From: Methanobacteriota archaeon
Lineage (GTDB): Archaea > Thermoplasmatota > Thermoplasmata > RBG-16-68-12
Assembly (NCBI GenBank): GCA_020029475.1
Contig: JAIBJG010000008.1
Span: 1-36,249 of the forward strand
DNA: 36,249 bases
Reading direction: 5' to 3'
Part shown: positions 1 to 36,249 of the stretch, piece after piece
Layout: every line of letters starts with the position of its first letter
How positions within the stretch are numbered: the first letter of the stretch is position 1
Notes under the pieces: model-generated
Seen by the model: only the letters and a program-made list of their open reading frames with translations
Database searches by the model: none
What the model was told of the DNA's origin: nothing
Translations under genes and position numbers: made by a program

Positions 1-750
1 GTCGCGTTCAACGCCCTGCAGGGGCTGTACCACTACGACGACATCTCCTTCGAGCTCTTCGACTGCTCCGCCCCTCCCTCGAGGCCCTGCCCGCTGTCCC
101 ATGGATTCTGGAAGAACCACGCCGGGAAGTGGCCGGTGGACTCCCTGACCCTCGGGGACGAGACGTACACGAAGGCGGACCTCCTCACACTCCTGGGAGC
201 ACCATCGAGGGGGGACGCGAGCGTCATCCTCGCCCGCCAGCTCATCGCAGCGAAGCTGAACGTCGCGAACGGGTCCGACCCGGCGCCGGTCCAACAAACG
301 ATCCTCGACGCGGACGCCGTCCTCGCCCCCGTCGCAGGCCGGCTCCCGTACGGGATCCCGCCGTCGTCCGCGACTGGGCGGACGATGACCGCGCTCGCCG
401 GCATCCTGGACGACTACAACAACGGCCGCCTCACCCCGGACTCCGACGGATGCCGCGAGGGAGACGGCGAGGAGGGGGACCACGACGGGGAGCACGAGCA
501 CGAGGATGACGAGTGCGACGATGACGACGATGGGGGCCGCGATGATCACGACGACGATGACCCCGGCGACTGCGACCGCCGGTGTGGGGACGGGGACGAT
601 CCCGAACACGGGAAGGATGGGGATCGTTCGGTTCCCGGACCCCCGCGCGTCGGACACGGACTCGGGCTCGCCGCGATCCTGGGCCTCCTCGGGTTAATCG
701 AGTGGATCGGCGCCGGCGCCCGCAGGGGGCGGAATCGCGGGCCCGTGTGA
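1..750 (+). CDS. C-terminal part of a secreted, Asp-rich surface protein (5' end outside window)
   Basis: The frame is open from the first base, so the gene starts upstream. The visible 249 residues begin with a domain containing CPLSHGFWKNH and, after it, a segment resembling TLGDETYTKADLLTLL and ILARQLIAAKLNVANGS. I know this arrangement from many secreted bacterial and archaeal proteins, where its function is unknown. An extremely acidic low-complexity stretch of Asp, Glu, His and Gly follows (about nt 440-645) and could bind cations or act as a spacer. The end is a hydrophobic helix (GLGLAAILGLLGLIEWIGAG) followed by a basic tail (RRGRNRG). A helix plus basic tail suggests C-terminal membrane anchoring or a sorting signal; I cannot assign a sortase class. 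The following genes are glycosyltransferases, which fits a glycosylated surface protein, but that link is inference. Confidence 0.75.
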   Translation, partial: VAFNALQGLYHYDDISFELFDCSAPPSRPCPLSHGFWKNHAGKWPVDSLTLGDETYTKADLLTLLGAPSRGDASVILARQLIAAKLNVANGSDPAPVQQTILDADAVLAPVAGRLPYGIPPSSATGRTMTALAGILDDYNNGRLTPDSDGCREGDGEEGDHDGEHEHEDDECDDDDDGGRDDHDDDDPGDCDRRCGDGDDPEHGKDGDRSVPGPPRVGHGLGLAAILGLLGLIEWIGAGARRGRNRGPV

Positions 751-822
751 AGACCGTCGGCGCAGAGCGGGTCCCGAGCCCGCTACCTACTAATACGGCA
801 CTCCCTTTAGGCGACCCCGCGA

Positions 823-1329
823 ATGGCCAAGCGCTTTTTCATGACCCAGCTCTGGAGGATACAACAGAGCTACACCCTCCTGAGCCTCGTCCTCTGGGGC
901 ATCGTGATCGCGCTCACCGCGTTCCCCTTCGTCGGCGCGTTCCTCCAGCACCAGATTGGGCTCGACCCCTCCACCCCCGGGTTCGTGGCGGTGACGCTGA
1001 TCATCCTCTTCCTCGCGGTCTTCGCGGGGCTCTTCTCTTTTGGCATCGTGTACGACAAGTACCTGCGGCTCTGGCGGGAGCAGCTCGATGTGATGGTGGA
1101 GAAGAATCCGTACGCGCGGGAGAAGCTGAGCCCGAAGGAGATCCTGATGTGGCGGTACATCTACATCCCCGTGATGCGGGCGAGGGGCCGCGACGACCCG
1201 GAGAGCCGGAGGGAGATCGAATTCGTCCAAAAGTGGGTGGATATCTCCGTCGCGACGGACCCGAATATCCGGCGGGCCGTAGAGGAGGCGGAGCGGTGGA
1301 TTCAGTCCGGAGGCCCCGCCCCGAAGTAG
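823..1329 (+). CDS. Two-helix membrane protein of unknown function
   Basis: I do not recognise this 168-residue protein. It has two clear hydrophobic helices, about residues 21-42 (LLSLVLWGIVIALTAFPFVGAF) and 54-77 (FVAVTLIILFLAVFAGLFSFGIVY). They are followed by a charged cytoplasmic-looking domain of about 90 residues rich in Arg, Glu and Trp, predicted helical. The ATG at 823 gives a basic N-terminus (MAKRFFMTQ) just before the first helix, which is a sensible start. It lies between the surface-protein end and the first glycosyltransferase, 35 bases before the latter, so it may be cotranscribed with it. No catalytic motif is visible. Confidence 0.7.
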   Translation: MAKRFFMTQLWRIQQSYTLLSLVLWGIVIALTAFPFVGAFLQHQIGLDPSTPGFVAVTLIILFLAVFAGLFSFGIVYDKYLRLWREQLDVMVEKNPYAREKLSPKEILMWRYIYIPVMRARGRDDPESRREIEFVQKWVDISVATDPNIRRAVEEAERWIQSGGPAPK

Positions 1330-1364
1330 GGGGCTCCTCCGGAGCCGCGCGAGGGGCGTAGAGG

Positions 1365-2375
1365 ATGGCACGGATCCGGGTCGCGTTGATCGCCGCCGCG
1401 GAATCGAGCTTCGTGGCGACGGATCGCCGCCTCCTCGAGAGGCGGTTCGACGTACGGTATGTCCCGTGGAACGGGAAGCGGAGCATACCGAGCCTCATCT
1501 GGGCGGTCGCGAGGTCCGACGTCGCGTTCGCCTGGTTCGCCTTGGACCACGCGTACGGCGCGGTCCGGGTCGCCCGCCTCCTCGGCCGGAAGAGCGTCGT
1601 GATGGTCGGTGGCGGGGACGCCGCGAAGGTTCCTGAGCTCGGCTACGGGGTCCACCTCGACCCCGCCAAGGGACGGCGGAGCGCGTACGCGATGGCGAAG
1701 GCGGACCGCCTCCTGGTCGTCGATGATGCCCTCCGAGGGGAGATCGAGCGGAACGCGGGGATCCGGAGGAACGACGTCGTCACGGTCCCCTTGGGCTTCG
1801 ACACGAAGCAGTTCTCCCCCGACGAAGGGCCTAGGAGCACCGTGCTCACCGTCGGGGTCGTCGACGACATCAATGTGCGGCGGAAGGGACTAGACACGTT
1901 CGCCCGGGCCGCGGCTCTCCTCCCCGACCTTCCCTTCGTCTTGATAGGAGGGAGGCAGAACGAGGCAACCCGAAAGCTCCGGTCAATCGCACCCCCGAAC
2001 CTCCAGATCATGGACCGCGTGGACGACGATGAACTCCGGGAGGCGTATCGCCGGTCGAGAGTCTACGTCCAGCTCTCCGAGTACGAGGCGTTCGGCAGCG
2101 CGGTCGGCGAGGCGATGGCGTGCGGGTGCGTCCCCGTAGGGACGATGGTCGGCGGGATCCCGACCCTCATCGGAGACACCGGGGTCTACGCGCCCGTCGG
2201 CGACCCCGCGGGCGCCGCGGATGCGATCCGGACGGCGTACTCCCGCGGGGGCGGGGACGACGCCCGCGCTCGCATCGTCGAGCACTTCCCAATCGACCGG
2301 CGCCGCGCAGCCTTGCGGGAGATCGTGGACGGCCTGGTCGGGCGTCGGGCGGTGGAGTTCGGAACGTTCTTCTAG
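1365..2375 (+). CDS. Glycosyltransferase family 4 (GT-B fold)
   Basis: The 336 residues fit a GT4 retaining glycosyltransferase. These enzymes move a sugar from a nucleotide-sugar donor to a glycan or lipid acceptor at the cytoplasmic membrane face. The C-terminal half has the typical donor-binding features: TVGVVDDINVRRKGLDTFARA near the domain boundary, a conserved RVDDDELREAYRRSRVYVQLS segment, and the E-x7-E motif in EAFGSAVGEAMACG (Glu 241 and Glu 249). The N-terminal acceptor domain is divergent. The ATG at 1365 follows a GA-rich ribosome-binding-like stretch. The gene is the first of four in a row (two GT4 enzymes, two methyltransferases) with short gaps, probably one operon for a surface glycan. 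Donor and acceptor cannot be deduced. Confidence 0.85.
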   Translation: MARIRVALIAAAESSFVATDRRLLERRFDVRYVPWNGKRSIPSLIWAVARSDVAFAWFALDHAYGAVRVARLLGRKSVVMVGGGDAAKVPELGYGVHLDPAKGRRSAYAMAKADRLLVVDDALRGEIERNAGIRRNDVVTVPLGFDTKQFSPDEGPRSTVLTVGVVDDINVRRKGLDTFARAAALLPDLPFVLIGGRQNEATRKLRSIAPPNLQIMDRVDDDELREAYRRSRVYVQLSEYEAFGSAVGEAMACGCVPVGTMVGGIPTLIGDTGVYAPVGDPAGAADAIRTAYSRGGGDDARARIVEHFPIDRRRAALREIVDGLVGRRAVEFGTFF

Positions 2376-2400
2376 ACCCGGCCCATCCATTTCGCTGCCG

Positions 2401-3399
2401 ATGGACGTGCGGGTTCGATACCCGTTTCTCGGACGGAGAACCCAAGGATTCGACATCCGCGCGAAGTGGTTCACCGCCCTCTACGACGTGATCCGCTCAA
2501 GGATCCGGACGGAGGTCCTCCGGCTCTATTACGCCGGGACCTCGGCTGTCGCCGAGCGCGTGTACCGCCTACAGTTGGCGGCGTTCGAACGAGGGAGGGC
2601 AGTCACCCACATCCCGTCTCAGCTGCAGTCGTTCCTCTTGCGGCGTCGGCACTCCGTGCCGACCGTCGTCACGTGCTACGATCTGTCCTTACCCGGGACC
2701 CTCACACGGCTCCCCTTCGCGGACCGGGTCGTCGTCCCCGCCCGCCAGGTCCACGACGCGCTCGTCGAGGCGGTACGTCTGCCCCGGGAGCCCGACGTAG
2801 TCCCGCTCGCGGTCTCCGCGGCGTACCGCCCCGCAGATGTCGGACGTGGGCGGGGGGTGATCCTGTCCGTCGGGACCGAGCAGCCTCGGAAGAACGTGGA
2901 AGGCCTGTTCCGAATCGTCGCTCGAGTCCGCGAATCGATGCCGGTGACGCTGGTGAAGGTCGGGGCGCCCTCGGACGCCCGCCCCCGCCTCCGGAAACTC
3001 GCGACGGGGCTCGGGATCCAGGACCACATCGAGTGGCGGGACTCCGTACCCGACGAGGAACTGATCCAGCTCTACCAGACCGCGGCGGTGACCGTGGTGC
3101 CGTCCTTCCTCGAGGGGTTCTCGATGCCCTGCCTGGAGGCGATGGCGTGCGGGTGTCCGCTCATCGCCTCGGCGATGAGCGCGATCCCGGAGACCGTCGG
3201 GTCCGGAGGCCTTCTCCTCGACCCCCGTGACGAGGAGGCGTGGGCGGACGCGATCCTCCGCGTCCTCGCGGACCCCGCCTTCGCCCGGGACCTCTCCCGC
3301 CGGGGGATTGAGCGCTCCCGGGCGTTCTCCGCGGAACGGAGCGCCTCCAGGCTGATCCAGATCTACGAGGAGATGTGGACGGACCGGGGGTGGACGTGA
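2401..3399 (+). CDS. Glycosyltransferase family 4, second copy in cluster
   Basis: The 332 residues are another GT4-type GT-B enzyme, only distantly similar to its upstream neighbour. Donor-side motifs are SVGTEQPRKNVEGLFRIVA, a WRDSVPDEELIQLYQTA segment and the E-x7-E motif in EGFSMPCLEAMACG (Glu 238 and Glu 246). The ATG at 2401 is chosen because the frame upstream of it lies inside the preceding gene and reads like a shadow. This start leaves a 25-base gap and gives MDVRVRYPFL. The stop is one base before the next start, indicating translational coupling. Together with the flanking genes it probably adds successive sugars to one glycan. Confidence 0.85.
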   Translation: MDVRVRYPFLGRRTQGFDIRAKWFTALYDVIRSRIRTEVLRLYYAGTSAVAERVYRLQLAAFERGRAVTHIPSQLQSFLLRRRHSVPTVVTCYDLSLPGTLTRLPFADRVVVPARQVHDALVEAVRLPREPDVVPLAVSAAYRPADVGRGRGVILSVGTEQPRKNVEGLFRIVARVRESMPVTLVKVGAPSDARPRLRKLATGLGIQDHIEWRDSVPDEELIQLYQTAAVTVVPSFLEGFSMPCLEAMACGCPLIASAMSAIPETVGSGGLLLDPRDEEAWADAILRVLADPAFARDLSRRGIERSRAFSAERSASRLIQIYEEMWTDRGWT

Positions 3400-3400
3400 G

Positions 3401-4051
3401 GTGGCCGCCTCCCCGGATCGCACCCATCTCACGTACGACTACTGGCGGTATGCCGGGCGGGACTTCACGGAGTTCTACGAGGTCCTGTTCGATCGGATGC
3501 GGCCCGCCCCGCCGGTCCTGGAGCTCGGATCCGGGCTCGGCTACTTCCTGGACTGCTGCCGCAGGCACGCCGTGCCCGCCCTCGGGATCGAGTCCTCGGA
3601 AGAGGGGACGCGAGAGGCGGCGAAACGGGGGCTCTCCGTGGTCCGGGCGGACGTCACCGTCCCCTTCCCGTTCCGAGACGAGACCTTCGGCTCCGCGTTC
3701 GCCCACCACGTCCTGGAGCACGTCCCGCTCGAGGGGGAGCGGTCCCTCCTTAGGGAGGTGCGCCGGGTCCTCAAGGCGGGGGGGTTCCTCTTCGTGGTCT
3801 CCCCGAACCCGTACGTGCGGGAGGCCCACGTCGACCCGGACCACGTCAACCTCTTCACGGCCCACCAGCTCGCGGGGGAGCTCCGCGCGGCGGGATTCCG
3901 GAAGGTGAGTCTCGGGACGAACTATTGGCGCCCGTTCTGGGATCCCGGCCTGCGGCTCGGCAGGCTGAGCCGCCTGATGGCCGGGGCCCTCTGGAAGATC
4001 GCGCCGATCGACGGCCTCGCGGGGACCGCGTCCGCGATCGCGTGGAGGTGA
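3401..4051 (+). CDS. Class I SAM-dependent methyltransferase
   Basis: The 216 residues carry methyltransferase_11-type motifs: motif I VLELGSGLGYFLDCC (about residues 40-54), the acidic residue of motif II in GIESSEEGTREAA, and the motif IV/post-IV stretch AFAHHVLEHVPLEGE followed by LLREVRRVLKAGGFLFVV. A start at GTG 3401, one base after the previous stop, puts motif I at the usual distance from the N-terminus. The context of glycosyltransferases and an FkbM-type enzyme suggests it methylates a sugar or sugar-linked acceptor, but the substrate is not visible. Confidence 0.85.
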   Translation: MAASPDRTHLTYDYWRYAGRDFTEFYEVLFDRMRPAPPVLELGSGLGYFLDCCRRHAVPALGIESSEEGTREAAKRGLSVVRADVTVPFPFRDETFGSAFAHHVLEHVPLEGERSLLREVRRVLKAGGFLFVVSPNPYVREAHVDPDHVNLFTAHQLAGELRAAGFRKVSLGTNYWRPFWDPGLRLGRLSRLMAGALWKIAPIDGLAGTASAIAWR

Positions 4052-4137
4052 CCCTCTGGGACCCGCCAGCACGGAGCCATACGTTGAAGGGAAACCCGGA
4101 CGTATCGTGCTCGGGCTCGCGTGAGGGGGAATCCCGG

Positions 4138-4995
4138 GTGCGCTCGAACGGGGATGCGGTCGATGGCCCCGGGTCGTCGGGCGGCCGGGCGCGCAGGTTC
4201 GAAAGGGTCCGGCTCTGGCTCCGGATCCTCTCCCGGCTGAAGGGGCAGGGTCGTCGGATGCGGGTCGGGCTCGTCGCCTCCGCCTTCCTTGACATCGCTC
4301 TTTTCGCGACGGTCCCATCGCGGGCAACCTCTCCCCGGACCTACGTGGCGGGCGTCGTTTCCTCGGATCGGCCCGCCGCACGGTTCCGGGTCCGGTCCGG
4401 GACGGACGACATCTACAACGTGATGCCGCGCCGGGAGGCGGACGTCGACGACTACATCCGCGGGCATCTCGGGTCCGGGGACACGTTCGTCGACGTCGGG
4501 GCGAACGCGGGCTACTATTCCGTCGTGGCGGGGAGGATCGTCGGGCCGCGGGGGAGGGTCGTCTCGATCGAACCCGTACCTGAGACCTTCGAGCTGCTCC
4601 GGGAGAACGTGGCGCTGAACGGGCTCGGCAACGTGGCGACCTTCGCGAACGCCTGCTGGAACGCACGCGAGGGGCTGACGATGACCCTCCCGGGAGGCTA
4701 CTACGGGCTCGCGTCCCTGGCGACCCCGCTCGGGGGCCGGAGGATCCCCGTGGAGGCAATACCCCTCGATGCTCTCACCGCGGACCTGCCGTCCGTCCAG
4801 GTCCTGAAGGTGGATGCGGAGGGCGCGGAGCTCGAGGTGCTCGAGGGGGCGGCGGACACCCTCGCGAAGACGAGGTTCGCCGTCCTCGAGGTCACGCGGA
4901 ACCGGGCCCGGGTGGAGGCCCTCCTCCAGAGGCACTCGTTCTCCATGGAGCGGAGCCGGAACTACCCGTCGTACGTGTTCGCCGCGCGCCGCTGA
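4138..4995 (+). CDS. FkbM-family SAM-dependent methyltransferase
   Basis: FkbM-family enzymes O-methylate hydroxyl groups, often on sugars or polyketides. The SAM-binding motif is FVDVGANAGYYSVVAGRIVG, followed by VVSIEPVPETFELLRENVALN and later VLKVDAEGAELEVLEGA, which is the family signature. I chose GTG 4138 because a purine-rich stretch (GAGGGGGA) lies 8-10 bases upstream, giving 285 residues. ATG 4258 (245 residues) is the main alternative, and the reading frame is open still further upstream into the previous gene. It is the last gene of the apparent glycan operon, and the next promoter (for smc) starts after it. Confidence 0.8.
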   Translation: MRSNGDAVDGPGSSGGRARRFERVRLWLRILSRLKGQGRRMRVGLVASAFLDIALFATVPSRATSPRTYVAGVVSSDRPAARFRVRSGTDDIYNVMPRREADVDDYIRGHLGSGDTFVDVGANAGYYSVVAGRIVGPRGRVVSIEPVPETFELLRENVALNGLGNVATFANACWNAREGLTMTLPGGYYGLASLATPLGGRRIPVEAIPLDALTADLPSVQVLKVDAEGAELEVLEGAADTLAKTRFAVLEVTRNRARVEALLQRHSFSMERSRNYPSYVFAARR

Positions 4996-5050
4996 GGGGG
5001 CGCGGGATCCGGGGATTTGTCAACCCCATGCCTCCGGTTCCCCGCCAAAG

Positions 5051-5100
5051 ATATTTATAGAGTCCCCCGATATTCGGCCTCCGTCCGACGAAGGTCGGAC
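5051..5100 (+). promoter_or_regulatory. smc operon promoter and leader dyad
   Basis: A good archaeal TATA-like box (ATATTTATAG, 5051-5060) is preceded by an A-rich BRE-like run. Transcription would start near 5080-5085. Exactly there lies an inverted repeat, GTCCGAC (5083-5089), four bases, GTCGGAC (5094-5100). It could be an operator over the start site or a 7-bp hairpin at the 5' end of the mRNA. The remaining bases to the ATG at 5169 show nothing else I recognise. Confidence 0.55.
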
Positions 5101-5168
5101 AACCAGAAGGGCCAGGATGGGATGGGCATCCGGTACGCTCAGTCTGCGCCTTCCGCCGCGGTGATGTC

Positions 5169-8100
5169 ATGTTTCTGAAAGAGATCGAGATGGAGAACTT
5201 CAAGTCGTTCGCGGCAAAGGTCCGGGTCCCGTTCCTGCGGGGCTTCACGGCCGTCACGGGGCCGAACGGCTCCGGGAAGTCGAACATCGCGGACGCGATC
5301 CTGTTCGTCCTCGGGCCGAAGAGCGCGAAGGCGATCCGCGCGAAGCGGCTCACAGACCTAATCTGGAACGGCGGGAAGGACCGGAGGGGGTCCACCCACT
5401 GCGAGGTCTCCCTCGTCTTCGACAACGCGGACCGCGCGATCCCGATCGAGGCGGACGAGGTGAAGCTCACCCGCTACGTCGCCCTGTCCCCCGCGGTCCA
5501 GGACGGGTACAACTCGTATTTCTACGTGAACGACCGGAAGGCGACCTTGGACGAGTTCGACAGCCTCCTTGCCCACGCCCGGATCTCCGCGGAAGGGTAC
5601 AACCTCGTCCAGCAGGGGGACATCCAGCGAATCGTCCAGATGTCGGACGCGGACCGCCGGCGGGTCCTCGACAATATCGCGGGGATCACCAAGTTCGACG
5701 ACGACATCGCCCAGGCGAACTCGAAACGGACCCAGACGGAGGACAACCTCGGGCGGATCCAGATCATCCTCGACGAGATCAAGAAGCAGCTCCACCAGCT
5801 CTCCGCGGACCGCGAGGGCGCGCTGAAGTACAGGGAGCTCTCGGACCGGCTGAACCTGGCGAAGGCCCAGCTCGTGTACAAGAACCGGGAGATCATCGAG
5901 CAGGAGATCAACTCCACGAAGGAGCAGCTCGCGAAGTACGGCGCGGAGCGGGAGAAGCTCCTCAGGGAGAAGTCGGGCCTCCAGGACGAGCTGAAGAACG
6001 CGCAGACCCGCCTCGGCGACCTCGAGTCGAGGATCGCGGAGCGCGGCGGGGACGAAGCGAAGCAACTGAAGGGGAAACTCGACGGCCTGCGGATCGAGCG
6101 GGCCCGCGCGACGGACGGGATCGCGACGAGCACGGAGGAGATCAAGAGGCTCCAGGCGGAGATCGCGGAGGCCCAGAGGGAGCGGACCCGGGTCGCGAAG
6201 GAGCTCGAGGCGCTCCAGAAGGAGCGGGGCTCCGTGGAGGCGTCCCTCGGGGACCTGACGGGGGAGCTCGAGGCCGCGGAGCGGGACCTCAAGGCCCTCG
6301 ACGAGACCGCCTCGAAGTCGGACTCGAAGATCCTCCAGATCCAGAAGGAGGTCGTCGCCCTCGACAAGCGGGCGGACGGGGCCGAGGAGAAGACGAAGGC
6401 CCTCATCCTTGAGGGGGACCGGGCGAAGGAGTCCCTGGACCGCCTCCGGAACGAGGTCGTCCAGCTCGAAGACATCCTGAAGACGTACCAACTCGAGCTC
6501 GACGACTCCGAGTTCCAGCTGAAGGAGCTCCGGACGGGGTCCAAGGCCGCCACGAAGAGCCTCGCGAAGCTCCAGGAGGGGTTCTACGCGAAGCGGAAGG
6601 AGGAGCAGGACCTCTCGAAGCAGCAGGGGGAGCTCCAGTCCGCGATCCTCGAGCTCACCCGGCAGTACACCGCGATGAGGGCGGAGGCGGACGTCGCGGA
6701 GAACCTGAAACGCGGCTACTCGACCGCGGTCGCGGGAATCCTCGAGGCCCGGGACACCGGGAGGATCAAGGGGGTCCACGGGACGATCGCGCAGCTCGGC
6801 CACGCGGAGTCGAAGTACGAGACCGCAATCCTCGTCGCGGCGGGAGGCCGGATGCAGGCGATCGTCGTCGACGACGACGCCGTCGCCGCGGAGTGCATCG
6901 ATTACCTCAAGAAGAGCCGGGCGGGACGGGCGACGTTCCTCCCGCTGAGCAAGATGCTCGTGGGCCGTCCCCGCGGGAAGGCGATCCTGGTCGCGAAGGA
7001 GTCGGTGGGGTTCGCGATCGACCTGATCAAGTTTGACGAGAAGTACCGGGACGCGTTCTTCTACGTCCTCGGGGACACGATCGTCGTGGAGACCCTGGAC
7101 CAGGCCCGGAGGTACATGGGCGGGGTCCGGCTCGTCACCCTCGGCGGGGAGATGATCGAGGCGAGCGGCGCGATGATCGGCGGGGACCTCGAGAAGACGC
7201 CCCTCCGGTTCGGCGCCCCCGACCGCCGGGAAATCGACAACGTGTCCGAGAAGCTGCGCCGGGCGACGGAGGAGGCGGACCGGGTCGCCCGGCGTCTCGC
7301 GGACCTCCGGAAGGAGGTCGTGGCCCTGGAGGCGGAGCTGAAGGACGTCGGCGGCCAGACCTCCACCGTGGACGTGAAGGCGTCCGCGCTCGAGACGAAG
7401 CGGCGGGAGTTCACCATGAAGGTCACCGCGATCCGGGAAGACCTGGACGCGAAGACGAAGCGACTCGCGGAGACGGAGAAGACCGCGAGGCGGGTGCAGG
7501 AGGACCTCTCCCGGTTCCAGAAGGAGCTCACCGCCCTGAAGGGCCAGCGGGACGCCCGAAAGAGCGCGGTCCTCGAGGCGGCCCCCCAGGCCGTGTCCGC
7601 GCGCATGAAGGAACTCATGGCAAACAGAACGAAGGCGGGGGACGAGGTCACCGCCGCCCGAGCGAAGATCGAGACCTTGGACGCCCAGGCGAAGGTCCAG
7701 GTCGAGCGCCGCGGGGAGTTCGACCAGAGAATCGAAGGACTACTCGGCCAGAAGGGGGACCACGGGAAGCGCGTGAAGGAGTTCGAATCCTCCCTCCAGA
7801 AGCTCGAGAACGAGATCCGCGGGCTCGAGAAGCTGGAGGCCTCGATGTCGAAGGAGATGCAGGGGCTCCAGTCGGAACGGGACGCCGCGTACAAGGACAA
7901 GACGGAGCTCGAGGGCGAGATCGACAAGCTCGGCCACAAGCTCGAGACGAAGGAGGATTTCGCGACGAACCTCCAGACGGAGCTGCATGCTCAGGAAGAG
8001 AGCCTCGCGAAGGCGCTGGAGGACCTGAAGACCCTCGGCCGCGCGATCGAGGGGAAGCTCCCGCCCCTGGACGAGCTGAAGCGAACGATCTCAGAGTGCG

Positions 8101-8753
8101 ACACGCAGATCCAGGCCCTCGGCCCGATCAACATGCGGGCCCTCGACGACTACGAGGCCCAGGAGAAGCGGTACGCGGAGCTCACGGAGGAGTTCACGCA
8201 GCTCGGGACCCAGCGCCAGGAGCTGATTAACCTCGCGGGCGAGCTCACGGAGAAGAAGAAGGAGGGACTCGGCACGGTGTTCGTCGCGATCAATGAGAAC
8301 TTCAAGCGGGTGTACCGGGAGATCAGCGAAGGCGGGGAGGCGGAGCTCCTCCTCGAGAACGAGAAGGACCCGTTCACGGGCGGACTCGTGATCCGGGCGA
8401 ACCCGTCCCACAAGAAGGTGCTCCGGCTCGAGGCCCTGAGCGGGGGCGAGAAGAGCCTCGTGTCGATGGCGTTCATCTTCGCGATCCAGGAGTACGACCC
8501 GTCGCCGTTCTACCTCCTGGACGAGATCGACCAGAACCTGGACGCGGTGAACGCGGAGCGGGTCGCGCGGATGATCAAGAGGAACTCGAACACGGCCCAG
8601 TTCGTCCAGATCTCCCTCCGGAAGATCACACTGAAGGAGGCGGACCACCTCGTTGGGGTCACGATGACCCCCGCGGGACACTCCGACCTCGTGATGCGGG
8701 TGAACCTGTCCGACGTCGAGGACGAGCGGACCACAGAGGCGGTGGTGGCATGA
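5169..8753 (+). CDS. smc: Chromosome segregation protein SMC
   Basis: The 1194 residues have the full SMC architecture. The head begins with EIEMENFKSFAAK and Walker A GPNGSGKSN (31-39). A first long coiled coil covers about 170-500, a hinge about 515-680 (GVHGTIAQLGHAESKYETAI onward), and a second coiled coil about 690-1030. The C-terminal head has signature LSGGEKSL (from 1090) and Walker B PFYLLDEID (1116-1124). SMC dimers load on DNA, hydrolyse ATP at the heads and compact or individualise chromosomes. Length is normal for the family. ATG 5169 places the conserved N-terminus correctly; ATG 5164 is out of frame. The stop overlaps the scpA start (ATGA), so all three condensin subunits are made from one transcript. 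The segment after Walker B reads DQNLDAVN instead of the more common alanine-rich version, a minor variation. Confidence 0.97.
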   Translation: MFLKEIEMENFKSFAAKVRVPFLRGFTAVTGPNGSGKSNIADAILFVLGPKSAKAIRAKRLTDLIWNGGKDRRGSTHCEVSLVFDNADRAIPIEADEVKLTRYVALSPAVQDGYNSYFYVNDRKATLDEFDSLLAHARISAEGYNLVQQGDIQRIVQMSDADRRRVLDNIAGITKFDDDIAQANSKRTQTEDNLGRIQIILDEIKKQLHQLSADREGALKYRELSDRLNLAKAQLVYKNREIIEQEINSTKEQLAKYGAEREKLLREKSGLQDELKNAQTRLGDLESRIAERGGDEAKQLKGKLDGLRIERARATDGIATSTEEIKRLQAEIAEAQRERTRVAKELEALQKERGSVEASLGDLTGELEAAERDLKALDETASKSDSKILQIQKEVVALDKRADGAEEKTKALILEGDRAKESLDRLRNEVVQLEDILKTYQLELDDSEFQLKELRTGSKAATKSLAKLQEGFYAKRKEEQDLSKQQGELQSAILELTRQYTAMRAEADVAENLKRGYSTAVAGILEARDTGRIKGVHGTIAQLGHAESKYETAILVAAGGRMQAIVVDDDAVAAECIDYLKKSRAGRATFLPLSKMLVGRPRGKAILVAKESVGFAIDLIKFDEKYRDAFFYVLGDTIVVETLDQARRYMGGVRLVTLGGEMIEASGAMIGGDLEKTPLRFGAPDRREIDNVSEKLRRATEEADRVARRLADLRKEVVALEAELKDVGGQTSTVDVKASALETKRREFTMKVTAIREDLDAKTKRLAETEKTARRVQEDLSRFQKELTALKGQRDARKSAVLEAAPQAVSARMKELMANRTKAGDEVTAARAKIETLDAQAKVQVERRGEFDQRIEGLLGQKGDHGKRVKEFESSLQKLENEIRGLEKLEASMSKEMQGLQSERDAAYKDKTELEGEIDKLGHKLETKEDFATNLQTELHAQEESLAKALEDLKTLGRAIEGKLPPLDELKRTISECDTQIQALGPINMRALDDYEAQEKRYAELTEEFTQLGTQRQELINLAGELTEKKKEGLGTVFVAINENFKRVYREISEGGEAELLLENEKDPFTGGLVIRANPSHKKVLRLEALSGGEKSLVSMAFIFAIQEYDPSPFYLLDEIDQNLDAVNAERVARMIKRNSNTAQFVQISLRKITLKEADHLVGVTMTPAGHSDLVMRVNLSDVEDERTTEAVVA

Positions 8754-9691
8754 GCGAGGCGTACGAGACGGTCCTGAACCACCTCCTGTTCCACAAGGCG
8801 CTGATCAGCGAGCACGATGGCGCGGAACGGATCAGCCGCTACGTGTCGATGCTCGGGGAGATCGATCAGGGGATGCACGTCGCCCTGCGGGACCCGTTCG
8901 AGAAGGCGGTCGCCGCGGCGTTCGAGCTCGTGATTGAGAGGCAGCTCGACCCGTGGGACCTGGACATCGCGCAGTTCACGCGGATGTTCCTGGAGAAGGT
9001 CCAGGCGGGCGGGCCCGTGAACTTCGTCACGGCGGGGAAGCTGATCTTCATGGCGTGGTCGATCCTCAAGCTCCAGTCCGACTCCGTCCTCGTGAGCGCG
9101 GCGCCCCCCGTCGAGGAGGCCCCGGCGGACTGGGACTTCGGCGGGCTCCAGGGGTCCGAGGACCTCGACTTCAACGAGGCGGTCCTGGACGCGGGACGGC
9201 TTCCGATCGCCGAGGCGATCCGCCGACCCGGGAGACGGGCCGTCACCCTGATGGAGCTCATGGACGCGTTCGACGACGCCCGGCGGGACGCAGAGATCCA
9301 GCTCCAGCTCGCCGCCCTCCGAGCGCAGGCGGTGAAGTCGTTCGCCCCGAACTTCCACGACAAGGTCCACTCCGAGGACCTGTCCGAGGACATCGGACTC
9401 ACGTGGAGCCGGATCCTCGGATTCAACGGGAACGCGGTGCCGCTGGGCAACCTCGCGACCCCGCGAGACCGGTGGGAGCTGATCACGGTGTTCGTGTCCG
9501 TCCTCTTCCTCGCGAAGATGGAGAAGGTGAAGCTCTGGCAGGAGGCGTACCCCGAGGGCGACATCCTTGTCCAGCGGATCGCCCCGGACGCGTCCCTGAA
9601 CGCGGAGGAGCTCGCCGCGATTCCGGCGGTCGCGCCGACGGCGGCGGGGGGACCCGCGAGTGCCGCGGCAGCACCGGAGGAACTCCCGTGA
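8750..9691 (+). CDS. scpA: Condensin kleisin subunit ScpA
   Basis: The kleisin bridges the SMC heads and binds ScpB. The 313 residues contain the N-terminal family signature PFEKAVAAAFELVIERQLDPWDLDIAQF followed by TAGKLIFMAWSILKLQSD. A Pro/Glu-rich linker follows, then a C-terminal winged-helix region (about 220-280, WELITVFVSVLFLAKMEK). An Ala/Pro-rich tail of about 25 residues is unconserved. The start overlaps the smc stop by four bases (ATGA) and the stop overlaps the scpB start (GTGA), indicating coupled translation. Only the position, length and motifs are seen; the partner interactions are family knowledge. Confidence 0.95.
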   Translation: MSEAYETVLNHLLFHKALISEHDGAERISRYVSMLGEIDQGMHVALRDPFEKAVAAAFELVIERQLDPWDLDIAQFTRMFLEKVQAGGPVNFVTAGKLIFMAWSILKLQSDSVLVSAAPPVEEAPADWDFGGLQGSEDLDFNEAVLDAGRLPIAEAIRRPGRRAVTLMELMDAFDDARRDAEIQLQLAALRAQAVKSFAPNFHDKVHSEDLSEDIGLTWSRILGFNGNAVPLGNLATPRDRWELITVFVSVLFLAKMEKVKLWQEAYPEGDILVQRIAPDASLNAEELAAIPAVAPTAAGGPASAAAAPEELP

Positions 9692-10317
9692 CGGACGAGA
9701 AGGGGATCGTCGAGGCGGCGCTGTTCTCCGCGGGACGACCCGTGTCCGCGGAGGAGCTCGCGCAGAGCACCCGGGTCACGGTCGCAAAGGTCCGGGTCCA
9801 CCTGGAGGAGCTCGCCTCGGATTACGCGGCCCGGTCCAGCGCGGTCGAGGTCGCCGCCGTGGGAGAGAAGTGGACGATGCAGATCCGGATGGAGTACACG
9901 GACCGGGCGCGGGCGTTCGCCCCGCCGGAGATCGAGCGGGACCTGCTGAAGACCGCGGCCCTCGTCGCGTACCACCAGCCCGTCCTCCAAAGCGACCTCG
10001 GGGACATGATCGGCTCGAAGGTGTACGAGCACGTGCAGGCGCTCGCGGGCCTGAACCTCATCAACAAGAGGCCGAGCGGGCGCAGCTTCGAGCTGACGAC
10101 GACCCGCTACTTCGTCGAGTTCTTCGGGATCAAGGCCGCGGACCGGGAGGGGATTCGGCGGCTCCTCGCAGAGAAGGCGGGGGTGAAGTTCACACCGAAG
10201 CCCGACAGGGGCGCCGACGATGGAACCTCCGCGGAAGGTGCGCCCGCCAACGAATCGTCCCAGGGATCGCCGTCTCCGTCACCCGGTTCTGCGGGAGAGC
10301 CGATAACCGGCGGATAG
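9688..10317 (+). CDS. scpB: Condensin accessory subunit ScpB
   Basis: The 209 residues have two winged-helix domains: the first from GIVEAALFSAGRPVSAEELA, the second around DLLKTAALVAYHQPVLQSDL and VYEHVQALAGLNLINKR with the typical TTTRYFVEFFGI ending. ScpB dimers bind the ScpA linker in the SMC complex. The start is GTG 9688, inside the GTGA overlap with scpA; a longer open frame upstream is only a shadow of scpA. The last 30 residues are a disordered Ser/Pro/Gly tail. It ends three bases before the TATA box of the next gene. Confidence 0.95.
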   Translation: MTDEKGIVEAALFSAGRPVSAEELAQSTRVTVAKVRVHLEELASDYAARSSAVEVAAVGEKWTMQIRMEYTDRARAFAPPEIERDLLKTAALVAYHQPVLQSDLGDMIGSKVYEHVQALAGLNLINKRPSGRSFELTTTRYFVEFFGIKAADREGIRRLLAEKAGVKFTPKPDRGADDGTSAEGAPANESSQGSPSPSPGSAGEPITGG

Positions 10318-10320
10318 CGC

Positions 10321-10382
10321 TTAAATAGCATGAGCCTCCTAACGAAATATCAGGTCGCGTCCCCAGTGAGTGAACACCTCAC
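10321..10382 (+). promoter_or_regulatory. Promoter of the giant repeat protein
   Basis: A TATA-like box (TTAAATA, 10321-10327) begins three bases after the scpB stop, giving an expected transcript start near 10350 and a leader of about 55 bases before GTG 10407. The leader holds a short dyad, GTGAG (10366-10370) and CTCAC (10378-10382), of doubtful significance. The downstream gene therefore has its own promoter but could also be reached by read-through from smc-scpAB. Confidence 0.45.
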
Positions 10383-10406
10383 CGCGGCATCCTGGAGTGG
10401 TCCAGC

Positions 10407-13400
10407 GTGAGCGGGTACCTCAAAGACATCGCGCTCCGGAAACAACTCGAGGAGAAGGTACGGGAGGCGACCCGGTCCCGCTCGGACGCGGAGAAGGCCC
10501 TACAGAGCGCGGGCGACCTGATCACATCGGGCCGACGGGTCGACGCCGTCACGACGGAGGCGGACGAGTTACTCGCGGAGGCCACCTCCGCGATGACCGC
10601 GAAGGACTACCGCCTCGCCCTCGACAAGGCCGTCGCCGCGAGGGACAAGGCCCGCCGGATCTACGAGGAGCGGGTGAAGGAAATCGTGAACGCGAGCGCC
10701 AGCCTCGTGACGATGACGAAGGCGCTCGGCTCGGATGTCGTGGAGAACGAGGTCGCGATCACCCGGGCGCGCGAGGCGCTCGGCTCGGAGGACTTCGAGA
10801 CCGCGATCGACCTGGCGAAGAAGGTGTGGAAGCGCCAGGAGAAGGTCCTACACGAGCACATGTCCGGCTCCTTCTCCCGCGCGCAGAGCCTGATCATGGC
10901 CGCGAAGAACCTCGGGCGGGACACGGGCCCCGTCGAGGACCTCCTCTCCCGCGCGCGGTCCGCGATGGAGTCGAACGACTTCGAGCTCGCGATGGGGTTC
11001 ACGAAGGAGTGCCTGGAGACCGTGACGGGTGAGCTCCGCTCGGAGCTCGACCGCTCGATCCTCGACTCCGAGGGACTGATGCGGACCGCGAAGGAGATGG
11101 GCGCGGACGCCACGAAGATGGCCCAGCTCATCGAGAGGGCCCGGGCGGACATGGAGAAGCTCGAATTCGAGAAGGCGTTCAACGCCCTGAAGCAGAGCAA
11201 GGCGGAGGGGGACAAGGCCCTCCAGAAGGGGCTCGAGGGCAAGATCACGGATTTCACCCAGTGGGTCGCGAAGGCGGAGAAGCTCGGGGCGAACACGACC
11301 CCGGCCCGGGCCGCGTTCCGGCACGCGGAGGGCGCGATCCGGGAGAACCGGTACCAGGACGGGGCGACGTTCGCCCGCCAGGGGTTCCAGGCCCTCCAGC
11401 AGGCGCAGTTCCAGCGGGTCCTCCTGATGATGAACCAGAGCCGGGACAAGTTCATCGCGGCGAAGAGCCTCGGGGCGGACCTCGGCGGGCCCTTCGGGCT
11501 CTTCGAGCAGGCCCGCCAGGCCCTCCAGCAGGGGGACTTCGAGGCCGCGGTCGGCGCGGTCCGGAAGGCGGACGCGGATATCGACCGGATCGTATCCGAG
11601 TCCCGGGACGTCGAGGGTTCCGTGCGGGACTTCACGAAGACGATCGCGGAGGCAGAGACCCTGGGGGTCGCGGTCGGGAACGCCCGGCGGCACCTGGACC
11701 GGGCTCGGCAGTCCCTCCAAGCGAAGGATTTCGCGGTCACCCGGGAGTCCGTGAAGAAGGGGCGGGAGGAGCTCGAGCGTGCGGAGTACGACCGCACGAT
11801 GGAGATCGTCGAGAAGACGGAGTTCATCCTGACTTCCGGGGAGCGCCTGGGGGCGGACCTGTCCGAGTCCAGCAAGGCCCTCGAGGAGGCGATCCTCGCG
11901 ACGAAGGAGAAGGACTACCGCCGGGCGACGGAGCTCGCGGTGAAGAGCCGGAACCTCGCGGAGGGCGCCCTCCAGAAGCGGCTCGATGACGGCCTGACGG
12001 GATTGAAGGCCTCCCTCCAGTTCCTCGGGGACGACGCGAACGCGGTCCGCAGCCTCGTCTCGAAGGCGGAGAGCGCCGTCGCGGCGAAGGACATCGAGGG
12101 GGCGTTCGGGTTCCTCGCGGAGGGCCAGAAGGTCTCGGAGAACCGGACGAAGGACAGAGCCACACAGTACCACGAGACCGTCCGCTCCGCGGTGCGGCTG
12201 ATGCAGGATCTCGGCTCCGACGTCGGCGGCCTCGACGGGGTGCTGAAGGAGATGAACGCGGCGATGGCGGACGGCCGGTTCGCGGACGTGATCGGGATGC
12301 GGGAGCGGGTCGGGAAGGACATCGCGGCCGCATCGGAGTCCGTGTTCAACCTCGTCAAGCAGAAGGTCGTGCAAGCGAAGAACATGCGGATCAACATCGA
12401 CGAGATGCGGGAGCTCCTGAAGAGGGCGAAGATGTCCCTCGGGGTCGAGGACGTCGTCGAGGCCCTCCGCCTGATGAAAGAGACGAACGACCGCGCGAAC
12501 AAGGTCCTCGACCTCTACCGCACGACACACAACGCGATCTCGAGCGCCGCGGCCCTCGTCGCGGAGGCGAAGAAGCGGGAGGTCGACGTCACGAAGGTCC
12601 TCGAGATGCTCCTCGAGTCGAAGAAGGCGTTCGAGCGCCTGGACTTCGAGCGGGCCCTGGAGCTCGCGAACCGGTCGAAGGCGGAGACGGAGAAGCTGAT
12701 GGTCCTGTACACGTCCGCGCAGCGCCTGATCTCGAGCCGGGAGAAGCTCGACGTCGCGGGCCGGATGGGGATCGACGCCCCGGACCTCCGGGACCTCTTG
12801 AACGTCGCGAAGGAGGCGATGAAAGCCAAGGACTACGAGAGGGCCCTCCAGCTCTCGGAGCGGGCGGAGAAGGGCCTCACGGACCTGATCTCGGACAAGG
12901 TCGCGAGCCTCATCACCACCGCGGAGGGCGTCCTCTCCGGGATCGAGGGGGCCGCTCTCTCCGCCGTCCAGAACAAGGTCATCCAGGTCCGCAGCCTCGC
13001 GGACAGCCAGCAGCTCGGCGCCGCCGCGGACATGGCGCTCCAGGTGCGGGACGAGGTGGAGAAGCTGAAGCGCACCTGGGAGCAGGCCGGAGTCGCGATG
13101 AAGCGGGCCCGGGACGCGATCGCGGAGGTGGAGACGATGAACCTCGACCCGGCCTCTGCGAAGCGGCTCCTGGAGAAGGCGGACCGGTCGTACAAATCCG
13201 GCCGCTTCGACGAGGCGCTCGACCTCGCGAACAAGGCCAGCTCGGAACTCACGACGGAGACGGAGCAGAACGTCGCGGGCACGATGAAGCGGTTCGAGGA
13301 GTCCATCGACAAGGCGAAGCGGGAGGGCGTGGACACCCGGTCCGCGGAGAAGCTCTTCGAGCGCGCGAAGGAGTTCCTTCGGGAGCGGAAGTTCCGGCAG

Positions 13401-14930
13401 GCCCTCGCGGTCGCGATGCAGTCGGAGAACGAGACGGAGCGGGTCTCCCTGCAGCAGGACATGGCCTCGAAGGCGATCCAGACGATCGAGAAGCGGCTCA
13501 CCGGCTTCGGCCACCCGCTGCCGCAGGTCCAGCAGATCGTGGCGGACGCGAAGGCCGCGTTCCGCACGGGGGACTACGTGAAGGCGCTCGACCTCGCGAT
13601 CCGTGGCGGGGACGAGTTCGGCCGCCGGCGGGAGAGCGCGGAGGATGCGATGGAGGCCCGCACGGGGGCGGAGCGGATCGTCGGCGTCCTCGGGACGATC
13701 GGCGCGCAGGCCGCGCGGACGGAAGGGGCGTACCGGGAGGCGGAGGCGGCCCTCGAACGGGGGGACGCGGACGCGGCCCGAAACGCGTACCAGCAGGTCC
13801 TCGAGGGCGGACTCGCAGCGGCGCGGACCCATCTCACGGAGAGGCTCGCGAAGGCCCGCGGGGTCTCGGACCTCGGGCAGCGCCTCGAGGTCGACGTGGC
13901 CTCGAGCAACAAGAAGTTCTCCGAGTCGCGGGCGCAGATCGAGAGCGAGAACTTCGAGAGCGCGTTCCAGCTCATCGAGGCCGGCCTGAAGGATGCGCGG
14001 GCGGGGATCGCGGCGAAGGTCTCCGACGCCCTGACGAACGCGGAGTCCACGGTCCAGCACGCGAAGCGGATCGGCGCGGACGTCGGGGACGCGGAGGAGC
14101 AGCTGAAGCTCGCGAGCCAGGCGCTCCTCGAGGGGGAGTTCGAGAAGGCGCTGAAGCTCATCGAGATGGGCTCCGAGCGCGTGGAGTCCCGCCGGATGGT
14201 CGAGAAGCGGTTCGTCGAGCTCACGTACAAGGCGGAGTCCACGGTCCGGAACGCGAAGAAGTTCGGGATCGATGTGAAGGAGGCGGAGCGGGCCCTCCAG
14301 ACCTCCATCCAGATCAAGAAGACGGACATCACCCGCGCGATCGCGGCGGCGGAGGACGCGTACCGTCTCGCCTGGGAGGCCGTCGAGGGGTTCGCCCCGA
14401 ACATTCAGGGGAGCCTGGAGGTCGAGGTCCCGCGACTGGACCAGTGGGCGGAGGCGACCCTCGTCCTGCGGAACACCGGGAAGGCCCTGGCGAAGGACGT
14501 GCAGGTCCGGATCCTCGGGGACGCGGAGGTGGAGGGCCTGAAGGGGCTCGCCGCAATCCGCGCGAAGGGGGAGGAACGGCTCCCGCTCCGGATCCGCATG
14601 ACGGCCCCCGGCGTGATCCCCCTCGTGATCCAGGTCTCGAGCCACCGCGTGATGGACGACAAGGAGTACACCCAGGAGATGATCGCGCAGATCGAGGTCG
14701 TCGCCGGCGCTGCGGCGGGGGCGGACGAGAAGAGGGCCCTCGTGGCAGAGTACGAGAGCCGGTGCCCAATCTGCAAGGGCCAGATCAAGAAGGGGTTCAC
14801 GATCGCGAAGTGCTCCTGCGGGCGCGACTTCCACGAGCTGTGCGCGTCCCGCGTCGGGCGGTGCCCCGTCTGCTTCCGGCCCCTGGAAACCGCGGACAAG
14901 AAGAAGAAGCTCAGATTCGACGTCGGTTAG
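10407..14930 (+). CDS. Giant helical-repeat protein with Ig-like and RING-like C-terminal domains
   Basis: I do not recognise this 1507-residue protein as a named family. Residues about 1-1320 are an array of roughly 18-20 units of about 70 residues. Each has a helix, a turn like LGADxxxA, another helix, then xDFExA and a third helix. Examples of the turn are ALGSD, NLGRD, EMGAD, KLGAN, SLGAD, RLGAD, DLGSD, RIGAD, KFGID. This suggests a long TPR-like or spectrin-like solenoid. Residues about 1332-1432 look like a beta-sandwich of the CARDB/NEW3 type (VLRNTGKALAKDVQVRILGD). The end has a cross-brace zinc pattern: C1453, C1456, C1469, C1471, H1476, C1479, C1486, C1489, as in RING fingers. There is no signal peptide or membrane helix, so it is probably cytoplasmic. 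GTG 10407 gives MSGYLKDIALRKQ; no nearby ATG is better. It follows smc-scpAB on the same strand; a role as scaffold near the condensin is inference only. Confidence 0.85.
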   Translation: MSGYLKDIALRKQLEEKVREATRSRSDAEKALQSAGDLITSGRRVDAVTTEADELLAEATSAMTAKDYRLALDKAVAARDKARRIYEERVKEIVNASASLVTMTKALGSDVVENEVAITRAREALGSEDFETAIDLAKKVWKRQEKVLHEHMSGSFSRAQSLIMAAKNLGRDTGPVEDLLSRARSAMESNDFELAMGFTKECLETVTGELRSELDRSILDSEGLMRTAKEMGADATKMAQLIERARADMEKLEFEKAFNALKQSKAEGDKALQKGLEGKITDFTQWVAKAEKLGANTTPARAAFRHAEGAIRENRYQDGATFARQGFQALQQAQFQRVLLMMNQSRDKFIAAKSLGADLGGPFGLFEQARQALQQGDFEAAVGAVRKADADIDRIVSESRDVEGSVRDFTKTIAEAETLGVAVGNARRHLDRARQSLQAKDFAVTRESVKKGREELERAEYDRTMEIVEKTEFILTSGERLGADLSESSKALEEAILATKEKDYRRATELAVKSRNLAEGALQKRLDDGLTGLKASLQFLGDDANAVRSLVSKAESAVAAKDIEGAFGFLAEGQKVSENRTKDRATQYHETVRSAVRLMQDLGSDVGGLDGVLKEMNAAMADGRFADVIGMRERVGKDIAAASESVFNLVKQKVVQAKNMRINIDEMRELLKRAKMSLGVEDVVEALRLMKETNDRANKVLDLYRTTHNAISSAAALVAEAKKREVDVTKVLEMLLESKKAFERLDFERALELANRSKAETEKLMVLYTSAQRLISSREKLDVAGRMGIDAPDLRDLLNVAKEAMKAKDYERALQLSERAEKGLTDLISDKVASLITTAEGVLSGIEGAALSAVQNKVIQVRSLADSQQLGAAADMALQVRDEVEKLKRTWEQAGVAMKRARDAIAEVETMNLDPASAKRLLEKADRSYKSGRFDEALDLANKASSELTTETEQNVAGTMKRFEESIDKAKREGVDTRSAEKLFERAKEFLRERKFRQALAVAMQSENETERVSLQQDMASKAIQTIEKRLTGFGHPLPQVQQIVADAKAAFRTGDYVKALDLAIRGGDEFGRRRESAEDAMEARTGAERIVGVLGTIGAQAARTEGAYREAEAALERGDADAARNAYQQVLEGGLAAARTHLTERLAKARGVSDLGQRLEVDVASSNKKFSESRAQIESENFESAFQLIEAGLKDARAGIAAKVSDALTNAESTVQHAKRIGADVGDAEEQLKLASQALLEGEFEKALKLIEMGSERVESRRMVEKRFVELTYKAESTVRNAKKFGIDVKEAERALQTSIQIKKTDITRAIAAAEDAYRLAWEAVEGFAPNIQGSLEVEVPRLDQWAEATLVLRNTGKALAKDVQVRILGDAEVEGLKGLAAIRAKGEERLPLRIRMTAPGVIPLVIQVSSHRVMDDKEYTQEMIAQIEVVAGAAAGADEKRALVAEYESRCPICKGQIKKGFTIAKCSCGRDFHELCASRVGRCPVCFRPLETADKKKKLRFDVG

Positions 14931-16486
14931 GCGAGACGGCCGACCCGGGCCTCCACGACCTCCGCGATCTCCCCCGCCCGCATCATCCCCACGACCCGGT
15001 CGATGTCCCCGGACGTCGAGCGGTCCGACGTGAGCCGCGGGATCGACTTCCGGATCAGCCGGTGCGCGAACCGCGGGCCGAGCCCCGCCTTCAGCGGCTT
15101 CCGGAACTCGAGGCCCTGGGCCCCGCACAGGTACTCGATCGCGACGACGCGGCGGGCGTTCTCCAGGATGTGACGGGCCTTCAACGCCGCGCCCTGGCCC
15201 ATGGAGTTGTGGTCCTCCTGGTTCGCAGACGCGGGGATCGAGTCCGCGGACGCAGGGTGCGCGTACACCTTGTTCTCGGACGCGAGGGCGGCGGCGGTGT
15301 ACTGGAGGACCATCATCCCGCTCTGCAGCCCCCCGTGTTCCGTCAGGAACGGCGGGAGCTCGCTGAGCTGGGGGTCCACGAGCCGTGCGGTCCGTCGCTC
15401 GGAGAACGCGCCGAGGACCGTGAGCCCGAGACCCAGGAAGTCGAGGGCCATCGCGAGGCTCTGGCCGTGGAAGTTCCCCCCGCTCAGGCTCTCCCCGGTC
15501 TCCGGGAAGATCAGGGGGTTGTCCGTCGCGGAGTTGATCTCGATCTCCAGGACCTGGCGGGCGTAGTGGATCGACTCGAAGCAGGCGCCGAGGACCTGCG
15601 GGATGCACCGGAGCGAGTACGGGTCCTGGACACGGTGCGGGCCCTTGTGGCTCGTCACGATCTCGCTGTCCTGGAGGAGCTTCGTCATGTTCCCCGCCAC
15701 GAGGTGCTGCCCGACCTGCTTCTTGAGGCGGGAGAGCCGCTCGTCGAACGGCACGGGACTTCCCCGGAGAGCCTCGAAGCTCATCGACGCCGCGATCTCC
15801 GAATCCTTGAGGAGCGCGAGGGCGTCCGTGACGAGGAGGCACCCGAGTCCCGCCATCACCGCGGTGCCGTTCAGGATCGCGAGGCCCTCCTTCGCCTCGA
15901 GCCGGAGCGGGGTGAGCCCCACGGACCGGAGCGCGGCCGCTCCCGCCATCCGCTTCTCCCCCACGAACGCCTCCCCCTCCCCGATGATCACGAGCGCGAT
16001 GTGGGCGAGGGGGGCGAGGTCCCCGCTCGCGCCGAGGGAGCCCCTCGACGGGACCACGGGGTGGACGCCGTGGTTCAGCATCTTCAGGAGGAGCTCGACG
16101 ACCTCGGGCCGGACGCCGGAGTACCCCTTCGCGAGAGCGTTCGCCCGGATCAGCATCGACGCCCGGACGTCGTCCACGTGGAGGGGCGGGCCCGCCCCCG
16201 CCGCGTGGCTCCTCACGAGGTTCTCCTGGAGGCGGAGGAGGTCTCCCTTCGAGACCGGCACGTGCTCGAGCTGCCCGAAGCCCGTCGTCACCCCGTACAC
16301 GGGCCGACCGCTCTCGACGATCTTGTGCAGGGCCGCGTGGCACGCCTGGACCCGCCGGAGCCCGAGATGGCTGAGCTTCACGGGTTCCCCGCCCCGGGCG
16401 ACCCGGACGACCTCCTCGACGGTAAGCGAGTCCCCATCGATCGCGAGCAGCGCACGTCCCCCGGGCGGCGATGGGACGCGCGCCAT
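14927..16486 (-). CDS. hutH: Histidine ammonia-lyase
   Basis: HutH deaminates L-histidine to urocanate, the first step of histidine breakdown, in the cytoplasm. The 519 residues carry the MIO-forming triad in GSLGASGDLAPLAH, the family segments YGVTTGFGQLEHVPV and QDPYSLRCIPQVLGACFES, NSATDNPLIF, and FHGQSLAMALDFL. Length is normal. ATG 16486 is preferred; a GTG 12 codons upstream (16522) would add a poorly conserved extension. The stop overlaps the stop of the giant repeat gene tail-to-tail by four bases (14927-14930). No other hut genes are in the window. Related MIO enzymes (phenylalanine or tyrosine ammonia-lyase) share these motifs, but the overall sequence reads as HutH. Confidence 0.9.
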   Translation of the reverse strand: MARVPSPPGGRALLAIDGDSLTVEEVVRVARGGEPVKLSHLGLRRVQACHAALHKIVESGRPVYGVTTGFGQLEHVPVSKGDLLRLQENLVRSHAAGAGPPLHVDDVRASMLIRANALAKGYSGVRPEVVELLLKMLNHGVHPVVPSRGSLGASGDLAPLAHIALVIIGEGEAFVGEKRMAGAAALRSVGLTPLRLEAKEGLAILNGTAVMAGLGCLLVTDALALLKDSEIAASMSFEALRGSPVPFDERLSRLKKQVGQHLVAGNMTKLLQDSEIVTSHKGPHRVQDPYSLRCIPQVLGACFESIHYARQVLEIEINSATDNPLIFPETGESLSGGNFHGQSLAMALDFLGLGLTVLGAFSERRTARLVDPQLSELPPFLTEHGGLQSGMMVLQYTAAALASENKVYAHPASADSIPASANQEDHNSMGQGAALKARHILENARRVVAIEYLCGAQGLEFRKPLKAGLGPRFAHRLIRKSIPRLTSDRSTSGDIDRVVGMMRAGEIAEVVEARVGRLA

Positions 16487-16509
16487 TAAGGCTTTGCGCG
16501 GGTCGCCCC

Positions 16510-17469
16510 ATGGAGGCGACACCCGAAAAGGTTCATAGCGGCACCCCCGATTCGGCGGGCGTGCAGATCGTGTTCCTGGGGACGAGCGGGTCGTGGCCGA
16601 CCCCGAAGCGGAACGTGTCCGCGGTCGCCGTGAAGCGGGGGCCTGAGGTCCTCCTGTTCGACTGCGGCGAGGGCACGCAGCGGCAGTTCATGCTCTCGAA
16701 GCTGTCGTTCATGCAGACCTCGAGGGTCTTCCTCACGCACTTCCACGGGGACCACTTCCTCGGCCTCCCCGGGCTCGTCCAGTCGATGTCGATGAACGGA
16801 CGGGAGAGGGAGCTCTTCGTGCACGGGCCCGCGGGGACGGAGGATCTCGTACGTGCCCTCGTGAACATCGGCCACTTCGCCCCCGCGTACTCCGTCGTCG
16901 CGAAGGGGCTGAAGGGCGGGGATGCGGTGGATTGCGGGGAGTACGTCGTCCGGGCGGTCGAGACGTCCCACGCGGTCCCGTCCGTCGGGTACGTCCTCGA
17001 GGAGGCGACCCGCCCGGGACGGTTCAACCTCGAGAAGGCGAAAGCCCTCGGGGTCCCGGAAGGCCCGCTGTTCAGCCGCCTCCAGGAGGGGAACGCCGTG
17101 AGCGTCGGCGGTCGGACGGTCGCGCCGGAGATGGTCCTCGGCCCGCCCCGCCGGGGACGGAAGATCGTGTACACCGGGGACACGCTCCCGTCGGACCGCG
17201 TCCTCGAGGCGTCCCGGAACGCGGACGTACTGATCCACGACGCGACCGCGGACACCGCGCTGGAGGAGAAGGCGAACCGGTACGGCCACTCCACGGGGCG
17301 TCAGGCCGCGGAGATCGCGCGGGACGCGGGGGTGCGGACCTTGATCCTCACCCACGTGAGCCCACGGTACGAGGACACGTCGACGATCCTCTCGGAGGCG
17401 AAGGCGGTGTTCCCGAACACGTACATGGCGGAGGATTTCTTCGAGTACGAGGTGCCGTACCCGGAGTGA
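16510..17469 (+). CDS. rnz: Ribonuclease Z (tRNA 3'-processing endonuclease)
   Basis: RNase Z cuts precursor tRNAs after the discriminator base, which is needed here because the tRNA gene in this window lacks CCA. The 319 residues show the metallo-beta-lactamase fold: VFLGTSGSWPTPKRN, FDCGEGTQRQ, the zinc motif HFHGDHFLGLPGL, ETSHAVPSVGYVLEE, IVYTGDTLPS and LILTHVSPRY. ATG 16510 is given as start, but GTG 16561 (VQIVFLG) would match the usual short family N-terminus and would sit about 25 bases after an AT-richer patch (16527-16538), giving a leaderless mRNA of 302 codons. The gene is divergent from hutH and convergent with the HTH-CBS gene, four bases apart. Confidence 0.93.
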   Translation: MEATPEKVHSGTPDSAGVQIVFLGTSGSWPTPKRNVSAVAVKRGPEVLLFDCGEGTQRQFMLSKLSFMQTSRVFLTHFHGDHFLGLPGLVQSMSMNGRERELFVHGPAGTEDLVRALVNIGHFAPAYSVVAKGLKGGDAVDCGEYVVRAVETSHAVPSVGYVLEEATRPGRFNLEKAKALGVPEGPLFSRLQEGNAVSVGGRTVAPEMVLGPPRRGRKIVYTGDTLPSDRVLEASRNADVLIHDATADTALEEKANRYGHSTGRQAAEIARDAGVRTLILTHVSPRYEDTSTILSEAKAVFPNTYMAEDFFEYEVPYPE

Positions 17470-17473
17470 CGGC

Positions 17474-18034
17474 TCACAGGAGCTTGAGGAGGTCCGACTT
17501 CGTCAGGATCCCCGTGACGTCCCCGCGGGTCGTCACAAGGACCGCGTTGTAATGGCGGAGGAGGCTCGCGGCGAGTTCCACGGGGGCCTTCGAGTCGATC
17601 ACGGGGAACGGCGGGTCCATCACCTCCTCCACGCGGATCCGCGAGAGCTCCTTCGGCTCCTTGCCCGCGAGGATCAGGTCCGTGATCGTCTTGTCCGAAA
17701 GGCTCCCGACGTTCCGGCCGAGGTGGAACACGGGGAGCTGGGAGAACTTGTAGTGCCGCATCTCCGCGGTCGCCGCCTCGAGGGAGATCTTCGCGTCGAT
17801 GAACTGGAGCTTCCGGGTCTGGACCTGCTCGACCAGGGCCTTCTTCTCCTGCCGGCGCATCTCCGCCTCGAGGGCGTTCATGATCCGCCGGACGATCTCG
17901 TAACTCGGATTCATCTGTCGCTTCTCGACCTTCACGATCGTGGACTGGGAGACGCCCGCGACCTTCGATAGGGCGGTCTGCGTGATGCCGAGCATCTTCC
18001 GCATCCTCGGGATCTCGTCGACGTCCGGGAGCAC
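17474..18034 (-). CDS. HTH-CBS domain transcription regulator
   Basis: The 186 residues combine an N-terminal XRE-type helix-turn-helix (about 8-58: RMRKMLGITQTALSKVAGVS, then QSTIVKVEKRQMNPS) with a CBS-domain pair (about 72-186, including YKFSQLPVFHLGRNVGSLSD and VEEVMDPPFPVI, ending GDVTGILTKSDLLKLL). CBS pairs usually bind adenosyl ligands such as AMP, ATP or SAM. This architecture is widespread in archaea. The gene lies divergently next to the S-adenosylmethionine synthetase gene, so a SAM- or adenylate-sensing regulator of that gene is an attractive but unproven idea. The upstream dyad (18061-18074) fits autoregulation. Confidence 0.88.
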   Translation of the reverse strand: MLPDVDEIPRMRKMLGITQTALSKVAGVSQSTIVKVEKRQMNPSYEIVRRIMNALEAEMRRQEKKALVEQVQTRKLQFIDAKISLEAATAEMRHYKFSQLPVFHLGRNVGSLSDKTITDLILAGKEPKELSRIRVEEVMDPPFPVIDSKAPVELAASLLRHYNAVLVTTRGDVTGILTKSDLLKLL

Positions 18035-18060
18035 GCCCGCGGGAATGCGCCGGGCTTCTT

Positions 18061-18099
18061 ATTCCTTTTGGAATTTTCAGACGACCGGGATATTAATAG
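18061..18099. promoter_or_regulatory. Divergent promoter and operator-like dyad between HTH-CBS gene and MAT gene
   Basis: The box TATTAATA (18091-18098) is its own reverse complement, so it can serve both strands. On the minus strand it would start transcription near 18066-18070, about 32 bases before the HTH-CBS start. The dyad ATTCC (18061-18065), TTTT, GGAAT (18070-18074) lies exactly over that start site, where a repressor would block the promoter. On the + strand it would give a transcript with a leader of about 100 bases to the MAT start. Confidence 0.45.
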
Positions 18100-18127
18100 G
18101 AAGTACCCGTCCTCTCCCGCCATGGCG

Positions 18128-18190
18128 ATGCGGGCGGCCGCGAGGACAGGCCTCCGTTGTCGCCCGCCGCGTGTAGAAAAGCATATATCC
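18128..18190 (+). promoter_or_regulatory. Structured leader and proximal TATA box of the MAT gene
   Basis: Nested inverted repeats lie between the two possible promoters: outer arms GCGGGCG (18130-18136) and CGCCCGC (18161-18167), inner arms GAGG (18142-18145) and CCTC (18151-18154). A second box, CATATATCC (18182-18190), would start a short-leader transcript near 18212, 17 bases before the ATG. The hairpin would only be present in the transcript from the distal box. Whether it regulates anything is unknown. Confidence 0.35.
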
Positions 18191-18228
18191 GCTGGCCCGT
18201 GTTGCGACGGCCCAACGGGGGCTTCTCC

Positions 18229-19425
18229 ATGAGCCGGAACATCTCCGTCGAGGAACTCGTCCACACGCCGATCGAGGAACAGCCGACGGAGATCGTCGAG
18301 CGGAAGGGGATCGGCCACCCGGACAGCGTCGCGGACGGCCTCGCGGAGACGGTGAGCCGCGCGCTCTCGACCATGTACAAGGAGAGGTTCGGCCGCATCC
18401 TCCACCACAACACGGACCAGGTCGAGGTCGTGGGCGGGCAGAGCGCTCCGAAGTTCGGGGGCGGCACGTTCCTCGAGCCCGCGTATGTCCTTCTCTGCGG
18501 GCGCGCGACGACGTCTGTGAACGGGGAGAGGCTTCCGTACCGCACCGTGGCGGTCCATGCGGCCCACGACTACCTCCAGAGCGCGTGCACGAACCTGAAC
18601 GTCGACGACGACGTGATCATCGACTGCAAGATCGGCCAGGGGTCCGTGGACCTCCGGGGGTTGTACGACACCCGCAAGCAGCTCGCGAACGACACTTCCT
18701 TCGGGGTGAGCTTCGCCCCGTACAGCGAGACGGAGACACTGGCGCTGAAGACGGAGGAGCTGATCAACGGCCCCCTGAAGAAGGACCTGAAGGAGGTCGG
18801 ACAGGACATTAAGGTCATGGCGGTCCGCAACCGCGACAAGATTCGCATCACCATTGCGGCGGCGATGGTGGACCGGTACATCCCGGACAAGGACCACTAC
18901 CGCAGCGTCGTGGCGGAGCTGAAGGAACGGGTCCTCGACAACGCCGTGAAGCACACGGATCGCCAGGTCGTCGTGGACATCAACACCGGTGACAACTACG
19001 ACTCGGGCATTTTCTACCTCACCGTGACCGGCCTGTCCTGGGAGAACGGGGACGACGGGAGCGTCGGCCGTGGGAATCGGAACACGGGCCTCATCACGCC
19101 ATATCGCCCGATGAGCCTGGAGGCGGTCGCGGGGAAGAACCCGGTCACGCACGTCGGGAAGCTCTACAACATCCTCGCGCACGAGACCGGACACCGGATT
19201 GCGAAGGAGTTGGAGGGCAGCGTGCGGGAGGTCTGGATCCGAATCGTGTCCCAGATCGGGAAGCCCATCGACCAGCCGCAGACCGCGGCCGCGCAGATCA
19301 TCCTCCAGAGCGGCGCAAAGCTCTCGAAGGCGAAGCCGGACGTGGAATCGATCCTGGACGACGCCCTCGGCAACATCGACAAGCTCACGGACAAGATCGT
19401 CGCCGGGAAGTGCCGGATCTTCTAG
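18229..19425 (+). CDS. mat: S-adenosylmethionine synthetase, archaeal type
   Basis: This enzyme makes S-adenosylmethionine from methionine and ATP. The 398 residues match the archaeal MAT family in length and in the opening EIVERKGIGHPDSVADGLAE, followed by LHHNTDQVEVVGGQS, KFGGGTFLEPAYVLLCGRA, GDNYDSGIFYLTVTGLS, SVGRGNRNTGLITPYRPMS and AGKNPVTHVGKLYN. It is unrelated at sequence level to the bacterial MetK domain order. ATG 18229 is chosen because it follows a TATA box at a suitable distance and begins just before conserved sequence; the frame upstream lacks conservation. It feeds the many SAM enzymes in the window (two methyltransferases, the radical SAM enzyme). The next gene, glyA, also belongs to one-carbon metabolism but has its own TATA box. 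Confidence 0.97.
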   Translation: MSRNISVEELVHTPIEEQPTEIVERKGIGHPDSVADGLAETVSRALSTMYKERFGRILHHNTDQVEVVGGQSAPKFGGGTFLEPAYVLLCGRATTSVNGERLPYRTVAVHAAHDYLQSACTNLNVDDDVIIDCKIGQGSVDLRGLYDTRKQLANDTSFGVSFAPYSETETLALKTEELINGPLKKDLKEVGQDIKVMAVRNRDKIRITIAAAMVDRYIPDKDHYRSVVAELKERVLDNAVKHTDRQVVVDINTGDNYDSGIFYLTVTGLSWENGDDGSVGRGNRNTGLITPYRPMSLEAVAGKNPVTHVGKLYNILAHETGHRIAKELEGSVREVWIRIVSQIGKPIDQPQTAAAQIILQSGAKLSKAKPDVESILDDALGNIDKLTDKIVAGKCRIF

Positions 19426-19460
19426 GATCGCGGCCCGCCCCGAACCGGCAGGCTCCGAAC

Positions 19461-19470
19461 CTATTTATTC
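19461..19470 (+). promoter_or_regulatory. glyA TATA box
   Basis: CTATTTATTC lies 32-41 bases before the ATG of glyA in otherwise GC-rich sequence, giving a predicted start about 10-15 bases before the codon, so a nearly leaderless transcript. Confidence 0.55.
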
Positions 19471-19501
19471 CGTTCCCCGCTTCCCACGCGGGACCGGCTC
19501 C

Positions 19502-20782
19502 ATGAACGACGACATCGCCTTCATCGAGGAGCAGGTGGACCGGCACCACGACTGGTTCTCGAAGAGCCTCCCGATGATCGCCTCGGAGAACGTGATCAGC
19601 CCCCTCGCCCGGGAGATGCTCCTCAGCGACTTCGGGGACCGGTACGCGGAGGGGCTGCCCGGGGAGCGGTACTACCAGGGGAACGTCTTCGTCGACGAGG
19701 TCGAGCGGCGGGTCGTCGCCCTCGCGGAGAAACTGTACCGATGCCGCCACGCGGACGTCCGACCGATCAGCGGGACCGTCGCGAACCTCGCCGTGTACTA
19801 CGCCCTCCTGGAACCCGGGGACATCATGACCTCCGTGGCCCTGAGCCACGGCGCCCACATCAGCTCCGCGAAGTTCGGCGCGGCAGGGATGCGGGCGGTG
19901 AACAACGTGAACTACCCCTTCGACATCGACCGGATGAACATCGACGTGGACGGGACCGCGAAGCTCCTCCGGGACGTGCGGCCGAAGGTCGCCGCGTTCG
20001 GCCAGAGCGTGTTCCTGTTCCCCACGCCCCTGAAGGATCTAAGGGACGCGTTCCAGGAGGCGGGGTGCTCCGTGTGGTACGACGGCGCGCACGTGATGGG
20101 GCTGATCGCAGGGGGCCAGTTCCAGGACCCGCTGCGGGAGGGCGCGGACGTGATCACGGGGAGCACGCACAAGACCTTGCCCGGGCCCCAGCACGGGATC
20201 CTCCTCTCCGACTCCGCGGATGAGAAGTTCGTGAAGCGCCTCCAGAAGGGCGTGTTCCCGGGTGTCGTGTCGAACCACCACCTCCACGCGATGGCCGCCC
20301 TCGGGATCACCCTCGCCGAGCACCTCGAGTTCGGACGGGACTATGCCGCGCAGATCGTGAAGAACGCGAAGGCCCTGGGCGGGGCCCTCGCCTCCCGCGG
20401 GTTCACGGTCCTCGCAGAGAAGCACGGGTTCACGGAGAGCCACGCCCTCGCGGTCGATGTCGCCTCCCTCGGGGGCGGGGCGGCGGTCTCCCTCGCGTTC
20501 GAGAAGGCGAACATCATCACGAACAAGAACCTCCTCCCCTGGGACACGTCCTCCGTGAAGCCGAGCGGGGTCCGGGTCGGGACCCAGGAACTCACCCGCC
20601 TCGGGATGCGGGAGGTCCAGATGGCGGAGGTCGCGGAGCTGATGGCCCGCGTGGCGATCAAGAAGGAGGCCCCGGAGCGGGTCGCCGCGGACGTCGCCGA
20701 ACTCCGGAAGGATTTCAGCACGGTCCACTTCTGCTTCCAGTCCGGGGTCGAGGCCCACAAGCGGCTGCGGCTGTTCGGATGA
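19502..20782 (+). CDS. glyA: Serine hydroxymethyltransferase
   Basis: GlyA interconverts serine and glycine with transfer of a one-carbon unit to a pterin carrier. It is a cytoplasmic PLP enzyme. The 426 residues show LPMIASENVISPLAREML, FGDRYAEGLPGERYYQGN, RPISGTVANLAVYYALL, WYDGAHVMGLIAGGQFQ and the PLP-lysine motif GSTHKTLPGPQHG. The C-terminal part has KPSGVRVGTQELTRLGM. ATG 19502 is right after the TATA box and just ahead of conserved sequence. Archaeal enzymes may use tetrahydromethanopterin derivatives instead of folate; the sequence does not decide this. It is convergent with the pilin-like operon, four bases from its last stop. Confidence 0.96.
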   Translation: MNDDIAFIEEQVDRHHDWFSKSLPMIASENVISPLAREMLLSDFGDRYAEGLPGERYYQGNVFVDEVERRVVALAEKLYRCRHADVRPISGTVANLAVYYALLEPGDIMTSVALSHGAHISSAKFGAAGMRAVNNVNYPFDIDRMNIDVDGTAKLLRDVRPKVAAFGQSVFLFPTPLKDLRDAFQEAGCSVWYDGAHVMGLIAGGQFQDPLREGADVITGSTHKTLPGPQHGILLSDSADEKFVKRLQKGVFPGVVSNHHLHAMAALGITLAEHLEFGRDYAAQIVKNAKALGGALASRGFTVLAEKHGFTESHALAVDVASLGGGAAVSLAFEKANIITNKNLLPWDTSSVKPSGVRVGTQELTRLGMREVQMAEVAELMARVAIKKEAPERVAADVAELRKDFSTVHFCFQSGVEAHKRLRLFG

Positions 20783-20786
20783 CGTC

Positions 20787-21287
20787 TCAGGGGAACGCGA
20801 ACGTCTCCAAGGTCGGCGTCCCGTCGATGACGAGAGACCTTCGGCTCAGGATCGCGGTCCCGCTCACGGTCCCGCCGGACTCGAGGGTGAGGCTCGGGTG
20901 CCGCGTGTCCAGGTCCGCGACCTGCGCGGCCGTGTACGACCCCGCGCGGGGCTGCCACATGTGGATCGGGGTGTCGATCGCCGCGAACGCGCGCTCCCCC
21001 TCGAACCCCGCGACGACGTAGGAGCGGTACAGGGTGAGGACGTACGCCTCCCCCGCCGCGAGGGCGGGCAGCTCCAGCGTCCCTCCGGGGCCGAGGGAGA
21101 TCGAGGTCGCCAGCTCCCCCGGGCTCCGGGAGACCTCGTCCAGGTACGCGGCGGCACGGTCCGCGATGGACTGGAGCGCGTCGTGCCGGGCCTCGTTCTG
21201 CTGCGCGAGGAAGAAGGAGACGGAGCCCGCCAAGAGGAGGAGCGCCGCGAGGCTCATCGCGACCTTCGTGGAGATCCAGTCAATCAC
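20787..21287 (-). CDS. Pilin-like secreted protein, third gene of pilin operon
   Basis: The 166 residues begin VIDWISTKVAMSLAALLLLAGSVSFF, a short N-terminal segment and one hydrophobic helix, then a predicted extracellular beta-rich domain. That layout is typical of archaeal pseudopilins, but the IEGLPLQL processing motif of its two neighbours is missing. I choose GTG 21287 because it overlaps the stop of the upstream gene (GTGA), as in coupled translation; a longer upstream frame is a shadow. It ends four bases from the convergent glyA stop. A minor pilin or pilus accessory protein is my best guess. Confidence 0.65.
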   Translation of the reverse strand: MIDWISTKVAMSLAALLLLAGSVSFFLAQQNEARHDALQSIADRAAAYLDEVSRSPGELATSISLGPGGTLELPALAAGEAYVLTLYRSYVVAGFEGERAFAAIDTPIHMWQPRAGSYTAAQVADLDTRHPSLTLESGGTVSGTAILSRRSLVIDGTPTLETFAFP

Positions 21288-21745
21288 GCGACCACCCTCA
21301 TCACGACCGAATCGTCGAGGACCTCCAAGTGGATTTCGACCGTCCCCGCCCCCAGGACGAGGGTCGTCCCGTCCGGCCCGGACATCGAGACCGTCGGCCG
21401 CTCGATGACGATCGCCCGCTCCCCCTCCCCGCTGATGCGGTACCGGACAACGTTCGCGAACGGGCCGCCGGGCCGGTCCCCGATCCATGCGTACTCCATC
21501 GTCGTGAACGTCCCGCCGCGCAGGTCGAGCGCGAGGGTCTCTGCACCGCCCCCCGCCACGGCGTACTGCTGTGCGGCGTGCGTGAGCCGGAGGAGCTCCC
21601 CCTCGACCCGGGTCCGCACCTGGCCGCGGTCGTACGCGTCGAGACCGGCGTACACAACGGGGACGGTGATCCCCAGGACGATCGCGACGATCAGGAGCTG
21701 GAGCGGCAGGCCCTCGATGCCCGAGGGGTCCGCACGGAGCCCCAT
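21284..21745 (-). CDS. Type IV pilin-like protein
   Basis: The 153 residues start with a short charged leader ending in Gly, then IEGLPLQLLIVAIVLGITVPVVYAG, a hydrophobic helix of the class III signal-peptide type, followed by a beta-rich outer domain. Archaeal prepilin peptidase cleaves such leaders just before the helix; a cut after Gly 9 fits but is inference. The same IEGLPLQL string is found in the upstream gene, so both are probably processed by one peptidase and assembled together. It starts seven bases after the upstream stop and overlaps the downstream GTG. Confidence 0.75.
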   Translation of the reverse strand: MGLRADPSGIEGLPLQLLIVAIVLGITVPVVYAGLDAYDRGQVRTRVEGELLRLTHAAQQYAVAGGGAETLALDLRGGTFTTMEYAWIGDRPGGPFANVVRYRISGEGERAIVIERPTVSMSGPDGTTLVLGAGTVEIHLEVLDDSVVMRVVA

Positions 21746-21752
21746 GGCGGGC

Positions 21753-22220
21753 TCACTGCCGCACGACGAGGATGTCGTCCGTCCCCCGGGGGAACCCAGA
21801 AGCCTCCACGGTTACATCGATCTTGACCGTGAGGACGTTCGCAGGGATCCGGACCTGGACGTTCGAGAACGTCACGGTCCCGTCGGAGGCCCCGTCCGCT
21901 GCGTCCGTCCGCGCACTCGCGACGCCCGCCCCCTCAAGGCTCACGACAATCCCCGCGATCGCGTTCCCTCTCTGGTCGAAGGCCCGGATCGTGATCGTCA
22001 CAATCTTCGTCGCCTCCTCGTTCGCCGGGGCGTCCTCGATACTCACGGTTTCCGGGCTCGTCTCCACACGGCTGATTGCGTTCGGTGCCGGGATCGAGAG
22101 CACCCAGCCCAGGATGATCGCGAGGGCGATCCCCGCCACGATCACCGCAATCATCAGCTGGAGGGGCAACCCCTCGATCGCTGCGCGCTCGTCTCGACGG
22201 ATGAGAATTCGGTGTGCCAC
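21753..22220 (-). CDS. Type IV pilin-like protein with Ig-like domain, first gene of operon
   Basis: The 155 residues have a basic leader (MAHRILIRRDERAA) followed by IEGLPLQLMIAVIVAGIALA, a class III signal-peptide helix. The rest (about 45-155) resembles a Big-1/Ig-like beta-sandwich: VTITIRAFDQRGNAIAGIVV and LEGAGVASARTDAADGASDG, then FSNVQVRIPANVLTVKIDVT. It is probably a secreted adhesive or structural pilin. ATG 22220 gives the short leader expected of prepilins. Transcription probably begins near 22230-22235 from the AT-rich patch 22256-22264. Confidence 0.78.
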   Translation of the reverse strand: MAHRILIRRDERAAIEGLPLQLMIAVIVAGIALAIILGWVLSIPAPNAISRVETSPETVSIEDAPANEEATKIVTITIRAFDQRGNAIAGIVVSLEGAGVASARTDAADGASDGTVTFSNVQVRIPANVLTVKIDVTVEASGFPRGTDDILVVRQ

Positions 22221-22255
22221 CGCATCTCCCCCACGAGCCCGGGATGGCAGAGGCG

Positions 22256-22264
22256 GATAATAAT
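22256..22264. promoter_or_regulatory. Shared divergent TATA-like patch
   Basis: GATAATAAT is the only AT-rich patch between the pilin operon (minus, starts 22220) and the SRPBCC gene (plus, starts 22319). Both starts are at workable distances (36 and 55 bases), so one patch may drive both, or two overlapping boxes exist. Confidence 0.4.
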
Positions 22265-22318
22265 GGTTTCCGGGGCGGAGGCCCGCAGGGTTATCCCCGC
22301 ATCGTCGATGAGGGGCCC

Positions 22319-22762
22319 ATGGCCCCCTTCGAGTACCGCCACGAGACCGTCGTCCGGGCTCCGCGTGAGGAGGCGTACGCGTGGTGGACGGACTTCACCC
22401 CGGAGGACCACGCGGGGGACCGGACCCTCCACGGGACGCGCACGGAACTCCAGCGGGATGGCGATTCCTGGAAATGGACGGACGAGTACGTCGCGATGGG
22501 ACTGCGGACGAGATGGCGGTGGCGGGTCACGGTCCATCCGCCGCAATGGGAGGAGCTCCACGGCGAGACGAGGCTCGGGAGGCTGGACGGGGTCATCACG
22601 TTCCAGGAGGTCCAGGGCGGGACGCGGGTGCAGGAGGTCGGGACGTTCACGGCGACGGGCCTCGGGAGGCTCTTCGCCCGCGTCCTCCGCAGGTCCCTGT
22701 CGCGCCTCCTCGAGGAGGATTTCAAGGAGCACTGGGCGGACTTCCGCAGGGACCGGGAGTGA
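22319..22762 (+). CDS. SRPBCC (START-like) fold protein
   Basis: The 147 residues look like a polyketide-cyclase/START-like ligand-binding fold. They begin FEYRHETVVRAPREEAYAWW, the usual first strand and helix. Alternating beta strands follow (LRTRWRWRVTVHPPQWEELH, GVITFQEVQGGTRVQEVGTF). The end is a long C-terminal helix (ARVLRRSLSRLLEEDFKEHWADF). These proteins bind hydrophobic small molecules or act on them; no specific activity can be inferred. ATG 22319 places the conserved first strand near the N-terminus; an in-frame upstream ATG (22244) would be before the TATA patch. It ends ten bases from the 3' end of the tRNA gene on the other strand. Confidence 0.75.
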   Translation: MAPFEYRHETVVRAPREEAYAWWTDFTPEDHAGDRTLHGTRTELQRDGDSWKWTDEYVAMGLRTRWRWRVTVHPPQWEELHGETRLGRLDGVITFQEVQGGTRVQEVGTFTATGLGRLFARVLRRSLSRLLEEDFKEHWADFRRDRE

Positions 22763-22771
22763 CGGTAGAGA

Positions 22772-22843
22772 AGCCACCGGAGAGGATCGAACTCCCGACC
22801 TGCGGTTTACAAAACCGCCGCTCTACCGCTGAGCTACGGTGGC
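22772..22843 (-). tRNA. tRNA-Thr (anticodon UGU)
   Basis: Read on the minus strand it folds into a full cloverleaf: 7-bp acceptor stem GCCACCG/CGGTGGC, D stem GCTC/GAGC, anticodon stem GCGGT/ACCGC with loop TTTGTAA (anticodon TGT), five-base variable loop AGGTC, and T arm GGGAG-TTCGATC-CTCTC with one G-U pair. The discriminator base is U, as in archaeal tRNA-Thr. There is no intron and no encoded CCA, so RNase Z (also in this window) and CCA-adding enzyme are needed. Confidence 0.95.
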
Positions 22844-22879
22844 AGCGGCGTGGACCATCGCGGCGGCCCGCAAAAATCC

Positions 22880-22891
22880 TTCTACGTAGAA
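22880..22891. repeat. 12-bp perfect palindrome between tRNA-Thr and zinc-ribbon gene
   Basis: TTCTACGTAGAA is a perfect 12-bp palindrome, 37 bases upstream of the tRNA 5' end and about 73 bases before the coding start of the zinc-ribbon gene. It sits where it could cover the upstream promoter element of either gene. Its role is unknown. Confidence 0.4.
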
Positions 22892-22963
22892 CCAAAGGGG
22901 GCACTCGCGCGGATACTTTTATGAGGGTCTCTCTATGTATCGACGCCCCGAGAGGGGAGAACC

Positions 22964-24964
22964 ATATCCCTTCCTTGCCCGAACTGTGGTGCGGACCTCC
23001 GTTTCATCGAGGATTACGGTCGGCAGTACTGCGACGCGTGCGGCCAGTATGCCCCCGAGGGGTACGGCGGCGGGAAGAGCCTCCTCTGCCCCAAGTGCGG
23101 CGGCGTCCTGTCGTTCATCCCGGACTACGCCCGGTACTTCTGCTACAAGGATCAAGAGTACGCGCCGGACGACTACGGGAAGGACCCCGCGCCTCCCCCG
23201 GAGGACACGGCGGAACTCCCCTCGTTCGATGAGCTCCTCCCGCCGGAGCCCGAGGCGCCCGCCCCTGCACCGGAGCCCTCCCCGCCGGCCAGCGCGCCCG
23301 CCGCGAACGTCCCGCCGCCCATGGCGGTCGCCCCCGAGCCCGCACCGGTGATGCCCACTCCTGCCCCCGTCGAGAACCTCCCCGGGCTGGCACTGTCGGC
23401 ACCGCCTGTCGGGCCGCAGCCCGAGTCCGGGCCGTCGATGCCCGCCACCGAGGTGATCCCGCCCTCGTCTCATCCGTCCGGGCGAAAGAAGGAGCCGGGG
23501 GTCCGGGTCATCGAGGCGGGCGCGATCCGGGAGGCGAAGCGGGAGGCAGGGAAGCCGCCCCTCGTCCGTGAGGAGATCGCGCGCGCGAAGAAGGCCGCGC
23601 TGATGGACCTCGCGAACGCGTACGGTCTGGACTCCATGGGGACGAAGGAGGAGCTGAAGGAGCGGCTATTCGCGGAGGTCCAGCGCAGGGACGCGGAGGA
23701 GCGGCGGAGCCGCGAGGAGGCCGAGAGGCCCGCCCCGGAGCCTCAGGTTCTCGCCACGGTCGAGGACGTGAGGGCGGAGCTCGGGGTCCCGCAACCCGCG
23801 CCCGAGAGCGCGCCGGTGGGGGAGGCTGGGCCCTCACCCTCCGTTCCGTCCACCGAGCCCGCCACGCCCGAGTCGACTCCCATTCCGCAACTCGAGCCCA
23901 CATCCACGGAGCCGGAGAGGCCTCCCGCGCAGGAGATCCGCGCGATGCCGTCGTGGATGATGGAGCCCGCCGCGGAGACGCCCGCCGCGATCGTCGAGGC
24001 CCCCGCGACCCCCGCCCCGCAGCCGGAGGCGCCGCCCGCCGCGGTGCCCGAGGCGCCGAAGGTGATCAACCCCTGCCCCACGTGCGGCCGGGAACTCTCG
24101 TATCTTGACCAGTACGACCGGTACTACTGCTACCACTGCAAGGCGTACGCCCCGCCCGTCGTGAAGGTCGAGGCGGTCCCGGCACCCCCGCGGATCGGGA
24201 AGCCGTGCCCGACGTGCGGCCGCGAGCTCACGTTCATCCCGGACTACAACCGGCACTACTGCTACAACTGCAAGAGGTACGCGCCGCTCGAGGGGAAGCC
24301 CGCGGAGGCCCCGGGCCCGGCGCCGGCGCCGACGGTCGAGGTCGTCCCTGCCCCGAAGCCGCCCGAGCCCGCCCCCGCGCCGACCCCGGCGCCCCCTCCC
24401 GCCGTGGAGATCATCGCGGTGAGGAACCCGTGCCCGACGTGCGGCCGGGAGCTCTCGTACATCGAGAAGTACGGCCGGTTCTACTGCTACTCCTGCAAGA
24501 AGTACGCGCCGGCGAAGCCGAAGAACCCGTGCCCGAACTGCGGGAAGGAGCTCACGTTCATTGCGCAGTACCAGCGGCACTACTGCCCTTCGTGCGGCCA
24601 GTACGCGCCGAGGGAGATGACCGCCCAGATCCTCGCGGCGCGCTCGATGGCGGTCTCCGCGGCGATGGCGGCCTCGGCGAGGCCCGTGGCGGCCGCCGCG
24701 GCCCGGACCGTGGCGGTGCAGGTCCACCAGCACGCGAGCCCGGGGGGCGGCGTGGGCCTCGCGGTCGCCGGTCTCGTCGTCCTCCTGTTGTACTCCGTCC
24801 TGTGGGCGATCCCGATGGCGCTCAACCCGAGCGGGTTGCCGAACTTCAGCCTCGGAAGCGACGAGAACACCAAGGCGCTCGGCGCGATCCTCCAGCTCAT
24901 CGGCTTCCTGATGGTCGGCCTCGGCGTCATCGTCGGGCTCGTCCGCCTCCGGACGACGAAGTGA
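22964..24964 (+). CDS. Membrane protein with six zinc-ribbon repeats and a SAP-like motif
   Basis: I do not recognise this 666-residue protein. It has six copies of a unit of about 28 residues like CPxCGxELxxIxxYxRxYCYxCKxYAP. Two are at the N-terminus (Cys near 5 and 42) and four in the second half (near 370, 415, 490 and 524). Copy 2 lacks its last cysteine (CYKDQEYAP). Between them are long Pro/Ala/Glu-rich linkers and a SAP-like helix pair (about 209-236, AALMDLANAYGLDSMGTKEE), a DNA/RNA-binding motif in other proteins. Two membrane helices end the protein (about 596-618 and 639-662). Coding clearly extends back to PCPNCGADLRF, but no ATG, GTG or TTG lies between it and the in-frame TGA at 22922. 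The only start-like codon is ATA 22964 after a purine-rich GAGAGGGGAG. A TATA-like stretch (ACTTTTATGAG, 22914-22924) fits that start. Confidence 0.75.
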   Translation: MSLPCPNCGADLRFIEDYGRQYCDACGQYAPEGYGGGKSLLCPKCGGVLSFIPDYARYFCYKDQEYAPDDYGKDPAPPPEDTAELPSFDELLPPEPEAPAPAPEPSPPASAPAANVPPPMAVAPEPAPVMPTPAPVENLPGLALSAPPVGPQPESGPSMPATEVIPPSSHPSGRKKEPGVRVIEAGAIREAKREAGKPPLVREEIARAKKAALMDLANAYGLDSMGTKEELKERLFAEVQRRDAEERRSREEAERPAPEPQVLATVEDVRAELGVPQPAPESAPVGEAGPSPSVPSTEPATPESTPIPQLEPTSTEPERPPAQEIRAMPSWMMEPAAETPAAIVEAPATPAPQPEAPPAAVPEAPKVINPCPTCGRELSYLDQYDRYYCYHCKAYAPPVVKVEAVPAPPRIGKPCPTCGRELTFIPDYNRHYCYNCKRYAPLEGKPAEAPGPAPAPTVEVVPAPKPPEPAPAPTPAPPPAVEIIAVRNPCPTCGRELSYIEKYGRFYCYSCKKYAPAKPKNPCPNCGKELTFIAQYQRHYCPSCGQYAPREMTAQILAARSMAVSAAMAASARPVAAAAARTVAVQVHQHASPGGGVGLAVAGLVVLLLYSVLWAIPMALNPSGLPNFSLGSDENTKALGAILQLIGFLMVGLGVIVGLVRLRTTK

Positions 24965-25001
24965 CGCGGCCCAAGATCGATTTAGACGGTGTGTCCTGTC
25001 T

Positions 25002-25253
25002 ATGCGGATGCCGCGGATCACGGTGCGCGTCGACGACGCGACGAAACGGGAGATGGACGCCGTCTCCATCAACTGGAGCGAGACGATTCGAGAGGCAATC
25101 GCTCGAATCATCGCAGAGCGGAGGACCCGGAATCGGATTCGCGCCGCGCGTCTGACGGACCGGATCCGGATGTCGGCTCCCCCCGGATTCGACAGCACCC
25201 GGATCATCCGGGAATGGAGGGATCGACGGTACGGACCTCGCGGTCGACGCTAA
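25002..25253 (+). CDS. VapB-like ribbon-helix-helix antitoxin
   Basis: The 83 residues begin RITVRVDDATKREMDAVSI, a ribbon-helix-helix DNA-binding motif, with the second helix NWSETIREAIARIIAER. The C-terminal tail (ending FDSTRIIREWRDRRYGPRGRR) is the region that would wrap around a PIN-domain toxin. This is the layout of VapB antitoxins, which repress their own operon and neutralise VapC RNases. The expected toxin follows immediately but is broken (see the pseudogene at 25213-25365). ATG 25002 is chosen over ATG 25008 because either fits; the difference is two residues. Confidence 0.8.
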   Translation: MRMPRITVRVDDATKREMDAVSINWSETIREAIARIIAERRTRNRIRAARLTDRIRMSAPPGFDSTRIIREWRDRRYGPRGRR

Positions 25254-25365
25254 TGTACTCATGAAGCGGTTCGTCCAGGAGCCGGGGGCGGAGACGACGC
25301 TGGCCCTCCGCGACGATTTCGTATCGGGGGATGTCGAGCGCCGTGCGCAGCGCGAAGCCTTTTGA
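25213..25365 (+). pseudogene. Truncated VapC (PIN-domain toxin) remnant
   Basis: In the frame one step from the antitoxin, the sequence reads DLAVDANVLMKRFVQEPGAE and then TTLALRDDFVSGD. That is the typical VapC start, with the first catalytic Asp in VDANVL. It ends at a TGA (25363-25365) after about 45 residues, where VapC normally has about 130, so the remaining catalytic acidic residues are lost. No ATG, GTG or TTG lies in this frame before the motif; the nearby ATG 25214 is in another frame and stops after 16 codons. Both the start and the end are therefore damaged. The antitoxin upstream looks intact. Confidence 0.7.
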
Positions 25366-25391
25366 CCCCCCTCCTCTTAGGCGCACGGCCA

Positions 25392-26408
25392 ATGAAGGTC
25401 GGTGAGTTCGTCCGGGAGCTGCGGGTCGACCGCGCGTACGACCCGAGGGAGATCATCTCCACCTGGACGGAGAAGGACCTCCTCGACGGGAAGGTCGTCG
25501 ACGCGTGGGTGATCATCTTCCGGACCCGCGGGTGCTACTGGGCGCACGCCTCGGGATGCTCGATGTGCGGCTACGTGAACGACACCGCCGTGGACGTGAG
25601 CGACGCGGACCTCCGGCACCAGCTCGACTCCGTCCTCTCCCGCCACCGGGACCAGCCGATGGTGAAGGTGTACACGTCCGGGAACTTCTTCGACGACCAC
25701 GAGCTCTCCCCGGACTCCCGCCGCGCGGTCCTGGAGGGGCTCGGGGACCGGTGCGACAAGGTGATCGTGGAGACCCTCTCCCACATGATCCGGAGGGAGC
25801 AGGTCGAGGAGGCGATGACGTCCGTGGACCACCTCGAGGTCGCGTTCGGCCTGGAGTCCACGAACGACCGGGTCCTCCGGTACGGCGTGAACAAGATGTG
25901 GGGCCTGAAGGAGCACGCCCGCGCGGCCGCGCTCGTACGTGCGGCGGGCGGGACCGTGAAGACGTACCTGCTCGTGAAGCCCCCGTTCCTGACGGAGAAG
26001 GAGGCGATCGAGGACGCCGTGCAGTCCGGGCACGACGCGGACCCGCACTCGGACACGATCTCGTTCAACCCCGTGAACGTGCAGAGGAACACCCTCGTGG
26101 ACCACCTGTTCAAGCGGCGGCAGTACCGGCCGCCGTGGCTGTGGTCCGTCGTCGAGGTCCTCGAGCGGACGCGGGAGCTCAAGGCCCACGTGAAGAGCCA
26201 CCCGACCGCGGGCGGGATGCGGCGGGGCGCCCACAACTGCGGGGCGTGCGACCGGCGGGTGATCGACGCGATCGAGGAGTTCTCCCTCGGACTCCGGAGG
26301 GACTTCGCGGACCTCGACTGCGCGTGCCGCACGGAATGGCGGGCGGAACTCGAGCTCCAGGACTTCCTCATGTGCACGGGGGACGTCCGGGCCCTCCTGA
26401 CGCGGTAA
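25392..26408 (+). CDS. raSEA: Archaeosine biosynthesis radical SAM enzyme RaSEA
   Basis: RaSEA works with the lyase-type archaeosine synthase ArcS to turn preQ0-lysine at tRNA position 15 into archaeosine, an archaeal tRNA modification. The 338 residues carry a radical SAM cysteine motif at C48, C56 and C59 (C-x7-C-x2-C, in CYWAHASGCSMCGY), a spacing found in this family and in Elp3-like enzymes but not in classical radical SAM proteins. KVYTSGNFFDDHELSP and VAFGLESTNDRVLRYGVNK follow, with C-terminal Cys residues (NCGACD, CACR) that may bind a second metal site. ATG 25392 leaves a short gap after the VapC remnant and follows a GC-rich leader. Neighbouring tRNA-processing genes give weak supporting context. 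Confidence 0.88.
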   Translation: MKVGEFVRELRVDRAYDPREIISTWTEKDLLDGKVVDAWVIIFRTRGCYWAHASGCSMCGYVNDTAVDVSDADLRHQLDSVLSRHRDQPMVKVYTSGNFFDDHELSPDSRRAVLEGLGDRCDKVIVETLSHMIRREQVEEAMTSVDHLEVAFGLESTNDRVLRYGVNKMWGLKEHARAAALVRAAGGTVKTYLLVKPPFLTEKEAIEDAVQSGHDADPHSDTISFNPVNVQRNTLVDHLFKRRQYRPPWLWSVVEVLERTRELKAHVKSHPTAGGMRRGAHNCGACDRRVIDAIEEFSLGLRRDFADLDCACRTEWRAELELQDFLMCTGDVRALLTR

Positions 26409-26411
26409 GGC

Positions 26412-26418
26412 TTTTATC
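26412..26418 (+). promoter_or_regulatory. TATA-like box before the DUF5611-like gene
   Basis: TTTTATC begins a few bases after the raSEA stop and lies 26-32 bases before ATG 26444, the distance expected for a leaderless or nearly leaderless archaeal transcript. Confidence 0.5.
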
Positions 26419-26443
26419 CGGCGGGGGATTCCGCGCCGATTCC

Positions 26444-26767
26444 ATGCGGGCGTATGAACTCCGCCGGGGTTGGGCGAAGAACCTCTCGGGCGACAACCTC
26501 CGCGCGATCGCCGCGGAGACGTTCGGGTCCGCGACCACGCAGGACGGCAAGGTCGTGGCGAGCTTCGGAGCCGCGACGCGGCTCGCCGCGTGGACGGACG
26601 GGAAGTCCCTCTTCGTGGACACGGAGATGAATCCGAACGTCCCGGACGACGTCGCCCGGAAGACGATCGGCGCCTTCAACCGGTTCCTCGAGGCGGGGAC
26701 AGGGTACAACGCGAAGGAGCGCGCGAAGCGCGCGCAGCAGAGCGCAAAGGCGAGCGAAAAGGGGTAG
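26444..26767 (+). CDS. Small conserved archaeal protein (DUF5611-like)
   Basis: The 107 residues read MRAYELRRGWAKNLSGDNLR, then alternating strands (KVVASFGAATRLAAWTDGKS, LFVDTEMNPNV), a helix, and a basic disordered tail (KERAKRAQQSAKASEKG). The pattern matches small archaeal proteins I associate with the DUF5611 family, of unknown function; the family name is from memory and should be treated as tentative. The start is well supported by the TATA box. A much longer open frame upstream is a shadow of raSEA. Confidence 0.7.
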   Translation: MRAYELRRGWAKNLSGDNLRAIAAETFGSATTQDGKVVASFGAATRLAAWTDGKSLFVDTEMNPNVPDDVARKTIGAFNRFLEAGTGYNAKERAKRAQQSAKASEKG

Positions 26768-26835
26768 CGGGAGGGCCGCGGAGAAGCGGTCTCGCTCCCG
26801 CTCGTTCGTCGGAAGGGACGGCGGTGGCTCCGGGC

Positions 26836-27150
26836 CTACATGCCGAAGAGCGCACCGAGCCCGGCAGCGGCCTCTTCCTCGCTGACCTTCTCCTCTTCCT
26901 TCTTCTCTTCCTTCTTCTTCTCTTCTTTCTTGTCGCCCGACGGGGGCGGGGCGGCGGCGGGGCCGGACGGCACTAGTGCAGCCGTCGCGATCGCCTCGTC
27001 GATGTTCACGCCCTCGAGGGCGGCGGTCAGGGCCTTCACGCGGGTCTCGTCGACCTTCACGCCGGCGGCGGTGAGGACCCTCTTCAGGTTCTCCTCGTTC
27101 ACCGGCTTGCCGGCCGCGTGCAGGACGAGCGCGCCATAGACGTACTCCAT
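26836..27150 (-). CDS. rpl12: Ribosomal stalk protein L12 (P1-type)
   Basis: The 104 residues form the archaeal stalk dimer protein: N-terminal helical dimerisation domain ([20 protein letters not shown], then [20 protein letters not shown]), an Ala/Pro hinge, a Lys/Glu stretch and the conserved tail [14 protein letters not shown] that binds translation factors. ATG 27150 is preceded by an excellent ribosome-binding site (AAGGAGGTGA) at normal distance; the frame upstream of it is not conserved. It is the last gene after rpl1 and rpl10, 33 bases downstream of rpl10. Confidence 0.97.
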
Positions 27151-27183
27151 GCTTCGTTCACCTCCTTGTAGGATCGTCACGGT

Positions 27184-28173
27184 TCATCCGAAGAGCGAGC
27201 CGAGGCCCGCGGCGGCCTCCTCCTCGCTCGGCTTCTCCTCCTTCTTCTCCGCCTTCTCCGGCCCCTTCGCGGGGGCCGCCTTCCGGCCGCCGCCTCCGAG
27301 CTGCTTCCGGGTCTCCTCGTCGACCGCGTCCGGGGCGCGCGCCGCGAGGGCGAGGGCCTGGGCCTGTGCCTTCGCGAGGAGGAACTTCACGCTCTCCTTC
27401 GTGGGGAACCCGGACTCCATCGCGAGGGCGAGCGCCCGGCGGAACGCGGTGGAGATCAGGGGCTTGATCGTCTGCTTGCTCGCGTACCCGGCGAAGACCG
27501 CGAGGTTCAGCGCCTGGCGCCCCGCGAGGGAGAGGTCCGCGCGGACCTTCGCGTCGTCCAAGGAAAGGACGTCCCGCGGGAACACCATCCCGCCCTCGTA
27601 CGCGCCGCGGAGGTCCAGGCCGACCGTGAGCGGGTAGATCTCGAGGCGGGTGAGGGCCTGGGCGACCTCCCGCGGGATCCGGTCCCCCGCCTTCACGAGG
27701 AGCTTGTCCTTCTTGATCACGACCTTGCCGCGCTCGATCGCGGCGGGGACGCCCGCCTTCTGGAGCTCCCCGACGATCGGCCCGGGCTTGAACGGGGTGT
27801 CGCCCTCGCGGACCCAGATGTCCTCGGGGGCCCGCTCCCCGCCCCGCGCGGGGGCCTTCGTCTTCGTCGCCTCCATCTCCTTGTAGAGGCGGAAGGGGTT
27901 GATCGCCGCAGTCACGACCGCGGTCTGGTCCTGGACGACGTCTACGAGGCCTTCGAGCCCCTTCTTCTTCGAGGCCGCCTCCTTCAGGGCGATCCGGAGG
28001 AGGTTGTTCTTGGAGACCTTGAGGGTCGCGCGGCCGAGAAGCCGCTTCCGCATCGCCTGGAACTGCGGGGCGGGGATCCCGCGGATGTTCACGATCCCGA
28101 TCACGGGGGACCGCTCGAATTCCTGGACAAGGCCCTTGACCGCCTCGAGCTTCCGGGGAGCGACGTGGGCCAT
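27184..28173 (-). CDS. rpl10: Ribosomal stalk base protein L10 (P0)
   Basis: The 329-residue P0 anchors L12 dimers to 23S rRNA. The N-terminal rRNA-binding domain includes RSPVIGIVNIRGIPAPQFQ, MRKRLLGRATLKVSKNNLL and FKPGPIVGELQKAGVPAAIE. The C-terminal part has the L12-binding helices (ALALAMESGFPTKESVKFLL) and the same [13 protein letters not shown] tail as L12, which is standard in archaea. ATG 28173 follows a purine-rich site (GAGGCGGTGA); GTG 28179 two codons upstream is possible. It begins ten bases downstream of the rpl1 stop, so it is cotranscribed with it. Confidence 0.96.
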   Translation of the reverse strand: MAHVAPRKLEAVKGLVQEFERSPVIGIVNIRGIPAPQFQAMRKRLLGRATLKVSKNNLLRIALKEAASKKKGLEGLVDVVQDQTAVVTAAINPFRLYKEMEATKTKAPARGGERAPEDIWVREGDTPFKPGPIVGELQKAGVPAAIERGKVVIKKDKLLVKAGDRIPREVAQALTRLEIYPLTVGLDLRGAYEGGMVFPRDVLSLDDAKVRADLSLAGRQALNLAVFAGYASKQTIKPLISTAFRRALALAMESGFPTKESVKFLLAKAQAQALALAARAPDAVDEETRKQLGGGGRKAAPAKGPEKAEKKEEKPSEEEAAAGLGSLFG

Positions 28174-28183
28174 CGTCACCGCC

Positions 28184-28828
28184 TCACAGGTACCTCACGG
28201 CGGGGCCCATCGTCGTCTTCACCCACGCCGACTGGATGTTGAACCGCCCGCGCTCGAGCTTCCCCAGGACCCGGCGCATCAGGAAGTCCAGGTTCTCCGC
28301 GAGGTCCTCCGGAGGCATGTCCCGGGTGCCGATGGGGGCGTGGAACGTGCGCTTGTCCCGCGATCGGACGCGGACCGTGCTCCGCATCGAGTTGATCTGG
28401 GCCGTCGGGTCGGACCCCGGGGGGACGGGACGGGGCATCTTGCCGCGGGGGCCGAACACGACGCCGAGCCGTTTCCCGATCATCGGCATCAGGGGCGCCT
28501 CCGCGATGAAGAAGTCGAACGTGCGGGCGAGCTTCTTCGCCTTCTTCTTGTCCCCCGCGTACGACTCGATCTCCTGGGGCTGGATCACGAGGTCCGCGGT
28601 CCGCGCCTTCTGGGCCATCTCGCCGGAGCCGAAGACGCAGATCTTGATCGGCTTTCCGCGTCCCTTCGGCAGGATGACCTCCTCGTCGAGGCGGTTCTTG
28701 GGGACGGACAGGTCTACGTCCCGCAGGTTCACGGAGACCTCCACGGTCTCCTTGAACTTCCGTTCCGGGGCCGACTCGATGGCCTTCCGGACCGTCTCGA
28801 CCGTCTTCTTCTCTGCCGTACGGGACAC
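28184..28828 (-). CDS. rpl1: Ribosomal protein L1
   Basis: L1 binds the mobile L1 stalk of 23S rRNA and, in several archaea, its own mRNA as an autorepressor. The 214 residues contain KFKETVEVSVNLRDVDLSVP, RLDEEVILPKGRGKPIKICV and GKRLGVVFGPRGKMPRPVPP, which are family features. The start is GTG 28828; the bases just before it are the closing arm of a leader hairpin (28832-28865), so initiation may depend on opening that hairpin. In many archaea rpl11 lies directly upstream; here it is 2.2 kb away beyond a regulator gene and a probable mobile segment. Confidence 0.95.
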   Translation of the reverse strand: MSRTAEKKTVETVRKAIESAPERKFKETVEVSVNLRDVDLSVPKNRLDEEVILPKGRGKPIKICVFGSGEMAQKARTADLVIQPQEIESYAGDKKKAKKLARTFDFFIAEAPLMPMIGKRLGVVFGPRGKMPRPVPPGSDPTAQINSMRSTVRVRSRDKRTFHAPIGTRDMPPEDLAENLDFLMRRVLGKLERGRFNIQSAWVKTTMGPAVRYL

Positions 28829-28831
28829 CCC

Positions 28832-28900
28832 CTGTAGTGCAAGCGGCGCAACGCGCCTCCTACAGTGAGAGGGCGGAGCAAACGACAGGTCCTATTTGAG
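28832..28900 (-). promoter_or_regulatory. rpl1 promoter and leader hairpin, candidate L1-binding site
   Basis: On the minus strand a TATA-like CTCAAATAGG (28891-28900) predicts a start near 28868. The leader then folds at once. Outer stem is CTGTAG/CTACAG (28865-28860 with 28837-28832) and inner stem is GGCGC-GTT-GCGCC (28857-28845). The asymmetric interior loop between them has GA on the 5' side and GCTTGCA on the 3' side. This resembles, from memory, the L1 site in methanococcal L1 mRNA: a helix, GA plus GGC on one side, GCC plus an unpaired run on the other. The outer stem ends three bases before the GTG start, so bound L1 could block initiation. Confidence 0.6.
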
Positions 28901-28942
28901 GGTTGCGCGGTGGAGGGCTGCGTTCCACGGACCCAGCCCTAA

Positions 28943-29152
28943 CTCCGGTCGTGGAACAATCTGCTACGTCCGTGGAACAGGGGGCGCCGCATTGGGTCGG
29001 TAGTCGTTGAATGGCGCGAAGCCAGGGCAGTGCTTCCAAGACGTGACCGGATCCTCATCGATGTGCCCTCCGGGGTCGTCGACCCGATCGAGATCGCGTG
29101 GATCGAGTTCAACAGCGGGGGCATCCCGATCACCGTGAAGCGGGAAACGTAG
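28943..29152 (+). pseudogene. C-terminal fragment of an unrecognised gene
   Basis: This stretch has no good start codon but reads as protein-like sequence in one frame: GSVVVEWREARAVL, then DRILIDVPSGVVDPIEIAWI and EFNSGGIPITVKRET before TAG 29150-29152. The composition and the regular strand pattern suggest the tail of a real protein cut off by the left end of the mobile segment. I cannot name the family, and a chance open frame in GC-rich DNA is possible. Confidence 0.3.
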
Positions 29153-29219
29153 GACGCCCCGACCGGTCCGCCATCGAGCGTGCCACAGGCGATGGATTCT
29201 GTGCCACCCTTGAACCAAA

Positions 29220-29241
29220 GTTTTTGTATAGAACTGTATAC
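29220..29241 (+). promoter_or_regulatory. Promoter region of the DUF1801 gene with dyad
   Basis: An AT-rich stretch (GTTTTTGTATAG) stands out in this GC-rich genome and overlaps the dyad GTATA (29226-29230), six bases, TATAC (29237-29241). The predicted start would be about 29255, some 25 bases ahead of ATG 29279. The dyad may be an operator. Confidence 0.4.
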
Positions 29242-29278
29242 ACAATTAGGCCAAGAAAACCCTTGGAGATGGATCACC

Positions 29279-29740
29279 ATGGAGCGCAAGAACAAGACAA
29301 CGGCGGCTGCAAAGTTCAAGGGATTCACGGACGAGGAACGAGTCGCGATGAAGGACCGCGTCCAAGAGCTGAAGGCGGCCGAGCGCCGCGGCCCGCGCGC
29401 GGACAAGGCGGACGGGGAAGGCGCCGTGCTCGCGAAGATCGCCGAGATGCCGGAACCGGATCGCGCCATGGGCAAGCGGCTCCATGCTGTCATCAAAGCC
29501 AGTGCGCCAGCCCTCTCGCCGAAAACCTGGTACGGGATGCCCGCGTATGCCAAGGACGACAAGGTCGTCTGCTACTTCCAAAGCGCGCAGAAGTTCAAAA
29601 CGAGGTACATGACGTTCGGCTTCAGCGACGAGGCGAACCTCGATGAAGGCGCCCTGTGGCCGGTCGCCTTCGCGCTGAAGGAGCTGACCGCCACCGAAGA
29701 GGCAAGGATCAGCGCGCTCGTGAAGAAAGCGGTGAGCTGA
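29279..29740 (+). CDS. DUF1801-domain protein, probably acquired from bacteria
   Basis: The 153 residues match a subgroup of DUF1801 (YdhG-like) proteins that I know mainly from actinobacteria: [58 protein letters not shown] and [20 protein letters not shown], then [20 protein letters not shown]. The function is not firmly known; the fold is related to frataxin-like or iron-chaperone proteins. ATG 29279 begins just before the usual Lys-rich N-terminus. Lower GC in its surroundings, its position within the inverted-repeat-bounded segment and the fragment of another bacterial-type gene right after it support lateral transfer. Confidence 0.85.
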
Positions 29741-29803
29741 GGACTGATCGCAAGTGTAAGAGACCCCGACGGTAACATCATCGGGCCTATTCAGTCGCCG
29801 TGA
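29741..29803 (+). pseudogene. C-terminal remnant of a glyoxalase/VOC-fold gene
   Basis: Directly after the DUF1801 stop, in the same frame, the sequence reads SVRDPDGNIIGPIQSP and then TGA (29801-29803). RDPDGNIIGL is the very characteristic C-terminal motif of vicinal-oxygen-chelate (glyoxalase/bleomycin-resistance) proteins. Only about 20 codons remain, so most of the gene has been deleted. The rest of the gap to 30122 holds the right end of the mobile segment and no gene I can support. Confidence 0.5.
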
Positions 29804-30122
29804 GCGCGCCAGCGACAAATCGGTATTTCGCTCGCGCGCACTGTGCGGCCGCGCAAGTAATTTACCAGAAACATTCACCCGCCCAACAAAGCGTGGACTG
29901 GACGGTGGGGATTCTGCGCAAATCTCAAGCAGTTTTCCACGCCTCAGCCTTTTTCCGCTCGGACGATGCACAGGCACAGGATTTCGCAGCGCCGGGCTTA
30001 TCCGGTTTGTCAGGGGACTCGGCCCGTGGAACAGCGTCCTGGACACGGGGAACAGTTAGGGGGTCGCGGAACGCAGCCGCGGCGACACAGACCCGTCGGG
30101 GAGCGGGAGCGGTCGCTCCGAA

Positions 30123-30158
30123 TTATCATCCGAGGGATGATAAAACACGCAACGTTTA
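30123..30158 (+). promoter_or_regulatory. Operator palindrome and TATA box of the TrmB-like gene
   Basis: A perfect inverted repeat, TTATCATCC (30123-30131), GAG, GGATGATAA (30135-30143), lies just upstream of the TATA-like CGTTTATC (30153-30160 region). The predicted start is near 30180-30185, so the ATG at 30185 would be leaderless. The outer bases TATCA...TGATA resemble the TATCAC-N5-GTGATA sites reported for TrmB proteins in Thermococcales (recalled, not checked). Autoregulation by the downstream gene product is the natural reading. Confidence 0.6.
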
Positions 30159-30184
30159 TCGCTCCCTTCTCCATCGACCGCTCG

Positions 30185-31000
30185 ATGCGGGAGGAGGAGG
30201 CGCTCGCGGCACTCGAGAGGCTCGGCCTGACCCGGAAGGAGGGGAAGGCGTACATCGTCCTCGTCCGGTCCGGCGCGTCGACGGCTTCCGAGGTGTCTCG
30301 ACTCCTTGCCGTCCAGTACCCCGCGGTGTACCGGATCCTCCACAGCCTCCAGGGAAAGGGGTGGATCGAGGCCTCCCGGGACCGCCCGAATCGCTACCGG
30401 GCCCGCAATCCCCGAGTCGTCGCGGAGCAGGCCCGCCAGGCCCACGCGGACGAGCTCGTCGCGGCCGCGGAGCAGACCGCCGCCCTTGCGGACGAATTCA
30501 CCGCCCGGCCCCGCGGGCTCGAGGCGGACCTGTACCTGTACAAGGGACCCGAGGGAGTCGGGAACAAATTGCGGGAGGTCGTCCTCGCGGCGACGGGGGA
30601 GATCCTCGTCGTCTCCCCGTTCGCCGTGGACCCCGAGGTCCTCCGGATGATCCTCGGCGCGCTCCGTCGCTCCCGGCAGCGGTCCCGGGTCATCCTGAAC
30701 CAGGCGAACGCGGAAGACGTCGAGCGGCTCCGCGGGGACCTTGCGAGCTCCGTCCGGATCGAGCTGCGCTTCCCCGCCATGCCGCACCCGGACACGCGCC
30801 TCGCCCACACGTTCGTGTTCCCGAGCGACCGGGAGCTGTTCATCCTGAACTCGTTCTACCGCGAAGGCGCTCTCGTCCTCGAGAAGCTCCAGGGGCTGTG
30901 GATCGGGGACGCCGACTACGTCCGCCTGCAGCTCGAGGCGATGGTCCGCGGTCTTGCGGCCCCGTCGCGTCGCAGGACCCGCGCGCTCCCTCGCGGATGA
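30185..31000 (+). CDS. TrmB-family transcription regulator
   Basis: The 271 residues start with a TrmB winged helix (ALAALERLGLTRKEGKAYIV, LVRSGASTASEVSRLLAVQY, PAVYRILHSLQGKGWIEASR) and a helical linker. A C-terminal phospholipase-D-like domain follows (GVGNKLREVVLAATGEILVV, SPFAVDPEVLRMILGALRRS). The C-terminal sugar-binding domain of classical TrmB is absent, so the ligand is unknown. ATG 30185 is chosen because it is 25-30 bases after the TATA box; ATG 30137 lies within the operator palindrome, upstream of the box. The gene sits between rpl11 and rpl1 and is convergent with rpl11, nine bases apart. Confidence 0.85.
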   Translation: MREEEALAALERLGLTRKEGKAYIVLVRSGASTASEVSRLLAVQYPAVYRILHSLQGKGWIEASRDRPNRYRARNPRVVAEQARQAHADELVAAAEQTAALADEFTARPRGLEADLYLYKGPEGVGNKLREVVLAATGEILVVSPFAVDPEVLRMILGALRRSRQRSRVILNQANAEDVERLRGDLASSVRIELRFPAMPHPDTRLAHTFVFPSDRELFILNSFYREGALVLEKLQGLWIGDADYVRLQLEAMVRGLAAPSRRRTRALPRG

Positions 31001-31009
31001 GGCGGCGCC

Positions 31010-31492
31010 TCACGCCTTCGCGAAGGCCTTGTCGTACTTCCCCGCGCGGATCTCCGCGGTGATGTCCTTCGGGTTCTTCCCGTCCACCGTGATGCCCATC
31101 GATAGGGAGGTGCCGACGACCTCGAGGACGCGCCCCTTCAGGTCCTTCGCGAGAGTCACGTCCGCCTTCATGTTCGCGATCCGGATCGCCTGGGCGATCG
31201 ACAGGTTCCCGATCCGGGTCTTCCCTGCCTCACCGCTCCCCTTCTCCGCCCCGATCTCCTTCAGGATCAGCGCGGAGGTTGGGGGCGTGCCGATCTCGAT
31301 CGTGTACGACTTCGTCTTCGTGTCGATGACGAGCTTCACGGGGACCTTCATCCCCTCGAAGGACTTCGTGCGATCGTTGATCGCCTTCACAATCTCCATG
31401 ATGTTCATCCCCATGGGGCCGAGGGCGGGACCCAGGGGCGGCCCCGCGGTCGCCTTCCCGCCGTCCACGAGGACCTCGAGGACTTCCGCCAT
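31010..31492 (-). CDS. rpl11: Ribosomal protein L11
   Basis: L11 binds the GTPase-associated region of 23S rRNA. The 160 residues begin MAEVLEVLVDGGKATAGPPL and continue GPALGPMGMNIMEIVKAIND, the proline-rich segment of the family. The C-terminal rRNA-binding domain includes NLSIAQAIRIANMKADVTLA and EVVGTSLSMGITVDGK. It starts directly after the spt5 stop, so it belongs to the ftsZ-secE-spt5-rpl11 transcript. The normally adjacent rpl1 is displaced. Confidence 0.97.
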   Translation of the reverse strand: MAEVLEVLVDGGKATAGPPLGPALGPMGMNIMEIVKAINDRTKSFEGMKVPVKLVIDTKTKSYTIEIGTPPTSALILKEIGAEKGSGEAGKTRIGNLSIAQAIRIANMKADVTLAKDLKGRVLEVVGTSLSMGITVDGKNPKDITAEIRAGKYDKAFAKA

Positions 31493-32437
31493 CTACTTCT
31501 CCTCCTCCTTCTGCAGCACCCGCACCTGGGTGCCCGGGACGGTGACAGGGATCCGGACCATCGCCTCGAAGAGCTCCACGGTGACCTCCTCCTTCGTCTC
31601 GTCGATCTTCATCACGCGCGCCTTCTCGCCCTTGAACGGCCCCGCCATCAGTTCCACGATGTCCCCCTCCATGATCCCGCTCACGACGGGCTTCGGGGTC
31701 AGGTACATCTCGATCTCGGAGAACGGGATCCCGGCGGACTCCCCCTCGCCCTTCAGGACGCCGCGGGCCCGGCGGATCCCCCGGACGACCTCTTCGAGGC
31801 GATCCGGGTTCATCGACTCCACGTAGATGTACCCGCCGCGGGAGCCCGCGGGGACGAGGATCGAGAAGACGCCGAGGTCCCGGGCCTTCGCCCGGGCGAG
31901 CAGGGCGTCCGCGACGGTCCGCTCGTGGCCGATGCTCGTCTTCACCGCGATCATCGCCTGCCGCGCGGTCGCGGAGATCGTCTTCGTGTCGTACACCGCG
32001 GGATCGCTCTTCGACGTCGCGGTGAGGAGGAGGGTGAGCTTGTCCCCGTACCGCGCGCCTTTCGGGCACGTGACCTGGAGGGTGATCTCCCGGGAACCCC
32101 CGCCGATCAGCGTGATCTCCTTCTCGATGATCTTCGTGAACGTGACGTCCCAGGGCTTCTGCTCGGCCCCCCAGATCTTGATTCCCCACTCCGGCGGATC
32201 GGGCGCCTCCGACGCGTAGTTCACGTCGACCTTGATCCGGATCGTGTCGTCGTCCGTCCCCGTGTTCGTCACGAGAATCTCGTACTCCCGCGACTGACCC
32301 GCGGTCATCGCGGCCTTCTCGTCCGCGGGCTTCGTGAACTCGAGCTTCACCCCTCGGGTCGGCGCCGCGGGTCTCTCCTGGACGGCCTCCGCGGCCCTCG
32401 GCACGGGAGCCTTCGCCTGGTCGTCGAACAGTCCCAT
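31493..32437 (-). CDS. spt5: Transcription elongation factor Spt5 with N-terminal Ig-like extension
   Basis: Spt5 (NusG) clamps RNA polymerase for processive elongation, with Spt4. Here residues about 160-245 are the NGN domain (AMIAVKTSIGHERTVADALL, GYIYVESMNPDRLEEVVRGI) and about 253-310 the KOW domain (GIMEGDIVELMAGPFKGEKA). The first 158 residues are extra: archaeal Spt5 is usually about 150 residues in total. This extension looks like a beta-sandwich of the NEW3/CARDB type (LEFTKPADEKAAMTAGQSRE, YEILVTNTGTDDDTIRIKV, GSREITLQVTCPKGARYGDK). The frame is uninterrupted and a start at ATG 32437 is 13 bases from the secE stop, so the fusion appears real. Confidence 0.93.
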   Translation of the reverse strand: MGLFDDQAKAPVPRAAEAVQERPAAPTRGVKLEFTKPADEKAAMTAGQSREYEILVTNTGTDDDTIRIKVDVNYASEAPDPPEWGIKIWGAEQKPWDVTFTKIIEKEITLIGGGSREITLQVTCPKGARYGDKLTLLLTATSKSDPAVYDTKTISATARQAMIAVKTSIGHERTVADALLARAKARDLGVFSILVPAGSRGGYIYVESMNPDRLEEVVRGIRRARGVLKGEGESAGIPFSEIEMYLTPKPVVSGIMEGDIVELMAGPFKGEKARVMKIDETKEEVTVELFEAMVRIPVTVPGTQVRVLQKEEEK

Positions 32438-32450
32438 GTCCCCGCACCTT

Positions 32451-32690
32451 CTACCGGAACAGGTTCTCGATGTAGCGGTAGCCGTACTTCATGAACCAGT
32501 AGATGAAGAACCCCAGGAACCCGATGAACAGGAGGCCGAGCCCCGTGATCATCACGACCTTGCTGTACTCCTCCGGGGTGGGCTTCCGCGCCATCTTCAG
32601 GACGCGGCCGTACCGGCCCTTCCCGAGGCGCTTCGCGCGCTCCTCGATGCGCCGTTGCACGTTCCAGCCCTTTTCGAGGATCTCCGGCAT
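32451..32690 (-). CDS. secE: Preprotein translocase subunit SecE (Sec61 gamma)
   Basis: The 79 residues have the SecE/Sec61-gamma layout: amphipathic helix, basic loop (RRIEERAKRLGKGRYGRVLK, MARKPTPEEY) and one membrane helix (VVMITGLGLLFIGFLGFFIY). The protein clamps SecY in the translocon. It starts one base before the ftsZ stop region and is followed closely by spt5, the standard archaeal order. Confidence 0.93.
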   Translation of the reverse strand: MPEILEKGWNVQRRIEERAKRLGKGRYGRVLKMARKPTPEEYSKVVMITGLGLLFIGFLGFFIYWFMKYGYRYIENLFR

Positions 32691-32691
32691 G

Positions 32692-33804
32692 TCACCGCAC
32701 CACGTCGACGCCCGCGGCGTGTCCCCGCAGTCCCTCTCCGGGCCCGTAGATCTGCTTCGACTTCACGCCCGTGAGGATCAGCATCACCCGGAGGCGGTGC
32801 TGGAGCCCGGGGTCCACCGCCGCCCCCCAGATGATCCGCGCGCTCGGGGAGATCCGGGCCTGGACGACCTCCGCGACCTTCTCCGCCTCGCTCACGGTCA
32901 TGTCCGTGCCGCCCGTGACGTTGATCAGGGCCCCCGTCGCGCCCGCGATGTCCACGTCGATCAGCGGGCTGTTGATCGCTTCCTCGATCGCCTCGTCCGC
33001 CCGGCGGTCGCTGTCGCTCTCGCCGAGGCCGATCATCGCGACCCCGCCTCCCTTCATGATCGTCTTGATGTCGTTGAAGTCGAGGTTCACGAGGCCGGGC
33101 TTCGTGATCACCTCCGTGATCCCCTTGATCGCCCGCATCAGGACGTCGTCCGCGACCTTGAACGCGGCGTTCAGCGCGAGCCGCGGGACGAGCTCGATGA
33201 GCTTGTCGTTCGGGATCACGATCACGGTGTCCGCGAAGTTCCGGAGCTTCTCGAGCCCGAACTCCGCGTTCTCCGCACGGATCGCGCCCTCCGCCCGGAA
33301 CGGGAACGTGCAGATCGCGATCGTGAGGGCGCCCATCTCCTTCGCGAGCTGCGCGACGTACGGCGCGCCTCCCGTCCCCGTGCCGCCCCCGAGGCCGCAC
33401 GTGAGGAAGACCATGTCCGCCCCCTGGAGGGCCGCGCGGATCTCCTCCTCCGCCTCCCGCGCCGCCTCCTCGCCGACCTGCGGGAGGGCCCCCGCCCCGA
33501 GGCCCCGCGTCACGCGGCGCCCGAGGAGGATCTTGTGGGGCGCGCGGATCGTGAGGAGGTGCTGGGCGTCCGTGTTCGCCGCGTACAGCTCCGCGCCGAT
33601 GATCCCCGCCTCGACGAGGCGGTCGATCGTGTTCGTCCCGCCCCCGCCGATCCCGATGATCTTCACGTTCGTCCGCAGGCTCGCGAGGATCCGCTCGAGC
33701 TCCGCGTCGTCCGCGGCGAACCCGCCGGTCCCCTGCGTGGGACCCTCCGGGACGCGGGGCTCGTCGCCCGCGCGGGTGATGACCTCCCTGACGATGGAAT
33801 CCAT
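32692..33804 (-). CDS. ftsZ: Cell division GTPase FtsZ
   Basis: FtsZ polymerises into the division ring. The 370 residues show NVKIIGIGGGGTNTIDRLVE, the tubulin signature GLGGGTGTGGAP, the NTDAQHLL segment, and the catalytic T7 loop NLDFNDIKTIM. The C-terminal domain ends at GLRGHAAGVDVVR. The 45-residue N-terminal tail is typical of archaeal FtsZ. ATG 33804 is chosen from the conserved length; a much longer upstream frame is a shadow of the gene on the other strand. It is followed by secE with overlap of stop and start context. A second ftsZ lies 2 kb away in the same orientation; this copy, coupled to secE and spt5, corresponds by context to the FtsZ1 type of haloarchaea. Confidence 0.96.
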   Translation of the reverse strand: MDSIVREVITRAGDEPRVPEGPTQGTGGFAADDAELERILASLRTNVKIIGIGGGGTNTIDRLVEAGIIGAELYAANTDAQHLLTIRAPHKILLGRRVTRGLGAGALPQVGEEAAREAEEEIRAALQGADMVFLTCGLGGGTGTGGAPYVAQLAKEMGALTIAICTFPFRAEGAIRAENAEFGLEKLRNFADTVIVIPNDKLIELVPRLALNAAFKVADDVLMRAIKGITEVITKPGLVNLDFNDIKTIMKGGGVAMIGLGESDSDRRADEAIEEAINSPLIDVDIAGATGALINVTGGTDMTVSEAEKVAEVVQARISPSARIIWGAAVDPGLQHRLRVMLILTGVKSKQIYGPGEGLRGHAAGVDVVR

Positions 33805-33810
33805 GGCTGG

Positions 33811-33880
33811 CCCTCCGGGTAACCCGGTAAACCGCCAACAAACGGCGGTCGGATGCAAGTAGGATTTCCCTATTAAGGCT
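33811..33880 (-). promoter_or_regulatory. ftsZ promoter and leader with two hairpins
   Basis: On the minus strand, CTTAATAGG (33871-33878 region) is a TATA-like box; transcription should start near 33850. The leader is two hairpins. The first has arms ACCGCC/GGCGGT (33849-33844 with 33836-33831, seven-base loop). The second has CCGGG/CCCGG (33827-33823 with 33819-33815, three-base loop). The second overlaps the ribosome-binding site GGAGGG (33816-33811), which is seven bases before the start codon, so folding could limit translation. Confidence 0.45.
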
Positions 33881-33931
33881 TTTGTGGGACGCGGGCCGAA
33901 CCTCTCCCTCCGGGAGGAATCGCGGTCCGCG

Positions 33932-33941
33932 CGGGGATATA
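33932..33941 (+). promoter_or_regulatory. TATA-like box of the FAD-linked oxidase gene
   Basis: GGGGATATAG, the only AT-rich patch ahead of the gene, predicts a start near 33965 and a leader of about 60 bases to GTG 34027. Confidence 0.4.
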
Positions 33942-34026
33942 GGCGCACGGCGATGCGCGGGGCACGGGAGCGAAGGACGCGGTCGCGGTCCGGAGGGCGC
34001 TGTCGCGGCGGATCGCGCCCGCACGG

Positions 34027-35388
34027 GTGTGGACGGGGGACCGGATCCCGCCCCGGTACCGGATGGACGCGCTGCGGCCCTCGAGGGCCTCCCCCTCCTC
34101 CGAACGCGGGGAGCTCCCCGCCGCGGTCGTGCTGCCGAAGTCGACGGCGGAGGTCTCCGCCGCGGTGCGGGTCGCGGGCCGGCTCCGTCGGCCCGTCGTC
34201 GCGTGGGGCGGGGGCACGGGCCTGATGGGAGGCGCGAGGCCGACCTCGGACTCCATCGTCCTCGACCTGCGGGGGATGCGGCGCGTGCGGACCGTGGACC
34301 GCGCGTCCTGCACGGCGACCGCGGAGGCGGGGATTGTCCTCGAGGACCTCGACCGCGCGATGCGCCGCCACGGGATGCTCCTCGGCCACGACCCGTGGTC
34401 CCGTCCCCGGGCGACCCTCGGGGGCGCGATCGCGACGAACGGCCTGGGGTATTCGGGGTACCTGCGGGGCTCCATGGGGGACCAGGTCCTCGGGCTCGAG
34501 GCCGTCCTCGCGGACGGCACGGTCCTCCGGGCCCGCGCGGTCCCCCGCTCCACGACGGGGCTCGACCTGAAGCGCCTGTTTGTCGGGACGGAGGGGACCC
34601 TGGGGATCGTGACCGCCGCGACGGTCCGCGGGTTTCCGGTCCCGGAGCGGGAGGAACTCCATGCCTTCCACCTGCCCACGTTCGCGCGGGGGCTCGCGGC
34701 CCTGTGCCGGATGTACGACGAGGGACTCGCGCCGCTCGTGATGGACTTCCAGGAGGAGTTCGAGGTCCCCGGCGGCCCGTGGCCGATCGAGCGGGGGCCC
34801 CCGACGGTGTACCTCGGGTTCAGCGGCCCTCGCGAGGTCGTCGCCGCGTCCTGGCGGGTCGCCCGCCGCACGTTGCGGGGAGCGGGGGCACGGGCGCGCC
34901 CGGATCGGGAGGCGCGGGAGTTCTGGCGGACCCGCCACGACATCATCTACCGAATGGACGAGGTCGCCCCCGGGGTCACCGGCGCGGACCTGTTCCTGAA
35001 GGATGTCGTGTTCGACTACGTCCACGTCGCCCTTCCGCGGTCCCGGGTCCTGGAGTTCCGCCGCGGCGCCCTGCGGATCCTCCGCGGGTACGGCGTCTTC
35101 CCCTCCGGGTTCGGCGTGTGGACCCAGCCCGAGCTCGTGGCGCTGGAGATGATGCGGCCGATTCGCGGGGACCGGGCGCGCGCGAAGGCGGAGGTCGGGG
35201 CCGCGATCGACGAGGTCCTCCGGCGGGCCCAGGACCTCGGCGGCTCCATGGAGTACGTCCACGGGGTCGGGGTGAAGCTCGTGCACCTCATGGGGCGGGA
35301 GCTGGGGGCGGGGCTCGACGTGTTCCGGCGGGTGAAGAGGGGACTGGACCCTGGTGGACGGCTGAACCCGGGGAAGCTTGGACTGTGA
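34027..35388 (+). CDS. FAD-linked oxidase (GlcD / D-lactate dehydrogenase-like)
   Basis: The 453 residues fit the VAO/PCMH flavoprotein superfamily, which oxidises 2-hydroxyacids or related substrates. The FAD-binding half has AAVVLPKSTAEVSAAVRVAG, PVVAWGGGTGLMGGA, RPRATLGGAIATNGLGYSGY and LKRLFVGTEGTLGIVTAATV. The C-terminal cap ends RRVKRGLDPGGRLNPGKLGL, the family ending. The usual GEHGIG motif is replaced by EYVHGVGVKL. No cysteine-rich iron-sulphur domain is fused. GTG 34027 is the first usable start, but the frame reads convincingly back another 20 codons (DAVAVRRALSRRIAPARV) to TAG 33940 with no start codon, so the true N-terminus is uncertain. Substrate unknown. Confidence 0.82.
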   Translation: MWTGDRIPPRYRMDALRPSRASPSSERGELPAAVVLPKSTAEVSAAVRVAGRLRRPVVAWGGGTGLMGGARPTSDSIVLDLRGMRRVRTVDRASCTATAEAGIVLEDLDRAMRRHGMLLGHDPWSRPRATLGGAIATNGLGYSGYLRGSMGDQVLGLEAVLADGTVLRARAVPRSTTGLDLKRLFVGTEGTLGIVTAATVRGFPVPEREELHAFHLPTFARGLAALCRMYDEGLAPLVMDFQEEFEVPGGPWPIERGPPTVYLGFSGPREVVAASWRVARRTLRGAGARARPDREAREFWRTRHDIIYRMDEVAPGVTGADLFLKDVVFDYVHVALPRSRVLEFRRGALRILRGYGVFPSGFGVWTQPELVALEMMRPIRGDRARAKAEVGAAIDEVLRRAQDLGGSMEYVHGVGVKLVHLMGRELGAGLDVFRRVKRGLDPGGRLNPGKLGL

Positions 35389-35422
35389 CCGCCGTCCGCC
35401 GTGGGGCGGCGGGGCGCGTGCT

Positions 35423-35444
35423 GTTACCTCTAAGTAGAGGTAAC
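35423..35444. repeat. 22-bp palindrome, copy 1 (contains the stop codon of the small gene)
   Basis: Arms GTTACCTCTA and TAGAGGTAAC are exact inverted repeats around a central AG. An identical copy lies at 35685-35706 in the same orientation. The minus-strand TAG stop of the small gene is inside this copy. It is also 35 bases after the oxidase stop and could end that transcript. Confidence 0.8.
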
Positions 35445-35681
35445 CGCGGCCCGGGCGACGAGCCGCTCGATCCGCGCTCGCCGGCGGGCGAAGTCCTGCT
35501 CCGCCCTCCCGTGGTACGAGGCCATCCGCCGAAGGACGTCCTGGCGGGCCCTCTCGTCGTCGACGCGGCCGATGTAGTCCTCCCTCCGCACGGACCGACC
35601 CCCGTCCCGCTCGTAGTGCCAGAAGTAGAAGTACCGATGCCCACGGATCTCCCGCACCCGCGCTCCGCACCCGATCTCCAT
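35430..35681 (-). CDS. Small basic protein bracketed by identical palindromes
   Basis: I do not recognise this 83-residue protein. It begins MEIGCGARVREIRGHRYFYF, with FWHYERDGGRSVRREDYIGR, then a helical Arg-rich half (DERARQDVLRRMASYHGRAE, QDFARRRARIERLVARAAVT). The N-terminal REIRGHRYFYFWHYE part resembles the start of some archaeal transposase or integrase-like proteins, but it is too short to be one. It is strongly basic and may bind nucleic acid. ATG 35681 lies three bases downstream of one palindrome copy and the stop lies in the other. A box TTAAG (35717-35721) upstream would place the transcript start within the palindrome. The gene lies between the oxidase and the second ftsZ. Confidence 0.65.
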   Translation of the reverse strand: MEIGCGARVREIRGHRYFYFWHYERDGGRSVRREDYIGRVDDERARQDVLRRMASYHGRAEQDFARRRARIERLVARAAVTST

Positions 35682-35684
35682 GTT

Positions 35685-35706
35685 GTTACCTCTAAGTAGA
35701 GGTAAC
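35685..35706. repeat. 22-bp palindrome, copy 2 (over the promoter start of the small gene)
   Basis: It is identical in all 22 positions to the copy at 35423-35444, in direct orientation, 262 bp away. It covers the predicted transcript start of the small gene, immediately ahead of its ATG, a position where a bound protein would repress it. Confidence 0.8.
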
Positions 35707-35814
35707 ACGCGGAGGGTCTTAAGCCTTCGCCGGGGGTCCCCGAACGTGCTCCATGGAGCGTGGCGTGCTCAATCGGAGCCGTGGCCCCGGGACGGGAGAG
35801 GGCCTCGGCGGCCC

Positions 35815-36249
35815 TCACTTGATCGAGTCGACCCCGTACTTCGCCCGGGTCTCCGCGGGGTCGTGACGACCGAGGATCTGCTTCGACTTCACCCCGGTCG
35901 CGACGAGCATCACCCGCAGCGTGTGCTCGACGGTCGGGTCCACCGTGGCGCCCCAGATGATCCGGGCCGTCGGGGAGACCTTCTGCTGGACGACCTCCGC
36001 GCACCGCTCCGCCTCCGCGATCGTCATGTCCGTGCCGCCCGTGACGTTCACGAGCACTCCATGGGCCGTGGAGATGTCCACCTCGAGGAGCGGGGAGTTG
36101 ATCGCCTCCGAGATCGCCTCGAGCGCGCGGCCGTCCCCGACCGCCTGGCTCTCGCCCATCCCGATCATCGCGACCCCGCCGCCCTTCATGATCGTCTTCA
36201 CGTCGTTGAAGTCCAGGTTCACGAGCCCGGGCTTCGTGATGATCTCCGT
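35815..36249 (-). CDS. Second FtsZ paralogue, C-terminal part (5' end outside window)
   Basis: The frame is open to the window edge. The 144 visible residues start TEIITKPGLVNLDFNDVKTI, including the catalytic T7 loop, followed by NVTGGTDMTIAEAERCAEVV, SPTARIIWGATVDPTVEHTL and RVMLVATGVKSKQILGRHD. The end is ETRAKYGVDSIK. It is about two-thirds identical by eye to the same part of the ftsZ at 32692-33804, so the two are paralogues. Many archaea have FtsZ1 and FtsZ2, but usually at separate loci. Since the other copy is linked to secE and spt5, this one may be the FtsZ2-type, to be decided by a tree. Confidence 0.93.
   Translation of the reverse strand, partial: TEIITKPGLVNLDFNDVKTIMKGGGVAMIGMGESQAVGDGRALEAISEAINSPLLEVDISTAHGVLVNVTGGTDMTIAEAERCAEVVQQKVSPTARIIWGATVDPTVEHTLRVMLVATGVKSKQILGRHDPAETRAKYGVDSIK

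Follow-up and report, generated by a model that had tools for sequence, protein, structure and literature searches.

The window, that is, the whole analysed stretch of 36,249 nucleotides (contig C5), belongs to a metagenome bin of 1.94 Mb and 91% completeness whose nearest named relatives are Thermoplasmata bins from soil and groundwater. Its features are summarized in Table 1 together with related loci of other families. The long open reading frame had been put forward in a preliminary description as a giant gene lying directly downstream of smc, scpA and scpB. Both points held: an orthologue of near-constant length occurs throughout the order, and profile matches were obtained for all three upstream genes. 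An scpB assignment to positions 9660-10328 was discarded as the wrong frame, the SMC_ScpB match being located in the frame that ends at 10317. The giant protein matched none of the PADLOC defence families.

Table 1. Features at the giant-gene locus of the window and at related loci (positions without a locus label refer to the window).
Feature	Position	Strand	Evidence and remarks
smc, condensin ATPase	5169..8753	+	TIGR02169, E=1e-284
scpA	8750..9691	+	PF02616, E=7.3e-06
scpB	9688..10317	+	PF04079 (SMC_ScpB), E=7.8e-33; GTG start overlaps scpA stop
TATA-like CTTAAATA	10320..10327	+	inside the 89-base scpB-giant gap
giant gene, repeat-CARDB-RING protein	10407..14930	+	GTG start, 1507 aa; orthologues of near-constant length
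TPR-like repeat array, residues 27-1327, 21 units x 62 aa	10485..14387	+	repeat profile, AlphaFold, TPR profile match
CARDB/ear-like beta-sandwich, eight strands, residues ~1333-1432	14403..14702	+	AlphaFold, Foldseek, Pfam CARDB in relatives
C4HC3 RING domain, residues 1453-1489	14763..14873	+	alignments, AlphaFold, Foldseek, sequence profiles
basic C-terminal tail KKKKLRFDVG	14898..14927	+	local form of K[KR][VIL]AL[KR][IF]-stop of other families
hutH, histidine ammonia-lyase	14927..16522	-	convergent, 4-base overlap with the end of the giant gene; conserved neighbour
f34 operons E1 - giant - Ubl - E2 - JAMM	L238:2753-15066; L239:~2800-15201		all genes on one strand
f12 Ubl-E2 fusion loci	L171:6833-7501; L172:7911-8627; L187:6288-7004; L233-L237		divergent to giant gene

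The repeat structure of the giant protein was determined with an iterated self-profile. This analysis revealed units with the consensus RVEEALTKAESLVAEAKRLGADVGEAEELLEEARAALEEGDFERALDLAEKGRKEAEKALEER, and 20 of the 21 scored 1e-11 or better; composition shuffles of the protein gave a mean of 1.7 weak matches. The repeats first described as 18-20 units of about 70 residues are therefore real, and their number and period had to be corrected. AlphaFold, applied to residues 1000-1440 (mean pLDDT 88.6), predicts for each unit a long helix of about 40 residues and a short one of about 15. The orthologue profile matched consensus TPR superhelix proteins at 2.8e-11. TPR proteins likewise have two helices per unit, but their period is 34 residues and not 62; the consensus unit hit Pfam TPR_2 and TPR_4 below the cut-off, and none of the Pfam TPR families exceeded its threshold with the giant repeats. 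Three further proteins with 62-residue repeats are encoded in the same genome (L016 on contig C96, L017 on C50 and L019 on C26). The C96 protein additionally carries CARDB and DUF5915 domains and has relatives that grow to 2000-2500 residues, and the C50 protein bears an N-terminal zinc ribbon.

The beta-sandwich-like segment that had been noticed behind the repeats was modelled with a pLDDT of about 88. Its Foldseek matches include the CARDB domain of PF1109 (3idu) and adaptor ears. The window protein itself gave no direct Pfam CARDB match. The CARDB family was detected above its cut-off in the C96 paralogue (4.4e-7) and weakly in the homologue of family f34 (0.0011). The fold match to 3idu and these matches in relatives place the predicted domain among the CARDB-type Ig-like sandwiches.

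The C-terminal domain contains exactly the eight cysteine and histidine residues that had been named from the sequence (C1453, C1456, C1469, C1471, H1476, C1479, C1486 and C1489), spaced C-x2-C-x12-C-x-C-x4-H-x2-C-x6-C-x2-C. Of 18 aligned orthologues of the order, 17 possess the domain, and all 17 conserve these ligands; the eighteenth (G031) stops before it. The ligands were also found in 43 of 43 domains of a wider set (A2), an invariance that is partly due to construction because this set was selected with a pattern demanding them. The core of the domain was modelled with a pLDDT of 94-97. Foldseek had been proposed beforehand as the test of the postulated cross-brace RING fold. The top 50 PDB matches were all proteins or complexes with RING domains, for the most part E3 ligases, with probabilities of 0.89-1.00, a best E of 1.6e-3 and a TMq of about 0.6. 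A sequence profile of the domain matched the RING fingers of Ark2C/RNF165 over the whole domain at 3e-6 to 8e-6. Among the best zinc-finger matches was also Prok-RING_1 (PF14446), with E=0.0004 and 20.7 bits at a cut-off of 29.1; in the f34 homologue it reached 2e-4. Since the PDB matches of the model and the sequence profile both point to a RING, a plain zinc ribbon was rejected. Predicted fold and sequence profiles agree independently, and the identity of the domain as a RING is well supported.

The E3 hallmarks of this RING, as judged from the alignments, are incomplete. Two positions that contact E2 in RING E3 ligases are retained in the window protein, namely Ile1455 before the second cysteine and Pro1487 in the last CPxC; Ile or Val occurs at the former position in 26 and Pro at the latter in 30 of the 43 domains. 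The tryptophan of the E2 contact is absent from all 43 domains compared, and none of them has the linchpin Arg or Lys directly behind the last cysteine (R1491 of the window protein sits at +2). For the E3-like srfp of Caldiarchaeum subterraneum it was reported that mutation of the equivalent residues I30, W58 or R69 impairs activity (PMC5654768). Three other proteins encoded in the genome of the window (L005 on C18, L006 on C75 and L007 on C119) carry related RING-like domains: a DUF835 membrane protein and, with the domain at the C-terminus, an exosortase/archaeosortase-like protein and an OppF-like ABC ATPase.

The giant protein ends in a short basic tail. Its more general form, K[KR][VIL]AL[KR][IF], is seen in giant homologues from many families of the class, where it persists even after linkers of roughly 70-100 residues. 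A scan of 13 genomes for this pattern gave seven matches, each at the terminus of a giant gene, and the idea of a tag shared with other proteins was therefore rejected. As a peptide that binds a partner, the tail is a good candidate. On the upstream side, a TATA-like box recurs in most scpB-giant gaps of the order, which suggests a separate promoter for the giant gene.

The C-terminal part of the protein was matched in each of the 37 genomes sampled from the order, nearly all of which show one giant gene of about 1500 residues where complete. Of 150 genomes of the class, 92 matched the full profile with an E of 1e-30 or better, and their complete genes usually encode 1430-1630 residues. A single copy of near-constant length is found throughout the order and in the majority of the families of the class. 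One contig filed in an Actinobacteria bin (L127, VAYX01000188.1) encodes a giant protein of 89% identity and is probably mis-binned.

Loci of the order were taken as testable when about 2 kb or more could be read upstream of the giant gene. Of these 27 loci, 26 have the arrangement smc-scpA-scpB-giant followed by convergent hutH; the sole exception is G003 (L065). At these loci hutH is as constant a neighbour as smc-scpA-scpB. The linkage to smc, for which a survey across the Thermoplasmatota had been proposed, holds for the order of the window and is not a property of the whole family, as 39 of 40 fetched loci of other families lack an smc or scp gene near the giant. The exception is the distant genus g28 of family f15, in which the giant gene is convergent to scpB-scpA-smc, G143 (by coordinates) and L240 included. 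Outside the order and g28, the distance between giant and smc genes sharing a contig ranged from about 96 kb to more than 900 kb in the cases compared. A conserved linkage of the kind expected for a condensin accessory factor is thus specific to the order plus g28, and an involvement with condensin is suggested only by the gene order at the level of the order; the proposed action at the chromosome or division site is inference. In G022 the smc gene contains an intein (PF14890, 1.7e-20) in its Walker A region (L076:8964-13166). Histidine-degradation-like genes adjoin the giant in several families, as hutH in f1-f6 and f18 and as a formiminotransferase-like gene in f8, f14 and f23; L163 is among these loci.

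In two genomes of family f34 (G169 and G180, two genera of the same phylum and another class) the giant homologue is part of an operon encoding a ubiquitin-like (Ubl) conjugation system. The homologues are open frames of 3155 and 3198 residues with 32-35 repeats and the CARDB and RING domains at the end, and their RING has 23 of 41 residues identical in common with that of the window. The E1 of L238 was identified as ThiF (3.2e-47), and the GTG start of the giant gene coincides with its stop. The Ubl terminates in PDPEGG plus one residue, the E2 shows an HPN..C motif (UQ_con, 2.4e-15), and the JAMM protease matched JAB (2.6e-10). PADLOC assigned E1 and JAMM to generic E1-E2/JAB models; the f34 E1 gave a weak match to BilD as well. 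Directly upstream of the operon in L238 lies a gene for a PKD/cadherin-like protein of 962 residues with its own C-terminal RING-like domain.

A second association was observed in family f12, where the giant gene and a UBC gene lie side by side in divergent orientation in seven genomes of three genera. The UBC genes inspected carry an N-terminal Ubl-like part and represent Ubl-E2 fusions. Genus g15 has a cysteine at or close to the active site, which g26 and g57 lack. Genes for a small CDC48_N-like protein and for Trk-type potassium uptake are found close to three of these loci (L171, L172 and L187). Within the class, UQ_con E2 genes were found in 66 of 150 genomes, where inspected mostly inside E1-Ubl-E2-JAMM clusters. 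Compact operons of this type are widespread in Thermoplasmata relatives (L199-L202 of f4 and f6, and L205-L212). The operon of f34 is the strongest functional clue for the giant family; since it occurs in one family and two genera, it could be lineage-specific. The link to Ubl modification that had been suspected is strongly supported by these relatives, and their system is of the E1-E2 type instead of the SAMP/Urm1 type that had been considered.

The locus of the window does not belong to such an operon, and the link does not extend to an E2 in its own lineage. In order to guard against divergence, the PF00179 search was backed by a local E2 profile, which recovered nine of nine E2-bearing relatives at about 1e-76 or better. 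With this profile no E2 was found at E<=0.1 in 27 genomes of the window's family and its three neighbours (f1, f2, f3 and f5), an absence that is no proof because the genomes are incomplete metagenome bins. A related JAMM was likewise not found in these four families. A cognate E2 is present in the families f4, f6, f8, f12, f17, f20, f21, f23, f26 and f28; a RING tail occurs without E2 in f1-f3, f7, f9, f18 and f25, and an E2 without RING tail in f13 and f24. RING and E2 presence thus show no association across families, as would be expected if E2 was lost repeatedly, if the RING has a docking role, or both. With neither E2 nor related JAMM detected, the RING of the window's lineage cannot be filed as that of an active E3.

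On balance we lean slightly towards an E3-type scaffold family that lost its E2 partner in the lineage of the window and was kept there as a docking scaffold beside condensin. This reading builds on the computed architecture, the RING-family likeness in fold and sequence, the distribution, the f34 operon membership and the f12 Ubl-E2 pairing. The giant would be a cytosolic scaffold in which a superhelical arm of TPR-like hairpins, presumably binding clients, is followed by the ear-like sandwich, the RING and the basic tail. The ancestral task of the family was most likely E3-like, with the RING docking the E2~Ubl of an E1-Ubl-E2-JAMM cascade; such an origin is supported by the f34 operon and the divergent pairing in f12. 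As E2 and related JAMM are undetectable in the lineage of the window, the RING is there most likely a docking or assembly module and not a working ligase. The gene would have settled beside smc-scpAB, probably under its own promoter, from where its product might act on condensin.

Alternatively, the protein may be a purely structural scaffold whose RING serves family-wide as a zinc-stabilized docking or dimerization module, its place in the f34 operon being incidental. The persistence of the RING where E2 is absent, the missing tryptophan and linchpin, and the similar zinc domains on the archaeosortase-like, OppF-like and DUF835 proteins are in line with this idea. We nevertheless regard it as rather unlikely, because the giant is encoded between E1 and Ubl in L238 and L239, its start coinciding with the E1 stop in L238, because it is divergent to Ubl-E2 in f12, and because E3 RINGs are its nearest relatives by structure and sequence. 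In Haloferax, SAMP conjugation proceeds without a classical E2. MsrA-dependent Ubl modification is reported in PMC5587910. A non-homologous or E2-independent transfer of this SAMP-like, E1-direct kind, still served by the RING in the lineage of the window, would explain the persistence of the zinc ligands, Ile1455 and Pro1487 without E2; no candidate partner was found near the giant gene, and this explanation appears clearly improbable. A long shot is the bolder version of the E3 reading, a Thermoplasmatota class of giant RING E3s of 1500-3200 residues that unite substrate receptor and E2-docking RING, with the order of the window still conjugating Ubl through an unrecognized partner and regulating SMC-ScpAB at the chromosome. 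That an active E3 or modifier acts on condensin or the division site in the organism itself is very improbable, as the gene order and the second adjacency in g28 are outweighed by the undetected E2, the smc-free loci of other families with their large distances, the equally constant hutH and the TATA-like box behind scpB.

Among known proteins, the E3-type scaffold favoured here is close in its RING to the RING-H2 E3 ligases Ark2C/RNF165, RNF12 and praja-1, with which it shares the fold (Foldseek probability 1.00) and a profile match over the whole domain; it differs from them in its C4HC3 spacing, the missing linchpin and the host protein. Prok-RING_1 is similar enough to rank among its best zinc-finger matches, but the score remains under the curated cut-off, and the giant domain forms the C-terminal tip of a repeat array. 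To our knowledge, the archaeal ubiquitin-operon E3-like proteins characterized to date are small RING fingers. Like the f34 homologue, srfp is a RING protein of an archaeal operon that also comprises E1, Ub and E2, with a JAMM close by; it has an Ile before the second cysteine and was likewise noted for displaced third and fourth ligands. It is small, and its W58 and R69 are important for activity (PMC5654768). In contrast, the RING described here tips a repeat protein of 1500-3200 residues, has neither tryptophan nor linchpin, and in the lineage of the window persists without a detectable E2. Searches of open-access literature returned no account of the giant protein or of an E1-Ubl-E2-JAMM operon in this phylum. 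New beyond the preliminary description are the giant homologue within a ubiquitin-like operon in two genomes of another class and the f12 Ubl-E2 pairing. Lineages that keep the RING giant after the E2 is gone offer a natural experiment, and the family would be a new subject for how ubiquitin ligases acquired substrate choice. A conserved giant that joins a TPR-like arm to a RING and is encoded within an E1-Ubl-E2-JAMM operon would represent a simple prokaryotic analogue of the multidomain substrate-receptor E3 ligases.

Follow-up and report, generated by a model that had tools for sequence, protein, structure and literature searches.

A lineage-restricted family of small archaeal proteins, probably DNA-binding, whose genes are associated with subfamily-specific palindromes

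We describe a lineage-restricted and previously undescribed family of archaeal proteins of about 80 residues, probably DNA-binding, whose genes are associated across the family with 22-bp palindromes that lie at the promoter or start and, in many copies, also at the stop codon. The family named here is missed by annotation libraries. The explanation that we favour, with a probability of about 0.68, is that these genes encode autoregulating DNA-binding proteins with cognate dyads, that further dyads serve as barrier sites at gene ends, and that gene and dyads together form a cassette of about 330 bp which is occasionally copied or lost.

The window, the whole stretch of 36,249 nucleotides that was analysed, contains the palindrome GTTACCTCTAAGTAGAGGTAAC exactly twice, at 35423-35444 and 35685-35706. 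As the preliminary description had reported, the two copies are identical and in direct orientation, with a start-to-start distance of 262 bp; each forms a perfect inverted repeat, with 2 bases at its centre, and the copy at 35685-35706 can be extended to a 24-bp dyad. The 83-residue gene occupies 35430-35681 on the minus strand, with its ATG at 35681 and its TAG at 35432-35430. The 5' palindrome (35685-35706), the proposed operator, stops 3 nt short of the ATG and holds the same position in other copies. Reading the minus-strand frame bore out the earlier claim that the stop codon lies inside the 3' palindrome (35423-35444), whose part past the stop is conserved in relatives. Also on the minus strand lie the promoter-like left element of the cassette (35725-35750), of which the window's genus has a variant, and a possible TATA-like word, CTTAAG (35718-35723), 37-42 nt before the ATG; should this word act as a TATA box, it could place the transcript start within the 5' palindrome. 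Two genes at 32692-33822 and 35815-36249, which we take from their sequence to be FtsZ-like, flank a FAD-oxidase-like gene beside the 83-residue gene, and a tRNA is found elsewhere in the window, at 22772-22843. The exact 18-base core of the palindrome is present in 20 of the 22 family genomes, at 1-8 places per genome, and the palindrome pair stands above chance because the reversed-pattern control gave zero matches in these 22 genomes. When up to 3 mismatches were allowed in 8 genomes, the real pattern had 72 forward matches versus 14 for the reversed control. These core controls, together with the family-wide shuffles reported below, rule out a chance repeat.

Multiple copies of the gene, which the preliminary description had proposed to look for, were indeed found: the window's own genome (136 contigs, 1.94 Mb, 90.8% complete) has 8 related genes. 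A search with a 29-row alignment detected relatives in 28 of the 37 genomes of the order and, in a sample of the phylum, in 3 of 389 genomes, the window's own among the three; one of these three matches is weak (E 1.4e-4), lies inside a 300-residue frame and may be false. The named relatives come from 'Euryarchaeota archaeon' metagenome-assembled genomes (MAGs), mostly with soil-depth names (24 loci), and are probably members of Thermoplasmatota, close to the GTDB order RBG-16-68-12 (Ca. Angelarchaeales; PMC9038741). We collected 124 copies, leaving out about ten weaker matches of the order-wide search; one copy (L152) has an in-frame stop. The evidence base consists of MAGs with crude gene calls. 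No significant match for the family was obtained in Pfam (29 members searched), NCBIfam, PHROGs or PADLOC. The best library match was phrog_23443, of unknown function, for one paralog only (E 0.0042), and the best PDB sequence match for the protein had an E of 0.92. A virus gene and a plasmid gene were both considered and rejected: 72 viral-contig stretches fit the peptide pattern, none of them a relative, and the plasmid search gave no match. In the literature, as far as its text was accessible, neither the peptide nor the palindrome sequence led to the family, and no paper on palindromes of Angelarchaeales was found.

To describe the upstream dyads, we used 121 of the 124 copies, having dropped proteins below 60 residues or genes with less than 75 nt of upstream sequence; a dyad was defined as a 22-mer in which 8 or more of 10 pairs are complementary, located within 75 nt of the start. 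Such a dyad, operator-like and at the gene's own promoter as judged from sequence, precedes 105 of the 121 copies (2.95 in shuffles), and all 10 pairs are complementary upstream of 52 copies (0.0 in shuffles); the other 16 copies have no clear upstream dyad. Dyad starts cluster at -38 to -35 from the start codon, the commonest position, at -30 to -22 and at -62 to -49; the peak of TATA-like words in this lineage is at -35 to -29. The commonest dyad position hence overlies the zone of the TATA-like words, and the dyad of the window's subfamily starts near -25. Since the dyad would lie over either the TATA-like zone or the transcript start, we infer that the protein, when bound to its 5' dyad, would cover the TATA box or the transcript start and repress its own promoter.

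Most dyads have the outer bases GTTA...TAAC in common and vary in their five inner bases, which define the classes CCTCT, TAGTT, CCCTT, TCGTT, ACCTT and rarer ones. Placed on the protein tree of 123 copies, which is built from 60 columns and poorly resolved, the inner five bases require 7 changes, close to the minimum of 6, versus a mean of 46.9 after shuffling. Shared ancestry or linkage of the protein and its upstream dyad can by itself yield such an association, and because the two are linked, only unlinked sites argue against a code of purely ancestral origin. Sites unlinked to a gene carry the sequence of a gene-linked site of the same genome. This test is strong in the window's own genome, where GTTR-N14-YAAC occurs 39 times (reversed control: 12) and 29 of these sites keep 4 or more of the 6 inner pairs; it is weak in G020, where 28 occurrences versus 34 in the control show no excess and 10 of the 28 reach that number of inner pairs. 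On five contigs of the own genome (G000), C49, C53, C82, C87 and C111 (L281, L282, L036, L284, L037), sites of other subfamilies stand in pairs or trios, 1.5-5 kb apart. We propose that the family has grown by duplication and that its subfamilies have each moved to their own inner bases in a mostly shared frame; as these bases are private to each subfamily, the paralogs would not cross-talk. About 120 natural protein-site pairs that differ in five inner bases make the specificity code of a sheet-type DNA-binding domain readable and testable.

The predicted structure weakly resembles DNA-binding domains. The model (pLDDT 92.3, pTM 0.74) has strands at residues 5-12, 15-26 and 29-39 and a helix at 43-81, that is, a beta-beta-beta-alpha fold of three strands and one long helix. 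Foldseek returned nothing at an E of 0.001 or better (best E 0.29), and AP2 and integrase-arm folds were absent among the 50 Foldseek matches listed. In the VIA comparison, in which every match had a Z below 8, the DNA-recognition region of PI-SceI scored Z 6.9, the AP2 domain 6sy0 scored Z 5.6, and the integrase arm-type domains 3jtz and 3rmp scored Z 4.1 and 4.0; unrelated structures with similar Z values stand among them. The residues that best separate the palindrome classes, uncorrected for ancestry, include 8, 10, 25, 32 and 34. Residues 8 and 10 lie on strand 1 and residues 32 and 34 on strand 3; in the model, this alternation is as expected of a sheet face that reads DNA. The small protein, probably a dimer, would recognise its own 22-bp dyad. 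Self-regulation, which the preliminary description had offered among its readings, receives indirect support from the dyad at the promoter or start, from the code that tracks the subfamilies and from the DNA-binding-like predicted fold.

A second dyad downstream of the gene was sought in 104 of the 121 copies and counted as cognate with at most 5 mismatches in 22. It was present in 61 of 104 copies (0.0 in shuffles), comprising 38 of the 42 copies in the CCTCT classes and 23 of the 62 elsewhere; 43 of 104 copies have no detectable 3' copy, among them 39 of the 62 outside the CCTCT classes. Bracketing is general, yet not universal. Within the subfamily of the window's gene, a second copy with at most 4 mismatches in 18 accompanies the gene at each of the 34 gene-bearing places that contain an exact core. 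The commonest change in this 3' copy, TCT to TCC, is silent in the encoded Thr-Ser-Thr-stop, and the half past the stop is usually kept; therefore, coding alone does not account for the conservation of the repeat. Bound to the 3' dyads, and to the dyads that stand without a gene, the protein might act as a gene-end barrier, either a roadblock terminator or an insulator, or these dyads might be operators. The tie between a probable operator and a stop codon is relevant to the question of how archaeal genes are kept insulated from one another.

Dyads without the gene, or solo sites, make up 47 of the 81 places with an exact core, the remaining 34 being gene-bearing. The presence of the palindrome at many sites without the gene had been named beforehand as the mark of a generic terminator or REP-like repeat; the 47 places speak for that view, but the palindrome is specific to the gene-bearing lineage, the exact core being found in 1 of the 389 phylum-sample genomes, the window's own. 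The same slots hold solo sites repeatedly, with as many as nine loci for one slot, a recurrence that is not by itself proof of selection because only exact cores were sought. With slot 1 set aside as cassette-derived, 2 of 16 independent solo slots lie between divergent genes, versus 83 of 245 neighbouring pairs (crude gene calls), and a gene 3' end lies within about 50 nt in 12 of the 16. The excess of solo sites at gene ends is modest; several slots lie between convergent genes. In L030, L148, L150 and L155, the stop codons of unrelated genes, with Thr-Ser-Lys or Thr-Ser-Thr endings, fall within the solo palindrome. The EamA slot, between convergent genes, has dyads of different subfamilies (L283 1950-1971; slot 0 loci L119, L122, L138, L144, L089): in genus 2 it is occupied by the main dyad, in the own genome by GTTATGGTCAATTAACCATAAC. 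Among the neighbours are genes that we take, from sequence alone, to encode thioredoxin, PolD, EndA, EamA, Nob1, MtnA and eIF5A. No evident pathway unites the genes near solo sites: a one-carbon pathway, considered for glyA, metF and purH near own-genome sites, was rejected as the second genus had other genes there. The idea that every solo site is the scar of a lost gene was likewise rejected, only 1 of 46 keeping the left element. In L142, near position 367, a perfect palindrome follows what, read by eye, appear to be the last codons of a lost gene copy.

The unit shared across slots measures about 325-330 bp; it runs from about 65-77 nt upstream of the ATG to a few bases past the 3' palindrome. 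The left element was tested at 33 of the 34 gene-bearing and 46 of the 47 solo places; 33 copies have it at 46-49 nt upstream of the palindrome core, four of them with a weak match. In genome G005, two copies in different slots are 95% identical over just the cassette, and one of them, a clear recent insertion unique to this genome, lies between thioredoxin-like and PolD-like genes. Of 20 other loci of this slot, 16 have a spacer of 118-169 nt and no cassette, 2 have no usable left flank, and 2, from the other genus, aligned partly; the G005 insert carries about 100 nt extra on its right side. The solo site that keeps the left element (L156, score 17.6 versus a shuffle maximum of 16.2) reads as a clear scar of cassette loss. 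On the gene tree (35 copies, L152 left out), slots change 7 times versus 12.8 after shuffling, with a minimum of 2, and supported switches are those of G005 and of G011/G012. Because the tree groups mainly by slot, vertical inheritance in place is the rule for the unit, and copying or conversion from one slot to another is rare. The left element and the gene with its 5' and 3' dyads may be regarded as a single unit, which occasionally reaches a new locus by copying or is lost. The mobile cassette that had been suggested for this locus stands in this weak form, that of a unit with fixed ends in several unrelated slots with one unique insertion and one deletion scar, but the slots are mostly vertical and no mobility enzyme is visible. 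An insertion sequence or MITE finds no transposase match, and the ends of the unit are the left element and the palindrome, not inverted termini. It is conceivable, though we hold it doubtful, that the unit is a self-propagating gene-operator pair without transposase, whose site would be at once operator, stop codon and terminator, and dispersal end; paralogous pairs with private codes would share one chromosome and mark gene boundaries.

The repeat-flanked gene, the subfamilies each with their own repeat and the intergenic solo copies would also suit a REP/RAYT-like dispersal, in which the palindrome is a non-autonomous repeat moved with the help of the small protein and transposition gives rise to both the bracketing and the solo copies. 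The unique thioredoxin/PolD insertion, the deletion scar and the 95% identical cassettes in two slots point the same way. We consider this explanation unlikely: the family (29 members searched against Pfam) has no Y1/HUH transposase match, residues H22 and E24 are not invariant, and no HUH motif of IS200/IS605 transposases was seen in the 29-row family alignment. Moreover, the left element is kept at 1 of 46 solo sites, solo slots recur in up to 9 loci, and exact cores number only 1-8 per genome. In RAYT systems (PMC3733652), the genes are flanked by REPs and the repeat is tagged with GTAG at one end.

An RNA device, with transcript hairpins at the start and stop codons that control translation or 3' end formation, appears highly unlikely. 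The main dyad could fold into a 9-bp stem and a 4-base loop, it is found at both gene ends, and the solo sites lie mostly past stop codons; against this, many subfamilies have the centre of their dyad about 25 nt upstream of the start codon, near TATA-like words, some dyads are perfect without a loop, e.g. AGGTATCCTTACGTAAGGATACCT, several solo slots lie between convergent genes, and Rfam has no match at the palindrome and gene site of the window. Main-subfamily sites with 2-3 kb spacing lie near the gene on contig C10 of G002 (11193-22099; L041, L092, L093) and on C61 of G000 (16697-21422; L034), partly at matching positions. Chromosome-organising or partition-like sites, at which the protein would bridge or load, would account for the clustering of 6 of the 10 G002 sites in an 11-kb stretch of one contig and for the partial recurrence of this cluster in G000, but no partner ATPase was noticed beside the gene, such clusters did not turn up in the second genus and each genome has several paralogous systems, so that this reading is barely credible.

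We thus retain autoregulating proteins with cognate dyads as the best explanation and compare them with known systems. The three-stranded sheet followed by a helix, predicted here, weakly matches AP2 and tyrosine-integrase arm-type domains (6sy0, 3jtz, 3rmp), and Pfam and NCBIfam gave no match to an AP2 or integrase-arm sequence family; unlike these domains, the family protein is stand-alone, has a long C-terminal helix and is devoid of the integrase catalytic domain. As in REP/RAYT systems (REPtrons), the gene is flanked by its own palindrome (on both sides in 61 of 104 copies), which is dispersed between genes, and several gene-repeat pairs are possible per genome. In contrast to REP/RAYT, the dyads end in GTTA/TAAC or variants and not in GTAG, their copy number is very low, and the protein has about 80 residues. 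Small repressors that are autoregulated through operators at their own promoter are well known. The family resembles them in the dyad at the promoter or start and in paralogs that each have their own operator, and differs from them in having a second dyad, placed at the stop codon or closely following the gene, as well as solo sites that lie chiefly at gene ends.
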